From Tetramitus jugosus (Eukaryota > Heterolobosea > Eutetramitea > Acrasida > Vahlkampfiidae): a DNA stretch of 64,000 nucleotides. The DNA is taken from positions 372,001-436,000 of the forward strand of contig OW569346.1 of NCBI GenBank assembly GCA_937625935.1. The letters run 5' to 3'. How positions within the stretch are numbered: position 1 is the first letter of the stretch; the number at the start of each line of letters is the position of its first letter. Below the pieces are notes generated by a model, which saw only the letters and a program-made list of their open reading frames with translations, made no database searches and was not told the origin of the DNA. Below are positions 1 to 64,000 of the stretch, in pieces. Both the position numbers and the translations under genes were made by a program.

Positions 1-1
1 C

Positions 2-433
2 AATGGGTCAAATGCTCAGCGTAATCGTGAGACAATCAACCTAGGAAAGAACAAGGTGTTTTCTGAGCGATTGTATAGGAGACATTGCACACGTGTGGAG
101 CCCATGTTTTGCTTGGAAATGTTCCAATCGACATGTGTAGTCAAGGACTTGAATCGATTGGGCAGAGATTTGAACAAGACTGTCATTATCGATAACTCAC
201 CTTCGGCTTACAAGTGGCACACACGGAATGCCATGCCTGTTTCAACATGGTCTCACACGGATCTCGATTCGACGACTGATGAAGAGTTGAATCAATTGTT
301 GCCATACCTGTATCAAATGTTCATTTCCAATGAGATTGATCAATCACTAGGGCAGTACAAGTCACAGTTTAGACGCAACGACTTTTATGAAGACGAATGC
401 GGTGATAATCAGGGCTCATGTCGCATTTCATAA
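2..433 (+). CDS. SCP/FCP1-like small CTD phosphatase, 3' part only
   Basis: The frame is open from the window edge, so the 5' part, with the catalytic DxDxT motif, lies outside. The 143 visible codons match the C-terminal half of the NLI-interacting-factor/SCP phosphatase domain: a VKDL.RLGRDL stretch, the DNSP motif that carries conserved acidic metal-site residues, then NAMPVSTW and an acidic helix ending in LLPYLYQMF. The family removes phosphate from Ser/Thr, classically on the RNA polymerase II CTD, but many protist members have other substrates. A short polar tail ends at a TAA. The first in-window Met-like start is GTG and is not a real start. The family call is firm; the substrate is unknown. 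Confidence 0.8.
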   Translation, partial: NGSNAQRNRETINLGKNKVFSERLYRRHCTRVEPMFCLEMFQSTCVVKDLNRLGRDLNKTVIIDNSPSAYKWHTRNAMPVSTWSHTDLDSTTDEELNQLLPYLYQMFISNEIDQSLGQYKSQFRRNDFYEDECGDNQGSCRIS

Positions 434-635
434 ATTCATTCACAACGTCCTCGATCCCCCAGAAACATAACCCTTCATCTTTCTCCTGTAGGCCTCGACC
501 TACCTAGTTTTTTCCTTCATTGTATTCTCAAATATCGGACCTTTTCAGGATCGCATTTTGCTTTTTCAGAGCACCAAAAAAAAACAAACAAACCACACAT
601 CAACAATTCAAACAAAATATTGGATCAAGAAGAAA

Positions 636-2159
636 ATGTCCAGCACGATCCCACCACATTTGCCAGAAGTGATTGAAACATCTCAACTACCATCAAACGC
701 CACCATTCTCTTCAACTACATTGACGGAGAATTTAAAGACTCCGACAGTGGAAAATACATTGTAAACAGAAATCCAGCAAACAACCAAATCAATAATTAT
801 GTAACGTACTCGACCAAGAGTGATGTGGAAAGAGCAGTCGAATCTGCTGAGAAAGCTTTTCACTCTGCTGAGTGGAAGAATTTCTCCGTCAATGATCGAG
901 CGGCCATACTCCACAAAATCGCCGACGAACTACAGAAAAATCAAGCAGAGCTGGCTCGATTGGAGAGCTTGGACACGGGAAAAACAGTGAGCTCAGCTTT
1001 CCATGTGGACATTGATCGTGCCATATCAAACTTTAGATTCTATGCCAGTGAGATTCTCCAGTCTCCTACACTGTGTCATCCAATGGAAAAGCCAGTTCAA
1101 GCCATCAACTATACTCTGAGACAACCAGTTGGTGTTTGTGGTTTGATTGCGCCATGGAACTTGCCCTTGTATCTACTGTCATGGAAGATTGCACCTGCAC
1201 TGGCCTGTGGAAACACCATTGTCGCAAAGACATCAGAGTTCACTCCACAGACAACACAGTACTTGGCACAAATCATTCACAAGATAGGATTACCAAAGGG
1301 CGTGTTCAACTTGGTTCACGGACTAGGGGCAGAGTGCGGGAGTGCCATTGTGGGTCACCCTAGTGTTCAACTCATTTCGTTCACTGGTGGAACACAAACA
1401 GGAAAGGTTGTGGGCAGTGTTGCGAGCAGTATGCTGAAGAAGGTGAGTCTAGAGTGCGGTGGAAAGAATGCTTTGCTAATTTTTGAGGATGCTGATCTGG
1501 ATAAGGCTGCTGACATTGCCAAGAGAGCATCGTTTGCCAATACTGGTCAAGTGTGTCTCTGTCCATCGAGAATTTTGGTTCACGAGTCGATTCACGATGC
1601 ATTTGTCTCACGTTTTGTTCAATTGGTCAAAACAATCAAGGTGGGTGATCCAAACGATAAGGAAACAACCATGGGATCATTGATCTCATTGCCTCACAGG
1701 GCCAAAGTGGAATATTATATTGAATTGGCAAAGCAGGAGGGAGGAACAGTGGAATGTGGCGGTAAGAGACCTGATAACTTGCCTGAGGAGTTCAAGGAGG
1801 GTGCCTTCTTGGAACCAACAGTCATCACTGGCCTTTCTATTCATTCTAGAACTGCCATGGAAGAGATTTTTGGATGTGTTGTCACAGTTCACACATTCAA
1901 GGATGAAGCTGAGGCAATTCAAATGGCAAACACATCAAACTATGGTCTATGCGCCTCCGTTATTACTACAAATGTCAGCAGAGCTCATCGTGTTGCTTCC
2001 AAGTTGGATGTTGGTATGGTGTGGGTCAATGGCTGGTTGGTCAGAGATTTGAGAGTGCCTTTTGGTGGTGTGAAGCAATCTGGTGTCGGACGAGAGGGTG
2101 GCCATTACAGTTTGGAGTTTTACAGTCATGATAAGAATGTCTGTATTATTATCGAATAA
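636..2159 (+). CDS. Aldehyde dehydrogenase, 2-aminomuconate-semialdehyde dehydrogenase (ALDH8A1) type
   Basis: This is a 507-residue NAD(P)-dependent aldehyde dehydrogenase of normal family length. The ATG at 636 is chosen because it is the first ATG and follows an A-rich leader. The general-base Glu is Glu273 (in SLECGGKN) and the nucleophile is Cys307 (in NTGQVCLC); the 34-residue spacing is what the family shows. The C-terminal end, with PFGGVKQSGVGREGG followed by LEFY, is most like bacterial NbaE/AmnC and animal ALDH8A1. Those enzymes oxidise 2-aminomuconate semialdehyde in tryptophan (kynurenine) breakdown. The ALDH call is certain. The substrate is inferred from the tail only, and betaine-aldehyde or hydroxymuconic-type substrates remain possible. 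No intron is needed. Confidence 0.88.
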   Translation: MSSTIPPHLPEVIETSQLPSNATILFNYIDGEFKDSDSGKYIVNRNPANNQINNYVTYSTKSDVERAVESAEKAFHSAEWKNFSVNDRAAILHKIADELQKNQAELARLESLDTGKTVSSAFHVDIDRAISNFRFYASEILQSPTLCHPMEKPVQAINYTLRQPVGVCGLIAPWNLPLYLLSWKIAPALACGNTIVAKTSEFTPQTTQYLAQIIHKIGLPKGVFNLVHGLGAECGSAIVGHPSVQLISFTGGTQTGKVVGSVASSMLKKVSLECGGKNALLIFEDADLDKAADIAKRASFANTGQVCLCPSRILVHESIHDAFVSRFVQLVKTIKVGDPNDKETTMGSLISLPHRAKVEYYIELAKQEGGTVECGGKRPDNLPEEFKEGAFLEPTVITGLSIHSRTAMEEIFGCVVTVHTFKDEAEAIQMANTSNYGLCASVITTNVSRAHRVASKLDVGMVWVNGWLVRDLRVPFGGVKQSGVGREGGHYSLEFYSHDKNVCIIIE

Positions 2160-2217
2160 AACTCATCTGATACAGCAAAACTGAATACAATAATGATGCG
2201 CTAATATCAAAAATTGT

Positions 2218-3332
2218 TCATTTCTGAAGCTTTTCTAAATTGAAAAATCTTCTAGATGTATCATAAACCGTGAACCCTATACAATGACTTGGAACAGTCT
2301 TAATTAAACTAGGCAGGAAGCCCTTATAAAAACCCTTGATGCCCTCATTTTTAAGTGTCTTGACAAACACGTCCGTGATTCCACCGTAGGCTTGTGTGCT
2401 GGAGCCACAGGCACTCACTTGACCACTCATAATCATCCTAGACTTGACAGTCTTAATTGGGTACACAATACATTGAGACACAAAAGAACCTGTACCACCA
2501 GCAATGGACAATCCAAGCAAACCAATCAATGAACCAGCAGGTGCGTCCACAGGCACCAAGCTATACTTTACTTGTTCATATACCATCTTTCAAAAATAAA
2601 GCATGATGATGATTAGCATTCATTGATTACAACTCCTTGACAAAGATTACAACATTTTAAAAACACACAATAAAAAGAGGTTGCCCAAAAAAACAATCAA
2701 ACACAACACACAACAAACACCCATACCAATGAAATACCAGAGCTCATCAAAGCACTACCCAACGAAGCAGTCAATCCCCTGTACAAACTAAACACACCTT
2801 CCTGCTGCGTCATCTTCAACACACAATCCGTGATACCGACATAGGTTCCCATCGCAGTCGCACTCAATCTCGTTCGAATGACATCCAACGGATACACACA
2901 CGTGTGACTCAACAGTCCAGCTGCTGAACCAGAGACAAACAATTGACTCGCAGTCAATTGATGATCCGTCTCTGCAAACAACCGCTTACAATGTTCAAAT
3001 AAATAGAGCTTTAATGAGGCACTGGGTGCTGATTTTAAACAATTGGCAAGGTTTCCACGGAAGAGGCCTTTGAAACCACCGTCTTTCCACATGATGGCAA
3101 ACCCTTGTTTCCAAGTGGGTGGAGTGTGGTTGGACGTTTGAACTTGATAGATTGTTTTGAGACGTTCAAGTGGTGCGACACATGTCTTGCTGCTGATACC
3201 TGCCATGGCGCCACATGAGAATTGAAGGAGTTGATGTTGGAGAGTGGACTGGGAGGAAGAAGGAGGAGAAGTTGTCAAGGTTGTTTCACCTGCATTGTTG
3301 TTGTTGTTGGTTGTGGTTGTGGTGGTGGACAT
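2218..3332 (-). CDS. Mitochondrial carrier (SLC25 family), CoA/adenine-nucleotide type
   Basis: Two exons, complement(2727..3332) and complement(2218..2586), joined in phase 0 across a 140-nt intron (GTATGG...AG), give 324 residues, the usual carrier size. The start is the ATG at 3332, followed by a Thr/Asn-rich leader; the frame runs further upstream only from a TTG. Three carrier repeats are visible with signatures APLERLK, YPLDVIRTR and YPIKTVKSR. The first resembles SLC25A16/A42 and ATP-Mg/Pi carriers, so a nucleotide or CoA cargo in the inner mitochondrial membrane is plausible. The third signature has Lys where an acidic residue is usual, which would change the matrix gate. The gene is divergent from SEC6, with only 150 bp between the two start codons. 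Confidence 0.85.
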
Positions 3333-3471
3333 ACCCAAACAAAAATCGATTGGAGCGAAAAAGCTAAAGCTTTTAAAGAGAGAGACGGTTTTTTGTGTGT
3401 TGGTGTGTGGATGACATGCAAAATTTTTGCATGCTTTGAACGGGCGAAATCTGATGGACTCAGAAAATGAA

Positions 3472-3483
3472 TTTGGCGCCAAA
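3472..3483. promoter_or_regulatory. Perfect palindrome TTTGGCGCCAAA in a divergent promoter
   Basis: The 12-bp TTTGGCGCCAAA (14 bp if the flanking A and T are counted) lies between the carrier and SEC6 and touches the SEC6 start codon. It looks like the double E2F/DP half-site TTTSGCGC. The same 12-mer stands upstream of the TFIIF-beta gene at 18186-18197. Binding is inferred. Confidence 0.4.
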
Positions 3484-6400
3484 TGGAGAATATCTTGAAT
3501 TTACAGACACTGATGAACATGTCAAGAAACAATAGTCCTGCGACACCAAAGCATAGAATCAAGAGGGCCAATTCTTCAAAGCAAGCATTGTTTTTGGCGC
3601 ACAACTTGCAGAAAAAGGATGAAGCTTATGTGAGGAGTGCCACAGAGAAGGCCAAAGCTATTGCGATGGCTTTCGCCGAGAGAGATTTGCAAACAGAGGA
3701 CTCATTGGTTAAGATATCTGAGGAAATATCCAGTATTGTGAAACAGAATACATTGATACACTCTCAATTGATCACAATGAGCCATGAACAAGTGGATGAC
3801 GCTCAAGCGGCTGTGGCAAAGATCAATGAATCGAGTCAAATTCTCGCTGATATCCAGGGAAAGTAAGTTTCTTAGATTTTCATTTTGTATTCGAGACAAC
3901 CTCATATCAACAACTACAAGCCAGTTTTGAAGTGATCAATAGTAAGTCTGTGGAGTGTCAAAACTTTATCACAAACTATGACACGATAAGAACTGTTCAA
4001 AATGTGTTGACAAATGTTACTTTGGCGAGAGAGTGGCTAGCAAGAGTTTTACGATTGACAAAAGAGATTCGAGAATTGAAGAAGATTTTAAGAGCCGAGA
4101 GAAGATACTTTGAGGAGGACGAGACGAGTGAGGATGAGGATGAGGACGAAACAGAAGAAAACGAAGATGATTTTGATGCTGCTGAGTATGGGCTAGAAGA
4201 GATTCTAGTGTATGATCCAGAGAATGAAGGAAGTATGTTGCTCGAGGTGCACGAAAGAATTCAAGAATTGGAGATGTTTCGGTCAGTTGTATTTGCAGAG
4301 GTAATGTAGCAGAGAGTTGAATAGAAGCTGCTCTTGTAGTTCTTTGATGTTAATAATCCCTTTGTAATCGTAGGCCGAAGAAAAACCAGCTTTTCTAGAT
4401 ACATTCTCTTCATATCTGTCTGTTATCGACGAAGTGTCCGAACAGTTCATGTACATTATAGACAAACACCTGGAGAAAGTAGTTCAACTTGCAGATGAAG
4501 ATCCAAGTCGGCTAGTAAGAATTGCGAGAATAATCGAAAGAGAAGAGAAGGCCACCAAAGAATTTGAAGAGCGAGCAAGAGCAAACCCCGGCACTATTTC
4601 TCTCAAGAAACAACCCAAAAACTTAAAAAGTTACTTCTCTGAAAAACTAAGAAGTGGAATTAGACAATACTTTAAAGATAATTTAGATGACTGTTCGGAT
4701 ATCGAGTCAAAGTTAGAGAGAATACAAGAATTATGTAGTGGGGACTTGATTCATGTTGAGAGAAGAATAGTTCCATGCTTTCCCTCTCCATACAATATTT
4801 TGAGTTTATTCGTGAGTGAGTATGAGAATCAACTGAGAGAGTTTGTCAATACCATCGCTCAAGAAAAAGTGAGTAACTCTGATCGAGTCATCATGATAGT
4901 GTGGCTCAATGAAAATTCAGATATTTTCGAAGAGTATAAGCATTATCTTCGATGTGATAATTTCGATCAAGAACTAAATCTATTGAAAGGCGACTACCTT
5001 ACTGACTTTAACTTAAAGCTTCAAGAATGGAGTGAAAAAGTGATCGTTCATTCAATTAAACCTGATACAAAGTTGCAAGAAGAGGATGGTTGTGTGTACA
5101 CCTACGCTCCAACTGATTTCTTCACCTTCTTGAATCAAACTATTACTGCAGTGGGAGCCACCAAACAGAGAGAACTCATTGAAAAGATAGCATTTGCTGT
5201 CAGAAATACTCTGTTCATATTCAAAGATCAACTGTTGAGCAATCTGGTCCATAGGATGGACGAGTTCTCAACAGAGAAAATTTGTGCTCACATTAACGAC
5301 TGTTCTCGATGTGTTCAATTTACTGTTGAATTAGAAGAAGCACTAGTCGAAATACTACCAAAAGCACGGAAAGAAGTATTCGAAATGGATGAAGTGACAG
5401 ACGGGTTTGAAAGTGTGGCCAAACAAATATTAAAGAGAGTGGCCAACAGGTTGTTCTCTCAACTTGGTCACTACTTTGATGATCAATTTGGAAAAATGTG
5501 GTACAATAAGAACAAAGTTTCAACAATCATGATGGCATTCAGAGAACTGACAAAGGAATTCGAGGGGACATACCTTGAATTTCTCGAATATAAATATATT
5601 GGTGTCCTTGCAGAGAATCTCCTCAATCAACTTATCAAGAAGTATATTGATGGCTGGATAGTGAAGTCGTTCTCACTGAAACCAGAAGAAATTGACATAG
5701 TCAAGGCAGAAATTGGTGCTTTTAAGAAGTTTTGCGGTAATGAACCATGGTCCTTCGAATTGTTAAAACCATTAGATTTCCTTAAGGATTTTCTCTCTAT
5801 CATTGATATTGAGGATGTGTCTGCTGCAATTGGAGATGCCCTCTCACCCAAAAACTTTCCAGACATGCCCATCTTTATTCCTGAAACAATCATCCGCAAA
5901 TGTGGCAAGTATAAGAAGAAGGAACAAGATGAACTCATTGCTTCCATTACCAAGTTCTACGAAGGATGGGAGGAAATGAATCATAACAAGGAAAGAAAGA
6001 AAACCATCTTCTCATTGTATAGGAAGGACGAGAAAATTAAGAAGGGCTTCTTCGGGCGTAAAAAGAAAACAGTGATTACCGGAGTACAGGAAGAGAAGAA
6101 GCCAGAGGTGAACATACCACTGCCCAACAGTATGATCAAGAATGCTTCCCAGGCCACCCCGTCAAAGAACCAAGCGGAGGAACCAACTGAAGGCGATATC
6201 ATGGACCTGGATGCCTTTTTGAACGACGATACAGCAGTGACAACGTCCGCCCAGGACAAGAGGGAAGAGAGTGATGACGAAGAGGAGAGTGAAGAAATCG
6301 CAACTAATGCAGACGACAATAACAACAGGCACAAACTGGATCGAACAACACGATCAGACAGCCCTGCTTCTTCAAGGAGCGATGAAGAGGATTCTGCATC

Positions 6401-6539
6401 AGAAACAAACAAGCCCAACAACAGAAGCACCACAACCAAAACAGATCAATCATCATCCAACAGTAGTGAACATGACGACTCGTCAGACAAAAGTGAATCA
6501 TCAGATTCATCAGATAACGATTCATCCGATAGCGACTAG
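3483..6539 (+). CDS. SEC6: Exocyst complex subunit Sec6 (EXOC3)
   Basis: Three exons, 3483..3862, 3925..4300 and 4374..6539, with introns of 62 nt (GTAAGT...CAG) and 73 nt (GTAATG...TAG), join to 973 codons. The joined product has the Sec6 pattern: an N-terminal coiled-coil rod, the DPSRLVRIARIIEREE block in the middle (residues around 270-290), and the long helical region with FTFLNQTI and CAHINDCSRCVQF. Sec6 is a core exocyst subunit that tethers secretory vesicles to the plasma membrane and binds SNAREs. Usual members have about 750 residues. The extra length is mainly a C-terminal tail of roughly 150 residues that is basic first and then very rich in Ser, Asp and Glu, a likely phosphorylated tail. 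Confidence 0.85.
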
Positions 6540-6845
6540 CCGCGACCATTCACACAATGTGAATCACAAATCCAAAAAATAAAAAAATCCGAATGCATTT
6601 CACTATTTGACATCCAACATCATTGGACAAAACTCCACTTTCAAAAAGAGTGATGACGACACTTTGCTCGTTTGTTGTTTCCATATAAGTCATCATTGAT
6701 GATTATCGTTTAATCGATTAAAATAGTAATAATAGCCCAATCATATTCAATCATACAAAAATGACATGCTTTTCAAAGCTTTACAACAAGATGATTTCAT
6801 ACACCTCTCCTACTAAAAAAATGGGTTGCCAATACTACAGGGTTT
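6540..6845. other. Convergent 3' spacer
   Basis: This is AT-rich spacer between the ends of SEC6 and the complex III hinge gene, with AATAAA-like sequence just after the SEC6 stop. I see no gene, RNA or repeat in it. Confidence 0.5.
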
Positions 6846-7149
6846 TTACTTCAAAAGTGCGAACAATTTTGGAGCAGCCTAAAACATAAAAAAACAAGAG
6901 TTAAAACTCACAATTGAGACCAAACAAACAAGAAACAACAACAAATATGACATACGCAGTGATCAAGGCAAGTCTTTGCTTCAAAATACCATGGGGAGCA
7001 ATCCTTTCCAGACTTTCCTTCAATTCTCTGAGCACAGTCATCGACAAGTTTGACTTGATGTGCACAAACAGTCTTGGCACATTGTTCAACAAGAGCAGGC
7101 TTTGGGTCAACAGCTTCTTCCTCTTCTTCTTCTTCCTCTTCCTCCTCTG

Positions 7150-7180
<31 letters not shown>

Positions 7181-7219
7181 AAAGATCTTTTGTTCTTCTT
7201 CTTCTCTTCTTAGTCCCAT
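6846..7219 (-). CDS. QCR6: Cytochrome bc1 complex hinge subunit (QCR6/UQCRH)
   Basis: Two exons, complement(6956..7219) and complement(6846..6878), joined in phase 0 over a 77-nt intron (GTATGT...TTTTAG), give 98 residues. The first exon holds a poly-Glu stretch coded by a (CTT)n/(GAA)n microsatellite, then DPKPALVEQC and the spaced cysteines of the hinge fold, ending LDHC. The tiny second exon adds VAAPKLFALLK, matching the conserved end of the family. This small acidic protein sits on the intermembrane side of respiratory complex III near cytochrome c1 and helps cytochrome c docking. The ATG at 7219 is preferred to an upstream non-ATG extension. Without the second exon the protein would lack its conserved tail, so the intron is well supported. 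Confidence 0.85.
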
Positions 7220-7395
7220 TTTGTGTTCTGTTGGTTGATGCAAATTTTTTGTTCGTGAGATTGCGTGGTTTCGAGAAGGGCATTTGTTTTCACGCCGCGG
7301 CGGGTGAATCGAAAGTCAACCAAAATTGTCGGCTAAATAGAGTCCCGCCTAGTCGGAGATCTACAAATAAACGTTACAGTTTTCAACTTCGAACA

Positions 7396-9484
7396 ATGGA
7401 TGCCAAAAGACGAGGTTAAGATTGTCTTCCGAGAGGAAACGAAAGAAAATCATAATTGCCAATGCTGGTAGACTTACGTTCTGCAACAGAATTCATCAAG
7501 GACCGTCTGTATCTCTGGCAAACGAGGAGTACTTTGGGTTTCAACTCGAGTTCTAACAGTAACGAATTGTACTGCATTAATGTAGATGAGAAGCATAGAT
7601 ACGAACCCTTTTATCGTGATTTTGGTCCCTATCATCTGGGCCATACTGTATTGTTCTGTAGAAATCTCCACAAAGTGATGAATGTATGTTTTATGTTATG
7701 CTGTCGAACTATGCATGAAACGCATCTGGATGTTAACTCAGATGTTCTATGAACAACTGTACGAATAGGAAATCTCTTTATTAAGTAAGAAGATTGTTGT
7801 GGTTACTTCTTTCGATAGTGAGAAGCGAGCCAACGCGGCATACTTGATCTGTGCCTATTTGGTATGTGGTACTAGTTGAGGGAGAATGGTTTTGGCAAAA
7901 TTGAGATCTAACATGTTTTGTTTTGTTGAACAGTTAATATGCCAAGGATTGTCTCCTGAAGAAGCATACCGTCCTTTTGACAACGTTTATCCTCCTTTTT
8001 TGCCCTTCCGAGATGCTTCTCAATGTATGTTCTTTACACAACGTTCTACTCCATTTCTCAGTTCTAACATGCTCTTTTCAGCATTATCTACTTTCAATCT
8101 TACAATCCTTGATTGTTTGAAGGGAATAAATCGTGCAATGATGCATGGTTTCTTCGATATAGACAAGTTCAATGTTGAAGAATACTTCCACTATGAAAGA
8201 GTTGAGAATGGTGATTTGAATTGGATAATCCCTGGAAAGTTTCTGGCTTTTAGTTCTCCAGCCAGTCGAAGAATCACACCTGATGGAATGATTCATTTTA
8301 CCCCGGAGGATTACATCGCAATGTTCAGGAAGTGGACCGTCACAGCGGTCATAAGATTGAACAAGAAGATGTATGAAGCGCGTTCTTTCACAAGACAAGG
8401 ATTTTATCACGAGGAGCTCTTTTACCCTGACGGTGGGCTTCCTCCAGAGGATGTCTTAAGGAAATTCTTGAATCTGGTCGATGAATGGTTCTTAGGATCG
8501 AACAGTAAGGGCGCCTTTGCTGTGCATTGCAAAGCAGGATTAGGTCGAACAGGAACCTTGATAGGCCTCTTTATGATGAAATACTACCGATTCACAGCAA
8601 CGGAGGCGATAGCATGGCTTAGAATATGTAGACCTGGAAGTGTCATTGGGATTCAGCAGCATTATCTGAAGGAAATGCAATTGAGGATGTGGAAAGAGGG
8701 AGAGAAAATATGGAAGGCGAACTATGCACGCATATCAGCATCAATTCCAGTAGATGGCTCGGAGAACAGTTCATCCCTACTGCGGTCATCGCCATTCAAC
8801 ACCCTCTCTAGTAGTTTAAGCAGTAGAGAATCAAATACTGTAGAGATACAAGCCCGAACTACGGATCAATCTCCTGAAAGAAAAAGTCGAGTAGGGCCAT
8901 CTACACCTAAACGATCAATCGTAGAAACCTCTGTAAATACATCAATTAGTTCACCAGCCAGGGCTGAGTCTGTTGGATCAAGGTCAACAAGATTAGGACT
9001 CAGATCTCCCATGTCACAGACAATGTCAACCCCACCGAGACAATCACTGTCTTCTCACAATTCAATAACCCCAGGACCTAGGTCAAATCCGCTCTCCACA
9101 GGGAAAATTGAATCATCCCGACTATTATCCTCCTCACATCGATCTCCCCTCTTCACCAGTACTCATCGTACCTCCACCACAGCTTCTCATGACCCTTCAT
9201 CATCCATCAGTTCCTTGCAAAGTAGTCTTGCCAATCTACGAATGGGCAGACAAGCACCAATCAAGAGAGAACATCACTTGGCAACGTACAACTCAGAAGT
9301 CAAGAAGGATGATTTCCTTCTGAAGCATACGAATCGGTTATCCGTTGCTGAACAATTCTCCCCCTCTGTAAGTTGTTCCAATAACCCTGCACTGCCTTCT
9401 CACGCCCTCTCAGCATCTTCCGGATCAGCTTCTCACTCTCATGGACGTTCTCACTCCTTTGGAAGAGATTGGATTGCACCGTGA
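7396..9484 (+). CDS. CDC14: CDC14 dual-specificity protein phosphatase
   Basis: Five exons, 7396..7414, 7472..7683, 7769..7861, 7934..8024 and 8082..9484, give 605 residues. The joins restore a continuous Cdc14 A domain (SATEFIKDRLYL, YEPFYRDFGP, KRANAAYLICAYL, YPPFLPFRDAS) followed by the catalytic B domain with YERVENGDLNWI and the signature HCKAGLGRTG, with Cys288 and Arg294. CDC14 removes phosphate from Ser-Pro sites placed by CDKs. It drives mitotic exit or cytokinesis in fungi and has DNA-repair and ciliary roles elsewhere. After about residue 350 the protein is a long Ser/Thr/Arg-rich disordered tail with many SP and TP sites, typical for autoregulation. The fourth intron (57 nt) has no stop and keeps frame, so retention would insert 19 residues. 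Confidence 0.92.
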
Positions 9485-9675
9485 GATGATTCATGACATA
9501 ATAACGGGAAAACCCCCAACTAAAATGGGACCAAAGTTCCGAGCCTTTTCACACGGCATTGAAAAACGCGCGAACAATCTTCATTTTGCGGGACCAAAAG
9601 CTTTCGCAAAATAGGTCCCAAACCAAGACGAGTTTTTTTTCGTTGCAATAAAAAACGAACATCATTATTTTGCGC

Positions 9676-12600
9676 ATGAGCCATCATCAAGCATCAATAA
9701 CTTTATGCTGCTCACCACTACGCATTGAGACAACAACACTGGGTGCTTCCAGGCATCAGCAATCACTCCCACGATCATCACCATTCCAACAACTTCATCA
9801 TCAGTCACCATTTTTAATGAGGCTGAGTCAAATGATGGTGATGGTCCTGTTTATGATTGTGATTTGTGTCTCATTGTGCTGTTGTGCAGCAAATAGCGAA
9901 CAAGCACCAACCGCCATTAGCAACAACAACAACAATAATAATCACAACAATAATCATAATAATAATATTAAACATTATAATAACAACAACAACAACAACA
10001 ACAACAAGAACGATAACAACAATCATGAGCATCATAAATCGTTTCATCAATACTCTAATCATGACAAAACGGATCATCAAGACGAACAACAACAAATTTT
10101 TTCACTGAATCAATATCGAATGGGACTTCAATTGCAACAACAAGTGCATCAGTTGGCCTATGACTCCATTTCATCTCCCACCCTCAAATGGATACCTCTC
10201 AATGTTCACTTTACTGACGAAAGTCAATTGAAGGATGCAACTGCAGGTTCAAAAACAGCAACAACAACAGTTGCTCATGAGAAGAGTGAAAAGAGCGACG
10301 GAGAAGAGGATGAACATGATGATGAGTGGTCCGATTTGAATTCAATGATTGATTTGGATAGAGATAAAAAAGAGTTTCATTTCAAAGAATGGGAGCAGCA
10401 TGTTGAACAGAACAGTGAGAGAAACGAGTGGAATTGGACACAATTGGAAAGAATGCAAGTGGTTGCAACAAAGATTGCAAACAATAGTGACCAAGAATCG
10501 TTCAAAAACAAGGATGCGAATCATGTCATGTACGTTTTTCGGTGTGTTTTTTTTACCATTTACGTGTTTTGATTGCTATTGGTTGTTGTTCTTGTTGTTT
10601 GTGATTCATGGTGCCCGATTCGTGCATTTTTTCGTGGTGCGTCGAACGTCATATGCTAACGACATGCATTTTTTTTATTGTTGTTGGTTCATCATGATAG
10701 ATATCAATGTGTGGATTATTATTATGGCTTAGTAACTTTTCTGAACCCAACACCAAACACGCTGTACTTGACGGAACAAATCACGGCCAAGAATGGTAAG
10801 AATGGTAATGACCAAACTGAATCATCGTTGCCTTCTCACTCTGTTTTATCGCGTGTCTCATGTGAAGGATACAGTGATGATGTAGTGATCGAAACATGGT
10901 TTACTCCTCGTCAATGGGTATGTTCATTATTGTTGGATTTTCTTGTTGTTGTTTTTTTCACACATGTGACTTGTTTTTCATTGAGTTGTCCTCGTGTCTG
11001 ACCAAACAAAATTTCGTGTGCTGTTGCAGAAGTTGGAAACGGAACAGAAAATGCAAGTGGAGGTATCATTCAGAATCATTTATATATCAGACAAGGTTCT
11101 CTCTCAGAGTCGAAAACTTCAATGTGAGAATAAGTGGTTTTCATTTGAGTTTGATTTGAACAGGGTATCAACGAATCCAATGCGTCAACTACGTTCTCAC
11201 CAAAAAACTCAGTCCCTCATTGTTCACCCAACAATGGCAAAACCATTACTGTCATATCCGATTGAAAATTTAGAAAAACGTAGGAATAACTTGGCTGTCA
11301 TTTATAGACAATTACTCGCAGTCAAAAATCCAACAAATGCAACTATTTATATTACGAAGCTATGGGCTACACAGAGTGAAGATGAATTTGACTTATCTGT
11401 GAGATTATTAGCCAATAAGCGAGATATTGTCCTACCTGTTGTTGAGAAGACATTGGTAGGAGTATGGACACTTCAACCATTTGAAGAGAAGCAAATTGCG
11501 ATGATTCAAATCAGAAGACGATTTGACTTTCAGCACAACTTGGAGCAGTCAGTGAAAGGAAAAAAGAAGGGCGACACAGACTCATTGAGAAATATTGGAT
11601 TTGTTCATGTTAGTACATCGTCTCCTGATCCTCTCTTGAACTCTCTGACCGTGCCTATATATTTGAACATAACCGATGCTGCATCTGTGGTGGTCCCTCC
11701 AGCTGTTGTTACTGCGCACTCGCGACAGTATTTGGATTTCGGTACGTTTGTGTACCCGTCTACCTACTTGACAAACCCTTCTATGAATGATAATACTGTC
11801 CTTCAACGAAGATCTAGAGAAATTTATTTACTCATTGACTCAAGAACAAGTCTGATGGAGAACGATATATCATTGGGTTTCGAAGACAATAGTGCCGATT
11901 CTCTTGTGTCTGTCAACTCTATGCAAGTAACTGTGTTCAATTCTCAGAGACGTGAGCAGTTATTTAATGAGAGATGTGAGCCACAGGTTGATTCATCCAT
12001 AGAATACCCCTCAACCAAAACAAAGGAAGATTGCTTGAACTCATTTCCCTCTGCTGGTATAGTGGCGGTTGCTACCTTTACAGCTCTCAACTCATTTGGT
12101 GATCACCCAGTGCTGAAGAATGAGAATGGAAAGGATGAGGTTTTGATTAATGGAAAGTTCCGCTTGTACGTCAAGAAGAACAAGGCATCAACTGAACCCT
12201 CTTCTGCCATTGAAATATTCTACAAAGCTAAAATTTTATTTGGCGGTGTCGGCTATCCGTATGAACACAACACATATCACCTAATGTCGTCAGGATTCAT
12301 GGACAGTCCAACAAACACTCAACATCTCAAAGATGTATATATTACTAACCAGTTCCGACAGCCATTACAAATCCATGATGTATCGGTGGTTATTCCTCCA
12401 GTGCCTATTGGCAATATGAACTCGGAACCGACAGTTTTGTCTGCCTTGTTGAGATCTGTACAGGTAGAACTCCTTGGGTTTGTTCCCGGTTTAATTCTTA
12501 GACCTGAAGCGAAGAGAAGCATTGGCAAAATTAATTTACGATTCATCAAAGATAACTCGAACATCATTCAACATGACAAGGTGACAAAGCTCATGACTAC

Positions 12601-15600
12601 CTTAACTCTCTATACAAATGCGTCAAGAATTATACTTCCAGTACAGATTGTAGCACATCCGGCAAATCAGTATAATCTATCATATGCCGCTTTGGATGCA
12701 GTTTCAAATCCAAGCTTATACGGTACTCATATTTCAAAGCGAGATGTTCACTTTGGAGCGATGAAACCTGGCGAAACAAAGACTCAGGTTCTATCACTCA
12801 TTAACGAGCATAAGAACTTTATTATCGATATTGTTGACTACCAATATTCTGGTGAGGAACATATCGATAACGTTTCAATCTCCATATTTGCGGTAGATCA
12901 GAACGGTAACTCAAACGAAGTTCCCCCTGAGATTAAGAAAGAAAAGTTAACATTACCAGTGAGACTTCAAGCAGGTGAGCGAGCATTGGTAAGAATATTT
13001 ATTGGAGCCAATCAAGAGATTCATCATGCATATAATGGATCTCTCCTGTTCAGTTATAATCTTATGCCCACTGCAGAATATTTGAACCATTTTGGCTCCA
13101 CCCCTGATAAGGAGGACCTGCAAGCTCTAAAATTCCAACAAGTGCTGAAAGTACCGCTCCAATATTACGTATTAGATGGTACTATCACTTTCAAGAGTTC
13201 AGAGTTTTATTTGGGAAAAACATTCAGAGGTTCTGCAGGTCCTCTCTTGAAACAGAGTGTGGTGGTAGCTGAAAATACGTTCAACTCTAACGATTCTATG
13301 TGCATTAATATTACACGAGCCTCGAGTACTGATTCAAGATTTTCTGTTGAACTTAACCGAGGTTGCATCAAATCTGCTTCTTCGATTGGATCATTGATAT
13401 TGGATCCCAGAAAGAGAAATATGAGAGACTACAGTACTATTCACTACAATGAAGATCCATACGACTATATGATTCTAAGTACTACAACAACGAAGTCGTT
13501 GGCAGAGGTACCTAGTGTGAGTGCTACGATGCGTACTGCGAAGGTATCTGTAGCTCGACCTTCCAACTATGATGATATGATGTCCATAATGGATGACGAT
13601 GAGTTAGTTTATATGGACGAGTATCCGTCACACCATTCTCCAGAAGAATTAGATAGCTTGTTATCTGAGGATGACGAGAATGAAGATTTAATCTTGGCTC
13701 TATTTAAACGATGTAAGCGTTCAAAGAAGTATACAGACTTGCCAACCGAACAAAAGAAGATTGAGTCTACTATCACATTTGAAACTAGTGTTTCTCGCAA
13801 GTTCTCTATTGTCGCTCGAGCTGATTTGGGGCTTCCTAAATTGCAATTCTTCACCAAAAAGCCAACCAAAAACCAGCAAGGCGAGAATTCGATCAGAGTC
13901 AGCATGACTCGATTGGGATCATCACGCGAGTTCTATATTCATGTGAAAAATCCTGGATCGAAACCCTTGCGAATTTGGAAGATATTGATTGGTGATCATT
14001 CACTTGTCGATTTACTCTCTATACATGAGCAGAATACATCGGCTCCTTTGGATGAAGTCAAAATTCGCGATAAGTGGGGCGAACTCCGACAAAATACCAC
14101 TGTCAGAGGATCAAAGGAATCAATGTTCAAACTGAGAGACTTTACACTCTCCAAGAGACGTCTTGGATCTGGTGTAGTTATTCCTGGTGAGGGAGATTGG
14201 ATGATGGGCCCATTTTTCTACTCGCCAAAGTATATTCTAAGGAGTGATGCTGTGATATATGTGATGAATAACTTGACATATTGTGATTGGATCTTTGTCA
14301 GTGGTGTAGGTGCAGGCGGAAGATTATCATTCAGTGCTCCCAACGAATCAGCCAACAATACTCTCACTGAGAAATCCTCGGAGAGTGACTCATCTGCTCA
14401 ATATCTGCGAGTCGATAGCCTACGATGGATAATACCGGAGGATATGTTGGGTCGATGGGAGGATGGTCACTTTATTCCACACTTGGAGAATCAGCCATTT
14501 AGCTTTACAACCAAATTTGGTGTGTCAAACTCTGGTAATTTGAAAGTGATTATTTGGGATGTAGGTATCAACGGAAGAGGGTGTGAGGCTTATGGATTGC
14601 GCATTCACAACTGTAAGGAATCCCTGGGCAAAAATGTTCAAAGTAGCACAAAGATTCGCAGTTTGCATCCTGGTCAAAGATCCGTAATGAAGATATCTTT
14701 CACACCTGACTTCACATCCAGTGAAGTGAATCTCACATTGCGTTTCACGACCCAATCGATAATGAATCAAAACCCAGGAAGCAAGAAGGCCCATGATCCT
14801 ATCGACTACATCGATCTACCATTGTCCATTGCCATTCCGAGAAAGTCATTATCCTTCCTGTACCAATATCAGAGACTGTCCTCCAAGGCCAATCCTGCTC
14901 AATCGGAAGGACAGGAAGTACACATATCCTCGCTATTAAGCGTAATTGTTTCTAATGCAGTGTGGATCATGAGATGCTCTATCACGGCAACAGTGATTAT
15001 TGCTGCGGTGTATGTGATTAATGTGACTGTCAGAGAATGGAGCGTGATTGACTTTGGTAACTGGAAGCAAGTAAGCCAAGAAGAATCAAAGGGACAACAG
15101 TTATCGATCGTAACGAAGACTAACGAAAGTAATCGTAACAAAAATATAGCTGGAAGTACAGATGTGACTGATACTGATAGTCACACCAATGAACTAAGTA
15201 TTGGCGAGGTCACAAGCAGCAATGATGACAACGGCAAACCTCAAATGCAAATTATTGTCATTAAGGAACCTGAGAAATTGCAGCCAGCGCCTAAAGAATC
15301 ACCGAAATCACCAAAATCGCCTGCAAAGGCCGCTCCTGAAATTGAAGTTGAATTGCCATCCCCTGAACCAACGATTACTCCAACTTATGAAGAGCCAGTA
15401 TCGTCGTCTCCTGTACCAACCATACAGCCCAATGTTGAGCCTGTTGTGGAAGAACCAGTTCAGAAGGATGAACCTGTTGCTGCACCTGAACCAGTTTCTG
15501 TCCCCAAGGTTGAGCCTCCAAAGCACTCGCGCTCTCGATCAAACTCTGATGGCGCTACGTACAAACCCCATGGAAATAAGACAAAGAAGACCGCATCGAA

Positions 15601-16906
15601 TGCAGACACCAAGCAATCAAAGAAGCACAAGAATCAACAGCAGCATCATGCAACAGATACTACTGCATCGCGATCTGATCAACATTTGCAAACAAAGCCG
15701 TCCACAAAGGCAACCGAGAAGCATTCCCCTCAGTCGCAACAACAACCTGTTGCTGTAGTTACTCCTGCGGTTCAACATCAACAGCCATCACTGGACACAA
15801 AACGAAACACTCAACCTCAGGTTCTCTCTATCCTGAAGAGGAAAACTTTTGTCAAGAGTAATCCTTCTCACCCATTCTCATCGTCTTCTGGTTATCAGAA
15901 TCCAACATATGTGAAAGTGAATGAAAGAACTGTGCTGTCTCGTCCGAGTCATGAGAAGGACCAACAACATCAGCAACAAACAACTACAGTCAAACCGAAG
16001 CCATTGAAGAGAGGACCAAAACTCTCGCACTCATCTGAAGAAACACTTTCCAAGATTGATTCACTCATTGGTATGAATGGTCACACTGTACCTCCAACTG
16101 CAAGGAACACTGTTGTTGAGAATACTCATCATCATACTGGTAACGTGCCACATGATGCTTGGACAAATGGTAAGCATGCTCCTCAGCAAACTGCCTCTAA
16201 CAATAGGCATACAGAGTTTGGATCTCAACTGAATAGTCGTCAGTTTATGAAGCCGTATGCTGAGTTGAATGATGAAACATTTGGTATTCCAACACATGAC
16301 CTACCCGTCACGCCAGTGAGTAGCGACGTTGATGACTCTTGGTTGTCCTCTGTTCCAAGAAGAACCAGAAGTGTGAGTCCCACAAAGTCTAACTCTCTTG
16401 ATCAGACCATGGCCATTCAGCAACCTCAGAATCATCATCATCATCACTTGCAACAACACCATCAGCAGCGACATCAAGAGGACCGCATCTTCCAAAGACT
16501 GACCCAGGCTTTCCAACCTAGTCAACAAGATTCTGGTTACTTTTCCTTGTTCAGTGGTCCTGAACAAAATTCATTCAGTGGATATAATCCAATGTTTGGA
16601 GGCAATCCTGCGCCCTTGGATCACATGTTCAGTGGATCTGGACTCAACTATGGATGGAATAGCTTTGGATCTGAAAGAAGCTTTGTGTCTGCCAATCCAA
16701 CGCCACACCCAGCAGAAGAGATCAGACCGCCAACAGGCAGCAGCTTGTTCACAGGCAACTCTAGTTCCTTCTTTTCATCATCGCCTAGTCGTTTCTCCTT
16801 TATTCGCGTGCCTCGCGAGCTAGATGAGGAACTAGGTCATGACTTTGAACTTGAAAGACCTAGCAGCAGCGCCAGCAACACAAGCGATTCACATGAAAGC
16901 ATTTGA
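9676..16906 (+). CDS. TMEM131-like very large type I membrane protein
   Basis: Exons 9676..10529, 10701..10917 and 11030..16906 join to 2315 codons. After a 50-residue leader comes a strong hydrophobic segment (LMRLSQMMVMVLFMIVICVSL), a likely signal peptide or anchor. A poly-Asn/His stretch, then a long beta-rich ectodomain follow. The part from about residue 350 resembles the TMEM131 N-terminal region: LLAVKNPTNATIYI, later WTLQPFEEKQIAM, then VPIYLNITDA. Many NxT/NxS sites suggest a lumenal or outer face. A single hydrophobic segment near residue 1670 (MRCSITATVIIAAVYVINV) precedes a cytosolic tail of roughly 600 residues rich in Pro, Gln, His and Ser. Animal TMEM131 binds cargo (collagen) in the ER and recruits TRAPP. 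The same layout is seen here, but the cargo is unknown. The order of the first exons is by eye. Confidence 0.6.
9921..10025 (+). repeat. AAC/AAT trinucleotide repeat coding poly-Asn
   Basis: Imperfect AAC, AAT and CAT triplets lie inside exon 1 of the TMEM131-like gene. They encode runs of Asn broken by His and Lys. Such runs recur in this genome segment and are easy places for length change. Confidence 0.8.
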
Positions 16907-17028
16907 GTGAAAGCAAATAAAAGCAAAGTGTCGAATTTGTGGTCAAACAGGTTTTATGTTACAGTCGAGATACACAACACGCGAGGTCATCCATCGCAGA
17001 TATGTATGATTAGGCTCACATATAATAT

Positions 17029-18111
17029 TTACTCCCATTCTTCCTCTTCCTGTCTCTTAATCTCCTCTGCTTCCTTTGTGGCTCCTGCTCTGTACTCCTT
17101 CTTCAGTTCGTACTTGCCCTTGTTTGGTTCTCGCTTGTTATAGTCACAAATCTCGGCCAAGATCTCATCCTTGAGATAACCAGCTGGTTGACTCGTCTTC
17201 TCTGACAACTCTGTCAATCCCCAATAAGGTTGATGAGCAAACAAGTCCCAAATCTCCTTCATCAACTCCTCCTTTGGCTTCTTAAACTTCTTATCCTTGA
17301 CCACTTCCTTCTTCTTGATCATGACTGGCATCGTTTGCTTGAGCATTGGCAAACTAGACACTGGATAGTCAGGAATCTCACGCATTCGATCTTCCTTCTT
17401 ATTCATTTGATCACTAAACTGTTTGACAAGACTCAAATTTCTAGAGTCCAATCTCGGAACCATGTTAAACATTTGATCAACGACGCCATGAACATGAATG
17501 CACGGTGTAGATATGATTGCTCTCGACTCGTTGATTGCTTCTTCATCTTCATCATCAAATGGTGGTGGTGGTGCAATGCTTGCTTGATCAGCATCACCAC
17601 CATTCTCCTGTTTTTGTTGTCTTTGTTGTTGTTGTTGAGTTCGTTCGGCCATCCTTCTCACTTCGTCCTTGTACCTTGTCTGTTGTGCCGTGTCAATTTT
17701 CATGACATAGAGATGAGGTGCCTTGACTGGATTAAACACGCCCAGTGTTTCATCTTGTAAATGAAAGGTGATTTTGGGTGGGATGGGAACTGATTTTCTC
17801 TGTTGTTGTTGTACTGATGATGATGAGTAATTGGGTCTTGATGTTTGTTGTTGTTGTTGATGTTCAATTTTGAGTGATCCGAGTAGGGCACCTGATTTTT
17901 TGTCTTGCCATTTTTTGAGAATGAGAGAGGGTACTTTGACGAGCCAGAGCTTTGTGTTGGAAGCGGTAGCAGTGTCGACAAAGCCTTCTAATGGAGGTCC
18001 AAAACGAAATTTTTTACTTGCATGATCAATGGCAGGAGCAGTTGTTGTTGTTGTTGTTGAGGGATTGCCATTGCTTGATGATGATGAAGCTTGTGTGTAT
18101 GTTCGCTTCAT
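17029..18111 (-). CDS. GTF2F2: Transcription initiation factor TFIIF subunit beta (RAP30)
   Basis: This is an intronless gene of 360 residues. A Thr/Ser-rich leader is followed from about residue 54 by the dimerisation domain (LWLVKVPSLILKKWQ, then SGALLGSLKI), a Gln-rich middle, HGVVDQMFNMVPRLDSRNL, and a C-terminal winged helix from about residue 275 (EIWDLFAHQPYWGLTELSE, then QPAGYLKDEI) ending YELKKEYR. TFIIF-beta pairs with TFIIF-alpha, binds RNA polymerase II and helps place it on the promoter. The first ATG at 18111 is used, since the frame upstream starts only at a TTG. Length is greater than the human 249 because of Gln/Ser insertions. A TTTGGCGCCAAA palindrome stands 75 bp upstream. 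Confidence 0.9.
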   Translation of the reverse strand: MKRTYTQASSSSSNGNPSTTTTTTAPAIDHASKKFRFGPPLEGFVDTATASNTKLWLVKVPSLILKKWQDKKSGALLGSLKIEHQQQQQTSRPNYSSSSVQQQQRKSVPIPPKITFHLQDETLGVFNPVKAPHLYVMKIDTAQQTRYKDEVRRMAERTQQQQQRQQKQENGGDADQASIAPPPPFDDEDEEAINESRAIISTPCIHVHGVVDQMFNMVPRLDSRNLSLVKQFSDQMNKKEDRMREIPDYPVSSLPMLKQTMPVMIKKKEVVKDKKFKKPKEELMKEIWDLFAHQPYWGLTELSEKTSQPAGYLKDEILAEICDYNKREPNKGKYELKKEYRAGATKEAEEIKRQEEEEWE

Positions 18112-18185
18112 TTTTTTGGTTGTTGTCCTTTGATTTTGGTGGTGAGCTTTTTTTTTAGGTTTTTTATCCAATGGATTTTGTAATT

Positions 18186-18197
18186 TTTGGCGCCAAA
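18186..18197. promoter_or_regulatory. Second TTTGGCGCCAAA palindrome
   Basis: This is an exact copy of the palindrome at 3472-3483, placed about 75 bp upstream of the TFIIF-beta start codon and in the short spacer to the MYB gene's 3' end. Position and symmetry suggest a factor site of E2F/DP type; this is not proven. Confidence 0.4.
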
Positions 18198-18277
18198 GAT
18201 TCTTGTATGGCGAATACAAGATGCAGAGAAAAGGGAGCAAGTGTCTACAAAGTTTAGATGCTAATAAGTTAATTGGT

Positions 18278-19960
18278 TTATTTGTTGTTTGTCTTAGATT
18301 CTTGTTGTTGTTGTTTCAACTTTTTCAAAAAGTTTTGAGCGTGAGATGATGTCTGCCTCCTGTCTCTCGTCTTGACATAGTGCTCAGCAATGAGCTTCCA
18401 CTGACATCCACACTCTTCGTATCCCTTGAGGAAACGAGCATGTTCATCATCTGTCCAGTCACCCTTGTTGTATTTTTTGCTATTTGAGTTCTTTGACCTA
18501 GAAGAACTTTGTCTGTTGTTGCTTCTCACAATTGGAGTAGTCTCCATTGCTACATCATCGTCTGAAACCGAAGAAGGTGATGATGGAGTAGAAGGACAAG
18601 ATGTGGAGCAATTTGGAGAAGGGGAACGTGAGGATGGCTGACTGTTGACATGGACAGGTGGTGGCAATTGTTTCCGTCTCTTGCTGCTCACGTTCATCAT
18701 CATATGACTCTCCGTGCTAATTGGAGGACAGTATGGACTGCTGTGATGATGATGATGAGGGCTTGATGGCACTTGAATGTTGCTTCCAGGCATACAGCAA
18801 TTAAAGAAATGGGGGCGAGTCATGGCTTGATGGTGGTCATATTCATGGTGATGATGATACCTGTTGTTGAATGGATAATGGTGATCGAAACGGTGATCAT
18901 GGGACATTGGATAAGAACTCTTACTTCCACTGTGATATGGAGCACATTGGTGATAAGAGGATGACGTTTGAGGAGCAGTGTGACGATGACTATTGTAATG
19001 GGAGTGATAGTCATGGCAATGGCTCCTACTGTTGCTACTGGTGGTCATTTGGTGGGCATGGTGGTGATGATAGTGATGGCGGTGAGCTCCACTACCATTG
19101 CTGCTCCTGGTGGATGGTTCATCGATCCATGACTCTGCTGGATTGCTGCTGGGAGCACACGGACATGGAGAAGAGCAGCAGGCCTTACTGTTCTCCTCTT
19201 CGGACGAAGTATCGTCGTGGTGTTGTTGTGTGGAAAGCCTTCTGTATGGATGATACTTCCTGAATGAGGAGGAGGAAGAAGAGACTACCTTCGTTGACAT
19301 TCTAGAACCAGTTGTCAAGGAAGAGGATTCACATTCACAACGATGTTGTTCCGTCGTAGATGATCTGATAATGTCCTCTTGAGGAGACGGGAGATTTTTA
19401 ACGATCCCCCTTGTGGAAGACGGGTGAGTAGTGGCAAAATATTCTCCTAATTTTCCATTGTCCCTTTTGTAAATTGAGTTAGAAACATGATGCAGGGAAA
19501 GCTTTTCTTCGCATTCTTCCAATGTCTCATCAAATCCCTTTTGCTTTCTCGATGACGACTCTCTCGCATGTTCTGTGGAAGGTGAGAGATGGATTGGTGA
19601 AGCTACTGGGCTTGTGGCACCTGAGTCATCCTCATCTTCTGAGGTAATGTTTGACATGGTTGTCTCTTGTTCTTCCTCTTGTTCTCGTTGGAGAAGCTCT
19701 TGAAGCTTTTCTAGCCTTTGTGGTTTTTGGGAGGTAATAATAATGGGCAGAACAAGTGTCTCTTCATGGTGGTGTTGTTTGCTCTCTTTCCTTTGTGTTG
19801 TAGACCATTGCTCAAATCTGCTCTTGTTGTGGGGCAGCGTGCTAGTCACAGCTCTCTTGTTAAACAGTGTGAAGCAGTCGTTCACAGAGTTGATCAATGG
19901 CGTTATGTGTACCATTGGTTCCATCATGGTGTCTACATCCATTGCGATTGACGATGACAT
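18278..19960 (-). CDS. SHAQKYF-type single MYB/SANT transcription factor
   Basis: A 560-residue intronless frame starts at an ATG. The only folded part visible is at the C-terminus (about 497-552): GDWTDDEHARFLKGYEECG, W.LIAEHYVKTR, and then SSHAQNFLKKL. This is the third-helix variant of the SHAQKYF signature that plant and amoeba single-repeat MYB proteins use to contact DNA. Everything before it is low-complexity, with Ser-rich acidic patches and a long His/Ser/Tyr-rich block between about residues 290 and 420. Known relatives act in light, stress, circadian or developmental gene control. Here a DNA-binding regulator is well supported and its targets are unknown. The gene follows TFIIF-beta on the same strand. 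Confidence 0.8.
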   Translation of the reverse strand: MSSSIAMDVDTMMEPMVHITPLINSVNDCFTLFNKRAVTSTLPHNKSRFEQWSTTQRKESKQHHHEETLVLPIIITSQKPQRLEKLQELLQREQEEEQETTMSNITSEDEDDSGATSPVASPIHLSPSTEHARESSSRKQKGFDETLEECEEKLSLHHVSNSIYKRDNGKLGEYFATTHPSSTRGIVKNLPSPQEDIIRSSTTEQHRCECESSSLTTGSRMSTKVVSSSSSSFRKYHPYRRLSTQQHHDDTSSEEENSKACCSSPCPCAPSSNPAESWIDEPSTRSSNGSGAHRHHYHHHHAHQMTTSSNSRSHCHDYHSHYNSHRHTAPQTSSSYHQCAPYHSGSKSSYPMSHDHRFDHHYPFNNRYHHHHEYDHHQAMTRPHFFNCCMPGSNIQVPSSPHHHHHSSPYCPPISTESHMMMNVSSKRRKQLPPPVHVNSQPSSRSPSPNCSTSCPSTPSSPSSVSDDDVAMETTPIVRSNNRQSSSRSKNSNSKKYNKGDWTDDEHARFLKGYEECGCQWKLIAEHYVKTRDRRQTSSHAQNFLKKLKQQQQESKTNNK

Positions 19961-20772
19961 TTTCGCTTAGTTATTATGGTTATTGGAGTGTTGTTTGTAC
20001 GGGATAGGCACGTGTTGTTTGAGTTCTTTGGTTTTTAGATGGTGTGGGGGTCTAAGCACCGTATGTCGATCAATATCAGTTCCAGTTGGATTGTGTGTGG
20101 TGTTGTTCGCATAACCGGGACAGCAGTCAATTTGCAAAGATGCGGGCAGCATCACCCCAGAGTACCCTCGCGAGCAGCACACTCAATGACTCGAAATTTT
20201 CCTTGGGCGGGGTGTGTGAAACAAGTGTTTTTTTTGATGGATGATGTGAGCAGCACAATGTTTTGGGGGCATCCGACCCCATATGTTAGATTTTTTTCCG
20301 CTAATCTAATGCCAACTCTGGTTTCGGTTCCAACACAAAACTGCCAGCAGCGCAAGGCAGCTACTTTCGATTCGTTTGCGCACCGTCAATCCCTTTGGAA
20401 AATTCTGGGTGCGACCTTTGTAAGGGCTCTACTTTGACCACCTTCAGTAATTTTGGATAGATTTGGTCTTATTTCTTTGCGACATTAACTGAATCACTAA
20501 ATCATCATCTGTCTTGACAGTCAGTTCACACTCATTTCATGTGTTGTTGCATGACAGGTGTGGAATGATTGGGCCAGTTCCACTCTGTCTGAGATATTTC
20601 AAATGTTCCAGATTTGCTTGGTCTAACTTCTGTCACGGTCACTGTACAGGAACTGGTGCAGAGAGCCAGCAAAGTGACTACAGAGACGAGAAACACCACA
20701 ACGCACTTGCATTTAGGTTTCTCCCTATTTTCTCACCGATTTTGAAGCTCGAAAAACACTCTTTTCACACCA
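19961..20772. other. 812-bp spacer between divergent genes
   Basis: This spacer holds the upstream regions of the MYB gene (minus) and the decarboxylase (plus). It is less AT-rich than other spacers. A 132-codon plus-strand frame at 20039-20437 has no recognisable protein character. I see no tRNA, repeat or clear promoter box. Confidence 0.4.
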
Positions 20773-22663
20773 ATGCTTTCTCAAAAACAACACATTTCTA
20801 AATTTTTGTTGTGCACTCGACGAATCCATAGAACCAGTGCACGCTTTGTTCTCACCTCCTCTTTGACTCAAGAGTTACATTTCTACAGCACAACCATCTC
20901 ATCAATGAACAACATTAACATGAACAACCCCAGTCATGATGACACTCCACTACCACCAACAACAACAACAAAGATCAATGACACCAACAAGTCATCATCA
21001 TCAACAATAGTTAATGATTATCATCATCCAATGGACACTGAACAATTTAGAAAGCATGGTCACGACATGATTGATTTCATTTGTGATTATATGAACAGTG
21101 GTACCAACAAACAATTGCCACAACAACAGCAACAACACATCTTCTTCTTCTTCTTCGTATCCTGTTTTGTCCCAGCAGAAACCAGGTTACTTGCACGAAC
21201 AGTTACCGAGTCGGCCTCCATTGGAACCAACTGATTTTTCTCATATTATGAATGATGTTCATCGTTTGATTATGCCAGGTGTGACTCATTGGCAACACCC
21301 GAATTATTTTGCCTATTTTTCTGCGAATACGAGTTTTCCCAGTATTTTGGGTGACATGTTGTCCAGTACGTTGAATGTGATTGGATTCAATTGGATGGCT
21401 TCACCGGCCGCAACAGAGTTGGAAACTGTGGTCATGGATTGGTTGGCACATGCACTTGAGTTGCCTTCATTTTATTATTCTGTAGGAAAGGGTGGTGGAT
21501 GTATTCAGGGCAGTGCCTCGGAAGCTGTGATTGTGTGTATGCTTGCTGCAAAAGCTCGTGCAACGCAACAGTATTTGATGCATCATATGGCGACAACTGT
21601 TGTGAGTGAAGAAGTGAAGAGTAGTAGCAGTGGAGATGGTGCTGATCAAACAAGCTTGAAAACACAGCAACAAAAACAACAATTGTTAAATGAGCTCCAG
21701 GGCAAAATGACAGTTTATATGAGTGATCAGACTCATAGCTCTGTGAAGAAGGCATGCATGGTGATTGGTATTTCTGATGATCGAGTCAGAGTCATTGAAT
21801 CAAATAGTTTGTATGAGATGGATGCCGAGAAGCTGAGAGAGACGATCAAAAGTGACATCAAACAGGGATTGATACCTATATTTGTAGCTGCGACCAAAGG
21901 AACAACATCGAGCACTGCGTTTGATGATTTGACAAAGATTGGACCTATTTGTGAAGAGTTGAGTGTGGATGATGTCAAGATTTGGTTGCATGTGGATGCT
22001 GCCTTCGCTGGTAGCTCGTTCATCTGTCCCGAATACAGAGAAATGTACATGAAGGGTATCGAACACACTCACTCCTTCAATTTTAATCCGCACAAGTGGA
22101 TGTTAACAAACTTTGATTGCTCTGCACTATGGGTTCACGACAGAAAGCATCTCATTGATGCTCTCTCCGTTACTCCAGAATACTTGAGAAATAAGGCTAG
22201 CGAATCTGGTCTTGTGATTGATTATAGAGATTGGCAAGTACCGCTCGGAAGAAGGTTCAGATCATTGAAGCTCTGGTTTGTCATTCGCAGTTATGGTATC
22301 ACTGGACTGCAAAACTATGTGAGGCATCACATTCAACTGGCAGAACTGTTTGAACAATGGGTTTCGAACAGTGATCTGTTTGAAATGCTTGTCCCCAGGA
22401 CAATATCCCTCATTTGCTTCCGCATCAAGCCTTCCGTCATTGCAGCAAGGATTCAAAACAAGAAGACTCCAAACGAAGTCAACACCATGCTACTCGAACG
22501 TGTCAACGAAACAGGAAAAATATTTATTACCCATACAATGCTGCGAAAAGATTATGCGTTGAGGTTGGCCATCTGTGGTTACAACACCCAGGAGAGGAAC
22601 ATTCAGATTGCATGGCAAGTTCTGAACGAACAAGCAGAAGAATTGCTAAATGAACTCGCATAA
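20773..22663 (+). CDS. Aromatic-L-amino-acid/tyrosine decarboxylase, frame broken in a simple repeat
   Basis: This is a PLP-dependent group II decarboxylase. The N-terminal part (frame from 20773) includes FRKHGHDMIDFICDYMNS. The rest, in the next frame from about 21101 to 22663, includes YPVLSQQKPGYL, MPGVTHWQHPNYFAYF, WMASPAATELETVVMDWL, HVDAAFAGSSF and the PLP-lysine motif NFNPHKWML. Both halves are clearly one enzyme, but they meet inside CAA and TCT triplet repeats (21110-21155) with a one-base offset and no credible intron to bridge it. The enzyme would make amines such as tyramine, dopamine or tryptamine. The basic, Ser/Thr-rich first 40 residues could be a targeting peptide; an alternative start is the ATG at 20905. 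Either an assembly error or a real frameshift allele. Confidence 0.78.
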
Positions 22664-22891
22664 ACATTTGTTCATCCTCATCACATTCTGAACACACAAG
22701 GAAGAACCAACATTCTTCCTCCATGCGTTTGCTTATTCTCCTGGCCGTGCACAATGTGACGCTGCGGGTTAACCGCTGAAAGCGCGCAACTCTCCTCCAA
22801 CTCTCTCTCTTAAAATCACATAATCTCCTGGTGTGAAGCCAATCAAAAAAAAATAATCAACAACCCCCAAACCAATTATCCTGATCAAAAT

Positions 22892-23305
22892 ATGTCAAGC
22901 TTTGTCTCTGAATATCCATTAACCACACTTGCTGCTTTGACCACCATTGCTCAATACAACGGCTTCCTTCTCAAGGCTGGTAGAGTCCGTTCTCAAGAGA
23001 ACTTCCCTGCTCCAAAGGTCATTGGTAACGAAGAATTTGAGAAGGCTTACCGTGTTCAAATGAACTCGTTGGAGAGTCTTCCCATTCACCTCACAAGCTT
23101 GTTCTTGTTTGCTCAATTGACCGGTAAGGATAAGGTTGCTGCTGGATTCGGTGCTGCTTATATTTTGGGCAGAGTGCTGTATGCTCTCGGATATTACAAG
23201 AACCCAAAGAACCGTTTGGTAGGATTCTTGGTGTCCCTCTTGTCTCAAACTGCATTGCTCGGTGGTTCCCTCTTCTTTGCTGGTAAGCAATTGCTAAGAA
23301 AGTAA
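22892..23305 (+). CDS. MAPEG family protein, microsomal glutathione S-transferase 3-like
   Basis: A 137-residue frame has four hydrophobic segments. The key motif between helices 1 and 2 reads FEKAYRVQMNSLESLP, the family's glutathione-binding ERxxxNxxE region in a variant form. It ends with a helix (LLSQTALLGGSLFFAGKQLL). MAPEG proteins of this type sit in the ER or outer mitochondrial membrane as trimers and conjugate or reduce lipid hydroperoxides with glutathione. Some make leukotriene C4. The length is typical (about 140-150). Whether it is a transferase or a peroxidase cannot be read from the sequence. The start is the first ATG, after an A-rich leader. Confidence 0.85.
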   Translation: MSSFVSEYPLTTLAALTTIAQYNGFLLKAGRVRSQENFPAPKVIGNEEFEKAYRVQMNSLESLPIHLTSLFLFAQLTGKDKVAAGFGAAYILGRVLYALGYYKNPKNRLVGFLVSLLSQTALLGGSLFFAGKQLLRK

Positions 23306-23613
23306 AAAAGCTATGTTTTACAAAACATTATTCTGCAGGAATTGTTGTTGAAAGAACGCACATGTGAGGATGTCAGCCCTCATTTTCCATTTACAACAAT
23401 GAATTCTCCGCAGCGCCTCGAATTCTGACCATGACTCTCTCTTGGGCAGGGAGCTCCCTATTTCCCCAGTTGTTTTCAAAAAAAAACGTTGTTCGCTCAT
23501 CATCTGCCAACTATCCAACTCATTTTTCACATTATTGTTTGAGAGTCTCTCTTGCCATCATCAAGTCTCACTCAACACAATAATCTCAACATTTTATTCT
23601 CGTCATCATCATC
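23306..23613. other. Spacer between two co-directional genes
   Basis: 308 bp between the MAPEG stop and the ENPP-like start. I see only AT-rich 3'-flank and TC-rich leader sequence, with a CAT repeat just before the next ATG. Confidence 0.4.
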
Positions 23614-25062
23614 ATGTCAGCATCATACGCATTGACCAGACAAGATGACTATGAGGACGACGCCGATGACTATGGTGGTCATCCTGACACTTCACTCGGT
23701 GTAACCGAAGAAGAAGAAGAAGAAGATGAACAACAACATGTCAATCGATCATTATTGAGTCACAAGAGTCATCATGACCAACAAATGAAGGAACAATATG
23801 AGAGTGAGCTAATGAGCAACATGAGTTATTGCCCATTTGGTTTCAGTGCCATTTGTCTCTGTATCACGATGACTATTGCCTGTTTGATTCTATTGGGTGT
23901 TGGTCTCGTCATTCTCATTATTCAAAAGAGAAAATCTGGTCAGACAAATAATGACATTGTCGTGTTGGTCAACATGAATGGTATGAACTTGGAAAGTGTG
24001 AACAAGAACAATGATTCCATATTGTACAAGTTGACCAAGGACAAGGATGCGTATTTTGCTAAATTGATTCCCGTGTTTCCAACGTTGGACATGCCGAATC
24101 GTTATTCGATATTGACTGGAAAGTCACCTGTTGATCATGGTATTGTTGGTGATTACATGTTTGTGGAGGGAAAGATTGTGGATGTGCGCAATAATGAATC
24201 CGTGTTTGAAAAGCTTCGAGAACCAGATGTGAAAACCATTTTGTCACTGGCCGAAGAGTACAATATGACAACGTTGAGTGTTTCATGGTTGGGTTCTTCC
24301 ACTTCAGATAACAAGAAGCGAACTGTGAAGCATGGTAAGACGAACAAGGATCGAGTAAAGATTGTGCTTGATGATCTTGAGAAGCCACAGCGACACAGAT
24401 TAATTGTAGTGAATTTGGACGATACTGGCAATGTGGCAAAGAAGAAGGGATATGAAACCGTACGAAAAGATATTAGCGATGCAGTTGAAAGTTTGGTGAG
24501 TGGAATTAAGGCCAAGTTGAGTTGGAGACCAAATGTTCAAGTGATATTGGTGTCGGATCATGGATGGTATTCTAACTTGAGCAATGATTTGAATGATGTC
24601 CTCGTGGATGTTAAGGAGCCATACACTATTGTGTCTTACAACACTAGTTTTGTTCATCTTGTTTTTGAGAGTGCTACAGCTGCATTGGATGTATGTAGTA
24701 CTCTGAGAAGCGAGCCCCAACAGAAAGAACTTTTTTATGTTTGCTCGCCTCAGGCTGTCTCGGGTTGTTCGTGTGAAAGTACTGACGATTGGAAATTCAA
24801 TCCCAAATCATTTCCAGCTAATTCACTTGTTATGGTGGCCGATTCTGAATACGTTTTCTATGATGGAGAACTACCAAAGGTTGCCAGTGGATATCTGCCA
24901 TCAGACAAAGCTATGAAGGGTGTATTTTATGCAAAGGGTTCACGAATCAACGATGATGCGCCACCTCAAGAAGAAATTGCTAACTCTGATATTTATAACA
25001 TCATTGGCGCCATTCTCAAGCTTGGTACAATCGATGACACAGGCATTGCAAAGAGTGACTAA
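23614..25062 (+). CDS. ENPP-like (alkaline phosphatase superfamily) type II membrane protein, probably inactive
   Basis: 482 residues: an acidic cytosolic leader, one transmembrane helix at about 75-103 (ICLCITMTIACLILLGVGLV), then a nucleotide pyrophosphatase/phosphodiesterase-like domain. The fold is marked by FPTLDMPNRYSILTGKSP and HGIVGDY, by LIVVNLDDTGN and by ILVSDHGW. In active ENPPs the first strand carries a metal-binding Asp (here VNMNGMN), the nucleophile is Thr in TFPNHY (here LDMPNRY) and a metal His follows DSSG (here DDTGN). Only the late SDHGW Asp and His remain. So the catalytic site looks lost, while the fold and the outward topology are kept. It may serve as a binding or adhesion ectodomain. 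Family call fairly sure; inactivity is inferred. Confidence 0.72.
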   Translation: MSASYALTRQDDYEDDADDYGGHPDTSLGVTEEEEEEDEQQHVNRSLLSHKSHHDQQMKEQYESELMSNMSYCPFGFSAICLCITMTIACLILLGVGLVILIIQKRKSGQTNNDIVVLVNMNGMNLESVNKNNDSILYKLTKDKDAYFAKLIPVFPTLDMPNRYSILTGKSPVDHGIVGDYMFVEGKIVDVRNNESVFEKLREPDVKTILSLAEEYNMTTLSVSWLGSSTSDNKKRTVKHGKTNKDRVKIVLDDLEKPQRHRLIVVNLDDTGNVAKKKGYETVRKDISDAVESLVSGIKAKLSWRPNVQVILVSDHGWYSNLSNDLNDVLVDVKEPYTIVSYNTSFVHLVFESATAALDVCSTLRSEPQQKELFYVCSPQAVSGCSCESTDDWKFNPKSFPANSLVMVADSEYVFYDGELPKVASGYLPSDKAMKGVFYAKGSRINDDAPPQEEIANSDIYNIIGAILKLGTIDDTGIAKSD

Positions 25063-25221
25063 CTTCGAAGCTTCGCAATTAGAGCAAGTATAAATAAAAC
25101 AAATTGAAAGTGAATTTGTTCCGGCAAAAGGAAAACACGAAATCCGAACACAGGAACACAAAAAAAATCCAAGAAGAAAACAAAACAAAACACAACATCA
25201 TCACATTATCTACTTTAATTC

Positions 25222-26027
25222 ATGGGTGTCCTTACTGTTAAGCTCTTGTCCGCATCCAACTTGAAAAGAAAGGATTTTCTCAGCAAGAGTGACCCATTTT
25301 GTGAATTGACACTCGCTGGTCAGACTCAACGCAGCAGAACTGTTCACAACAATCAGAATCCATTCTGGGGAGATGTTTTCAGTTTTTCTGTCTCTAATCC
25401 ATTGTCTGAATCATTGGTCATTCATGTGTATGACAAGGATGTAAGTAGTTTGTTGTTGTTGTAGTTTGTCAAAGTTTTTTTTTCTCCATGGAAGCTTGAA
25501 AGCTTTTTTGTTCTCCTTAAGGAAAGCTAACACTAAAACCTCTCATGTTTTTGTTGTTGTTTTAGTATTTTACTCGAAATGACTCTCTGGGCTACTGCAT
25601 CATTCCATTGAACACTTTGATGCGAGGTCAACCCATGTCTCGAACCTATCAACTCCTAGGTGCCTCCAAGGGCTGTCTCACCGTTGAATTGACCGCTCAA
25701 GATTTTGGCGGAGGAATGCCAATGGCCGCCACAACTGTATACACAACTACGACTTATGCTCCTCCACCAATGGCCTATGGATATGTAGCTCCACCACCAC
25801 CACAGCCACAACCAGTGTATTATCCACCTGCTCAAACAACTTATTATCCTCCTCCTGCGCAATCCGTGTATTATCCACCAGCGAGTCAAGTTGCTTATGC
25901 ACCACAGCACGTTCACCAACAACAAGTGCAACCTCAAAATATTTATACGGGATTGCCACCTCAGGAATATGGCTTTGCTCCTCCACCTCTTGGTGGCATG
26001 CCACCACCTGGCCCAGGTTACTATTAA
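25222..26027 (+). CDS. C2-domain protein with Pro/Tyr-rich tail
   Basis: Exons 25222..25440 and 25566..26027, with a 125-nt GTAAGT...TTTTAG intron in phase 0, give 226 residues. A single C2 domain fills about residues 1-125: GVLTVKLLSASNLKRKD, SDPFCELTLAG, NPFWGDVFSF, HVYDKD|YFTRNDSLG. The Asp residues of the calcium-binding loops (SDP and YDKD) are present, so calcium-dependent membrane binding is likely. The tail is a string of YYPP, PPPP and QPQ segments ending PPPGPGYY. The layout is like plant SRC2/ERG-type small C2 proteins and amoeba C2-Pro proteins seen on vesicles. The role is otherwise unknown. Confidence 0.85.
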
Positions 26028-26379
26028 GTTATTACGTATTGAGTTGCAGTGAACTATTCGCGCTTTCGCAATAAATACTTTTGTACAAATACATGGCACT
26101 GTTCTTGGAAGAATAAGTTCTTTTGTAATGTTCAGAGAGAACAACAATTCATTATGGAAGAAGAGGAATGACACCTGGTGAAAAATAGTTGAAAATTTTG
26201 CTTTTTATGGCTTTTGTTAAATACAGTATGGAGTACGCACAAAAATGTGGTCATTGGAGAAGGGGTGGAATGAGAGGTGTGGGGGTGGTACATGGGTGGG
26301 AGTAGAAGTAGAATATGGATAATAACAGGAAGCAATATTCGGCTATTGTTGTTGTCTGTGCACACCAAAAGTCGATACA
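26028..26379. other. Convergent 3' spacer
   Basis: 352 bp between two gene ends. It contains an AATAAA (26070 region) after the C2 gene and AT-rich flank of the BTG gene. No gene or structure recognised. Confidence 0.4.
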
Positions 26380-27047
26380 CTACACTGTCACTGTGCTCCT
26401 TGTAGGAGTACGATTACCATTACTCATGACTGTTGGTGATGATGATGATGATGATGACGATGACGACGATAGCGCTGTTGGTCCTGTTGTCGTCACTGCT
26501 GTACTTGTTGTTGATGGCGGTGATACTCCTCTCATGGGTGAAGACACTGGATTTCTCCTATAAATAATCTCGTCGGAAATGTGTTTTTGATTGACGACTT
26601 TTCTCACTGTGACCGAACCGGGATTCACCCAACAAACCACTTCTCGTGGCAGTGAAACATTGAAACACACCATGTCAATTCCCACTGATTTGGCACATTT
26701 GACAAGAATGGGATCTGTTTGAACATAGTCTGCAATAATGGCACGGTACGCTGAACCACGCACCGGATCTTCTTCGTACCAATGACTCGCATACCTCTCA
26801 TTCAACTCATTTTCCAACTGTTTTTTGAATTGTTGTATTTGATCGAGTGGAACAAATTCGTACAAGTGGTCACTCTATTGTTATTGAATGATGATGATGA
26901 CAAAATGATGATGATGTGAGCAAAGGATTTCATTTGTTGTACAGCAGCAGCAGTAGCAGAGAAGAGAGAAGGCGCGTGAAAAAAAAATCGAAAACAACAT
27001 ACCCAATAGGAAGCTGCAGCTTTAATTTCTTTGAGCATGTTGATCAT
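26380..27047 (-). CDS. BTG/Tob family protein (anti-proliferative domain)
   Basis: Exons complement(27003..27047) and complement(26380..26874), phase 0, 128-nt intron (GTATGT...AATAG), give 179 residues. The small first exon supplies MINMLKEIKAAASYW, which aligns with the first helix of the BTG domain. The second has LENELNERYASHWYEEDP, GSAYRAIIADYVQTDPIL, then LPREVVCWVNPGSVTVRK, the APRO box B region. In animals BTG/Tob binds the CAF1 deadenylase and slows growth by promoting mRNA decay. The residues for that fold are present, so a CCR4-NOT link is likely. The tail is Ser-rich, from a GAT/ATC repeat, and ends in RTPTRSTVTV. Without the first exon the domain is incomplete, which supports the join. 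Confidence 0.82.
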
Positions 27048-27261
27048 GTGTGTATGTGTGTTGTGATGTGATTTGCGTTGCAAAGGAGCGTAAGCTTTTC
27101 TGGGGTGGTTTTTTTGGGTTTTTTCGCTTCTGCGTTGGTCGGTTTGTTGGGTTGTTGAGCTCGGAAGTGAAAGTTCATGTTCTCTGTCTAACAATAGGCG
27201 AACCAGCAAAAAGTGGATTCCGTAGCGGAGTATTGTTGTCGTTTATGAACATTCTTCTGAA

Positions 27262-28428
27262 TTAGTCAGACGAGCAGGACAATAAAAGTTCTTGTTCCTC
27301 TCCAAGTGCCAGTGTAATGCATTTTACACCTTGATTGTTCTGTTCTCTATTCAACAGGACCTTGAGTTTCATATCATTCAAGCTTTCTTCTTCACGACCA
27401 TTGTTTGCTTCATCGCCTTCTTCTTCATCGTCGTCATCCATCATGACATCATACTTTTTGACAATCAAGTACAGATCTATTTCAACAGGAAGCCACACAG
27501 CTTGTTTTTCACTTGTGTTGCTCTGTTCGTCTGTGCTGTCGCTGCTATCAGTCATGTAGCACATGAACTTTGTTAATTGATCAGTCAGCTTCACTTTTTG
27601 AGCATCAGAACTCGCGGATGCATCATTACTTGTTTCTTGTTTCTCCTGCTTGTCAACAACAAGGAATGAAACACTGAATGGAGTTGCATTTTCACCTTGG
27701 TTCAGTGCAAAGTGCTTGATGAGAGAACGGTGCAGCTCAAACTGAACCAATCGATAATTTCTAGATTCGACTTGTTGCCTGTTCCATTCTTGGATCGATT
27801 TTTCAATTTGGACAAAATTGTCCAACTGTTTTGTGCTATCCAAGGTTTTTTGATCCGAATTTTTAATCTCCCGTCTAAGCGGCGTTATCGTAGTTGTCGT
27901 CGCCGCCTGTCGCGATGACGCAGATTTTGACTGACTCCTATTTCTACTACCACCACTCTTACTACTATTATCATTACTATTGAAAGAGCATGAAAGCAAG
28001 AGTGTCGAACCTGCATCTGAACCACTCGTATTCAACGTTTTCTTATTCTTGTTTTTCATCTCTAGGAACGAATACTTGTTCAGTATTGACTCTACAAACG
28101 AATCATAAAATGAGGGTTGTTCTTGTGAACCATCATCGAGTATTGGATATTGTGCCATGGTTTTGAATCGTCCATTCTCAATCGTGTGTTGAACACTTTG
28201 ATTTTTTCGATTTTTGTTGTTATCGTTATTGTTGTTGTTGTTGGTGGGAGAGAAACGAATGTGAATGATTTCTCTGTTGCCAATCGTTAGCTCTGCATTG
28301 CTCTTGACAATAATGTACGTGAATTCGAATTTGTGTTCAAGCACAGAAGCTGGAATGTTGTTTTGGTTGTGGGAAGTAGCGACAGCGGTGTTGTTGCTAT
28401 GGTTGTTTGTTGATTTTTGGTTGCCCAT
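27262..28428 (-). CDS. Unrecognised protein with possible N-myristoylation signal
   Basis: 388 residues, no intron. I do not recognise the family. It begins MGNQKS, which fits the N-myristoylation rule (Gly2, Ser6), so membrane attachment is possible. Two better-ordered parts are seen: about residues 28-60 (EFTYIIVKSNAELTIGNRE, then HIRFSP) and residues 215-388, where beta-like stretches (YRLVQFELHRSLIKHFAL, FSVSFLVVD, WLPVEIDLYLIVKKYDV) alternate with acidic loops. Between them are Asn- and Ser-rich spacers. The pattern suggests a divergent beta-sandwich domain with acidic insertions. Codon use and composition match neighbours, so it is likely a real gene. Confidence 0.6.
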   Translation of the reverse strand: MGNQKSTNNHSNNTAVATSHNQNNIPASVLEHKFEFTYIIVKSNAELTIGNREIIHIRFSPTNNNNNNDNNKNRKNQSVQHTIENGRFKTMAQYPILDDGSQEQPSFYDSFVESILNKYSFLEMKNKNKKTLNTSGSDAGSTLLLSCSFNSNDNSSKSGGSRNRSQSKSASSRQAATTTTITPLRREIKNSDQKTLDSTKQLDNFVQIEKSIQEWNRQQVESRNYRLVQFELHRSLIKHFALNQGENATPFSVSFLVVDKQEKQETSNDASASSDAQKVKLTDQLTKFMCYMTDSSDSTDEQSNTSEKQAVWLPVEIDLYLIVKKYDVMMDDDDEEEGDEANNGREEESLNDMKLKVLLNREQNNQGVKCITLALGEEQELLLSCSSD

Positions 28429-28680
28429 TTGTTATGTATGTACTTGTTATGTATGTGTTTGATGTCTCGTTCGTGCGGGTGATGCTTCGTTTCCCGGACA
28501 AATGGTTCCTAGGATTGAGGAAGTTCCATATGCCTCAATGAACAACTCACATATCTGATCTCGGAGAAATGGCTCAATACCCATAAGTGGTGAGCACTAG
28601 GAAATGCACACATTTCAAGTACATTTTACGGGAGATCTCGTTAAGACTGCGAGTTCAATATGATACATGTACTTCCCTTC

Positions 28681-28976
28681 TCAGTGAGCTGTCCATCTGG
28701 AAGGTATTTGATGTGTTGAAAGGTTGCATTGTATACCAAGTCTTTCCAGATTCTGTTTAAGATCTGTCACTACCTTGTCATGAGAGTCGAATATTTCATA
28801 GATCTCTTCAAAACTAACCAGTTTCCAGAGCTCTGATTTCCATTCTTCTCTGGGAACTTATTGATACCAACATCAAACAATGTTGAGACCGACCACTCAT
28901 CAATATCCACTTTTGCAGAAACTACAAGTGTTGGGAGCCCTTGAAATATATCAGCTTTTGTTGAACGTTCATTGAA
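28681..28976 (-). pseudogene. Possible gene remnant with one frameshift
   Basis: The minus strand between the two flanking genes (28429-29066, otherwise empty) shows two open frames that meet near 28840. One (28976 to about 28840) reads FQGLPTLVVSAKVDIDEWS and then LFDVGINKFP. The other (about 28845 to 28681) reads SELWKLVSFEEIYEIFDSH, then VVTDLKQNLERLGIQ. Together they look like coding sequence with a single-base shift; a stop lies just upstream of the first. There is no start codon and no family that I recognise. It could also be an exon of an unfound gene or chance. The rest of the 638-bp spacer shows nothing. Confidence 0.3.
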
Positions 28977-29066
28977 TCAATTCCAGAATTGAGAGAGGTT
29001 TAGTTTGTGAAAACGTTTCTGGAATCCAGTCCGAAAGAGTTTTAATTTGTAAAACAAAAAGTTAAA

Positions 29067-30521
29067 ATGCTTTGGTGGTTCTGTGTATTGTTGATAACAA
29101 TTGTGGTGTGTGTATTGATTCATCACTTGGTTTTTAAATCAAACAACAACGACAAGACAAAAGGCACACACATCCATGGTGTTCCTTTGGCTCCTATTGA
29201 AAAATTCTACCTGAAGGACTATTCTAGTGCCCGTGGTAAATTCAATCTTGTTACACCTGTCGAGATATCATTCATAGTGAAAGACTTTGACCATGATGTA
29301 TTTGTCAGTAATTTGAAGCATGTGTTGAATGCAGCGCAACGCAAACATCCATTACTTCAAGCATCTGTAATTTGTGACAATGATACGATGAATGTGATCA
29401 AAGACAGCTGGTACTTTAGTTGGGCTCACAAGAATGCAATTCCTTTGAAGACAATGGAAACGGATGACTATGAACAAGTAGTAAGACATGAAATACATAC
29501 AAATTTCCCATTGCAAGGACCTATGCTCCGTGCTACACTGTGTAGAGGCGAGAAATACTATCTGGTATTGACTGCATTCCATTTAATTATTGATGGTGCT
29601 TCATTCTTGAATTTAGTGAATGAGATTATCAAGATGCTTGGTCGGATGGATCACAGAGATGCTGTTTCGAAGAAGAATCAAGATCAGATTGCATTGATGG
29701 AGAAGATCGAGACAAGACCTCTACCCAAATCTCTTATGGAACAACTAGATCCCAAATATCATGCTGGCATCCTTGGTAATTGGATCTTCTTCTTCAAGTT
29801 TCTTCTCATGGAGATAAGAAATCTTGGATTCAAAGGCATTACATTCCCTCTTTCAACTGGAGTCAAGGAGCAAAAATCAGATTGTATCACATTTGAAGTG
29901 GATCAAGATACGACGAGACAAATAATTAGGAAATCGAAGGAACACAAAGTATCTGTTACAAGTACTTTTAGTGCTGCTTGTGCATTTGTTGCATCAAAGT
30001 ACATCCAATTTGGCAGCCCAAATCAACCTATACCTGTTCCACTTCCTGTTGATCTAAGAAAACGCGTCCCCTCGGTCTCTAATACTACAGAAGATGTCCG
30101 TGCATTGTCAACAGGTATTTATACGTATCTGAAGGTACAGGACAATATCTGGGATATGGCCCAATCAAGTCAACAACAGATATCACAAATGATCAAATCT
30201 GACTTTGCTATTCGATCCTTCCAGTTGTATGAGATCTTACCAAAGATTGTTAAAGGTGGAGACGACCAAAGGTGCTTGCTCGTTTCAAGCTTTGCACCAC
30301 TACAGAAGATGGATTCAGGAGATCAGTTCCGTTCTAAGATTCGTGGATTTTATATGAGCACACATAATACGACAAATATGATATATGTATACCTGTTAAC
30401 AGTTGAAGACAAGTTCATAGTTAATATTTGGTTCAACTCCTCAGTTCAGACTGAACCTGTTCTTCAATACGCCAAGAGTCTGGAGCAGTATTTGCGTGAG
30501 TTGGGCAGTGATGCTCACTGA
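29067..30521 (+). CDS. Condensation-domain-type acyltransferase with N-terminal membrane anchor
   Basis: 484 residues in one exon. Residues 1-25 are a hydrophobic anchor (MLWWFCVLLITIVVCVLIHH). The rest has the layout of the chloramphenicol-acetyltransferase-like fold used by condensation domains, PapA-type and alcohol acyltransferases. It starts with PLAPIEKFYL and has the catalytic motif HxxxDG as HLIIDGASF (about residue 174), then a second half beginning around TFSAACAFVASKY and VPLPVDLRKRV. Such enzymes move an acyl group from CoA or a carrier protein onto an alcohol or amine. A membrane-anchored single domain with no NRPS neighbours argues for lipid or small-alcohol esterification rather than peptide synthesis. 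The substrate is unknown. Confidence 0.75.
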   Translation: MLWWFCVLLITIVVCVLIHHLVFKSNNNDKTKGTHIHGVPLAPIEKFYLKDYSSARGKFNLVTPVEISFIVKDFDHDVFVSNLKHVLNAAQRKHPLLQASVICDNDTMNVIKDSWYFSWAHKNAIPLKTMETDDYEQVVRHEIHTNFPLQGPMLRATLCRGEKYYLVLTAFHLIIDGASFLNLVNEIIKMLGRMDHRDAVSKKNQDQIALMEKIETRPLPKSLMEQLDPKYHAGILGNWIFFFKFLLMEIRNLGFKGITFPLSTGVKEQKSDCITFEVDQDTTRQIIRKSKEHKVSVTSTFSAACAFVASKYIQFGSPNQPIPVPLPVDLRKRVPSVSNTTEDVRALSTGIYTYLKVQDNIWDMAQSSQQQISQMIKSDFAIRSFQLYEILPKIVKGGDDQRCLLVSSFAPLQKMDSGDQFRSKIRGFYMSTHNTTNMIYVYLLTVEDKFIVNIWFNSSVQTEPVLQYAKSLEQYLRELGSDAH

Positions 30522-30571
30522 TTATTAAACGATACACCTCATCAATAAAATAATAAAACAGATGACTCAAT

Positions 30572-31681
30572 ATGAATGAAGTATTGTTCTCATCTCGTGG
30601 TTGGGGGAAGAATTTTGTTGTCACATCGCACTTCTCAAAGAAGTGGTGTCACCAAAAGCTTGTGAAAAAATCGGATCGAAACACAGAAAGGAAGAAAGAA
30701 CTAGCAAAGAACATGATTGAAAGTTTGCCAGATGATGTTGTGCTCATCATTTTTTACTTTTTGAGTGTGAGTGACTGGCACAATGTTCGACTCGTGAACA
30801 AATCATGGAGTTTGTTTCGATTGACGAGTCACAATCATCTCTGGTCGTCTTTATTTGCTTCGGCAGTCTCACGTCCTCGCTATGAACCAATAAAATCAAG
30901 TTTCTTGGAACAAGTGATCAATGTGAGCATGGATAGAGAAAAACTGTTGATATTGAAGCGCCTGTACGAAACGTATCGAGCAGAGTTGTTGAAGCAACGA
31001 CAGGAAGCCATTTCATCTATTCCACCAGGATTGGATCACAAGAATCATCGATACTTTGGTTCGAATGAATTGGACCAATTTCTAGCTCGCTATCGATCAA
31101 AGAGTGTGTATGAACATGTGAAGGCTGTAGTCGTGGGTGATTCATCGATCGGCAAGACTTGTTTGCAGATCAGATTGGGATGGGGTACATTTCCTGACTT
31201 GTATATTCCAACAATCATGGAGAATCATGAGGTAGTGTCTAATTGGGGTAACTGTACGAGGAACATTGAGTTTTGGGATACAGCTGGAGCAAGCGATTAT
31301 GACATATTGAGACCATTGGTCTATCCAAACACCGATATCTTTTTGATATGTTTTTCAGTGAGTGACCGTCAAAGCTTTGAAAACATTTGGCTCAAATGGA
31401 TGCCAGAAATAATGAAGCACTGGTCAGATGCCATCTTCATCTTAGTAGGAACCAAGGTTGATTTGAGGGAAACACTCCAAAAGTCGGATGCTGTCCTTGA
31501 TTCTGTTGATCCTGAGGAAGCTGAATTTATGGCCAAGTACCATGGTTTTGCTCTTTACATCGAAACGAGTGCCCTCACTGGCCACAATTTAGGAGCAGAG
31601 TTCACTGACACAATTGCCAAATGTTCTCACCTTGCACAAGTTCAAAAGGCAAAACCAAAGAACAAATGTGTCATGTGTTGA
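30572..31681 (+). CDS. F-box protein fused to a GTPase-defective Rho-type GTPase
   Basis: 369 residues, one exon. An F-box sits at about 49-95 (ESLPDDVVLIIFYFLSVSDW, VRLVNKSW, LWSSLF), a linker follows, and a complete Rho domain fills about 182-369. It has a P-loop G189-DSSIGKT196, WDTAGASDYD, TKVD and ETSA, and ends in the CAAX box CVMC, so it should be prenylated. Two positions that ordinary Rho proteins need for hydrolysis are changed: the Gly12 equivalent is Ser191 and the Gln61 equivalent is Ala240 (spacing 49, as in Rac1). The protein is predicted to stay GTP-bound. The F-box would bind Skp1 of an SCF ubiquitin ligase, so the Rho part may serve as a membrane-anchored substrate receptor. 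Confidence 0.88.
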   Translation: MNEVLFSSRGWGKNFVVTSHFSKKWCHQKLVKKSDRNTERKKELAKNMIESLPDDVVLIIFYFLSVSDWHNVRLVNKSWSLFRLTSHNHLWSSLFASAVSRPRYEPIKSSFLEQVINVSMDREKLLILKRLYETYRAELLKQRQEAISSIPPGLDHKNHRYFGSNELDQFLARYRSKSVYEHVKAVVVGDSSIGKTCLQIRLGWGTFPDLYIPTIMENHEVVSNWGNCTRNIEFWDTAGASDYDILRPLVYPNTDIFLICFSVSDRQSFENIWLKWMPEIMKHWSDAIFILVGTKVDLRETLQKSDAVLDSVDPEEAEFMAKYHGFALYIETSALTGHNLGAEFTDTIAKCSHLAQVQKAKPKNKCVMC

Positions 31682-31902
31682 GTCTGCATTTTGTATTGGC
31701 CAACACAAAATTGTCAACTGTAAATCATTCACCTGAAGGCACATGACATTTAACACTTCAAGTTGTTGATCGATCATCCGACTTCCAGTTCGCGGAAAAA
31801 AAAGCTACACAGCAAACCAAACGAAAAAACAAACAAAAACCAACTGTACAACAAACAACAACAATTGTGATCAACAACACAATTTTTTTTATTTAACATA
31901 AG

Positions 31903-32925
31903 ATGGCACTCGCAGTCGTACGAATCCCAGAAGAAGTTTCCAACGCCTTTGCAGAAGCAAGAACCGGTGATCATGTTCGTTTTCTCCGCCTCTCCATTGA
32001 CATTACAACGGACGAAAATACTCCGACTCTTGTTTTGGAGCACACTCAAAATGGTACACAGAGCTTTTCCACTGATTTTGACTCATTGGCCAACCAGATC
32101 CAAGATGCCAACAAGCCCTATTTTTTCACCGTAAGATTGGAAGATCCAAGTGAATGGGTGCTCGTATGGTACGTTCCTGACTCTTCCAAAGTCAGACAAA
32201 AAATGCTCTTCTCCAGTGCGGTCAATCACTTGAAGAACTCTCTGGGTAATCAATACCTCATTAGTGATTATCACACGACTGCTGTGAGTGAGTTGAGTCA
32301 TCGTGAATTTTTGCGTGGTTGGACTCATCCTAGCAAGAGAAGTGAAGTGAATCCTGATTTGATGACAGAGAAGGAGAAGATTGATGCAGAGGAGAGATCC
32401 AGTGGTCATGTTCACTTTAGTGGACCTACCAAGGTTGGTGTCCATGGATTGGATTTGCCTGCTACGGAGCAAGCACAGAATCGATTGCAACAGTTTGCGA
32501 ATGGATCAGTTTCTCATGTCGGTTTGACAATTGACAGTGAGAGAGAATTGATTTCGTTGATTACTGAGCAGGATGCAACCACTGTTGATGAGTTGAAGAA
32601 TTTTGTGTCGGCAACAGAGCCTAGCTATCACTTGTTCTCATTCCAGAAGCAAGTGTTCTTTGTGTACGCATGTCCAACTCAGTCAAAGGTCAAGCAAAGA
32701 ATGATCTACTCTGCCACAAAGAGTTCCATTGTTGGTTATGTGGCCAGTTTGGGCATCAATGTCGACAGAAGTGTCGAAGTGTCTGATCCAGAGGATTTGA
32801 CTGAGGATACCTTGTTGCCTCAAGATACCTCTGCTCTCAATCAGATCCAAAAGGTGACAAAGCCAAAGAGACCTGGTCGTGGTGCTGCCAGAGTCAGCAA
32901 AGCAACTGATTCAAACGACAATTAA
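31903..32925 (+). CDS. TWF: Twinfilin (two ADF-homology domains)
   Basis: 340 residues, matching the twinfilin length. Two ADF/cofilin-like domains are seen: about 1-135 (with YFFTVRLEDPSEWVLVWYVP, then SSKVRQKMLFSSA) and about 170-305 (with YHLFSFQKQVFFVYACPTQS, then KVKQRMIYSATKSS). The KVRQKM/KVKQRM long-helix motif in each is the actin-binding helix. A short basic tail (KPKRPGRGAARVSK) follows, corresponding to the capping-protein/PIP2-binding tail of twinfilins. Twinfilin sequesters actin monomers and promotes filament end depolymerisation with capping protein, fitting a crawling amoeba. The gene follows the F-box/Rho gene on the same strand after 221 bp. Confidence 0.92.
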   Translation: MALAVVRIPEEVSNAFAEARTGDHVRFLRLSIDITTDENTPTLVLEHTQNGTQSFSTDFDSLANQIQDANKPYFFTVRLEDPSEWVLVWYVPDSSKVRQKMLFSSAVNHLKNSLGNQYLISDYHTTAVSELSHREFLRGWTHPSKRSEVNPDLMTEKEKIDAEERSSGHVHFSGPTKVGVHGLDLPATEQAQNRLQQFANGSVSHVGLTIDSERELISLITEQDATTVDELKNFVSATEPSYHLFSFQKQVFFVYACPTQSKVKQRMIYSATKSSIVGYVASLGINVDRSVEVSDPEDLTEDTLLPQDTSALNQIQKVTKPKRPGRGAARVSKATDSNDN

Positions 32926-33198
32926 GTTATTCTCAATATTTTGTACGAAAAGCGCACAATACACTGCTTTGTATTTTATATTCAAAGTGTTTTCTCTTGT
33001 TGTGTGTTTGTATTGGTAATACACTCTCAAGTGTGTCCATTGCTGTTGTTGTGTGGTCACAACTGTTTGCACAAACACTTTCCCGTCCTACTCGAGCTGT
33101 TGAACATTTCTGAGTTTCGTTGGCCAAGTCTCACACAGACATAGTCATATCTCGGTTTTGCAATTGTTTGATCCATTGCTCACACATCAGCATGTGAT

Positions 33199-34323
33199 TC
33201 AATCATCTTCTTCTTCCTCATTTCCACTCATCCGTTTCACCAGTTCATACAGAGCAATGTGCAATCCAGAAACAGGAGCCATGTACAAAATCTTTGCAAA
33301 CATGCCATTCGTAAATGCTCCCATACCCTCTTGTCTCGGAATCATACGCAATGCGTGAAAGAAGTTTCGATACCGGTACGTACTCTTCGAATTCTGAACC
33401 TGTAATCGCGTTTTCACAACATCCAACGGATTACAGAACGTGGCTGTCAGTCCACCTGCCACTGTTCCTGCTGCCAAATGAATAAGGAACGATCCTTGTT
33501 TCGATGTTTGTTCGACCCATGATTCTGGCTGTGACAGGTACAATTGTTTCTTCACATTCATATAAATGATCCACCAAATGGCCGATTCAGGTGCATGAGT
33601 CAACAAAGAGGCTCCAAAACCCTTGAAAAATCCACGTAGTCCCTCAGCCTGATAAATTTGTCTCACGGCATCGAATCCTCCCTTGTATGAGAAACCAGTC
33701 TTTCCCAACTCTTGAATCATCAATCTTTGGGCCACAATATCGAACGGTATGGCAATAGTTTCGCAAGAAGCCTCTGAAATGACACCAGAGAATGATTCCT
33801 TGATCAAATCATTGCGAATAATGCAAGCCTCTCGTTCTTCCTCACTATCAAACGTTCCATTTGCAATGGAATCATTGAAATGATTGTGTAGCTTTTGACG
33901 AGTGTTCTCATAAGCAGCATAGTACACCCATTCGACCAAGCAGTTACCTATGGCAGCAGTCCAAAATCCTCTAAAGAGTCCTTTTGCTCCATTCGATGCA
34001 TAAATTTGCTTCAACAATGGAAATAAACGACCATTGTTCGCGTTTTGCTGTGCGATTGCAATACGAGCAGCCGCCGTAGTGGTCGCAGAAAATTTTTCAT
34101 GGGGCAGAGCGGGAGAACTCTGATATTGTTCCGATTGAAGTCTCGTTTTTGCAAGTTCGAACGGGAAAAAAGTGGCCATTGTCGCGATCGAGAAACAACT
34201 ACCAATGAGCGCTAGTTTGGGTTTGTTGAGATCATCCCAATTCCGTTCAAATACACTTCGATTGTTCTTTGTAGTCGCCTCTGTTTTCGTTGACAGTAGT
34301 TGTTGCTGTAATTCTGTCGACAT
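33199..34323 (-). CDS. Mitochondrial carrier, SLC25A44-like
   Basis: 374 residues from the ATG at 34323; an upstream in-frame TTG is not used. Three carrier repeats appear: FPFELAKTRLQ, IPFDIVAQRLM and NPLDVVKTRLQ. Between them are GLFRGFWTAAIGN, GFFKGFGASLLTHAPESAIWW and an acidic end (GNEEEEDD). The combination PxDxxxQRLM in repeat 2 and the APESAIWW block after it are characteristic of the SLC25A44/SLC25A39-like branch. SLC25A44 moves branched-chain amino acids into mitochondria in animals. The inner-membrane location is certain by family and the cargo is a suggestion. N-terminal residues 1-40 are polar and rich in Thr and Gln. The gene ends tail-to-tail with twinfilin. Confidence 0.85.
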   Translation of the reverse strand: MSTELQQQLLSTKTEATTKNNRSVFERNWDDLNKPKLALIGSCFSIATMATFFPFELAKTRLQSEQYQSSPALPHEKFSATTTAAARIAIAQQNANNGRLFPLLKQIYASNGAKGLFRGFWTAAIGNCLVEWVYYAAYENTRQKLHNHFNDSIANGTFDSEEEREACIIRNDLIKESFSGVISEASCETIAIPFDIVAQRLMIQELGKTGFSYKGGFDAVRQIYQAEGLRGFFKGFGASLLTHAPESAIWWIIYMNVKKQLYLSQPESWVEQTSKQGSFLIHLAAGTVAGGLTATFCNPLDVVKTRLQVQNSKSTYRYRNFFHALRMIPRQEGMGAFTNGMFAKILYMAPVSGLHIALYELVKRMSGNEEEEDD

Positions 34324-35027
34324 TGGAAGCTTCGTTGTTGGTAATTGCTTGTTGTTGATGTTGTCGTGTTTTGTTGAACAAAACAATTTTTTTGGTCCAA
34401 ACAGAGAATATTTGTTTGTGGATTAGTTGTTGTTTGCGTGTTTGCGGAAAAGAACTGTGTGAAACGGAATAATTGGTGGCTCTTGAATTCTTCCGAAATC
34501 GGGCCGATTGAAGAGTTTATCAACGCAACCTCCAAGTTGAACAGCTTCCAACAACAGCATTGATCGAAGAGTCAAGAAAGCGACCCATCCAAACTTGTTT
34601 GTACACTTTGCAGTAGGTTTCACACATGAGATGTTGGATGATTTTTCTCCAACCACTGGATGGCAGTGCTTTCTTCTTCTTTAGGGGTGAAAAGTGGTTT
34701 GGCCGTCAAGGACAAATTCGATTGACGAAAAAAAAATCATGTCTACTTTTGGTAGAAGTACTCGACATCTTTGATAGATCACGTCAAAAATATTTTCTTA
34801 AAACTGACAAACAGTTGATGGTACCTCTCAGATGTCAACCGGCTAAGTATAAAATAGGGCGGACACCCAACGACAGCTGGTAATATCGGCAAGCATTGAC
34901 GTTCGAGTCCAGGAAGAACAAGCGTTCCACTAATCCACAGCAAACACCAAACAAAAAATAGAATTCTATCCCTCACCAAAACAACAATCCAAAACCAACC
35001 CAAACCCTAACCTAACTCACATACCCA
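34324..35027. other. 704-bp spacer between divergent genes
   Basis: This is the upstream region of both the SLC25A44-like gene and the G-alpha/F-box gene. A TATA-like box (GTATAAAATAGG) stands at about 34848-34859 on the plus strand, about 170 bp before the G-alpha ATG, and is followed by a CA-rich leader containing two CCTAAC units. I find no RNA gene. Confidence 0.4.
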
Positions 35028-36845
35028 ATGGGTAATAATCAAAATAAAGCTCGCTCCCCCAGAGGTGCTCTGACAAAGCTCATTGCCAACCTGCATGTAA
35101 GAAACGATCGTACTGAAAACGATCTGACTTCTACATCCTCATCATCTTCTTCGAGTTCCTCTGGTTCTCCACCGAACCACGCATCGAATGACAATCGGAA
35201 AAAGAGAGTCATTCTGCTTGGTACTGGATCTGTTGGCAAGACTACCCTGTTCAAGATATTTGATCACCTGTTGGAGATTGACATGTTGATGCCAGCTGCC
35301 TACAATGACTCATCTAGTTCCTTTGCTCAAGGAATGCCTCTCGAGTCCAAAATGTCTCACCAGGTCACAACAACAACAGCAGCAACAACAGCAACAACGG
35401 CTATTACTCCTGCTAGCACATCAAAGACAAGGTCTCTGGAAGAACAATTGAACAAGCAAGTGAATCATCGAAGCAGTAGCAACAACAAGCAAGGAATAAG
35501 CAAGGAGTGGCATCAGCCAATCAAGTACTGCTTGGAAACAAGGGCCTCCTACCGAGAAATCTGTATGGGAAATGTCATGACATTGCTCATTCCTCTGTGT
35601 ACACAAGCTCTCTCTAGCATCAATTTTGAACATGAAGATTCTAGAGAAACTGCATTGATTGTGGCCAATATGAGTCTCTATTCAGTGACAAGAGTGTGTG
35701 GCATGGAGGACTTTGAGGATTTGATTCAACGGATTTATAAAATGTGGACAACTGAACCCGAGTTCAGGACACTGTTAATTGAAGGACAGTACACTTCGAG
35801 GTTGCTGTCTGATCTCATCAATGAAAATGTTTATTTTCTGGACAGGCTGACTCAATTGTTAGATCTCAATCATATCACAGAGGATGTGGGTATGCGGTTA
35901 AAGATCAAGACAACTGGACTGCCATCTTGCGAGGGCACATGGAATGGAATGGGTGTCGAAGTGTTCGATACTGGAGGTCAGAGAAATGAGAGAAAGAAGT
36001 GGAGAGCCGTGGTTCCTACTACACAAGCTGTTGTGATCCCTATATCACTCAAGGAGTATTACATGGTGTGTTATGAGGACAACACAACCAATAGGACAGA
36101 AGAGGCAATGCAATTGGTTCAAGCACTGATGGAGAGCTCCCGTGCACCATCTCTCAACTTCTTCTTTGTGTTTACTCATTTTGATTTGTTCAAGAAGCAC
36201 TTGTCAGTCAAGGATATGAGTGATGCGTTTGATGATTTGCCAGAAGAGTTGCGTCAGACAGAGAGCAATCGCTATTCATGCTTGCACATGTCTATGTTGC
36301 CTTTTGATCCTGTAGATGAATCAAGTGCAGCTCAAGAGAAACCAAAGACACCTGTGTTCGATCTTACTGGCTTGAGTGATGACCTGCTAGTTCACATTTG
36401 TACATTCCTCCATCCAAGACACTTGATACCTTTCAGTCTTGCCAATTTCCACTTTTACAAGGTGGCAAACAGCGATCGAGTGTGGTCTTCTTATTGCAAG
36501 AAACTTCATCCTGACCTCACAGACCAACAAGTGGACTATGTGCTAAATAACAGTGAAGTCTTGAGAAAGAGTTTTATTGCTCCAATTGGTGAGCTGCGTT
36601 CTCCAGCCAGAGCCCAGAACTACAAGTATTACTTCAAGACTGGTGGATATATGGCTGTCAAAAATCTGGAGTTTATGATGCAAAAGTATCTGAGTTTGGC
36701 TCCTGCCAAGGTAGCTCAATCCACCTATGTTGTGAATGCTATCAATGTGTACGAGACTCGTTATCTCTGCATCAAAATTTTGGATTTCTTAGAGACCACA
36801 ACAACCTCAACCACACCTTCTCCACGTTCATCCAAAACACGGTAG
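35028..36845 (+). CDS. G-protein alpha subunit with an F-box inserted in the GTPase domain
   Basis: 605 residues, one exon, starting MGNN (possible myristoylation). The Ras-like core begins at residue 58: KKRVILLGTGSVGKTT (P-loop Gly65-Thr72). A Ser/Thr/Gln spacer and an all-helical region like the G-alpha helical domain follow. Switch I reads KIKTTG, with Lys292 in place of the catalytic Arg. Switch II reads DTGGQRNERKKW and keeps Gln318. The base-recognition motif NKxD is THFD. Then, at about 444-495, comes an F-box (LTGLSDDLLVHICTFLHP, VWSSYCKKLHPD). After it the G-alpha fold resumes with YKYYFKTGGYM and a TCAT-equivalent VNAI. The receptor-coupling C-terminal helix is replaced by a Thr/Ser tail. 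It is likely an SCF adaptor built on a degenerate G-alpha. Confidence 0.82.
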   Translation: MGNNQNKARSPRGALTKLIANLHVRNDRTENDLTSTSSSSSSSSSGSPPNHASNDNRKKRVILLGTGSVGKTTLFKIFDHLLEIDMLMPAAYNDSSSSFAQGMPLESKMSHQVTTTTAATTATTAITPASTSKTRSLEEQLNKQVNHRSSSNNKQGISKEWHQPIKYCLETRASYREICMGNVMTLLIPLCTQALSSINFEHEDSRETALIVANMSLYSVTRVCGMEDFEDLIQRIYKMWTTEPEFRTLLIEGQYTSRLLSDLINENVYFLDRLTQLLDLNHITEDVGMRLKIKTTGLPSCEGTWNGMGVEVFDTGGQRNERKKWRAVVPTTQAVVIPISLKEYYMVCYEDNTTNRTEEAMQLVQALMESSRAPSLNFFFVFTHFDLFKKHLSVKDMSDAFDDLPEELRQTESNRYSCLHMSMLPFDPVDESSAAQEKPKTPVFDLTGLSDDLLVHICTFLHPRHLIPFSLANFHFYKVANSDRVWSSYCKKLHPDLTDQQVDYVLNNSEVLRKSFIAPIGELRSPARAQNYKYYFKTGGYMAVKNLEFMMQKYLSLAPAKVAQSTYVVNAINVYETRYLCIKILDFLETTTTSTTPSPRSSKTR

Positions 36846-37010
36846 TTCCCCTCGAAAGACGACGACCATAAATAATTTTGATTTTCTTTGACACAAGTAG
36901 TGAATTATTCTGTTGTATCATGACATTTGCTGTATCGTTTTAAAAGAGGGCAAGGAAAAAGAATGGACTTACAATGATTGTATTGTAGTTACTGCTATCT
37001 TCGGGACCAC

Positions 37011-38013
37011 TTTTTTTTTAATACAACCATTGCAGTTGCGCTTTTTATTGTCTTTCGTTTGCATTATCTGTACATTATTTCCCAATGAGGCTCGTAGAGC
37101 GTCATTGCTTCTGTTTCTCCTTGGTTGACGTGAACAGTTGATGGAGGGTCGTAAGACATCTCCGCTTCACACTGTTCACAAATGTTTTTGCTTTCTTGGC
37201 AGCCATTGACTTCTTCATTCCGTTAAGTACCAAGCCATCTTTTATCTGTTCGTTGGCATCTACTTCGATGCCCATCATTCCTTGCAGGTATTCTTTTCTG
37301 GTTTTTCTTATCGGTCTTCCATCAACCGCAAGTTGTCAAACCATATGTCGATGTGACTTTGTCGAGCCACCCCTAACTCCATTAACTCATCTCCTACTGT
37401 CTTCGCAAGTAATCTTCTGGCTTGGAAATTCCAGCTTTCGATCTACAACATGAGGGTACTTCAAGAAACCAAAGTCGGCTCCACTGTTATTTGCCTGCTT
37501 CTGTAACCACCATAGTTCGCGTGCATCCACTCTCACTATCCTCTCTTGATCGAGCAACGATTGTAGATGCTTTCCTTTGTGGAGCACGGGTTCAGTTTCA
37601 TCTACAGTCTTGATTTTGGAGGAGCATTAACAGTTCCTCATGGCCTAAATCATTATCAATAGCAGTTCATGTGATCTTGGTCATTCTGCACTTCGGAAAT
37701 ACACTTTTGGATTCTTTGAGACAAAAGGGTTTATCGTCAACCATCAATTGTTCGCGACTCGTGATGCCTGCCTTAAACAGCTTTTTGAGCAGGCTGGAGG
37801 GTACATACCTAGCTAAACAGCACTCATCACACTGTTGCTGTTGGGAATTGACTACAACCCTGATATGGAATTTGTGCAATCTGCTGGCGCCACTTGTGAA
37901 ATGATCCTTTGACTGCCTCTAGCCTGTTCCTTGACTTATATACATTCTCATATTGGAATGTTTGATTGTGCTTGATGTCCTCAAGCGTATCAAGGAACAG
38001 CTTTCTTGCTTCC
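37011..38013 (-). mobile_element. Non-LTR retrotransposon copy A, 5'-truncated and decayed
   Basis: The minus strand carries the C-terminal third of the same element as copy B (38027-40727). Recognisable blocks are EARKLFLDTLEDIK (near 38000), CDECCLARYVPSSLLKKLF (near 37810), HLQSLLDQERIVRVDAREL (near 37560), YPHVVDRKLE and, near 37240, YLQGMMGIEVDANEQ. These are in different frames with stops, so the copy is dead. The 3' end is marked by T9 at 37011-37019 (poly-A on the minus strand). The 5' end breaks at about 38013, right where copy B inserted. No exact target-site duplication could be found for A. Confidence 0.85.
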
Positions 38014-38026
38014 GGGTGGACCGCTT
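38010..38026. repeat. Left target-site duplication of copy B
   Basis: TTCCGGGTGGACCGCTT, directly before the poly-T tract. An identical 17-mer stands at 40728-40744. The pair brackets copy B as expected for target-primed reverse transcription. Confidence 0.8.
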
Positions 38027-40727
38027 TTTTTTTTTTTTTTTTTTTAATACAACCATTTCGGTTGCTCACTTTATTCTCAATACATTTTCATCAGCCATCG
38101 CTCTTTGAGCGATGGCTCTTGGTCGTCTGATTAATTCCCAATGACGCTCGCAGAGCGTCATTGCTGTTGTTTCGCTTTTGTTGCGGTGAAGAGGTGAAGG
38201 AGAGTCGTGAGACATCTCCGTTTCACCCCATTCACAAAGGTTCTTGCTTTCTTACCGGCTTCTGTTGTTTTGATCCCAGTCGCTACCAGTCCGTTGGTGA
38301 CCTCTTCGGTGGCGTTTGTTTCTATGCCCATCATACCCTTCAGAAATTCTCTACTCGTCCGTCGCAAAGGACGCCTTTCCATCTTGCCATCCTTCAGTCG
38401 CACATTATCGAACCATATGTCGATACAGGACACACCCATGCTGGTAAGCTCCTTACTGACTGTCAAGGCTAGACATCTTCTTGCATACACAGCCCTTGAG
38501 CATCGAATAAGGCAGTGCAGCACACTTTCGGGTTCTTTGTTACACCAGACACACATCGAGGGCTCGGTGCCAGTGTTATAAAGACACCGAACAACTTCCT
38601 CCGTGTGGAGAGTACCACTTCTGACTTGAAGCTGGAACCATTCCAGCCTTCTGTCAACAACGTGTGGGTACTTGAGAAAGCTGAAGTCTGCGCCGCTGTA
38701 GTTGGCATCTTTTTGAATCCACCAACGCTCGCTCGTCTCTACACGTGCATTTCTCTCCTGATCAAACAGGGACTGCAGGTGTTCTCTACTCTCGACTCTG
38801 AGGTTACCCTTGTACAGAGCAGGTTCATTTTTAGTGGAGTTTTGGCTTATGGGACACTGACAGGTCCTCATTTGCGCCATCAAAATGTTCAGTATTTGGT
38901 GCGATTTTGCACCTATCCTACATTTTGGGAATAGTTTCTTGAATTCTTTGAAACAGATGGGATGTTCCTCTACAAGCAGTTGATTGCGGCTGACTATACC
39001 TGAGAGGTAGAGTTTTTTGAGGATGGTGGATGGTACGTACCTTGCCAATCTACACTCATCACACTGCGTAGTTGTACCTACAGTTAATCTGATCCCATGT
39101 GCATGCATCCTGATGGCACACCACTTGTGGTAAGTTGACACGACATACTCGAGTCTGTTGCTTGACTGAAATACATTCTCTTGTTGGAATGTTTGGTGGA
39201 GCTTGATGTCCTCAAGCGTGTCAAGGAACAGCCTACGAGCTTCAGTGTCTCTCTTACCGTTGATCATTGAGAACACAAACCATCCAGTCTGCGTCGCAAT
39301 TGTCTCTTCAATGTCCTTTAGTCCTACTGACCCGAGCTCAAAGCCGATGGACAGCAGCTCAGTCGGGAACCTCTTCATTGCCTTCGACCCGAACTTCACT
39401 AATGATCTTCCCAGTGCATTAACTTTGTTCAACCACTCAGCTGTCCAGTCAGTAAACTCTGATGCATAAGCGAATATAGGATGGATGCACGTGTTCACCA
39501 CCCGACTCACTTGTCTTGCGGTGAGTCTCATTACTTTGAGCCGAACAACCACCCTCTGTGCCTTTTGCCACGCTTGTTCTCTCTGTTTCTGGGTTGCACC
39601 CTTGAGATTCGTGTACAGACCCAGCGCACGAAACACCTGCCTGTTGTTTCTCCCCACCACCTTTGTGCCATCCACAGTAATGTCGTTCGATGACTTATTG
39701 TCCACTTTTCTGACGTAAAGTTCCAACTTGTCAGGATGCATTGTCATTCGGAGCCAACCCAAAGCGGTAGACATTGCTTTGGCGGCAATTTCAATGTCCT
39801 CCCTGGATTCAGCAAACAGATTACAGTCATCCACGTACGCAGCATTCCAGAGTCTCTGAGTCATCGCGCCAAATCCTTTCACTTGACTTTTCACATACAA
39901 CAAAACCACTTGGTGCACCAGTATGTAGGTAGTGGGTGATAGTGAATCACCCTGTCTCGTACCCTTTCCTATTCTAAACCTTCTCGAAAGCGAAGAGGTC
40001 AAGACTCGCGCATGATTGTCACGCACCATACCACTGACAAGTTTCACTATTCCCTCAGGAAAACCAAAGAATCTATATACAGCTTCTATAGCGTTGTGCG
40101 GGACCGAGTCGAAAGCCTTGGTAATGTCCGTCAACAAAAGGTACAATTGCTTGTCATGACGGTTGGCACAGTCAATGACACCCCTTATCAAGGACAGTTT
40201 CTCCCTGATATCTCGAAATTTTCGTCCTCCCCCTTGAACATTCGTAAACACACCTCCTTCCTCTGCCGCCTTCGAGATGCGTTGATTCAAAAGCTTAGTG
40301 TAAAGCTTAGACAACGAACTAAGAAGGCAAATAGGACGATAGTTCTCTGGTCGTGTGACGTCCCCTTTCTTGTAGGCAGGGATGATCACACACTCCTTCC
40401 ACGCTCTCGGGAACTTGCCGGTAGTAGTGATGTTGTTGAAGAAGTTGCAGAGAGTCTCTGCCAATTCCCACCTGAAGTCTCTTTTCTTGGTGCGAGGGAG
40501 TTTGACCATCTCGTTATGAACACCGTCAGCACCTGGGCACTTTCTGTTCCTTAACCATCTGATTGCTTCCGCGACTTCCTCTGTCTTGAAAGGTTGGATA
40601 GCTGTCCTCAGTTTGTGTTTATCGCTTCGACTATCCATCAGTGCAAGGAAGCCCATGCTAGCTTTATCCTTCTTGAATGCCTCTTCGTAATAGTCAGCTG
40701 CTACTTCACCAACTATATGAGGATCTG
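38027..40727 (-). mobile_element. Non-LTR (LINE-type) retrotransposon copy B, 5'-truncated, open frame intact
   Basis: About 2.7 kb between two copies of a 17-bp direct repeat, with a roughly 20-nt poly-A tail (poly-T on the plus strand, up to 38045) at its 3' end. It carries a complete reverse transcriptase and C-terminal Cys/His region but no endonuclease, so it was truncated at the 5' end on insertion. The open frame has no stop, which means the insertion is recent. It landed in or at the edge of the older copy A. Homology to A and C (50392-50717) shows a family active more than once at this locus. Confidence 0.88.
38050..38162 (-). other. Three hairpins in the 3' UTR of copy B
   Basis: Perfect stems: 38140-38149 with 38153-38162 (10 bp, loop 3, overlapping the stop codon), 38093-38103 with 38107-38117 (11 bp, loop 3), and 38050-38054 with 38060-38064 (5 bp, next to the poly-A). 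Such 3' hairpins are bound by the element's own reverse transcriptase in several LINE families. Copies A and C have counterparts. Confidence 0.7.
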
Positions 40728-40785
40728 TTCCGGGTGGACCGCTTGCGCGGCAGACGTCCAATTTTGTTGATTTTACAAGGAGCAT
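38158..40785 (-). CDS. Reverse transcriptase open frame of copy B
   Basis: 875 codons with no stop. The reverse transcriptase core has RKCPGADGVHNEM, PAYKKGDVTRPENYRPICLL, LTDITKAFDSVPH, GKGTRQGDSLSPTTYIL and the catalytic AYVDD (Tyr at about residue 317). It is followed by a long C-terminal region with CDECRLARYVPSTIL and a Cys/His cluster CVWCNKEPESVLHCLIRC of the zf-RVT kind. No apurinic endonuclease or RNase H is visible. The ATG used (40785) and about the first 19 codons belong to the flanking target sequence; element sequence starts at about codon 20. So the native start was lost with the 5' end and this frame is a read-through. Confidence 0.88.
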   Translation of the reverse strand: MLLVKSTKLDVCRASGPPGTDPHIVGEVAADYYEEAFKKDKASMGFLALMDSRSDKHKLRTAIQPFKTEEVAEAIRWLRNRKCPGADGVHNEMVKLPRTKKRDFRWELAETLCNFFNNITTTGKFPRAWKECVIIPAYKKGDVTRPENYRPICLLSSLSKLYTKLLNQRISKAAEEGGVFTNVQGGGRKFRDIREKLSLIRGVIDCANRHDKQLYLLLTDITKAFDSVPHNAIEAVYRFFGFPEGIVKLVSGMVRDNHARVLTSSLSRRFRIGKGTRQGDSLSPTTYILVHQVVLLYVKSQVKGFGAMTQRLWNAAYVDDCNLFAESREDIEIAAKAMSTALGWLRMTMHPDKLELYVRKVDNKSSNDITVDGTKVVGRNNRQVFRALGLYTNLKGATQKQREQAWQKAQRVVVRLKVMRLTARQVSRVVNTCIHPIFAYASEFTDWTAEWLNKVNALGRSLVKFGSKAMKRFPTELLSIGFELGSVGLKDIEETIATQTGWFVFSMINGKRDTEARRLFLDTLEDIKLHQTFQQENVFQSSNRLEYVVSTYHKWCAIRMHAHGIRLTVGTTTQCDECRLARYVPSTILKKLYLSGIVSRNQLLVEEHPICFKEFKKLFPKCRIGAKSHQILNILMAQMRTCQCPISQNSTKNEPALYKGNLRVESREHLQSLFDQERNARVETSERWWIQKDANYSGADFSFLKYPHVVDRRLEWFQLQVRSGTLHTEEVVRCLYNTGTEPSMCVWCNKEPESVLHCLIRCSRAVYARRCLALTVSKELTSMGVSCIDIWFDNVRLKDGKMERRPLRRTSREFLKGMMGIETNATEEVTNGLVATGIKTTEAGKKARTFVNGVKRRCLTTLLHLFTATKAKQQQ
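40728..40744. repeat. Right target-site duplication of copy B
   Basis: Exact copy of the 17-mer at 38010-38026, at the 5' boundary of copy B. Confidence 0.8.
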
Positions 40786-40854
40786 TGATGGTGTAGAGGC
40801 AGCATCTCAGCCTTCCTGGGCGGATGCTTATTGTATCAAGTTTGGCAAACGGAT

Positions 40855-42064
40855 TTATTCATTGCCCTCGAGCATTCTGCACATTTTGTATGCCATTTCG
40901 TATGCATAAAAGGTCACCGCATTCACAGGGAACGCTCTGAGAACAGTTGGAGTGAATCCTCTGTACAAGTCTCGCACGGTATAAGTCTTGAACATTTTTC
41001 TCAAATTCAAGTTTCGATCATTACGAACAATGCTCTGTGCACAGTCGGTCGGATACACCAATGCCCACGCACCTGTACCAGCGATTCCACCTGCCATCAA
41101 CAGAGAGAGAGCATCCTGTTCATATGATCTTCCCAATCGATTCACATAAAAGTCAGCAAACTGTCTCTTTGACATTTCATAAATGTAAAAGTATGCAGCA
41201 TAGAATGTGAGCTGATGGGAGAGACAAGCAGCATAGCCATGAAAAAATCCATTGGTCTTCCACAAGTGCTTCACACAGTTGCTAAAGCTTTGCTTGGAAA
41301 CCATCGTCTCATTGCCCGTTGCTGTCTGTAACTGAATTTTAATCATGTCAGCAGGAGCTACGACCAAGCTAATGGCCAATCCAGCAAACGCACCAGACAA
41401 ACCAATGACAAGGGACTCCTTCCTGGCAGAATAGTTTTCTCCCATGACTTTTTGAGAGTAGCTGTTCATCCATTCCTTGCAAACACCAAAGCTTCCAAAC
41501 AAGACAAAGTTGGATGCCAATTCACCCAGTAGGGGAGCGAGCATTCCCTTGTACAGACCTCTAAAATACTCTGTTCTTGTGGTGAATGTTGAATTGAATT
41601 GAGCAGTGTTGCCTTGCAATGTTTGAATTCTTGTCTTGATTGTATCAATTGGGTAGCCAAGGGTGATTCCCGCCAGACCGCCTGCTGATCCACTGTAAAT
41701 GAACAAGAAAGAGAGTTAGAGATCACCGCGGTGGAGGGGAGCACAGAGCGAACAGCAACTTTCCAATTCGTCGGAAACTGTAATACCGATCGGAGTAATT
41801 GAAAGACAGTCTGCATCACTCACAAGCTCAAACAACAACAAGAGAAAGGAGTGAAGAACGGTACCTGATAAATTCTGAGAAAACACTAAAGTTTGACCGA
41901 TGATTGTCACTGTCTAAAGTTGCATTATTGTTGTCATGGTTGTTGTGTTGATCCTTTGCTTGTTGTTGGGCACTCGGTATTGCGTTCGTCTTGCTCATGA
42001 GTTGGTGTTGTGATTGGTGATGATGATGGGCTGTGGTGGTGGTTGTGTAGTTGCTGTTGGACAT
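40855..42064 (-). CDS. Mitochondrial carrier, carnitine/acylcarnitine-ornithine type
   Basis: Exons complement(41865..42064) and complement(40855..41692), joined after two bases of a codon over a 172-nt intron (GTACCG...TTTACAG), give 345 residues. The join restores SGSAGGLAGITLGYPIDTIKTRIQT, the first repeat's odd helix. The second repeat has APADMIKIQLQ, followed by GFFHGYAACLSHQLTFYAAYF; the third has YPTDCAQSIVRND, then DLYRGFTPTVLRAFPVNAVTFYAYE. This YPIDTIKTR/RAFPVNA pattern is that of SLC25A20/A29/A15 carriers for acylcarnitine or basic amino acids. In repeat 3 the usual Lys/Arg of PxDxxK is Gln. The N-terminal 60 residues are His/Asn/Thr-rich and not part of the fold. It ends only 111 bp from copy B. 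Confidence 0.83.
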
Positions 42065-42648
42065 TATTTTCGGTGTGGTGATCGTGTTGTTGTTTTCTCT
42101 TGGACAATAATTTATCAGAGATAGAATATTTGTGTGTGAAAGGTGGGCAGAAGAACCACGGATGAGAGAATCTTTGTTCTTCGATTGCCAATTCCACCAT
42201 CGTCTCTTGGTATAATTGGAAAATTCTTCGCCACACAATGTCTCCTGCTTGACATTGGTTGACTTTCCGCGAAAGAAAAAGCGCTTCGATGCGGGAAGGG
42301 GTTTCCAGCAAAGATTTCCCACAAAAAATGGTGATATCTTTTCTTTTGTTGCTTCTGCACCCAAATTGTTTTACAAAAAATAGTGTCGAACAGCTTAAAA
42401 CCGTTGTTGTCCGACGACACTGGTCGTGTTACAATTTGTCTGATGTCTGGGGGCGTTATGCCCTCAGCATTCTATTACCCCCAGTGTCTCACTCGTTGAA
42501 CTTCACCTGGTCAGGAGGTAGTGAATGAATCGGACATGTCGCATGAAGCATGTGACACAATAGCGAAGCTTGCTTCAAAGAACTGTGCTTGTATGAATGT
42601 TCTATTCAGACAAATTGGCACAGTGTCGAAGGGCAACCATATTATTTA
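42065..42648. other. 584-bp spacer upstream of the carrier
   Basis: It contains TTTCCGCGAAA (42263-42273) about 200 bp before the carrier start and a GC-rich inverted repeat (42447-42453 with 42478-42484). No reading frame or RNA family is recognised. Confidence 0.35.
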
Positions 42649-44676
42649 TTATAAGCCACTGTGAAGGAAGGGCTGAACATCAAAACTTGTAATCTGAGGA
42701 TCACTCATTATATCCTTGAGTGTATGTTCACTCGATAGATGTTGGAGACGAATGTAGCTCGTTTCATCGAGTGGAACAATTGGAACACCAGAGTTGAGAA
42801 GATTCAGCTCTTCCTGAAGTTTCATTAATAACTCTGTGTTCCCTTGAGATTGTTCTTCTCTCAGTTGATTGATATGCAGGAAGAGAGCTTTCACATACAG
42901 GGTGGGATCGTTGTCTCTAACATGCTTCTTTAGAAGTGATATCCATAGGCGCCATATAAAAGAGGAATTGCCTTGAGAGAGCAAGGATTTGTACAAGTGA
43001 TACACTGCCCTCCGCCACAGTGTAGAATTCCTTTTTGTCATGCCAGATAATCGAATGCCAACGATAGCGTGACATTCAAACCTTATCTGACTGGTTGTTG
43101 CGATGAACAAATAAACTGACGGATTAAATGTACCCCTGTTTTTCATCGCTTGAATCTGATTCAGCTGACGCAATACTGTTAGATAGAGTGATATTGGTGT
43201 GCTCTGCTGCAAATTGCATGACACATGTGACCTTTTTGCACCCAAAAGGGCATTGTCAAATTCATTTACCTGAGGAGCGGATGGTAAAATTGTGGAGAAC
43301 TCGACATTTCCAATTTCACCTAACACTGATGATGTAATCTCAAATAAAGCTGGATATTGTTGATGAAATAGAGCCATGCAGTGATAAAACTGAGCGCTAG
43401 GATCAATTGTGGGACAAAATTGCAAAACAAGAGATGAGTACTCGAGTAATCGCTCCCACTGTTTTGATCTGGCAGACACATTTATCCCCACTGATCTTAA
43501 TTCGTTTAAAGAGAAGTGTCTGACACCGTTCTTACGTTGGTAGTAATCGTAAAATCGGTCAGATATATCATTAATATCGAGTGATTCCTCATCTCCATTT
43601 GTATTATCAAATATAGCTTGCCCCTTCCGTATAGATAAGTATGTGAAGAGCAATAGGCGATCATAAGCCAATATCTTCGAAAATCCAGCATTGTTATCAT
43701 CTCGCATCAAGTTTATGAGCGACAATTTGGAAGTCAGTTTCCTCATCTTCATTCTGCTGTATTGTACAGTGTGACTATTTGCGTTCGTTAACATAAACTG
43801 TTGCATTGCAATCACAATATTCCACTTGGCATATTCCAAATTTTCTCTTTCCTCTTGTTTGAATAGATGTTGTTCAAACTTGCGATTCAAAACAACAGTG
43901 ACAACATAAAATTCACACATCTTGCTCCACACTCGCCAAACTGATTGTTGATCACTCAGATGAAAGCATTGTGAGATACACAGATTGAACTGCTCGACAA
44001 CATTGCACGCCATCTGTCCATCATCACCATTTTCACTCTGGGTATCATTTAACAACACAACATCATCACCGCCAGTATAAAACTCAAAATTGATCTTTGC
44101 CATCAAATACCACAACTTGCTCTCTAACACTACAAATAAATCATCATGTTCATCACCATCACGTTTCTGATCCAAGCGACTAATCTCTCGTAAAATCGAT
44201 TTACAAAGCAGGAAACACTGCACGTACTCTCTCACTTTCCACAGTAACTTTGCCATGCCATACTGCAGCATCATTGATTGATAGACGATTGAAAATAGGT
44301 CACTACTGCTCTCAAAAGCAATTTTGGCGTCATCATCGCGAGTCGACTCATGATTTCTTCTTGATGCTTGCGACTGTTTCTGTTGTTGAATCGATGCGAG
44401 TAGCTTGGACTGAATATGAGAGAACAGTTGAGCTACGGTCGATGATCGGTTAATGTGACAAGCACTCGAAACAAACAAGTCAATCAATGGCAAATGAAAC
44501 GCTTCATGCACTTCAAACTGTTCTAATAAGCGATCAAACACAATGTCGTACTGGTTGTTGGACGAGTAGGGAACAAGAACATCCAAGTACAACAAGTCTA
44601 ATTCTTCCTTTGAAAAGTGTCGTTTGTTGAGGTCATGCTGCTTGACTTGTTGTTCCTGCTGCTTTTGTCGAAACAT
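42649..44676 (-). CDS. Unrecognised mainly alpha-helical protein
   Basis: 675 residues, one exon, starting at the first ATG (44676). No family is recognised. The whole chain looks helical, with paired-helix spacing of TPR/HEAT-like character (for example LWKVREYVQCFLLCKSILRE, WRVWSKMCEFYVVTVVLNRK, then LWRRAVYHLYKSLLSQGNSS). There is no signal peptide or membrane segment. Gln-rich and acidic loops separate the helices. A scaffold role in a nuclear or cytosolic complex would fit but is a guess. A TTTTTCGCGCCA box stands about 30 bp before the start codon (44704-44715). Confidence 0.6.
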   Translation of the reverse strand: MFRQKQQEQQVKQHDLNKRHFSKEELDLLYLDVLVPYSSNNQYDIVFDRLLEQFEVHEAFHLPLIDLFVSSACHINRSSTVAQLFSHIQSKLLASIQQQKQSQASRRNHESTRDDDAKIAFESSSDLFSIVYQSMMLQYGMAKLLWKVREYVQCFLLCKSILREISRLDQKRDGDEHDDLFVVLESKLWYLMAKINFEFYTGGDDVVLLNDTQSENGDDGQMACNVVEQFNLCISQCFHLSDQQSVWRVWSKMCEFYVVTVVLNRKFEQHLFKQEERENLEYAKWNIVIAMQQFMLTNANSHTVQYSRMKMRKLTSKLSLINLMRDDNNAGFSKILAYDRLLLFTYLSIRKGQAIFDNTNGDEESLDINDISDRFYDYYQRKNGVRHFSLNELRSVGINVSARSKQWERLLEYSSLVLQFCPTIDPSAQFYHCMALFHQQYPALFEITSSVLGEIGNVEFSTILPSAPQVNEFDNALLGAKRSHVSCNLQQSTPISLYLTVLRQLNQIQAMKNRGTFNPSVYLFIATTSQIRFECHAIVGIRLSGMTKRNSTLWRRAVYHLYKSLLSQGNSSFIWRLWISLLKKHVRDNDPTLYVKALFLHINQLREEQSQGNTELLMKLQEELNLLNSGVPIVPLDETSYIRLQHLSSEHTLKDIMSDPQITSFDVQPFLHSGL

Positions 44677-45054
44677 GTTATTTCCCAGCCGAAAAGTCCG
44701 AAGTTTTTCGCGCCACAATTTGACTCGCCCAGTTGTAAATCAGAATAAAAATTGATTGTAATCGAATTGTCTCTTTCGGAACTTTGCACACGTCACACAC
44801 AAAAAGCTCTTTGTTTGTTTTCGAAGAAATTTGATCAACACATTTTACGTACATCTATTCCCATACACACATATTATCTGTATCATCTCTATATACGCAC
44901 GCACACATATTGATATTGTAAATATACCCATACATCAATATCATCATCATATCCATCCAAACAAAACATTATCTATATATCTAAAAAAGTTATTATAGCT
45001 CAATTCGACAACAACTGTACATATATACAAACAACACAATACTAGAAGAAGAAA
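44677..45054. other. 378-bp divergent promoter region
   Basis: Between the start codons of the helical protein gene (minus) and the R3H/2H gene (plus). It has an E2F-like TTTTTCGCGCCA at 44704-44715 close to the minus gene, and a CA/TA-rich stretch (44850-44990) before the plus gene. Nothing else is seen. Confidence 0.4.
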
Positions 45055-46224
45055 ATGCAAAGAAAAAGAACTCGTTCCCACCCACAAAAGTACAAGAAGC
45101 ACAAGACCAACACTGTTGACTTTTTTGTCTTGAGAGAAGCATTGAGAGATCAAGAGCAGCCTGCTGCATTTGAAAAGCCACTGGTTTCTGTCGACTTGGA
45201 CAAGTTGGTCAAGCCAGACGACAAGTTTGGCAAAGATGTTTTTGATCAATTGATGGACATGGCAAGGAGTGGAAAAAAGTTTGTTGATTTTAGCAATACA
45301 CTGAATCTGAGCGAAAGAATGCGTGTTCATGCAATTGCAGAGCAATTTGGTGTCGAGCATTTCTCAAGAGGAAGCAATCCGTTTAGGTACATTTGTGCTC
45401 TGCCAAGAAGTGGACCACGTGACAACAATTTCCAATACTTTGGATACATTGGACTGTTTGGAAACATTGTTGACACAATTGCAAACAAGTACATTTCTGA
45501 TGCTGTTCCACAGGAGCACAGACTGAAGCGTATTAAGCGTGATGGTCCACCACATCACATTACATTGATGACAAGACCTGAGATTCAAACTGCATTGAAG
45601 AGCATGGAAGAAAAGTTCCCAGAATTGATGAAGCAGTCTGTTCCACAGGATGAAGGCGTAAGACCAAAGGAAGACGAGAGTGGACTAAAGACTGATTTGC
45701 AAAAGTTGCTCAAGCTTGTTTCAGAGCATGTCAAGGGCGATTTGGAGCCATTGGGACTGGGCAAGATTGAAGGAGCTGACGAAGATGCTGACAATGAGTG
45801 CTTCTTTGTGGTGTTGAACTGGCCAAGTGCCAGCAAGTTTAGAAACTTGTTGGGATTGGAGCCATACGACTTCCACATTACATTGGCATTCAAGAGTGGA
45901 GACATTCACAACAGCAGCCAGAGAAAGAACAAGAGTGCTTTGATGGACCCTCAGCAGGCGCCATTGGAAAAGCCACTCTACGTCGAAGAATTGGCCAAGA
46001 TGAGTCACTTTTTGTCTCATTTGAACGTTGACCCAAAACATGCTCATAGTTTTGTGAGCTTGGGTTGGGTGTGCCCTCAAGTGTTGGTCAAGAGTGAGTT
46101 GACCGCGTTGGACATGGGAGATGTTGGTCTGAGTGAGAACGACAAGCTCATCATTTCCAACTGGATGAAAGACGGAACAAACAACTTGAAAACTTGGCAA
46201 GAGTCATATGCTCAAGGCAAGTAA
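45055..46224 (+). CDS. R3H-domain plus 2H-phosphoesterase protein
   Basis: 389 residues, one exon. Residues 1-20 are basic (RKRTRSHPQKYKKHK). An R3H nucleic-acid-binding motif, LSERMRVHAIAEQFG (Arg-x3-His), lies near residue 90. The rest shows two HxT motifs about 106 residues apart, HITLMT (His168) and HITLAF (His274). These are the two active-site halves of 2H phosphoesterases, the fold used to open 2',3'-cyclic phosphates in RNA repair, tRNA splicing and U6 trimming. Between the halves is an acidic linker and a strand block VVLNWP. The protein should act on RNA ends; its substrate is not predictable from sequence. Similar R3H/2H proteins exist in fungi. Confidence 0.75.
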   Translation: MQRKRTRSHPQKYKKHKTNTVDFFVLREALRDQEQPAAFEKPLVSVDLDKLVKPDDKFGKDVFDQLMDMARSGKKFVDFSNTLNLSERMRVHAIAEQFGVEHFSRGSNPFRYICALPRSGPRDNNFQYFGYIGLFGNIVDTIANKYISDAVPQEHRLKRIKRDGPPHHITLMTRPEIQTALKSMEEKFPELMKQSVPQDEGVRPKEDESGLKTDLQKLLKLVSEHVKGDLEPLGLGKIEGADEDADNECFFVVLNWPSASKFRNLLGLEPYDFHITLAFKSGDIHNSSQRKNKSALMDPQQAPLEKPLYVEELAKMSHFLSHLNVDPKHAHSFVSLGWVCPQVLVKSELTALDMGDVGLSENDKLIISNWMKDGTNNLKTWQESYAQGK

Positions 46225-46559
46225 TTGGTCGCAAGAATGATTACTTGACTCATGGCTATCCTCAGCCCTATTTGTGAAATATATAATAACAAAAATAAAA
46301 AAAATGTGTGTAAACTCTGGTTGCTGTTGTTCTTGTCATTGGATACAGGGTGGAGATTTTGCTTCATTTTCTTGATGTCAAGCGTGTGTGTTGAATGACT
46401 TTTATTGTAGATTCCTCATGAGCTCAAAACCAGTTTCGATTCTTATTTCACGCCAGAAACGCAGTGTCCCATGAGCGCAGGTTCCGCAGTGGTGTTGATG
46501 AAGTCTCGTGCGAGAATTGAAGTGTGTCTTGGAAAACAAGCAAGCTAACCAACACGAAT
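46225..46559. other. Spacer between two co-directional genes
   Basis: 335 bp: poly-A-rich 3' flank with AATAAAAAAAA near 46290, then upstream region of the NSDHL-like gene. No RNA gene or repeat is seen. Confidence 0.4.
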
Positions 46560-47789
46560 ATGACTGCTCAGCCACCACAATTATACGTTGTCACAGGAGG
46601 AAATGGATTTCTTGGCTCTCATGTCGTGAATCAAATTTTGAACGCTGAGAAAAGACCCGCCAAAATTGCCATCTTTGATCTACAGGCCGACAATGTGTTT
46701 CTCAACTCAGCAGAAGATGATGGATCTGCAGGGTCGTTATGGAAGCAAAGAGAATCTAGCATTCAATTTTACAAGACAGATGTGACCAATCGAACTGAGT
46801 TGATGAACAACTTAAAGTCGTTCCTTGGTTCGGGCAATGCAACCGACCAACCAGAGCTAACAGTGTTTCACACGGCCAGTCTTGTGAGCTTATGGATCGA
46901 TTATCATGTGATCCATAGAGTCAACGTCACAGGAACAGAGATTTTAGTGGACAGCTTGTGCGAGTTATTGGACTCCAAGCTTGTAAACAAAGTAAAATTC
47001 ATCTACACGAGCTCCAACACGGTACAAATGGAGTTTGGTAGCTTCGAGAAGAGCCCAACTAGTGGTCATAGGGAAAGTTTTATCGATAGTGAAGATGGTT
47101 CAAGACAGTACACTTATCCTGAAAGTGCCTCATCGTCCTACATTGCTACAAAGAGGTTAGCTGAGAAGTACATTTTAAGCAAGAATGGATCTTGTCAAGG
47201 AAAGCTATTGACTTGCTCTGTAAGACCATCTGGTGTCATTTATGGGCCCGACTCCACAGTTCACAAGCAAATGGTTCTCTCGTACAAGAAGAATCATGTG
47301 AAAGTGGGTGGTGCTACAGATGATTTCAACATTTCTTATGTTGAGAATGTTGCTTATGCTCATGTCTTGTGCAGCCAGCATATGAACGATTCAAGTGACA
47401 AACCATGCGGTCGTGCATACTTTGTGGGAGACTCCAAGGGTCATTACTATAATTTCTTTGTGCCTCTTTATGAGAGTATTGGACTTAAGAATCCAAGTTT
47501 GTTGGATTATCGCATTTTGTTAATCTTAGGTTACATTGCATGTTTCGTTTGCATGTTAGTGAATCTTGTGCTGCCAAAGAAAATGGCATGGAGGCCATTT
47601 ACTGTACCTATTGAGATTGAAATGATCATCTACCCATTTTATTGTTCTCATCAGAGTGCCACAGAGGATTTCGGTTACAAGCCAATTGTCAGTGAAAAGG
47701 AAGCAATTCAAAGAACGGTTCAAAACTTTATTGCATGGAACAAGAAGTTAGAATCTGGTGTCGATACTAAGGATCGGAAAATACTTTGA
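46560..47789 (+). CDS. 3-beta-hydroxysteroid dehydrogenase / sterol C4-decarboxylase (NSDHL/ERG26-like)
   Basis: 409 residues from the ATG at 46560; the frame extends 12 codons upstream only to a GTG. An extended short-chain dehydrogenase: NAD-binding VVTGGNGFLGSHV at 12-24, DVTNRTEL, HTASLVS, and the catalytic YIATK (Tyr-x3-Lys), followed by RPSGVIYGP. A hydrophobic stretch near the C-terminus (LLILGYIACFVCMLVNLVLP) would anchor it to the ER or lipid droplets, as in NSDHL. NSDHL/ERG26 oxidises 4-methylsterol carboxylates in sterol synthesis. Free-living amoebae make sterols, so that role fits, but a 3-beta-HSD role on other substrates is not excluded. Confidence 0.8.
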   Translation: MTAQPPQLYVVTGGNGFLGSHVVNQILNAEKRPAKIAIFDLQADNVFLNSAEDDGSAGSLWKQRESSIQFYKTDVTNRTELMNNLKSFLGSGNATDQPELTVFHTASLVSLWIDYHVIHRVNVTGTEILVDSLCELLDSKLVNKVKFIYTSSNTVQMEFGSFEKSPTSGHRESFIDSEDGSRQYTYPESASSSYIATKRLAEKYILSKNGSCQGKLLTCSVRPSGVIYGPDSTVHKQMVLSYKKNHVKVGGATDDFNISYVENVAYAHVLCSQHMNDSSDKPCGRAYFVGDSKGHYYNFFVPLYESIGLKNPSLLDYRILLILGYIACFVCMLVNLVLPKKMAWRPFTVPIEIEMIIYPFYCSHQSATEDFGYKPIVSEKEAIQRTVQNFIAWNKKLESGVDTKDRKIL

Positions 47790-48045
47790 GAAGCTCCAAC
47801 TGTCCTTTCGATGAATGCCCAACTGAGTACGCGAGTACCCTTCAAATAAAATAATACTTTCCCTGATTTCTTGACTTCATCGTAGCGAGTGTGCTGTCTA
47901 GATCCGATGTTGTGGTGTTGTCACACTGTGGTTCGTCTGAACTATCCCCGAACAACCAGCCGCTACTTGACACCTGTCAAAAAAATCTGGCTGAAAAATC
48001 AAAAGAAGCCACCAACACAACAAAACAAAAAACACGCGAACAGAT

Positions 48046-50247
48046 ATGAGCTCAGATTTACCATCCATGTTGCCATCTCCCAATGAGCAACTCTACTTGG
48101 ATCTAATGAGAATGTACACCAAGAGTATCATGAGTGACGTTACGCTTATTGTTCACAATAGTAACAATTTCGATCATGCTGACACCAATAACAACAATAA
48201 TCCACAACAGCAGCAACAGCAGCAGGCAGAGTCATCATCTGTTTCTTTTGCTTGTCATCGTTGTGTTTTGAGTGCGCGATGTGATTTTTTCTGTAAAATG
48301 TTCAATGGCGAAAATGAAAATGGCGCCAATTGGGCGGAGAGCGAGAGCGCTGTGGTTCACTTGACTGATATCGAGCCAGAGGACTTTAGAGTGTTGATCG
48401 AGTATTTCTATTCGGCAAAGATTAATGTGGATGCGAGCAATGCGTTTGGTGTGCTAAAGTTGGCAGATGAGTTTGGTGTTGAGCTCGTGAAACAGTATTG
48501 TGTACAATATGTGAAGAACTTGGTGACTCATGAGAATGTGTTTGATGTGCTAGAGCAGTCCATGTATCATAATTTTGAAGAATTGTATCAATTTTGTCTT
48601 TCGCATGTCGCTGTCCATGCAAAGCAGTTGTTCATGGATGGAGATCCTTCTCATTTTTGTCGCATGGACAAGATGGCAATGATGGAGGTGCTCAGGGATG
48701 ATCGTATCATGGCGCCAGAGATTGTATTGTTCTTGTCTGTGATCCAATGGGGAAAGTATCAAGTCAAATTGGCCAACAATAATCGAATTACGATGGGAGA
48801 CAACTATCAGAACAACAGGAAGAAGAAACAAGAGCTTTCAAAGAGATTAGTGCTAAGAAAGAAGCAAAGACCAACGCAGGAGATATCGATGGATTCATTG
48901 AGCGGCATGCCAACAATTTCCACATCTTCACCATGGACAGAAGGTTCAGGCTCAGTGTCTATTGGTGTAGATCGTGCGCAATATCGAGATGTAGCCCAAT
49001 TACCAATTGTGAGGAGGAGTGAATATGAGCCAATAGCGAACGGTGATTTCGACAATAGAAATGATAATAGTAACGGTAGGAGCAATCAACAGTTTGCTGA
49101 TGCAAGTAGCGGAGGGAGACAATCTCAAACTGCATCTTCAAGTCATGGAACATCGCAAATGGAGAGAGCATTGTCACCATCTGAGTTACATGTGACAACT
49201 ATTTTGAGTCGTTCACCAGCCAGCAATTCTAGATCCTCTAAGAAATCACGACGTAGGGCTCAGAGCGACATTAATGATCCTCATATACTGAGTATATCAG
49301 AGGCGAGTGAGTTTGACCACACAGCATCTGAGATGACAGACTTGAGCATCTATGATGAAGAAGAAGGAGACTTATCACCGCGAGATTCATTAACCACTGA
49401 AGATAACGGAGGTTGGGCGCCAGTGGACAGCGCTTGTCCGAGACATCTATCTAATCTACTGAACTTGACGATCATGAGTTCCTCCAGTATTATTGAGCCA
49501 TTGTCTCACTCATCTTTGCCGACAGCGTTCCATCCACCTGATATGTCACAAATCAAGAAAACATATAGTCAAATCATCGATTATGTTCAAGACAAATCAT
49601 TTGTCAAGCAATTGAGTGTAGTGGTGGCTGACTTGATGGATCTTGTTCGGTTCCCTACATTGGATCCGCATGAACTCTATGAATATGTTGAACCTAGTCT
49701 TGTTGTGCCTAAGATGATGCTTCTAGAAGCATACAGAGCTCATGCACTCTCCAATCGAATACACTCTCCTAGCAAGTCTCCCAGAGCAAAGGTGAGAGAT
49801 GGAAGTCTATTTTATAGGCCTGGTGTCCTAGAAAACGTACCAATCAAAATACTCAAGGGTTGGACCTGTATTTATCAACAGCCATATTCTCATGCCACCA
49901 CTGCTTCCATCTTTGAGCCTGCTACGAGTGGAACCAGAATAATGCTGGCAGCAAGACACAAGAATAGTAGTAGATTGGCACTTTGCGCAATGGGAAGGGT
50001 CTCTGTGGTACTGAGAGAAACGAAGGAGAATGAAACTACATATGAGAATGGTGTTTACTTTTACAATTGGAAGGGTCGTTCAGTCGGTTTCAGTGCTGAC
50101 AGTAACATTAATCTGGGAACAGCAGATTTGTCGAGCGGCTTGGAAAAGCTATCGTGGCATTTGACAGGACGTGGAGGTTACAGATGTGGAGAGTTGACCA
50201 AGTTGAACGACAGCACAGAATGGGAGAAGCTCGTGTTCTTCAGCTAA
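48046..50247 (+). CDS. BTB-BACK protein with a C-terminal beta domain
   Basis: 733 residues. The BTB fold spans about 25-165 with a Gln/Asn insertion: SDVTLIVHNS, FACHRCVLSARCDFFCKMF, EPEDFRVLIEYFYSAKINV, LADEFGVELVKQYC. A BACK-like helical part follows to about 250 (HAKQLFMDGDPSHFCRMDK, VLFLSVIQWGKY). The middle 250 residues are disordered. The end (about 590-733) is an ordered domain starting with ILKGWTCIYQQPYSH and having RIMLAARHKNSSRLALCAMG, VGFSADSNINLGTAD, LSWHLTGRGGYRCGE and ending STEWEKLVFF. That domain is a type I associate with heterolobosean BTB proteins. BTB-BACK proteins often serve as Cullin-3 substrate receptors, which is likely here. Confidence 0.78.
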   Translation: MSSDLPSMLPSPNEQLYLDLMRMYTKSIMSDVTLIVHNSNNFDHADTNNNNNPQQQQQQQAESSSVSFACHRCVLSARCDFFCKMFNGENENGANWAESESAVVHLTDIEPEDFRVLIEYFYSAKINVDASNAFGVLKLADEFGVELVKQYCVQYVKNLVTHENVFDVLEQSMYHNFEELYQFCLSHVAVHAKQLFMDGDPSHFCRMDKMAMMEVLRDDRIMAPEIVLFLSVIQWGKYQVKLANNNRITMGDNYQNNRKKKQELSKRLVLRKKQRPTQEISMDSLSGMPTISTSSPWTEGSGSVSIGVDRAQYRDVAQLPIVRRSEYEPIANGDFDNRNDNSNGRSNQQFADASSGGRQSQTASSSHGTSQMERALSPSELHVTTILSRSPASNSRSSKKSRRRAQSDINDPHILSISEASEFDHTASEMTDLSIYDEEEGDLSPRDSLTTEDNGGWAPVDSACPRHLSNLLNLTIMSSSSIIEPLSHSSLPTAFHPPDMSQIKKTYSQIIDYVQDKSFVKQLSVVVADLMDLVRFPTLDPHELYEYVEPSLVVPKMMLLEAYRAHALSNRIHSPSKSPRAKVRDGSLFYRPGVLENVPIKILKGWTCIYQQPYSHATTASIFEPATSGTRIMLAARHKNSSRLALCAMGRVSVVLRETKENETTYENGVYFYNWKGRSVGFSADSNINLGTADLSSGLEKLSWHLTGRGGYRCGELTKLNDSTEWEKLVFFS

Positions 50248-50264
50248 ACGGTTTTGCAATAAAA

Positions 50265-50336
50265 GGCTCCTACGAGACTCGAACTCGTGACCTCTGTCTT
50301 ACTAGGACAGCGCACTGCCACCTGTGCTAAGGAGCC
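50265..50336 (-). tRNA. tRNA-Thr (anticodon AGT)
   Basis: 72 nt, no intron. Acceptor stem GGCTCCT pairs with AGGAGCC, the anticodon arm is CTGTC-CTAGTAA-GACAG (anticodon AGT at the loop centre), and the T arm ACGAG-TTCGAGT-CTCGT is complete. It lies 17 bp downstream of the BTB gene stop, on the other strand. Its 5' flank holds a retrotransposon insertion. Confidence 0.95.
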
Positions 50337-50379
50337 GTTGTATTCAGTTTCTCCTTATATTTTCCTAAAGTCAATCTAA

Positions 50380-50391
50380 AAAATTTCGTTT
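50380..50391. repeat. Left target-site duplication of copy C
   Basis: AAAATTTCGTTT, repeated exactly at 50718-50729 after the A-rich tail of copy C. Confidence 0.75.
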
Positions 50392-50717
50392 CAATAAGCG
50401 GAGGAAAACAAGCAAGGAATACATGCTTGGCATGTTGGGTATTGAAACAAGGGCGCTGAAACAAGTGATCAAAGGACTGACGAAGAGTGGGATGGAGAAG
50501 AAGAAGGCAATTGTGAAGGCCCAACAATTTGTCGATCATACAAAGAGGAGGTGTGGAGGTGATGCGACGCCTCTTCACGAGTTCAAAGGAGATTGCTGGT
50601 TGCTAATGCTCTACGAGCATTTGCAACTACTTAAATCAATAGTGACGGCATTCTGCCGTCACGAAACTGATACAGAGAATCAACAAAGAAGTAAAATACA
50701 ACCAAAAAAAAAAATAC
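50392..50717 (+). mobile_element. Non-LTR retrotransposon copy C, 3' end only
   Basis: A 326-bp, strongly 5'-truncated copy. It codes the last part of the element's frame: RRKTSKEYMLGMLGIETRAL, then KKAIVKAQQFVDHTKRRC, aligned with SREFLKGMMGIETNA and ARTFVNGVKRRC of copy B. Two 3'-UTR hairpins (50605-50621 and 50642-50662) and an A-rich end (50702-50714) complete it. It is flanked by a 12-bp target-site duplication and sits 44-55 bp upstream of the tRNA-Thr gene. The protein is too diverged from B to be a recent daughter of it, so it is a separate subfamily. Confidence 0.82.
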
Positions 50718-50729
50718 AAAATTTCGTTT
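50718..50729. repeat. Right target-site duplication of copy C
   Basis: AAAATTTCGTTT, second copy of the 12-mer at 50380-50391. Confidence 0.75.
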
Positions 50730-50889
50730 GATTGTATTCAAGTTTCGATGGTTGAGTATTTCGTGGATTTGCTCTTTCGATTCTTCGCTGCACGGTTAAC
50801 TCATGTCAAGTGTGAAACACAACCAATTTCCTGCTGGCGAACAAACAAACAAACAAAAAAAAACAAACAAACAAACAACATTTCACATC

Positions 50890-52353
50890 ATGATGATGAT
50901 GACGACACTGTCTCCTGCTGTCTGGATCGGTCTCAGTATCGCACTGGCCATCACCAACCTCGCTACCCTTGCTTACTACAATAAGAACAGTCATCCAACC
51001 AATGACGTCATTCACTCTCACACCAACCATTCCGACAATCATATGAATACTACGACAAATACTACGACAACGACAACAACGACAACAAATACTAATACAA
51101 ACAATGATGATGATTCAGACAAAAAGCAAAAACACCAAAAGAACAACACTAGCCATGATGATAATGAAAATGCAATGAAAAAGGATTACGTTCCTCAATG
51201 GATGATCACTCGGAAGGACAACAACAAGAATGCGAGTGACTCGTTTCGCATCAAGTACACATTTGATGAACAAGTGTCTTTGCAATGCAAATTTCAAGTC
51301 ATTTGTCAAGATGCCATCCAATGGCTTCAACAATGTGTGACGACTCCTACTACTATTACTCCTACTACCTCTCATACTGATACTAGTCCTGATACGACTA
51401 CTACTACTACGACGTATACGAATGATGCAGTTGATAATGGTGATGAGAGTAATACTAATAATAGTAGTGACGATGATCGTATGATTTGGAAGGAGGGTTC
51501 ATTTGTGGTGACATCATTGCCCGATTACAGTGAAATTGGAATGAATGTGGAAGAGTGGAAAATTTGGTTCACGAATGCTGTGTCTCTCATTTTGGAGAAA
51601 CTTCCCGAGGGCTCCTGCGCCATCTTTTACCAAACAGATGTAAAGTTGTTGACTAAAAAGGTTTTCATGGAGGAAAAGACTTGGAAGAAGCAAAAGAAGA
51701 ACAATACCGACAACAGGAAAGGTAGTGATGAGTTGGGCTCGCAAGAGACACGAGGAGAGAATTCAAATGCGTCGTTAACTACACGAACGGAAGAAGAAGG
51801 AGAAGCAGGTAGTGTCGATGCAAACGTTGGAAACAACAAGGAAAAGTCTTATCAAAAACCAGTGACTCGATCCCTTTGTACAGAGTGGATCGATAAGAGT
51901 CGGTTGTGTTTCTTGGGTGCAGAAAAGGTGCCCAACGTGAAGGTGCTTTGGCATAAGATGATGCTTCGTGCTCCAGTGGGAACTGTTCTTATGGGACATC
52001 CTGGATACAGTCATATGATTTGCTTTGGAAAAGGCAACAATGTTTCTGATAATATTAGCCGAAGGCCATTGCCTGATATTTTGGATCGTGGTGATATGCT
52101 ATACCCGAAGGCGATGGGTATCAATGCTTGTATGCTTGCAATGATATTTTGTAAAGAAGCTGGAGCGACGACGATTATTGATCCGTTCTGTGGTAAGGGA
52201 TCTGTGCTATTGGCTGCGAATTATGTTGGGTTGGATGCGATTGGTGTCGATATTAGTGCCACTCGGTGTCGCAATGCAAAGAGTATGAGACACAACAGCA
52301 TGAAGGATTTTGTGAAGTGTGTTCAGACACGTTCATTTATGCGTCTTCAATGA
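50890..52353 (+). CDS. SAM-dependent methyltransferase of bacterial type, membrane-anchored
   Basis: 487 residues from the ATG at 50890. An in-frame ATG at 50803 is possible, but the sequence between is a CAAA-repeat leader. A hydrophobic anchor (AVWIGLSIALAITNLATLAYY) opens the protein. Thr/Asn-rich linkers follow and divide an N-terminal half (YSEIGMNVEEWKIWFTNA, then GSCAIFYQTDV) from the catalytic end: LWHKMMLRAPVGT, GHPGYSHMICF, ILDRGDMLYPKAMGINA and the SAM motif TIIDPFCGKGSVL followed by LDAIGVDIS. The same order is found in bacterial stand-alone methyltransferases of the N6-adenine/RNA type. The motif near the end is DPFCGxG; no NPPY is present. The target is unknown. It ends 31 bp from the next gene, tail to tail. 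Confidence 0.72.
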   Translation: MMMMTTLSPAVWIGLSIALAITNLATLAYYNKNSHPTNDVIHSHTNHSDNHMNTTTNTTTTTTTTTNTNTNNDDDSDKKQKHQKNNTSHDDNENAMKKDYVPQWMITRKDNNKNASDSFRIKYTFDEQVSLQCKFQVICQDAIQWLQQCVTTPTTITPTTSHTDTSPDTTTTTTTYTNDAVDNGDESNTNNSSDDDRMIWKEGSFVVTSLPDYSEIGMNVEEWKIWFTNAVSLILEKLPEGSCAIFYQTDVKLLTKKVFMEEKTWKKQKKNNTDNRKGSDELGSQETRGENSNASLTTRTEEEGEAGSVDANVGNNKEKSYQKPVTRSLCTEWIDKSRLCFLGAEKVPNVKVLWHKMMLRAPVGTVLMGHPGYSHMICFGKGNNVSDNISRRPLPDILDRGDMLYPKAMGINACMLAMIFCKEAGATTIIDPFCGKGSVLLAANYVGLDAIGVDISATRCRNAKSMRHNSMKDFVKCVQTRSFMRLQ

Positions 52354-52384
52354 AAACTTGATTTTGATACACTGAACCTTGCAT

Positions 52385-53998
52385 TTAATTCGCTAATTGT
52401 TCGCTCAATGCCCGATGATACTTCTCTAGTAGTTCTAATCGTTTCACTTCTCGTTGAGCTCCATAATTATCAGGATGTAGGTTCTTGAAGGGAGTGGGAA
52501 TAGTGTATTTCAGTTTTGGATCAGGCCGAGTTATCCTGGGTCGAAACACTTTCTCTTCCCGGTCTTTCTTTTCCTCCTCTATTTTCTTTGCTCTCTCACT
52601 CCTCTCCAAATGTTTGCTCAAGCCTCTTATAACTATGGGCCCTGATTTCGTAGGGGTCGCTCTCCTGGAGGATTTGTTCGTGGTTGGATTAAATGTACAT
52701 TCCTTCAATTCCTTCTCTTGTAACTCTTTCTTCACAATTTCCAATTTTTGTTCACGCTTCTCGTGATACTTTTCAATGTTATCTGTTGTAATTTCGGGAC
52801 TCGTTGGGTCTATGAGCTTATACTTGCGAGATTGTTCGATTGAATTCGCGACTAATGTAGGCTTAAATGTATGCTCCTTATGCCAAGCTCGCTCGCATAC
52901 ATCTGTTACATACTGTTTAACTACTTTGTTCCGGTCGTTCTTTACCAGCTCCTCTGGATCTGTCGCTTGTCCTATTTGCTTCGAGATGGGATTCAACTGC
53001 GGCTGAAATACAAATTGTTCATAGTATTCATCTCTGACAATTTGTTGCTTCTTCTCTCTCTTCTCTGAATCAACCCGGGATAAACGCTCAAATCTCTCTT
53101 CCTCTGTCTCTGCTCCCCGAAATATTGTATGAAGAACTTCAGATGTTTTGTTTATCCTTGGTTGGAACAATGTGTTCAAGTATCTGTTTTCTTTATCATG
53201 CATCTGCTGCTTATCATTTTGCTCCTTGATTTTGAAGAGCTTTTGTCTCTCAAAGAATGATGCCGCTATTAAGTCAGAATTCAACAAAATTTTCTCAGTA
53301 TTCGGATTGACATGAGGTTGGAAGGTGCATTCTTCGAACTTATCATGTAGCTGATTCTCTGTTTGTCGTTTCAGTCGTTTTTGGTTCTCCGAATACCTCG
53401 CTCTCTCATAAATATTGAACTTATCTTTCTGGTTCTTTGCAATTCTCTGGGATTCCTCCGATATTTGAGGATGGAAGGTGAGATCGACATCTAATTCTTG
53501 ATGTTTCTTCTCCAACTGTTTCAATCTCTCTTGTTTTTCCTTCAATAGGAGCATTGCTTTCTCTTCAGGTTTTAAATACTTGTCCTCATTGATAAAACGT
53601 GATGCTCTCGTCTTCGGAACAAAAGCGTACTTCGATTTCTCTTCTTCCTCTTTCTTCCTTCTTTTTGCTTCTCGTCGCTTCTCCCTTTCGACAGCTTCCA
53701 GTGCTAACCGTTCAAACAGCTCATTAGATATCTCAGACTCCGGAGATGAAGAATTTTTCTGACGGGTCGATGGATGAAACGAACATGCTTTAATTTCTTC
53801 TCTCTCTTTCCTCAACTTTTCCTGTTCTCTTCTGTTATACTCTTTCCTCTTGTTCCTAGCTAACTCTGTCAACCGATGCTCCTTATGATAATCCGAACTG
53901 CAAGCACTTCTCGTAGCTGGGGTAGTTGTGATCGTAGCTCTAATCGTAGCTCTCGGATGATATCTCCCTAATTCATTCTCCAACAAGTCGCTATTCAT
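52385..53998 (-). CDS. Coiled-coil protein with nine FxP repeats, probably flagellar
   Basis: 537 residues from the ATG at 53998. Charged coiled-coil stretches alternate with a short repeat, in order: CSFHPSTR, YAFVPKTR, LTFHPQIS, CTFQPHVN, TLFQPRIN, FVFQPQLN, HTFKPTLV, CTFNPTTN and VFRPRIT, spaced by about 40-65 residues. Each FxP core is followed by a basic helix with F.R....E-type patterns. Proteins of this repeat type are common in ciliated protists and are often annotated as axonemal or basal-body proteins. The function is inferred from style and from the neighbouring ASH-domain gene. A GGCGCGAA box lies about 50 bp upstream. There is no membrane segment. Confidence 0.6.
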   Translation of the reverse strand: MNSDLLENELGRYHPRATIRATITTTPATRSACSSDYHKEHRLTELARNKRKEYNRREQEKLRKEREEIKACSFHPSTRQKNSSSPESEISNELFERLALEAVEREKRREAKRRKKEEEEKSKYAFVPKTRASRFINEDKYLKPEEKAMLLLKEKQERLKQLEKKHQELDVDLTFHPQISEESQRIAKNQKDKFNIYERARYSENQKRLKRQTENQLHDKFEECTFQPHVNPNTEKILLNSDLIAASFFERQKLFKIKEQNDKQQMHDKENRYLNTLFQPRINKTSEVLHTIFRGAETEEERFERLSRVDSEKREKKQQIVRDEYYEQFVFQPQLNPISKQIGQATDPEELVKNDRNKVVKQYVTDVCERAWHKEHTFKPTLVANSIEQSRKYKLIDPTSPEITTDNIEKYHEKREQKLEIVKKELQEKELKECTFNPTTNKSSRRATPTKSGPIVIRGLSKHLERSERAKKIEEEKKDREEKVFRPRITRPDPKLKYTIPTPFKNLHPDNYGAQREVKRLELLEKYHRALSEQLAN

Positions 53999-54177
53999 TG
54001 TGAAATAACTCGTGTAAGTTCTGTTCAGCTTTTGGAGGGAAATTATGGCGCGAAGTGGAAAGTCAAAAGCAGCGGGATGAAACAAAAGTGAAGATTAGTC
54101 CGGTTTGAGGCACTAAATTGTTCTATAAGAGACAGTGAGAGTCATTTTGTCCATTGAAGCAACACCAACTTGTTGAT

Positions 54178-54876
54178 TCACGAAGGAACAACCTTCAATT
54201 GATTGATAGTTATAATACAGTTACCCTTGATAAACATTTGTCGCACGAATTTTGTTCTAGGGACGTAGACCTTCACAGATCTTTTCCTATTCCTGAATTT
54301 GTGTTCTGCTTTGTCTGATATGTGTTTCTGTTTTCTGTACTGGATTTCCAACTCGGAATACTCGTGGGTCACATCTTTGAGCATGACGTTCAGGTGCTTA
54401 TCAAATGCTATTAACTCACCCGTACAGATGTCTCTTGGAGCTCCGTTTTCAATTTGCTTTTGGGTACTAGTCATCCATACTCGTATCCGGCGTGCATCGT
54501 CACCACACGGCAACGCCATGCATTGGGACAAAAGCTGGAGGGGTCCCTTGCCATATTTCTGCTTGAGTCGATTCTCATATTCAATTCTCATGACTTCTCG
54601 TTCTCTAGCTGATTCATCTTCTCTGTTTGCTACCTGCTGTGCCGCGGTTGTAGTTGGCCGGTCAACCGAGCGCTTCTCCGCTTTGCTCCTTGTTTTTTTC
54701 TTTTTCTGGCTTCTTGAAAGCGAAGGCAACACAGCAGCGGGATCATTCAACAAGATTTCACAATGGATCAGTGAATCAAGTGGCTGTGCATTCTTGACCG
54801 GTGGTGTGCACGATGGATCGTTCAAAGCTTTGCTGGGACTGAAGAACTGGCCAGAGAAATCCAATTCGTTATTCAT
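54178..54876 (-). CDS. LSM11-like Sm protein of a U7-type snRNP
   Basis: 232 residues from the ATG at 54876. After a basic low-complexity leader, residues about 110-232 form a split Sm fold: GPLQLLSQCM, RIRVWMTSTQKQI, then ICTGELIAFDKHLNVMLKDV (Sm1), a 35-residue insertion, VYVPRTKFVRQMFIKGNCII (Sm2). The Sm1 pattern with GxLxAFDKHxNxxLxDV and the long Sm1-Sm2 spacer match LSM11, the U7 snRNP subunit that helps cut histone pre-mRNA in animals. Ordinary SmD2 has a different ending. The N-terminal FLASH-binding helix of animal LSM11 is not evident. It could be an LSM11-like protein of another snRNP. Confidence 0.68.
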   Translation of the reverse strand: MNNELDFSGQFFSPSKALNDPSCTPPVKNAQPLDSLIHCEILLNDPAAVLPSLSRSQKKKKTRSKAEKRSVDRPTTTAAQQVANREDESAREREVMRIEYENRLKQKYGKGPLQLLSQCMALPCGDDARRIRVWMTSTQKQIENGAPRDICTGELIAFDKHLNVMLKDVTHEYSELEIQYRKQKHISDKAEHKFRNRKRSVKVYVPRTKFVRQMFIKGNCIITINQLKVVPS

Positions 54877-54951
54877 CTTCAACAAATGTTGTTTTTTAGG
54901 TTCCAAGGCGGCACAATTCTTTTGATTGTCGTTTTTTTACAGAAACACAAC
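54877..54951. promoter_or_regulatory. 75-bp bidirectional promoter
   Basis: Only 75 bp separate the start codons of the LSM11-like gene and the CFAP221-like gene, so the two must share control sequence. The stretch has a T-run (54931-54937) but no TATA box. Confidence 0.5.
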
Positions 54952-56505
54952 ATGGAAGAGGAACTGAACATTGAAACGAGTGGCGAGAAGAAAAATGATT
55001 TTACGGGTGAATCCCATGCGTTTGAAGCTGTTCCGAAAGTAGTCTTCGTAGAGTATGATACTCTTGATAGGACCTACAAGCGTCATGTGAAGCTTGTGAA
55101 TCGGTCAAGGAAGCCCCAGAGACTTCATTTAGTGACTCCCAAATGTTCCAATTGGCAAGTTTCTTATGTCAAGAGTGGGATGATCGCTGTGGGAATGCAT
55201 GAAGATGTTCTCATTGAGTTCAAGCCGCGCAAGCTGAAGATTTATCAGCAAGAGTTTACAGTGTTGAGTGAAACCGATTCCTTTGTCGTACAAATGATTG
55301 CTAATCCAGTTGGTGATGAACCTCATACGATTACTACTGTCAAGGATATGAAGAGTAGAGCTAGACCATCGACGATAAACAACATAGAGGGAATTGTGAC
55401 AAAACTACCGAATAGAATCGATTTCGGTACCTGCCTATTGAACAGTGAATCAATTAAGCGAATTAGATTTGGCATGAACTTGCCTATTGATTACAAATTT
55501 AGGATTGAAATACACAAGCAGAATATGAACTTTATGATTGAGCCGATGAGTGGAATAATCCCCTCCAAAGGCTTTATTGATATCCATGTGACTTTCAAAC
55601 CAATATCGCTCCATACGAGTTTTATGGAGTTTCACTTGGTGGTGGAGAAAGAGTATTCTCCTGTCCAGAGTTGTTCTGTTGTGGGTTCAGTTACTGAGTT
55701 CGATTCTTCTCAGTTGACGAACCGTGTCATACAGCAGAATTTGGATCTTACTATAAGAACTCGGAGAGATTTAAGAATTCATGACGAGTTAGTTGGGGTA
55801 AAACGGAAGAAAGAATTGAAAAAGCATCTGGATGCGCTGGATGAACCAACAACCATTCAGACAACCCATAGATTTAGAAGTGGATCAGCAGGTTCTCTTT
55901 CATCTTCAAGAACGAAAATATCTCATCTGGGGCTGAGAAGCAAAAAGTGGGGAACAACATTAAACGAAGAACAACAGAGAAAGATACGAGATAGGAGGGA
56001 AAAGGAGTCGGATTTAAAACTGAGTGCTGCAAGGTATTCAGAGGATCAGAAAAGAAAAGAAACAAAATGGCAAGAATGTTTGGGAGAAACTCTATTAACT
56101 CAGGAGTACATGAATGAGCTGATTTCTGAAAGGGAGGGTCAAATTTCAAGAGATTTCCTGTTGAAAAGAGAAGTGGCAAGGGAAAGAAAGATCACCGAGG
56201 CAAATCCGAACGACAAGGTACTGATAGATGTCGGTCAGAGAAAGGAAATATTGAACCAGATGCTGTCTAAAGACTTGATCTTCCAAATTGACTCTCCCTC
56301 TGTCATGGACATCGGACCCGCTATGTCATTAAGACACGAAGGATCCACAACAAAGGAACCAGAGAAGGAGGCGATCAATTGGACTGCCCTTTTAAAGCAA
56401 GTTAGTGATAAGGTTTCTCCCTTTGCTGAGATACCAATAAGAAAAAGAATCTGGGGAAGCCACCGGGACAAATTTTCGATGGATCTTTGGAATTCATCAC
56501 AATAG
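54952..56505 (+). CDS. ASH-domain ciliary protein, CFAP221 (PCDP1)-like
   Basis: 517 residues from the ATG at 54952. Two immunoglobulin-like ASH/MSP-type domains are visible: about 25-125 (YKRHVKLVNRSRKPQRLHLV, EFKPRKLKIYQQEFTV) and about 145-250 (LPNRIDFGTCLLNSESIKRI, EPMSGIIPSKGFIDIHVTF). Coiled coil follows. This order, and the DFGTCLLN block followed by the IPSKGFxDIxVTF strand, resembles CFAP221, which sits in the C1d projection of the central-pair apparatus and binds calmodulin. Naegleria relatives build flagella on demand, so a ciliary gene fits. The exact orthology is not secure; other ASH proteins are possible. Confidence 0.6.
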   Translation: MEEELNIETSGEKKNDFTGESHAFEAVPKVVFVEYDTLDRTYKRHVKLVNRSRKPQRLHLVTPKCSNWQVSYVKSGMIAVGMHEDVLIEFKPRKLKIYQQEFTVLSETDSFVVQMIANPVGDEPHTITTVKDMKSRARPSTINNIEGIVTKLPNRIDFGTCLLNSESIKRIRFGMNLPIDYKFRIEIHKQNMNFMIEPMSGIIPSKGFIDIHVTFKPISLHTSFMEFHLVVEKEYSPVQSCSVVGSVTEFDSSQLTNRVIQQNLDLTIRTRRDLRIHDELVGVKRKKELKKHLDALDEPTTIQTTHRFRSGSAGSLSSSRTKISHLGLRSKKWGTTLNEEQQRKIRDRREKESDLKLSAARYSEDQKRKETKWQECLGETLLTQEYMNELISEREGQISRDFLLKREVARERKITEANPNDKVLIDVGQRKEILNQMLSKDLIFQIDSPSVMDIGPAMSLRHEGSTTKEPEKEAINWTALLKQVSDKVSPFAEIPIRKRIWGSHRDKFSMDLWNSSQ

Positions 56506-56677
56506 TGAGATAAATCATGATGAGTTTGCAGAATTGAATCTTTGGAGACTCAATTTCGAGATAATTGGTTTTTCATGGCCTTTTACCGACTCTCGATGCA
56601 CGATGTGGAGATTGTAAAGCAAGTTGTATTGTTATTTTCACTTAACTGAAGGGGAGAACGGCACTTCAATTGTGTTG

Positions 56678-57739
56678 TTATTCTAATAATCCGTTGTCCT
56701 TCAATGACTGAATTGTGTCCAACAATGACTGTTCAACAGAAATCCAACCATCAAATGCGGGTAATGTCTTCTCCAAGTTTTCTGTCGAGTAACACGCTAA
56801 CTCTTTGTAACCTTCTTCGATATCTCCTTCAATTTCATTAGGCATCGTGTCCTTGTATTCTGGGAAATGTTCAGCAAACACTGGAATCAGTTTGGCCCAT
56901 GTGTTCTTTCCTGCAACGGACACGAATCGACTTCCACCGGCTCCTGGTGTCTCCATGACTAGTCTGTGAATCTTGGCAACATCTCTCACATCAATAAATG
57001 TCCATCCTTCATTTGCCTTGATCTTGTTTCCATTTTCAGAGTTCAACTTTTGCTTCAAAACAATGTTTCTAACAATTGCACAGCTCGTGTTCAACTCCTT
57101 CACACCATACTGTTTCAATCTCTCTGACTGCAACAATGGTCCAGTGACAAGTGTCGGATTCACAACACTCAAATCAAACAACTCTCCCTCTTCAGTGGCA
57201 TACTTTTGCTTCATGTCGTCCCACATCTTCCAAGCCTCTCTCTCCGCTAGAGTCTTACTGTACGCATATGGAGAATTGGTCAACGAGCTCTTCTCATTCC
57301 AATCCTTCTCCGTGTACACTCTTCCAATTTCCTTTTCAGCAACAGACAAGATTGCCGCAGTAGAGCTCGTTACAATGACACGCTTCACAGAGTGTCTCTG
57401 TTTTTCAACAGCATTCAACACGTTTCTTGTTCCTTGCAGAGCAGGCTCAATCAACACCTTTTGTGGGTCGAGATCAGCCGATGGAATAAAGAATGGACTG
57501 GCAGTGTGCATGACGATTTGACAACCAATGACATGCTCATCAAAACTGCCTTCCTTGAGCAAATCAGCTTCGACAATCTCCAATGACTGTGCAGCATTCT
57601 CAAAAGCGTTCAAATGACTGTACTTGGATGTGTCCTGTAGAGATCGAACCGTTCCTCTGACTTTGTAACCATGTTTCAACAAATCTTGGACAATGAATGA
57701 GGCAATGTAGCCATTGGCACCGGTAACGAGAACTTTCAT
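56678..57739 (-). CDS. Extended SDR, dihydroflavonol-4-reductase/cinnamoyl-CoA-reductase-like
   Basis: 353 residues. The NADP-binding Rossmann start VLVTGANGYIASFIVQDLL, then YKVRGTVRS (basic residue for NADPH), HTASPFF, and the catalytic motif YAYSKTLAE (Tyr-x3-Lys) with RVIVTSSTAAI before it, followed by VVNPTLVTGPLL. These are typical of the DFR/CCR branch, which in yeasts and protists reduces methylglyoxal, carbonyls or diketones rather than flavonoids. The ATG at 57739 matches the conserved N-terminus (MKVLVTGANGYI). Cytosolic, no targeting signal. The actual substrate is unknown. Confidence 0.88.
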   Translation of the reverse strand: MKVLVTGANGYIASFIVQDLLKHGYKVRGTVRSLQDTSKYSHLNAFENAAQSLEIVEADLLKEGSFDEHVIGCQIVMHTASPFFIPSADLDPQKVLIEPALQGTRNVLNAVEKQRHSVKRVIVTSSTAAILSVAEKEIGRVYTEKDWNEKSSLTNSPYAYSKTLAEREAWKMWDDMKQKYATEEGELFDLSVVNPTLVTGPLLQSERLKQYGVKELNTSCAIVRNIVLKQKLNSENGNKIKANEGWTFIDVRDVAKIHRLVMETPGAGGSRFVSVAGKNTWAKLIPVFAEHFPEYKDTMPNEIEGDIEEGYKELACYSTENLEKTLPAFDGWISVEQSLLDTIQSLKDNGLLE

Positions 57740-57909
57740 GATTGTGTAGCTCCGAGTAATTGTGGCTCTGTGTGTAGTCTTTGTGTGTTTTTTACTTTTT
57801 CATGATCACCATAGTGAGCTTAAATGGAGGATAACAGCATGCGGACCAGGACAGATTGTGCGCAAAGAATTCTTCCAATTTGGAAGCAAAACAAATGCGC
57901 GAGCAAAAT

Positions 57910-57979
57910 GCATCTGCCGGGATTCGAACCCGGGTCGCAGCGATGGCAACGCTGCATGATACCCCTACACTACAGATGC
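57910..57979 (-). tRNA. tRNA-Gly (anticodon GCC)
   Basis: 70 nt, no intron. Acceptor GCATCTG pairs with CAGATGC, anticodon arm CAGCG-TTGCCAT-CGCTG gives anticodon GCC, T arm CCGGG-TTCGAAT-CCCGG is perfect. It lies between the SDR and MFS genes. Confidence 0.95.
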
Positions 57980-58114
57980 TCTTATATTACAATTCTGAAG
58001 AGAATTTGAAATTTGTCCTCTCTCTTGCGAAAATTGTTTGTCTTGTCCTGAAAGATTTCGTTATTCAATTTTGAGCTCGTGGTTGAATTAAAGGACCATA
58101 TTACTTTCGAATAT

Positions 58115-59635
58115 TTACAATTTTGTGTCAGAATTAGGTGAAATTCCAATTTGAATAGACAGAGCCCACAGGAAGAGTATGCCATATCCGAGCGTCAACA
58201 GAATACATCCAAACAGTAAAACCCAGAATAAGTTTGCTAAACCGAACACATGTGTCACCAGAACTGGTACTGTCATTTCAGCAGATGCGGACATCAATAC
58301 CATCACACTGGACATAAAACCTGTCACACGTATGTTGTTCATTGATGTTGTTGGGAAAGAGAATGTTGTTGGAAATTGACTCGACACTCCGAGACCCATT
58401 AGCACAATAGCCAGCCACAGAATGCTTCGATGCGGTAACACAATGTTCGAAATTAATAAAAAGATGCCAACAGACGTGTAGCATAGCACGACATTTGAAG
58501 TCAGAATCAGGAATGGTTTGATTTTCAAACTGGAGAGTAGAGATGCGCAGAGACGACCAATGGTTAATGACATCCAAAACACTGAAGTCATCATCGAGTT
58601 CTCTCTCTTGGTTGTTGCGAGCCTCTTCTCTGCGACATACGAATACAGCAATCCACCGAAGCATGACTCAAAAATCACAGAACCAAAGAGAGCAAATCCC
58701 ACAGCAATTGCTAATCGAAAATCTCTTGATTGTTCATACAGTATTCTACAGTTTAGTCTCCAGTCATTTGATAGTTGAAACTTTGTTTCAACAGGCACCA
58801 ACTCTTCGCCTTCACTCTTGTCTGCAAGATCATCAGAATTGTTCGTTAAAAGTGCTTCAGCATCATCACTCTTCTTCTCAACATCAATTTCCTCCTTGAT
58901 ACAAAAAGTACCCGTCTGACCTAGGACGAGCATAATACCTGACAATGCCGATATCATTGCTCCGATCCAATAAACAAACTTTACGTCCATCTCTGTAGCA
59001 ACAATAGCCGGTCCCACAAAATTACCAACACCAGCAATGCATGACATGCCCAAAATAATAGGTGCAACCTTGTCTCCCCATGTCCACATGCACAGAATAT
59101 TGGTACCCATCGTAACAAAACCGACAGCCGCACCAAAAACTGCAAAAACAACCATTAACAGAAACAGATTGGGTATCAATGGCATAAGGGCCATCATTCC
59201 ACCCATCATAAACACATGAAACGCCAAAAAGTAATTCGTAGCACGAAAGGATCTCGCTGAAAACCAATCAAACATTTTGCCGCCTACAAGTCCTCCCAGC
59301 ACTCCACCAATGCCCTTGCACGTAAAAAGCCAACCGAGTTCTGCTTCAGAAGAGTGACTCGTACGAGCCAGATCTTTCAACGTTGGTCCCATCAGTGAAA
59401 CAGCAATGCCAAAGCACGCAAACACAAAATAATACGTGACAGTTTGAATAATCTTTTGAATGAGTACACTTTGTCGATGTTTGGTTGTACTCTTGTGGTT
59501 ATCTCGCCGCACCGACAACAACAGACTCTGTGTTTCATCTTGGATGACACGCATGTCTCCACCACCACCACCACTCCCATCGTTATCCTCACTAAATTTG
59601 TGTCGTTGAAGAATTTCTTGTTCTGGCATTTTCAT
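58115..59635 (-). CDS. Major facilitator superfamily transporter, MFSD4-like
   Basis: 506 residues from the ATG at 59635 (a second ATG is two codons later). About twelve hydrophobic segments form two six-helix bundles split by an acidic loop (about 260-300, DDLADKSEGEELVP). The GGVLGGLVGGKMFDWFSAR loop between helices 2 and 3 is the MFS A-type motif in the form found in MFSD4/NaGLT1 and fungal fucose-permease-like groups. The N-terminal tail is Gly-rich. The transporter class is certain; the substrate, possibly a sugar, is a suggestion from the motif. It should lie in the plasma or an internal membrane. Confidence 0.85.
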   Translation of the reverse strand: MKMPEQEILQRHKFSEDNDGSGGGGGDMRVIQDETQSLLLSVRRDNHKSTTKHRQSVLIQKIIQTVTYYFVFACFGIAVSLMGPTLKDLARTSHSSEAELGWLFTCKGIGGVLGGLVGGKMFDWFSARSFRATNYFLAFHVFMMGGMMALMPLIPNLFLLMVVFAVFGAAVGFVTMGTNILCMWTWGDKVAPIILGMSCIAGVGNFVGPAIVATEMDVKFVYWIGAMISALSGIMLVLGQTGTFCIKEEIDVEKKSDDAEALLTNNSDDLADKSEGEELVPVETKFQLSNDWRLNCRILYEQSRDFRLAIAVGFALFGSVIFESCFGGLLYSYVAEKRLATTKRENSMMTSVFWMSLTIGRLCASLLSSLKIKPFLILTSNVVLCYTSVGIFLLISNIVLPHRSILWLAIVLMGLGVSSQFPTTFSFPTTSMNNIRVTGFMSSVMVLMSASAEMTVPVLVTHVFGLANLFWVLLFGCILLTLGYGILFLWALSIQIGISPNSDTKL

Positions 59636-59885
59636 CAACACACACTGAAAAAGATTGATCAATAGGTATAGGCTTGTTGTTGCTTGCTTTGATAATGCAA
59701 CCGGAGGGAATCAATAATACGTATTTTGTTTCTTTTTGCTTGGCCAGCTTGCTGTCGTCATGTTTCGGCTACCCATTTCTTTTTAGGCAGTCAGCCGCTC
59801 AAGAACAAGCCCAATTCGATAGCGGGCAATTATGTCAATTTCACATGAGTTATGGTGATACAATAGCAGAAAATTTGCTTTCTTT

Positions 59886-61541
59886 TTATTGCTTGTCATT
59901 AATGTCAGTAGGATTTTCTTGTTGCAATTGCAATTGCTGAGCTGCCATTCTTTCCTTCTGTTTTTGAAGCTGAATTTGATTCTTGAGCCACTTGTCCTCC
60001 TCGAATCCATCAATCGAGAACATGAGGTCACATAAAATCTCTCCATTCTCTTTCGAATTCTTTCTCATCAGCTTGAACCATTTGTTCTTCACTTGAATTC
60101 GCTTCTTCTTACTCATATCGACTTCAATGGCAACATCGCCAATGAAATCATCTGATCCAATTCGATCCCAGTCCCATACCTCGATTCTGAGAGTGTACAC
60201 TTTGCGAATGTTGGTTCCTTTGGACTGATGAGTGATCTCTCCTTCCCATTTTGGATTCAATGTTTTCTTAACAATTTCAGACTGGTATGATAGCTCTCCA
60301 TCGAGATACACCTTGTAGTATGGATCAGAGAATCCATTCAAATCCATCGCTGGCAAGTTTCTAGCCTCTCGAATTCCAATAGTAACAGTTAGTAACAGCT
60401 GTTTCTCTAAACTCTTTGCAGTTTCTGTCAAGAATAACTCTCTTGATCGAGACTGGTCCTCTTCAAACATTGATACCACTTTCCATCCAGACTTCAGCTT
60501 GATAATTTTACAAACGGTTAGATACTTTTCCTTTTTGATCGCCTTTGGGGTAAAAGAGTACTTTTTGATCTCCAATGCTTTCGATTGATTGTACAGTGTC
60601 AGTGAGATATCTTCTTTCGCTTCATTAGATCCGTTCCTCATGATCACAATTGCATAGGAAACTTCCTTCATTCTCCGTACGGTGGACAAATGGATATGTC
60701 CGGTAACAGCTTCCTTATTCGTATCTCTAGAGTAACCGACCATATTTCGCTGATCGTCATCTGGGACGAGAGAGTTATCAGCAGAGAAGAAACATGCAGC
60801 CACGGCACATCCTTTATGCGACACTGTGGCAGCAATTGTTCTCACTTCGTCTCCCAGCAAAATAGATTCTCCCTTGTCGATATCAAAAGTCCTTGTACAT
60901 CCTATTCTCTTCATTTCTTCGATCAACCTTCTATCGCTCGTTACCTTGTACCTCACAAATATGTCGTGGATGAACGGAACTGCTTGCACAAAGTCCGGAA
61001 CGTTCGGTATGGGTTGATTAAGGGGTATCATTTTCCAATCTTCAGATTTATCTACATCACTTCGAAACATAATGGCTAGAAGTAGCAACTTCTCCTTTGG
61101 ATACTCCACATTTGTATAGTTCATATCAACGACATATTCGAGTTCGTTCGTGATATCTGACACACCCATCGATAAATCTGTGATGTTTGAAAGGGTGAAA
61201 CCAGTGTTTGCGCTCAGAACAAATGCCAACACTTTGTATTTCATATCTAGCTTCAAAAGACTGACATCAACTGCTTCATTATAGCCCAGTATTGGTACAT
61301 GCGAGTGTTTAGGATGTAGATACCTCACAGCTTGATTATCAGCTCTGATATGATTGAAGAATGCAGCCTCTGAAAGAGCCAGTTGATGGTTAAACATGAG
61401 GCAATTCATGATGAGAACATCTGGATCAGGAGGAGATTTTGCATTGGACTTCCATTTGCTATGAAATAAAATATTGCTTGGTCTCTTCTCGAGAATGAAC
61501 TCGTTGTCAATCTGGGCAGTGATGATGTTCTCTTGGTTCAT
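59886..61541 (-). CDS. TerD-TerD-C2 protein
   Basis: 551 residues. Residues about 20-190 form a TerD-like domain: DPDVLIMNCLMFNHQLALSE, AAFFNHIRADNQ, LDMKYKVLAFVLSANTG, LLLLAIMFRSD and DWKMIPLNQPI. Residues about 195-370 look like a more diverged second copy (VSHKGCAVAACFFSADNSL, YAIVIMRNGSN, YLTVCKIIKLKSGWKVVSMF). Residues about 385-515 are a canonical C2 domain: VTIGIREARNLPAMDLNG, FSDPYYKVYLDG, then LNPKWEGE and VWDWDRIGSDDFIGD with all calcium-binding Asp residues. TerD domains bind calcium in bacterial stress operons, and cAMP-binding proteins of Dictyostelium have them. A calcium-responsive membrane-binding protein is a fair guess. A Gln-rich coil ends the chain. Confidence 0.72.
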   Translation of the reverse strand: MNQENIITAQIDNEFILEKRPSNILFHSKWKSNAKSPPDPDVLIMNCLMFNHQLALSEAAFFNHIRADNQAVRYLHPKHSHVPILGYNEAVDVSLLKLDMKYKVLAFVLSANTGFTLSNITDLSMGVSDITNELEYVVDMNYTNVEYPKEKLLLLAIMFRSDVDKSEDWKMIPLNQPIPNVPDFVQAVPFIHDIFVRYKVTSDRRLIEEMKRIGCTRTFDIDKGESILLGDEVRTIAATVSHKGCAVAACFFSADNSLVPDDDQRNMVGYSRDTNKEAVTGHIHLSTVRRMKEVSYAIVIMRNGSNEAKEDISLTLYNQSKALEIKKYSFTPKAIKKEKYLTVCKIIKLKSGWKVVSMFEEDQSRSRELFLTETAKSLEKQLLLTVTIGIREARNLPAMDLNGFSDPYYKVYLDGELSYQSEIVKKTLNPKWEGEITHQSKGTNIRKVYTLRIEVWDWDRIGSDDFIGDVAIEVDMSKKKRIQVKNKWFKLMRKNSKENGEILCDLMFSIDGFEEDKWLKNQIQLQKQKERMAAQQLQLQQENPTDINDKQ

Positions 61542-61696
61542 TGAGATTGATATCTTTCTTACACAAAAATGAGGAAACTGTGTGGTTTTCCAACAATCAA
61601 CAGCTTTAATCCTCCGCTGTAGATGTAATCGGCAGAGAAAATTAGAGGGAAAATTGCATTGAGAGAGTTATGATGTATTTTACTCAGCCAAGTAGA

Positions 61697-63138
61697 TTAG
61701 GAAGAAGGAGCGTCTTCTTGTCCACCAGTGGTATGAGCACTATCGACCACTGGCATAGAAGGTAGAGAACCAGTGTATTTTTTCTGCTTCAAGTCTTCCT
61801 TGGATGGAATACCACCACTCCAATCCTCGACATCAAGAACTGTAGCGACACTATTTTCATCATCAATCGAAACAAAGACGTTAAACACATCGACACACAT
61901 GCCAAACACTTCTGGACCAAATTTGTTTCTGCGATAGGTTGATCGAGGGTCTAACCGAATCGATTGGGAAATCACTTCCTTCAAAGCCTCCAAATTCTCC
62001 TTTCCATTCTTGTAAAATTCGCTCTTGTTCTGAAATTGTTCCAATCGTTCGAGTGCCAAGTCCAAAAACACGACACGATCAATTGAAAACTGTTTCCGCA
62101 TCTCTCCCATCCAAGCTGGCATCGTAACATGATGAGCAGGCTCCTGTAAAATATCATACTCTGGAATATATGGCTTAATATCAATAATCGGTGTTCCATC
62201 AACCAAATCGACACCAGACAAGTGCAAAATGGTCTCTTGCGTTTCTTCCACTAGTTCGATCCGATCCAATTTCACAACAGACATGCCCAATGGATTCGGC
62301 CTATACGGAGAACGACATGCAAGTGCACCCACTTTTTTACCAGCCAATCGAGGAGGCTTGACCTTGGCCTTGTTCAATAAACTGGCAGCAGTGAGACTTT
62401 GATTATTCTTGGTGGTAGCTTCCACATTTTCATCAGTCGTGTGTTCACCACTCTCACCACTGTTGTTATTCTCAGCACTCAATTGCTGAACATGAAAATT
62501 TTGATGAAAGATCCAAAAGAGCCAAATGTGACTAAATTCTTCCAATCCTTCAACAAAGTGATACGTGTTGGCTCTTTGTGGCAAATCCTTGGCTCCCAAG
62601 TGAGACTTGTATCGATGCTTTTGTTCATAGGTGGAGGACATGGTGAGTCGAAGCTTACCACGTGCGTTGGGAATAATCATGGATTGCCTATACATCCATA
62701 CATCAAAATAATCCATATTAGTCTCTTGTTTCTTCATAATTGATATTGTTGTTGTTGCTGTGTGTGAAAAAAAAATGGCGATGCATACCTTGGAGTGCCT
62801 TGCTTTTGCTTCCAGCATGTCTCCATGTGACCAATTGGTTCTAGCACAAATCTTTGCATTGTTGTTTCGGTTTTATTCTTCTTCTTGTTTTGTGTTGTGG
62901 TGTTGTTGGTGCTTTGAGTGAAAATTTTTGCCACAATTTTTGTCGTTGCTTCTGTTTCTGTTGTTGTTGGTTGTGGATTGACGATGGTTGTTTGATGAGA
63001 GCTTGGTGGAGTGTTGCTGCCAACGATGTTGTTTGATGTTGGAGTATCCGGCGAATAGGTGCGCTGGTGAAATGCATGTGTCGAGAAGAAGCGACAAGGT
63101 CTGAGAATTGGCTTGGCCAACAATAGGCGGGACTGCAT
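61697..63138 (-). CDS. TRMO: TrmO-type tRNA t6A methyltransferase (TRMO)
   Basis: Exons complement(62789..63138) and complement(61697..62687), joined through a split AG|G codon over a 101-nt intron (GTATGC...TATAG), give 446 residues. The join makes the conserved run FVLEPIGHMETCWKQKQGTP followed by RQSMIIPNARGKLRL. Then come VEGLEEFSHIWLFWIFHQN, LACRSPYRPNPLGMSVVKL, HLSGVDLVDGTPIIDIKPYI. TrmO puts a methyl group from SAM on N6 of t6A37 in tRNA-Thr (GGU-reading in bacteria) and uses this beta-barrel fold. The first 30 residues (LLLAKPILRPCRFFSTHAFH) resemble a mitochondrial targeting peptide. A Thr/Gln/Asn-rich linker follows. Extra C-terminal residues are seen, as in other eukaryotes. Confidence 0.88.
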
Positions 63139-64000
63139 GAGATTGAGATTGTTTCTAATTTTTTGGTGCTATTCTGAGAGTTGTCCACAAGTCGAGCTGG
63201 AGCAATAATCATTATTGCACCGTTTAGAGGAATTTGCGCCTCTTATGAACAATTAGAAAGAAGAGGCATGTTGAATTATCAAGTGAATATCTGAAAGAAT
63301 GGGTCAACCTCTTCCTGTTCGACCGAGGATTGGACGAACATTATCATAGATTTCTTTCATTTGTTCCATGTTATCAATCCGTACGTCTTGACTGAGTATT
63401 GCAGCCGTTGCTTCCTTGGGTCATTGGATCATAAGTTCTGAGCATCGAGTCATTCAAGTTCAATCGCCGACTTATGCTGCTATGTGTTGTATTGATAGGA
63501 TTTCCCATCAAAATTAATCGTGAGACGAGCTACACTTCGGAGTTGACTGAAGGGTTTATTGATCAGTTGATGACATCCAATTTTTGTTGTGATGATGGAG
63601 TGAATATGGAACTCATTGTTGTGGTGTTCTTGAAGGTTCGTTGTGTCCCTAGAGATTTTAAATCTAGCAACACAACTTAATTAGCAACCTAGTTAGGATA
63701 CAATAAGTTGGAACAGTAGAATCCAGTATCGTTGAGAAGATGAAGCAGTACAAAGTCCAGAACCACTCTGGTAATTCCACTTTAAGGTACCCAATCTGTT
63801 CTTTGCAATTGATGAGCAATAGTCCAAGATAGTACTGGCTTCAATCTGTTCTTGATTCTATTAGAGTTAAACTACTCCTACCTCTAAATCCACCATAGCT
63901 CCCGTCAGAAATCAATTCACAATCGAGTAGAGAACTGGACGGTCCGTAATTCCGGGACGGATTCGCGGGGTGGTCCAAAACACCAACAACCAAAAATCTC
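63139..64000. other. 862-bp right-hand end without a supported gene
   Basis: Short frames only. A minus-strand stretch at about 63302-63418 reads QDVRIDNMEQMKEIYDNVRP, then ILGRTGRG and stop, and could be the last exon of a gene entering from the right, but I cannot join it to anything. A 68-codon plus frame at 63474-63680 has no recognisable character. I see no tRNA or repeat here. Confidence 0.35.

Follow-up and report, generated by a model that had tools for sequence, protein, structure and literature searches.

A G-alpha gene of Tetramitus jugosus with an F-box in the alphaG–alpha4 loop, and its relatives of the same layout

The window analysed here, a 64,000-nucleotide stretch of Tetramitus jugosus contig OW569346.1, contains a member of a family of G-alpha genes that carry an F-box in the loop between alphaG and alpha4, as shown by its sequence, its paralogs and a structural model. 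Other genes share this layout, which suggests that the family is a real one; it may link G-protein signalling with protein destruction. SCF ligases and G-protein signalling are, as far as is known from well-studied organisms, distinct machines connected by way of other proteins. Here one polypeptide unites a G-alpha with an F-box, by nesting inside the GTPase fold and not by end-to-end fusion, and this nested layout is shared by several genes of one genome, which form a family, and by two proteins of other origin. No description of a G-alpha with an F-box was found in the open-access literature, as represented mostly by titles and the opening parts of abstracts.

The gene and its nested F-box

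The features of the gene are as follows, with the evidence for each in parentheses.

35028–36845, + strand: G-alpha with inserted F-box (P0001), a single-frame gene of 605 amino acids (open frame, Pfam, model)
35028–35198, + strand: N-terminal extension, residues 1–57, starting MGNNQNK (sequence; pLDDT mostly low)
35220–35243, + strand: P-loop GTGSVGKT, residues 65–72
35286–35498, + strand: low-complexity Thr/Ser-rich stretch, residues 87–157, from alpha1 to the helical domain (pLDDT below 50; varies relative to P0002)
35901–35903, + strand: Lys292 at the catalytic Arg position, followed by IKTTG (alignment)
35967–36002, + strand: switch II DTGGQRNERKKW, residues 314–325, intact (alignment)
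36174–36185, + strand: THFD, the NKxD equivalent, residues 383–386, with the Asp kept (alignment)
36258–36620, + strand: insert in the alphaG–alpha4 loop, residues ~411–531 (alignment, structure)
36366–36506, + strand: F-box, residues ~447–493 (Pfam, six-frame search, model)
36522–36572, + strand: two short helices past the F-box, residues 499–515, partly conserved across the family (model)
36645–36692, + strand: alpha4 of the G-alpha core, residues 540–555, with the family motif YKYYFxxGG just before it (alignment, model)
36717–36743, + strand: beta6 and VNAI, the TCAT equivalent, residues 564–572 (model, alignment)
36747–36809, + strand: alpha5, residues 574–594, Thr/Ser-rich distally (model, structure alignment)

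The frame is free of internal stops over its 605 codons and matches the genome assembly with 100% identity, in agreement with the original prediction that both domains lie in one uninterrupted frame. The G-alpha profile PF00503 matches residues 50–406 (hmmscan; E 1.1e-34, 120.6 bits against a cut-off of 48.8), the closest PDB sequences are transducin/Gi chimeras, and the protein has the Ras-like fold, the inserted helical domain and the C-terminal alpha5 of a G-alpha. Gly2 is a possible N-myristoylation site and could provide membrane anchoring.

Several observations bear on the nested F-box. First, PF12937 (F-box-like) matches residues 451–491 with E 6.9e-4 and 19.8 bits in hmmscan, under the curated cut-off of 24.3, and the same F-box scores 25.2 bits, above that cut-off, in a six-frame search of the genome. 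Secondly, an AlphaFold2 model of the whole protein (mean pLDDT 71.3) folds the insert as F-box helices at 451–458, 463–472, 474–480 and 483–493, the result sought by the structure prediction proposed as a check, and then returns to G-alpha elements, with alpha4 at 540–555, beta6 at 564–568 and alpha5 at 574–594, as had been predicted. Thirdly, a model of the F-box alone has pLDDT above 90 across its residues 11–60 and resembles F-box chains with a Foldseek probability of up to 1.00; for this small model no match reaches E 0.001, the best being 0.041. Fourthly, a profile built from six other family members, in which the insert is combined with the C-terminal part of G-alpha, gives the corresponding stretch of the window protein 101 bits, as compared to 6.3 bits for the top of 1000 shuffles and 12.5 bits for the top canonical G-alpha. 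The Pfam matches, the profile score and the model together uphold the claim of an F-box inside a G-alpha fold; the F-box had been put at about residues 444–495, and its boundaries are here corrected to a core of ~447–493.

It is very improbable that the true protein is an ordinary G-alpha and that this segment resembles an F-box by chance or is an intron left unspliced. The Pfam score of the F-box by itself is modest, as such an explanation would have it; however, chance resemblance is ruled out by the margin over the shuffles, the segment is predicted to fold as an F-box, and the near-identical protein P0002 differs at only 1 of 53 residues there. A splicing artefact is likewise ruled out: eight proteins retain the insert, open and homologous, and this speaks against its removal by splicing. 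The frame has three GTRNGT sites, all of them outside the insert, this pattern being a narrow one with other donor forms possible.

The insertion point is the alphaG–alpha4 loop, which has the NKxD-like motif before it and the TCAT-like motif after it, so that the earlier placement of the F-box between THFD and VNAI holds and is refined. Seven F-box-free G-alphas read in the same genome have only a short loop between the end of alphaG and alpha4, while the F-box proteins show a consistent order of an AFPD-like alphaG end, a linker, the F-box, a variable stretch, a YKxYFxxGG-like motif and alpha4. Rho (with its insert helix) and Gs (with its i4-loop insert) also have insertions in this loop, between beta5/alphaG and alpha4, but these amount to a helix or a dozen or so residues, whereas the window protein contains a whole domain there, which marks the loop as a site tolerating a domain insert.

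In its Ras-like and helical-domain fold the protein resembles other G-alphas (PF00503; Gi, Gq, G12/13, Arabidopsis GPA1 and those of Naegleria fowleri), and like the canonical members it has a P-loop, a switch I KTTG, a switch II DTGGQRNERKKW and alpha5. It departs from them in the F-box insert of ~120 residues, in Lys for the catalytic Arg, in THFD for NKxD, and in the tip of alpha5. The C-terminal helix had been thought missing and proves to be present: alpha5 aligns with solved G-alphas up to about residue 349 (Gi numbering), and the distal tip alone is altered, with Thr/Ser in its place. In animals this tip contacts the receptor, and its Thr/Ser-rich character makes receptor activation of the window protein unlikely. 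The F-box helices and consensus are shared with SCF F-box receptors such as FBXO3, FBXW7 and Skp2, to which the segment also shows a sequence-profile match and a resemblance in fold; in these, however, the partner-binding part is WD40, LRR or similar rather than a G-alpha, and the F-box is not nested inside another globular domain.

A family with the F-box at one site

The search for other G-alphas with an insert at the same point, proposed as a further check, yields eight proteins in all that place the F-box there by alignment, encoded at six loci of this genome (26.3 Mb in 56 contigs searched) and by P0003 and P0027. The relatives of the window gene, including its near-identical copy, are listed below.

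C28:307.6–309.0k: paralog, same architecture
C50:65.7–67.7k: paralog, same architecture
C13:291–293k (C13:292k): paralog, same architecture
C13:433.7–435.4k (C13:434k): paralog, same architecture
C6:178.3–180.1k: paralog with a badly decayed GTPase core
P0003 (EukProt, 798 aa): tandem pair of G-alpha-like domains, with the F-box insert in the second
P0027 (JGI metagenome, 438 aa): 34% identity to window protein residues 250–590
P0002 (JGI metagenome): near-identical copy of the window gene

There is considerable variation in how well the F-boxes are recognised. In hmmscan the F-box-like profile lies above its curated cut-off in four of the eight members (P0027, C13:292k, C28 and P0003) and under it in the window protein, C50 and C6 (17.4 bits for the C6 insert); the F-box evidence in C13:434k is a weak PF00646 match (E 0.13). 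With two Arf-like places excluded, 23 loci of the genome have a G-alpha match above the cut-off, and five of these contain the insert, its absence having been read in seven of the remaining 18; C6, with no G-alpha match above the cut-off, is the sixth F-box locus. Two further places picked up in the search with the insert, C37:226k (225000–229500), with an F-box beside protein-kinase-like sequence, and C13:169k (167500–172500), with an F-box beside LRR-like sequence, were set aside as not being among the G-alpha matches; in each the two parts share one frame, as read by eye.

The window protein and P0002 are separated by eight substitutions and by gaps, which fall at the insert edges, in the linkers, and in the N-terminal and low-complexity regions. 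There are no changes among the 253 residues of the core (158–410) or the 62 residues of 532–593, and one, at the first residue, among the 53 of 441–493. At the protein level, and for this one close pair, the pattern fits a protein that is kept as a whole. The protein searches used the full frame (best 7990 candidates by shared words scored), residues 250–590, and the family alignment (best 7996 candidates by shared words scored); because only the top word-sharing candidates were scored, relatives in other protists may be missed, and the Ser/Thr runs of the frame may have filled the candidate list of the full-frame search.

In a tree of the G-alpha core, built from 38 rows other than C13:434k with the insert removed, the F-box rows form one clade in 0% of bootstrap trees (seven rows) or 1% (six rows, without C6). 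Several branches are long, and the tree constrained to one clade is slightly higher in likelihood, by 0.40 and 5.93 units; a single F-box clade is not rejected (p-AU 0.506 for seven rows and 0.668 for six). The window protein, C28, P0027 and C50 cluster with support of 93/24.

Residues of the nucleotide site

By alignment the window gene retains the P-loop GTGSVGKT, KTTG, DTGGQRNERKKW, Gln318 and Asp386. The catalytic Arg had been read as Lys292, and the alignment agrees, this residue matching the catalytic position, Gi1 R178; the pair of catalytic Arg and switch II Gln is thus incomplete, with Gln318 present. In the guanine motif Asn is replaced by Thr and Lys by His, with Asp386 kept, so that the Asn is lost as predicted. 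This loss does not support the idea of a dead GTPase, as Thr in this motif (TKxD) is normal for the Rho family.

Elsewhere in the family the catalytic Arg position is occupied by Lys in P0027, Gln in P0003, Asn in C50 (read across an exon junction) and Ala or Ser in C28, where two alignments differ; C13:292k and C13:434k retain the Arg, and for C6 two alignments disagree and give no confident placement. The Arg is therefore replaced in five of the eight F-box members (two keep it and one is unalignable), as compared to four of the seven F-box-free G-alphas read. Its loss is thus rejected as a distinguishing mark of the F-box members, and the residue does not define G-alpha membership here. The G-alphas of N. 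fowleri have diverse nucleotide cycles, according to the part of PMC9283941 available.

From their sequences the window protein, P0003 and P0027 appear capable of nucleotide binding; the P0027 sequence listed lacks its P-loop region. Other members are more altered: switch II has LVGS or LMGS for DxGG in the C13 pair and GGS for GGQ in C50, C28 is without GGQ, and C6 has no normal P-loop and a G-alpha core that Pfam does not recognise. C6 and C28 look like pseudo-GTPases, and nucleotide switching therefore cannot hold for the family at large. We also note that the C13 pair (C13:292065 and C13:434519) combines its odd switch II (LVGSQ and LMGSH for DVGGQ) with a kept catalytic Arg and NKxD.

Possible functions and genomic setting

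We favour, at somewhat better than even odds (about 0.55), the reading that the window protein is an SCF substrate receptor in which a G-alpha switch, binding GTP and hydrolysing it slowly, acts as the substrate-binding part. The G-alpha core would still bind GTP, with slow hydrolysis expected from Lys in place of the catalytic Arg; RGS proteins, effectors or G-beta-gamma could dock on the helical domain and on switch II, which is intact; and the F-box would bind Skp1 and bring a Cul1-type SCF ligase to G-alpha partners at the membrane, with ubiquitination of those partners as the likely outcome. The genome contains the SCF parts (two Skp1 matches, one of them at C12:150688–150831, and 13 cullin matches, eight of these at 200 bits or more), which makes the predicted link to SCF plausible, recruitment itself being conjectural, and it contains two G-gamma and 130 RGS matches. 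Counting against an SCF receptor are the sub-cut-off hmmscan scores of the window protein, C50, C6 and C13:434k, the Foldseek E-value of the F-box model, and the Arg loss, which F-box-free G-alphas show as well. The many RGS matches recall the large RGS set of N. fowleri, as described in the part of PMC9283941 available.

The original prediction had offered a nucleotide-binding or pseudo-GTPase scaffold. Of these, nucleotide binding accords with the mostly intact binding residues, for which 'GTP-binding, weak hydrolysis' is a better description of the window gene than 'pseudo-GTPase'. We regard as rather unlikely a scaffold that does not cycle nucleotide and joins a rigid binding surface to Skp1, with or without the ligase: the window gene's changes of Arg to Lys and of NK to TH, the missing GGQ of C28, the C13 switch II changes and the abnormal C6 P-loop all point that way, but the window P-loop, KTTG and DTGGQ are intact, as is the Asp of the guanine motif, and P0001 and P0002 have an identical core. 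Autoubiquitination makes many F-box proteins unstable, and a weak GTPase, with Lys292 for the catalytic Arg, would need another off-switch; both would suit an F-box that acts in cis, so that the G-alpha and its bound partners are ubiquitinated and degraded and the signal is short-lived. This self-turnover is nonetheless improbable, given that C13:292k and C13:434k retain the catalytic Arg, and that the decayed C6 retains an F-box-like insert that signal turnover does not require.

Within the favoured SCF-receptor reading, the location of the F-box between the guanine-binding motif and alpha4 means that nucleotide state or partner binding could set Skp1 or substrate engagement. A nucleotide-gated receptor, in which activation of the G protein triggers the breakdown of RGS proteins, effectors or G-beta-gamma, is a tentative extension to which we give rather low odds. 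The family is a ready-made test system for whether a G-alpha can be a substrate receptor and whether its nucleotide state controls a ligase.

A second type of GTPase/F-box joining is found 3.3 kb upstream of the window gene.

30572–31681, + strand: F-box–Rho GTPase fusion, a separate gene, with the F-box at 30716–30856, then a Ras/Rho domain and a C-terminal CVMC

This is one of at least eight such fusions. Overlap of the match tables, with 120 of the 160 Ras matches entered, gives at least 12 F-box/Ras pairs on the same strand and within 2 kb; at least eight are in the same frame, all with the F-box first, and at least four are not in one frame, at least three of these with the F-box first. 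Together with the G-alpha insert, these F-box-first fusions indicate that GTPases and F-boxes have been joined in at least two ways in this lineage. In the 30572–31681 fusion the Rho-type GTPase has DTAGAS where DTAGQE is usual, and CVMC looks like a prenylation box.

These fusions, and the ARF-family F-box proteins of PMC8358228, likewise combine a Ras-superfamily GTPase with an F-box, but the F-box is separate and ahead of the small GTPase in the genomic fusions (8/8 in the same frame) rather than inside a G-alpha, and the ARF-family proteins involve a small GTPase, the part of that paper available stating no F-box position. There, F-box and ARF-family GTPases are listed among lineage-specific innovations. 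Naegleria F-box–small-GTPase fusions may already be described in PMC8296547, which in the part available cites an F-box review among its GTPase references. For the 13 G-alphas of N. fowleri, the domain abbreviations in the Figure 1 legend of PMC9283941, a part of that paper, do not include the F-box, and the word has no occurrence in its text.

Two other neighbours in the window can be described. A long reverse-transcriptase frame (38158–40785, − strand; PF00078, E 1.9e-26), probably a retrotransposon, lies 1.3 kb downstream of the G-alpha/F-box gene, and 31903–32925 (+ strand) encodes a twinfilin-like protein with two cofilin/ADF domains.
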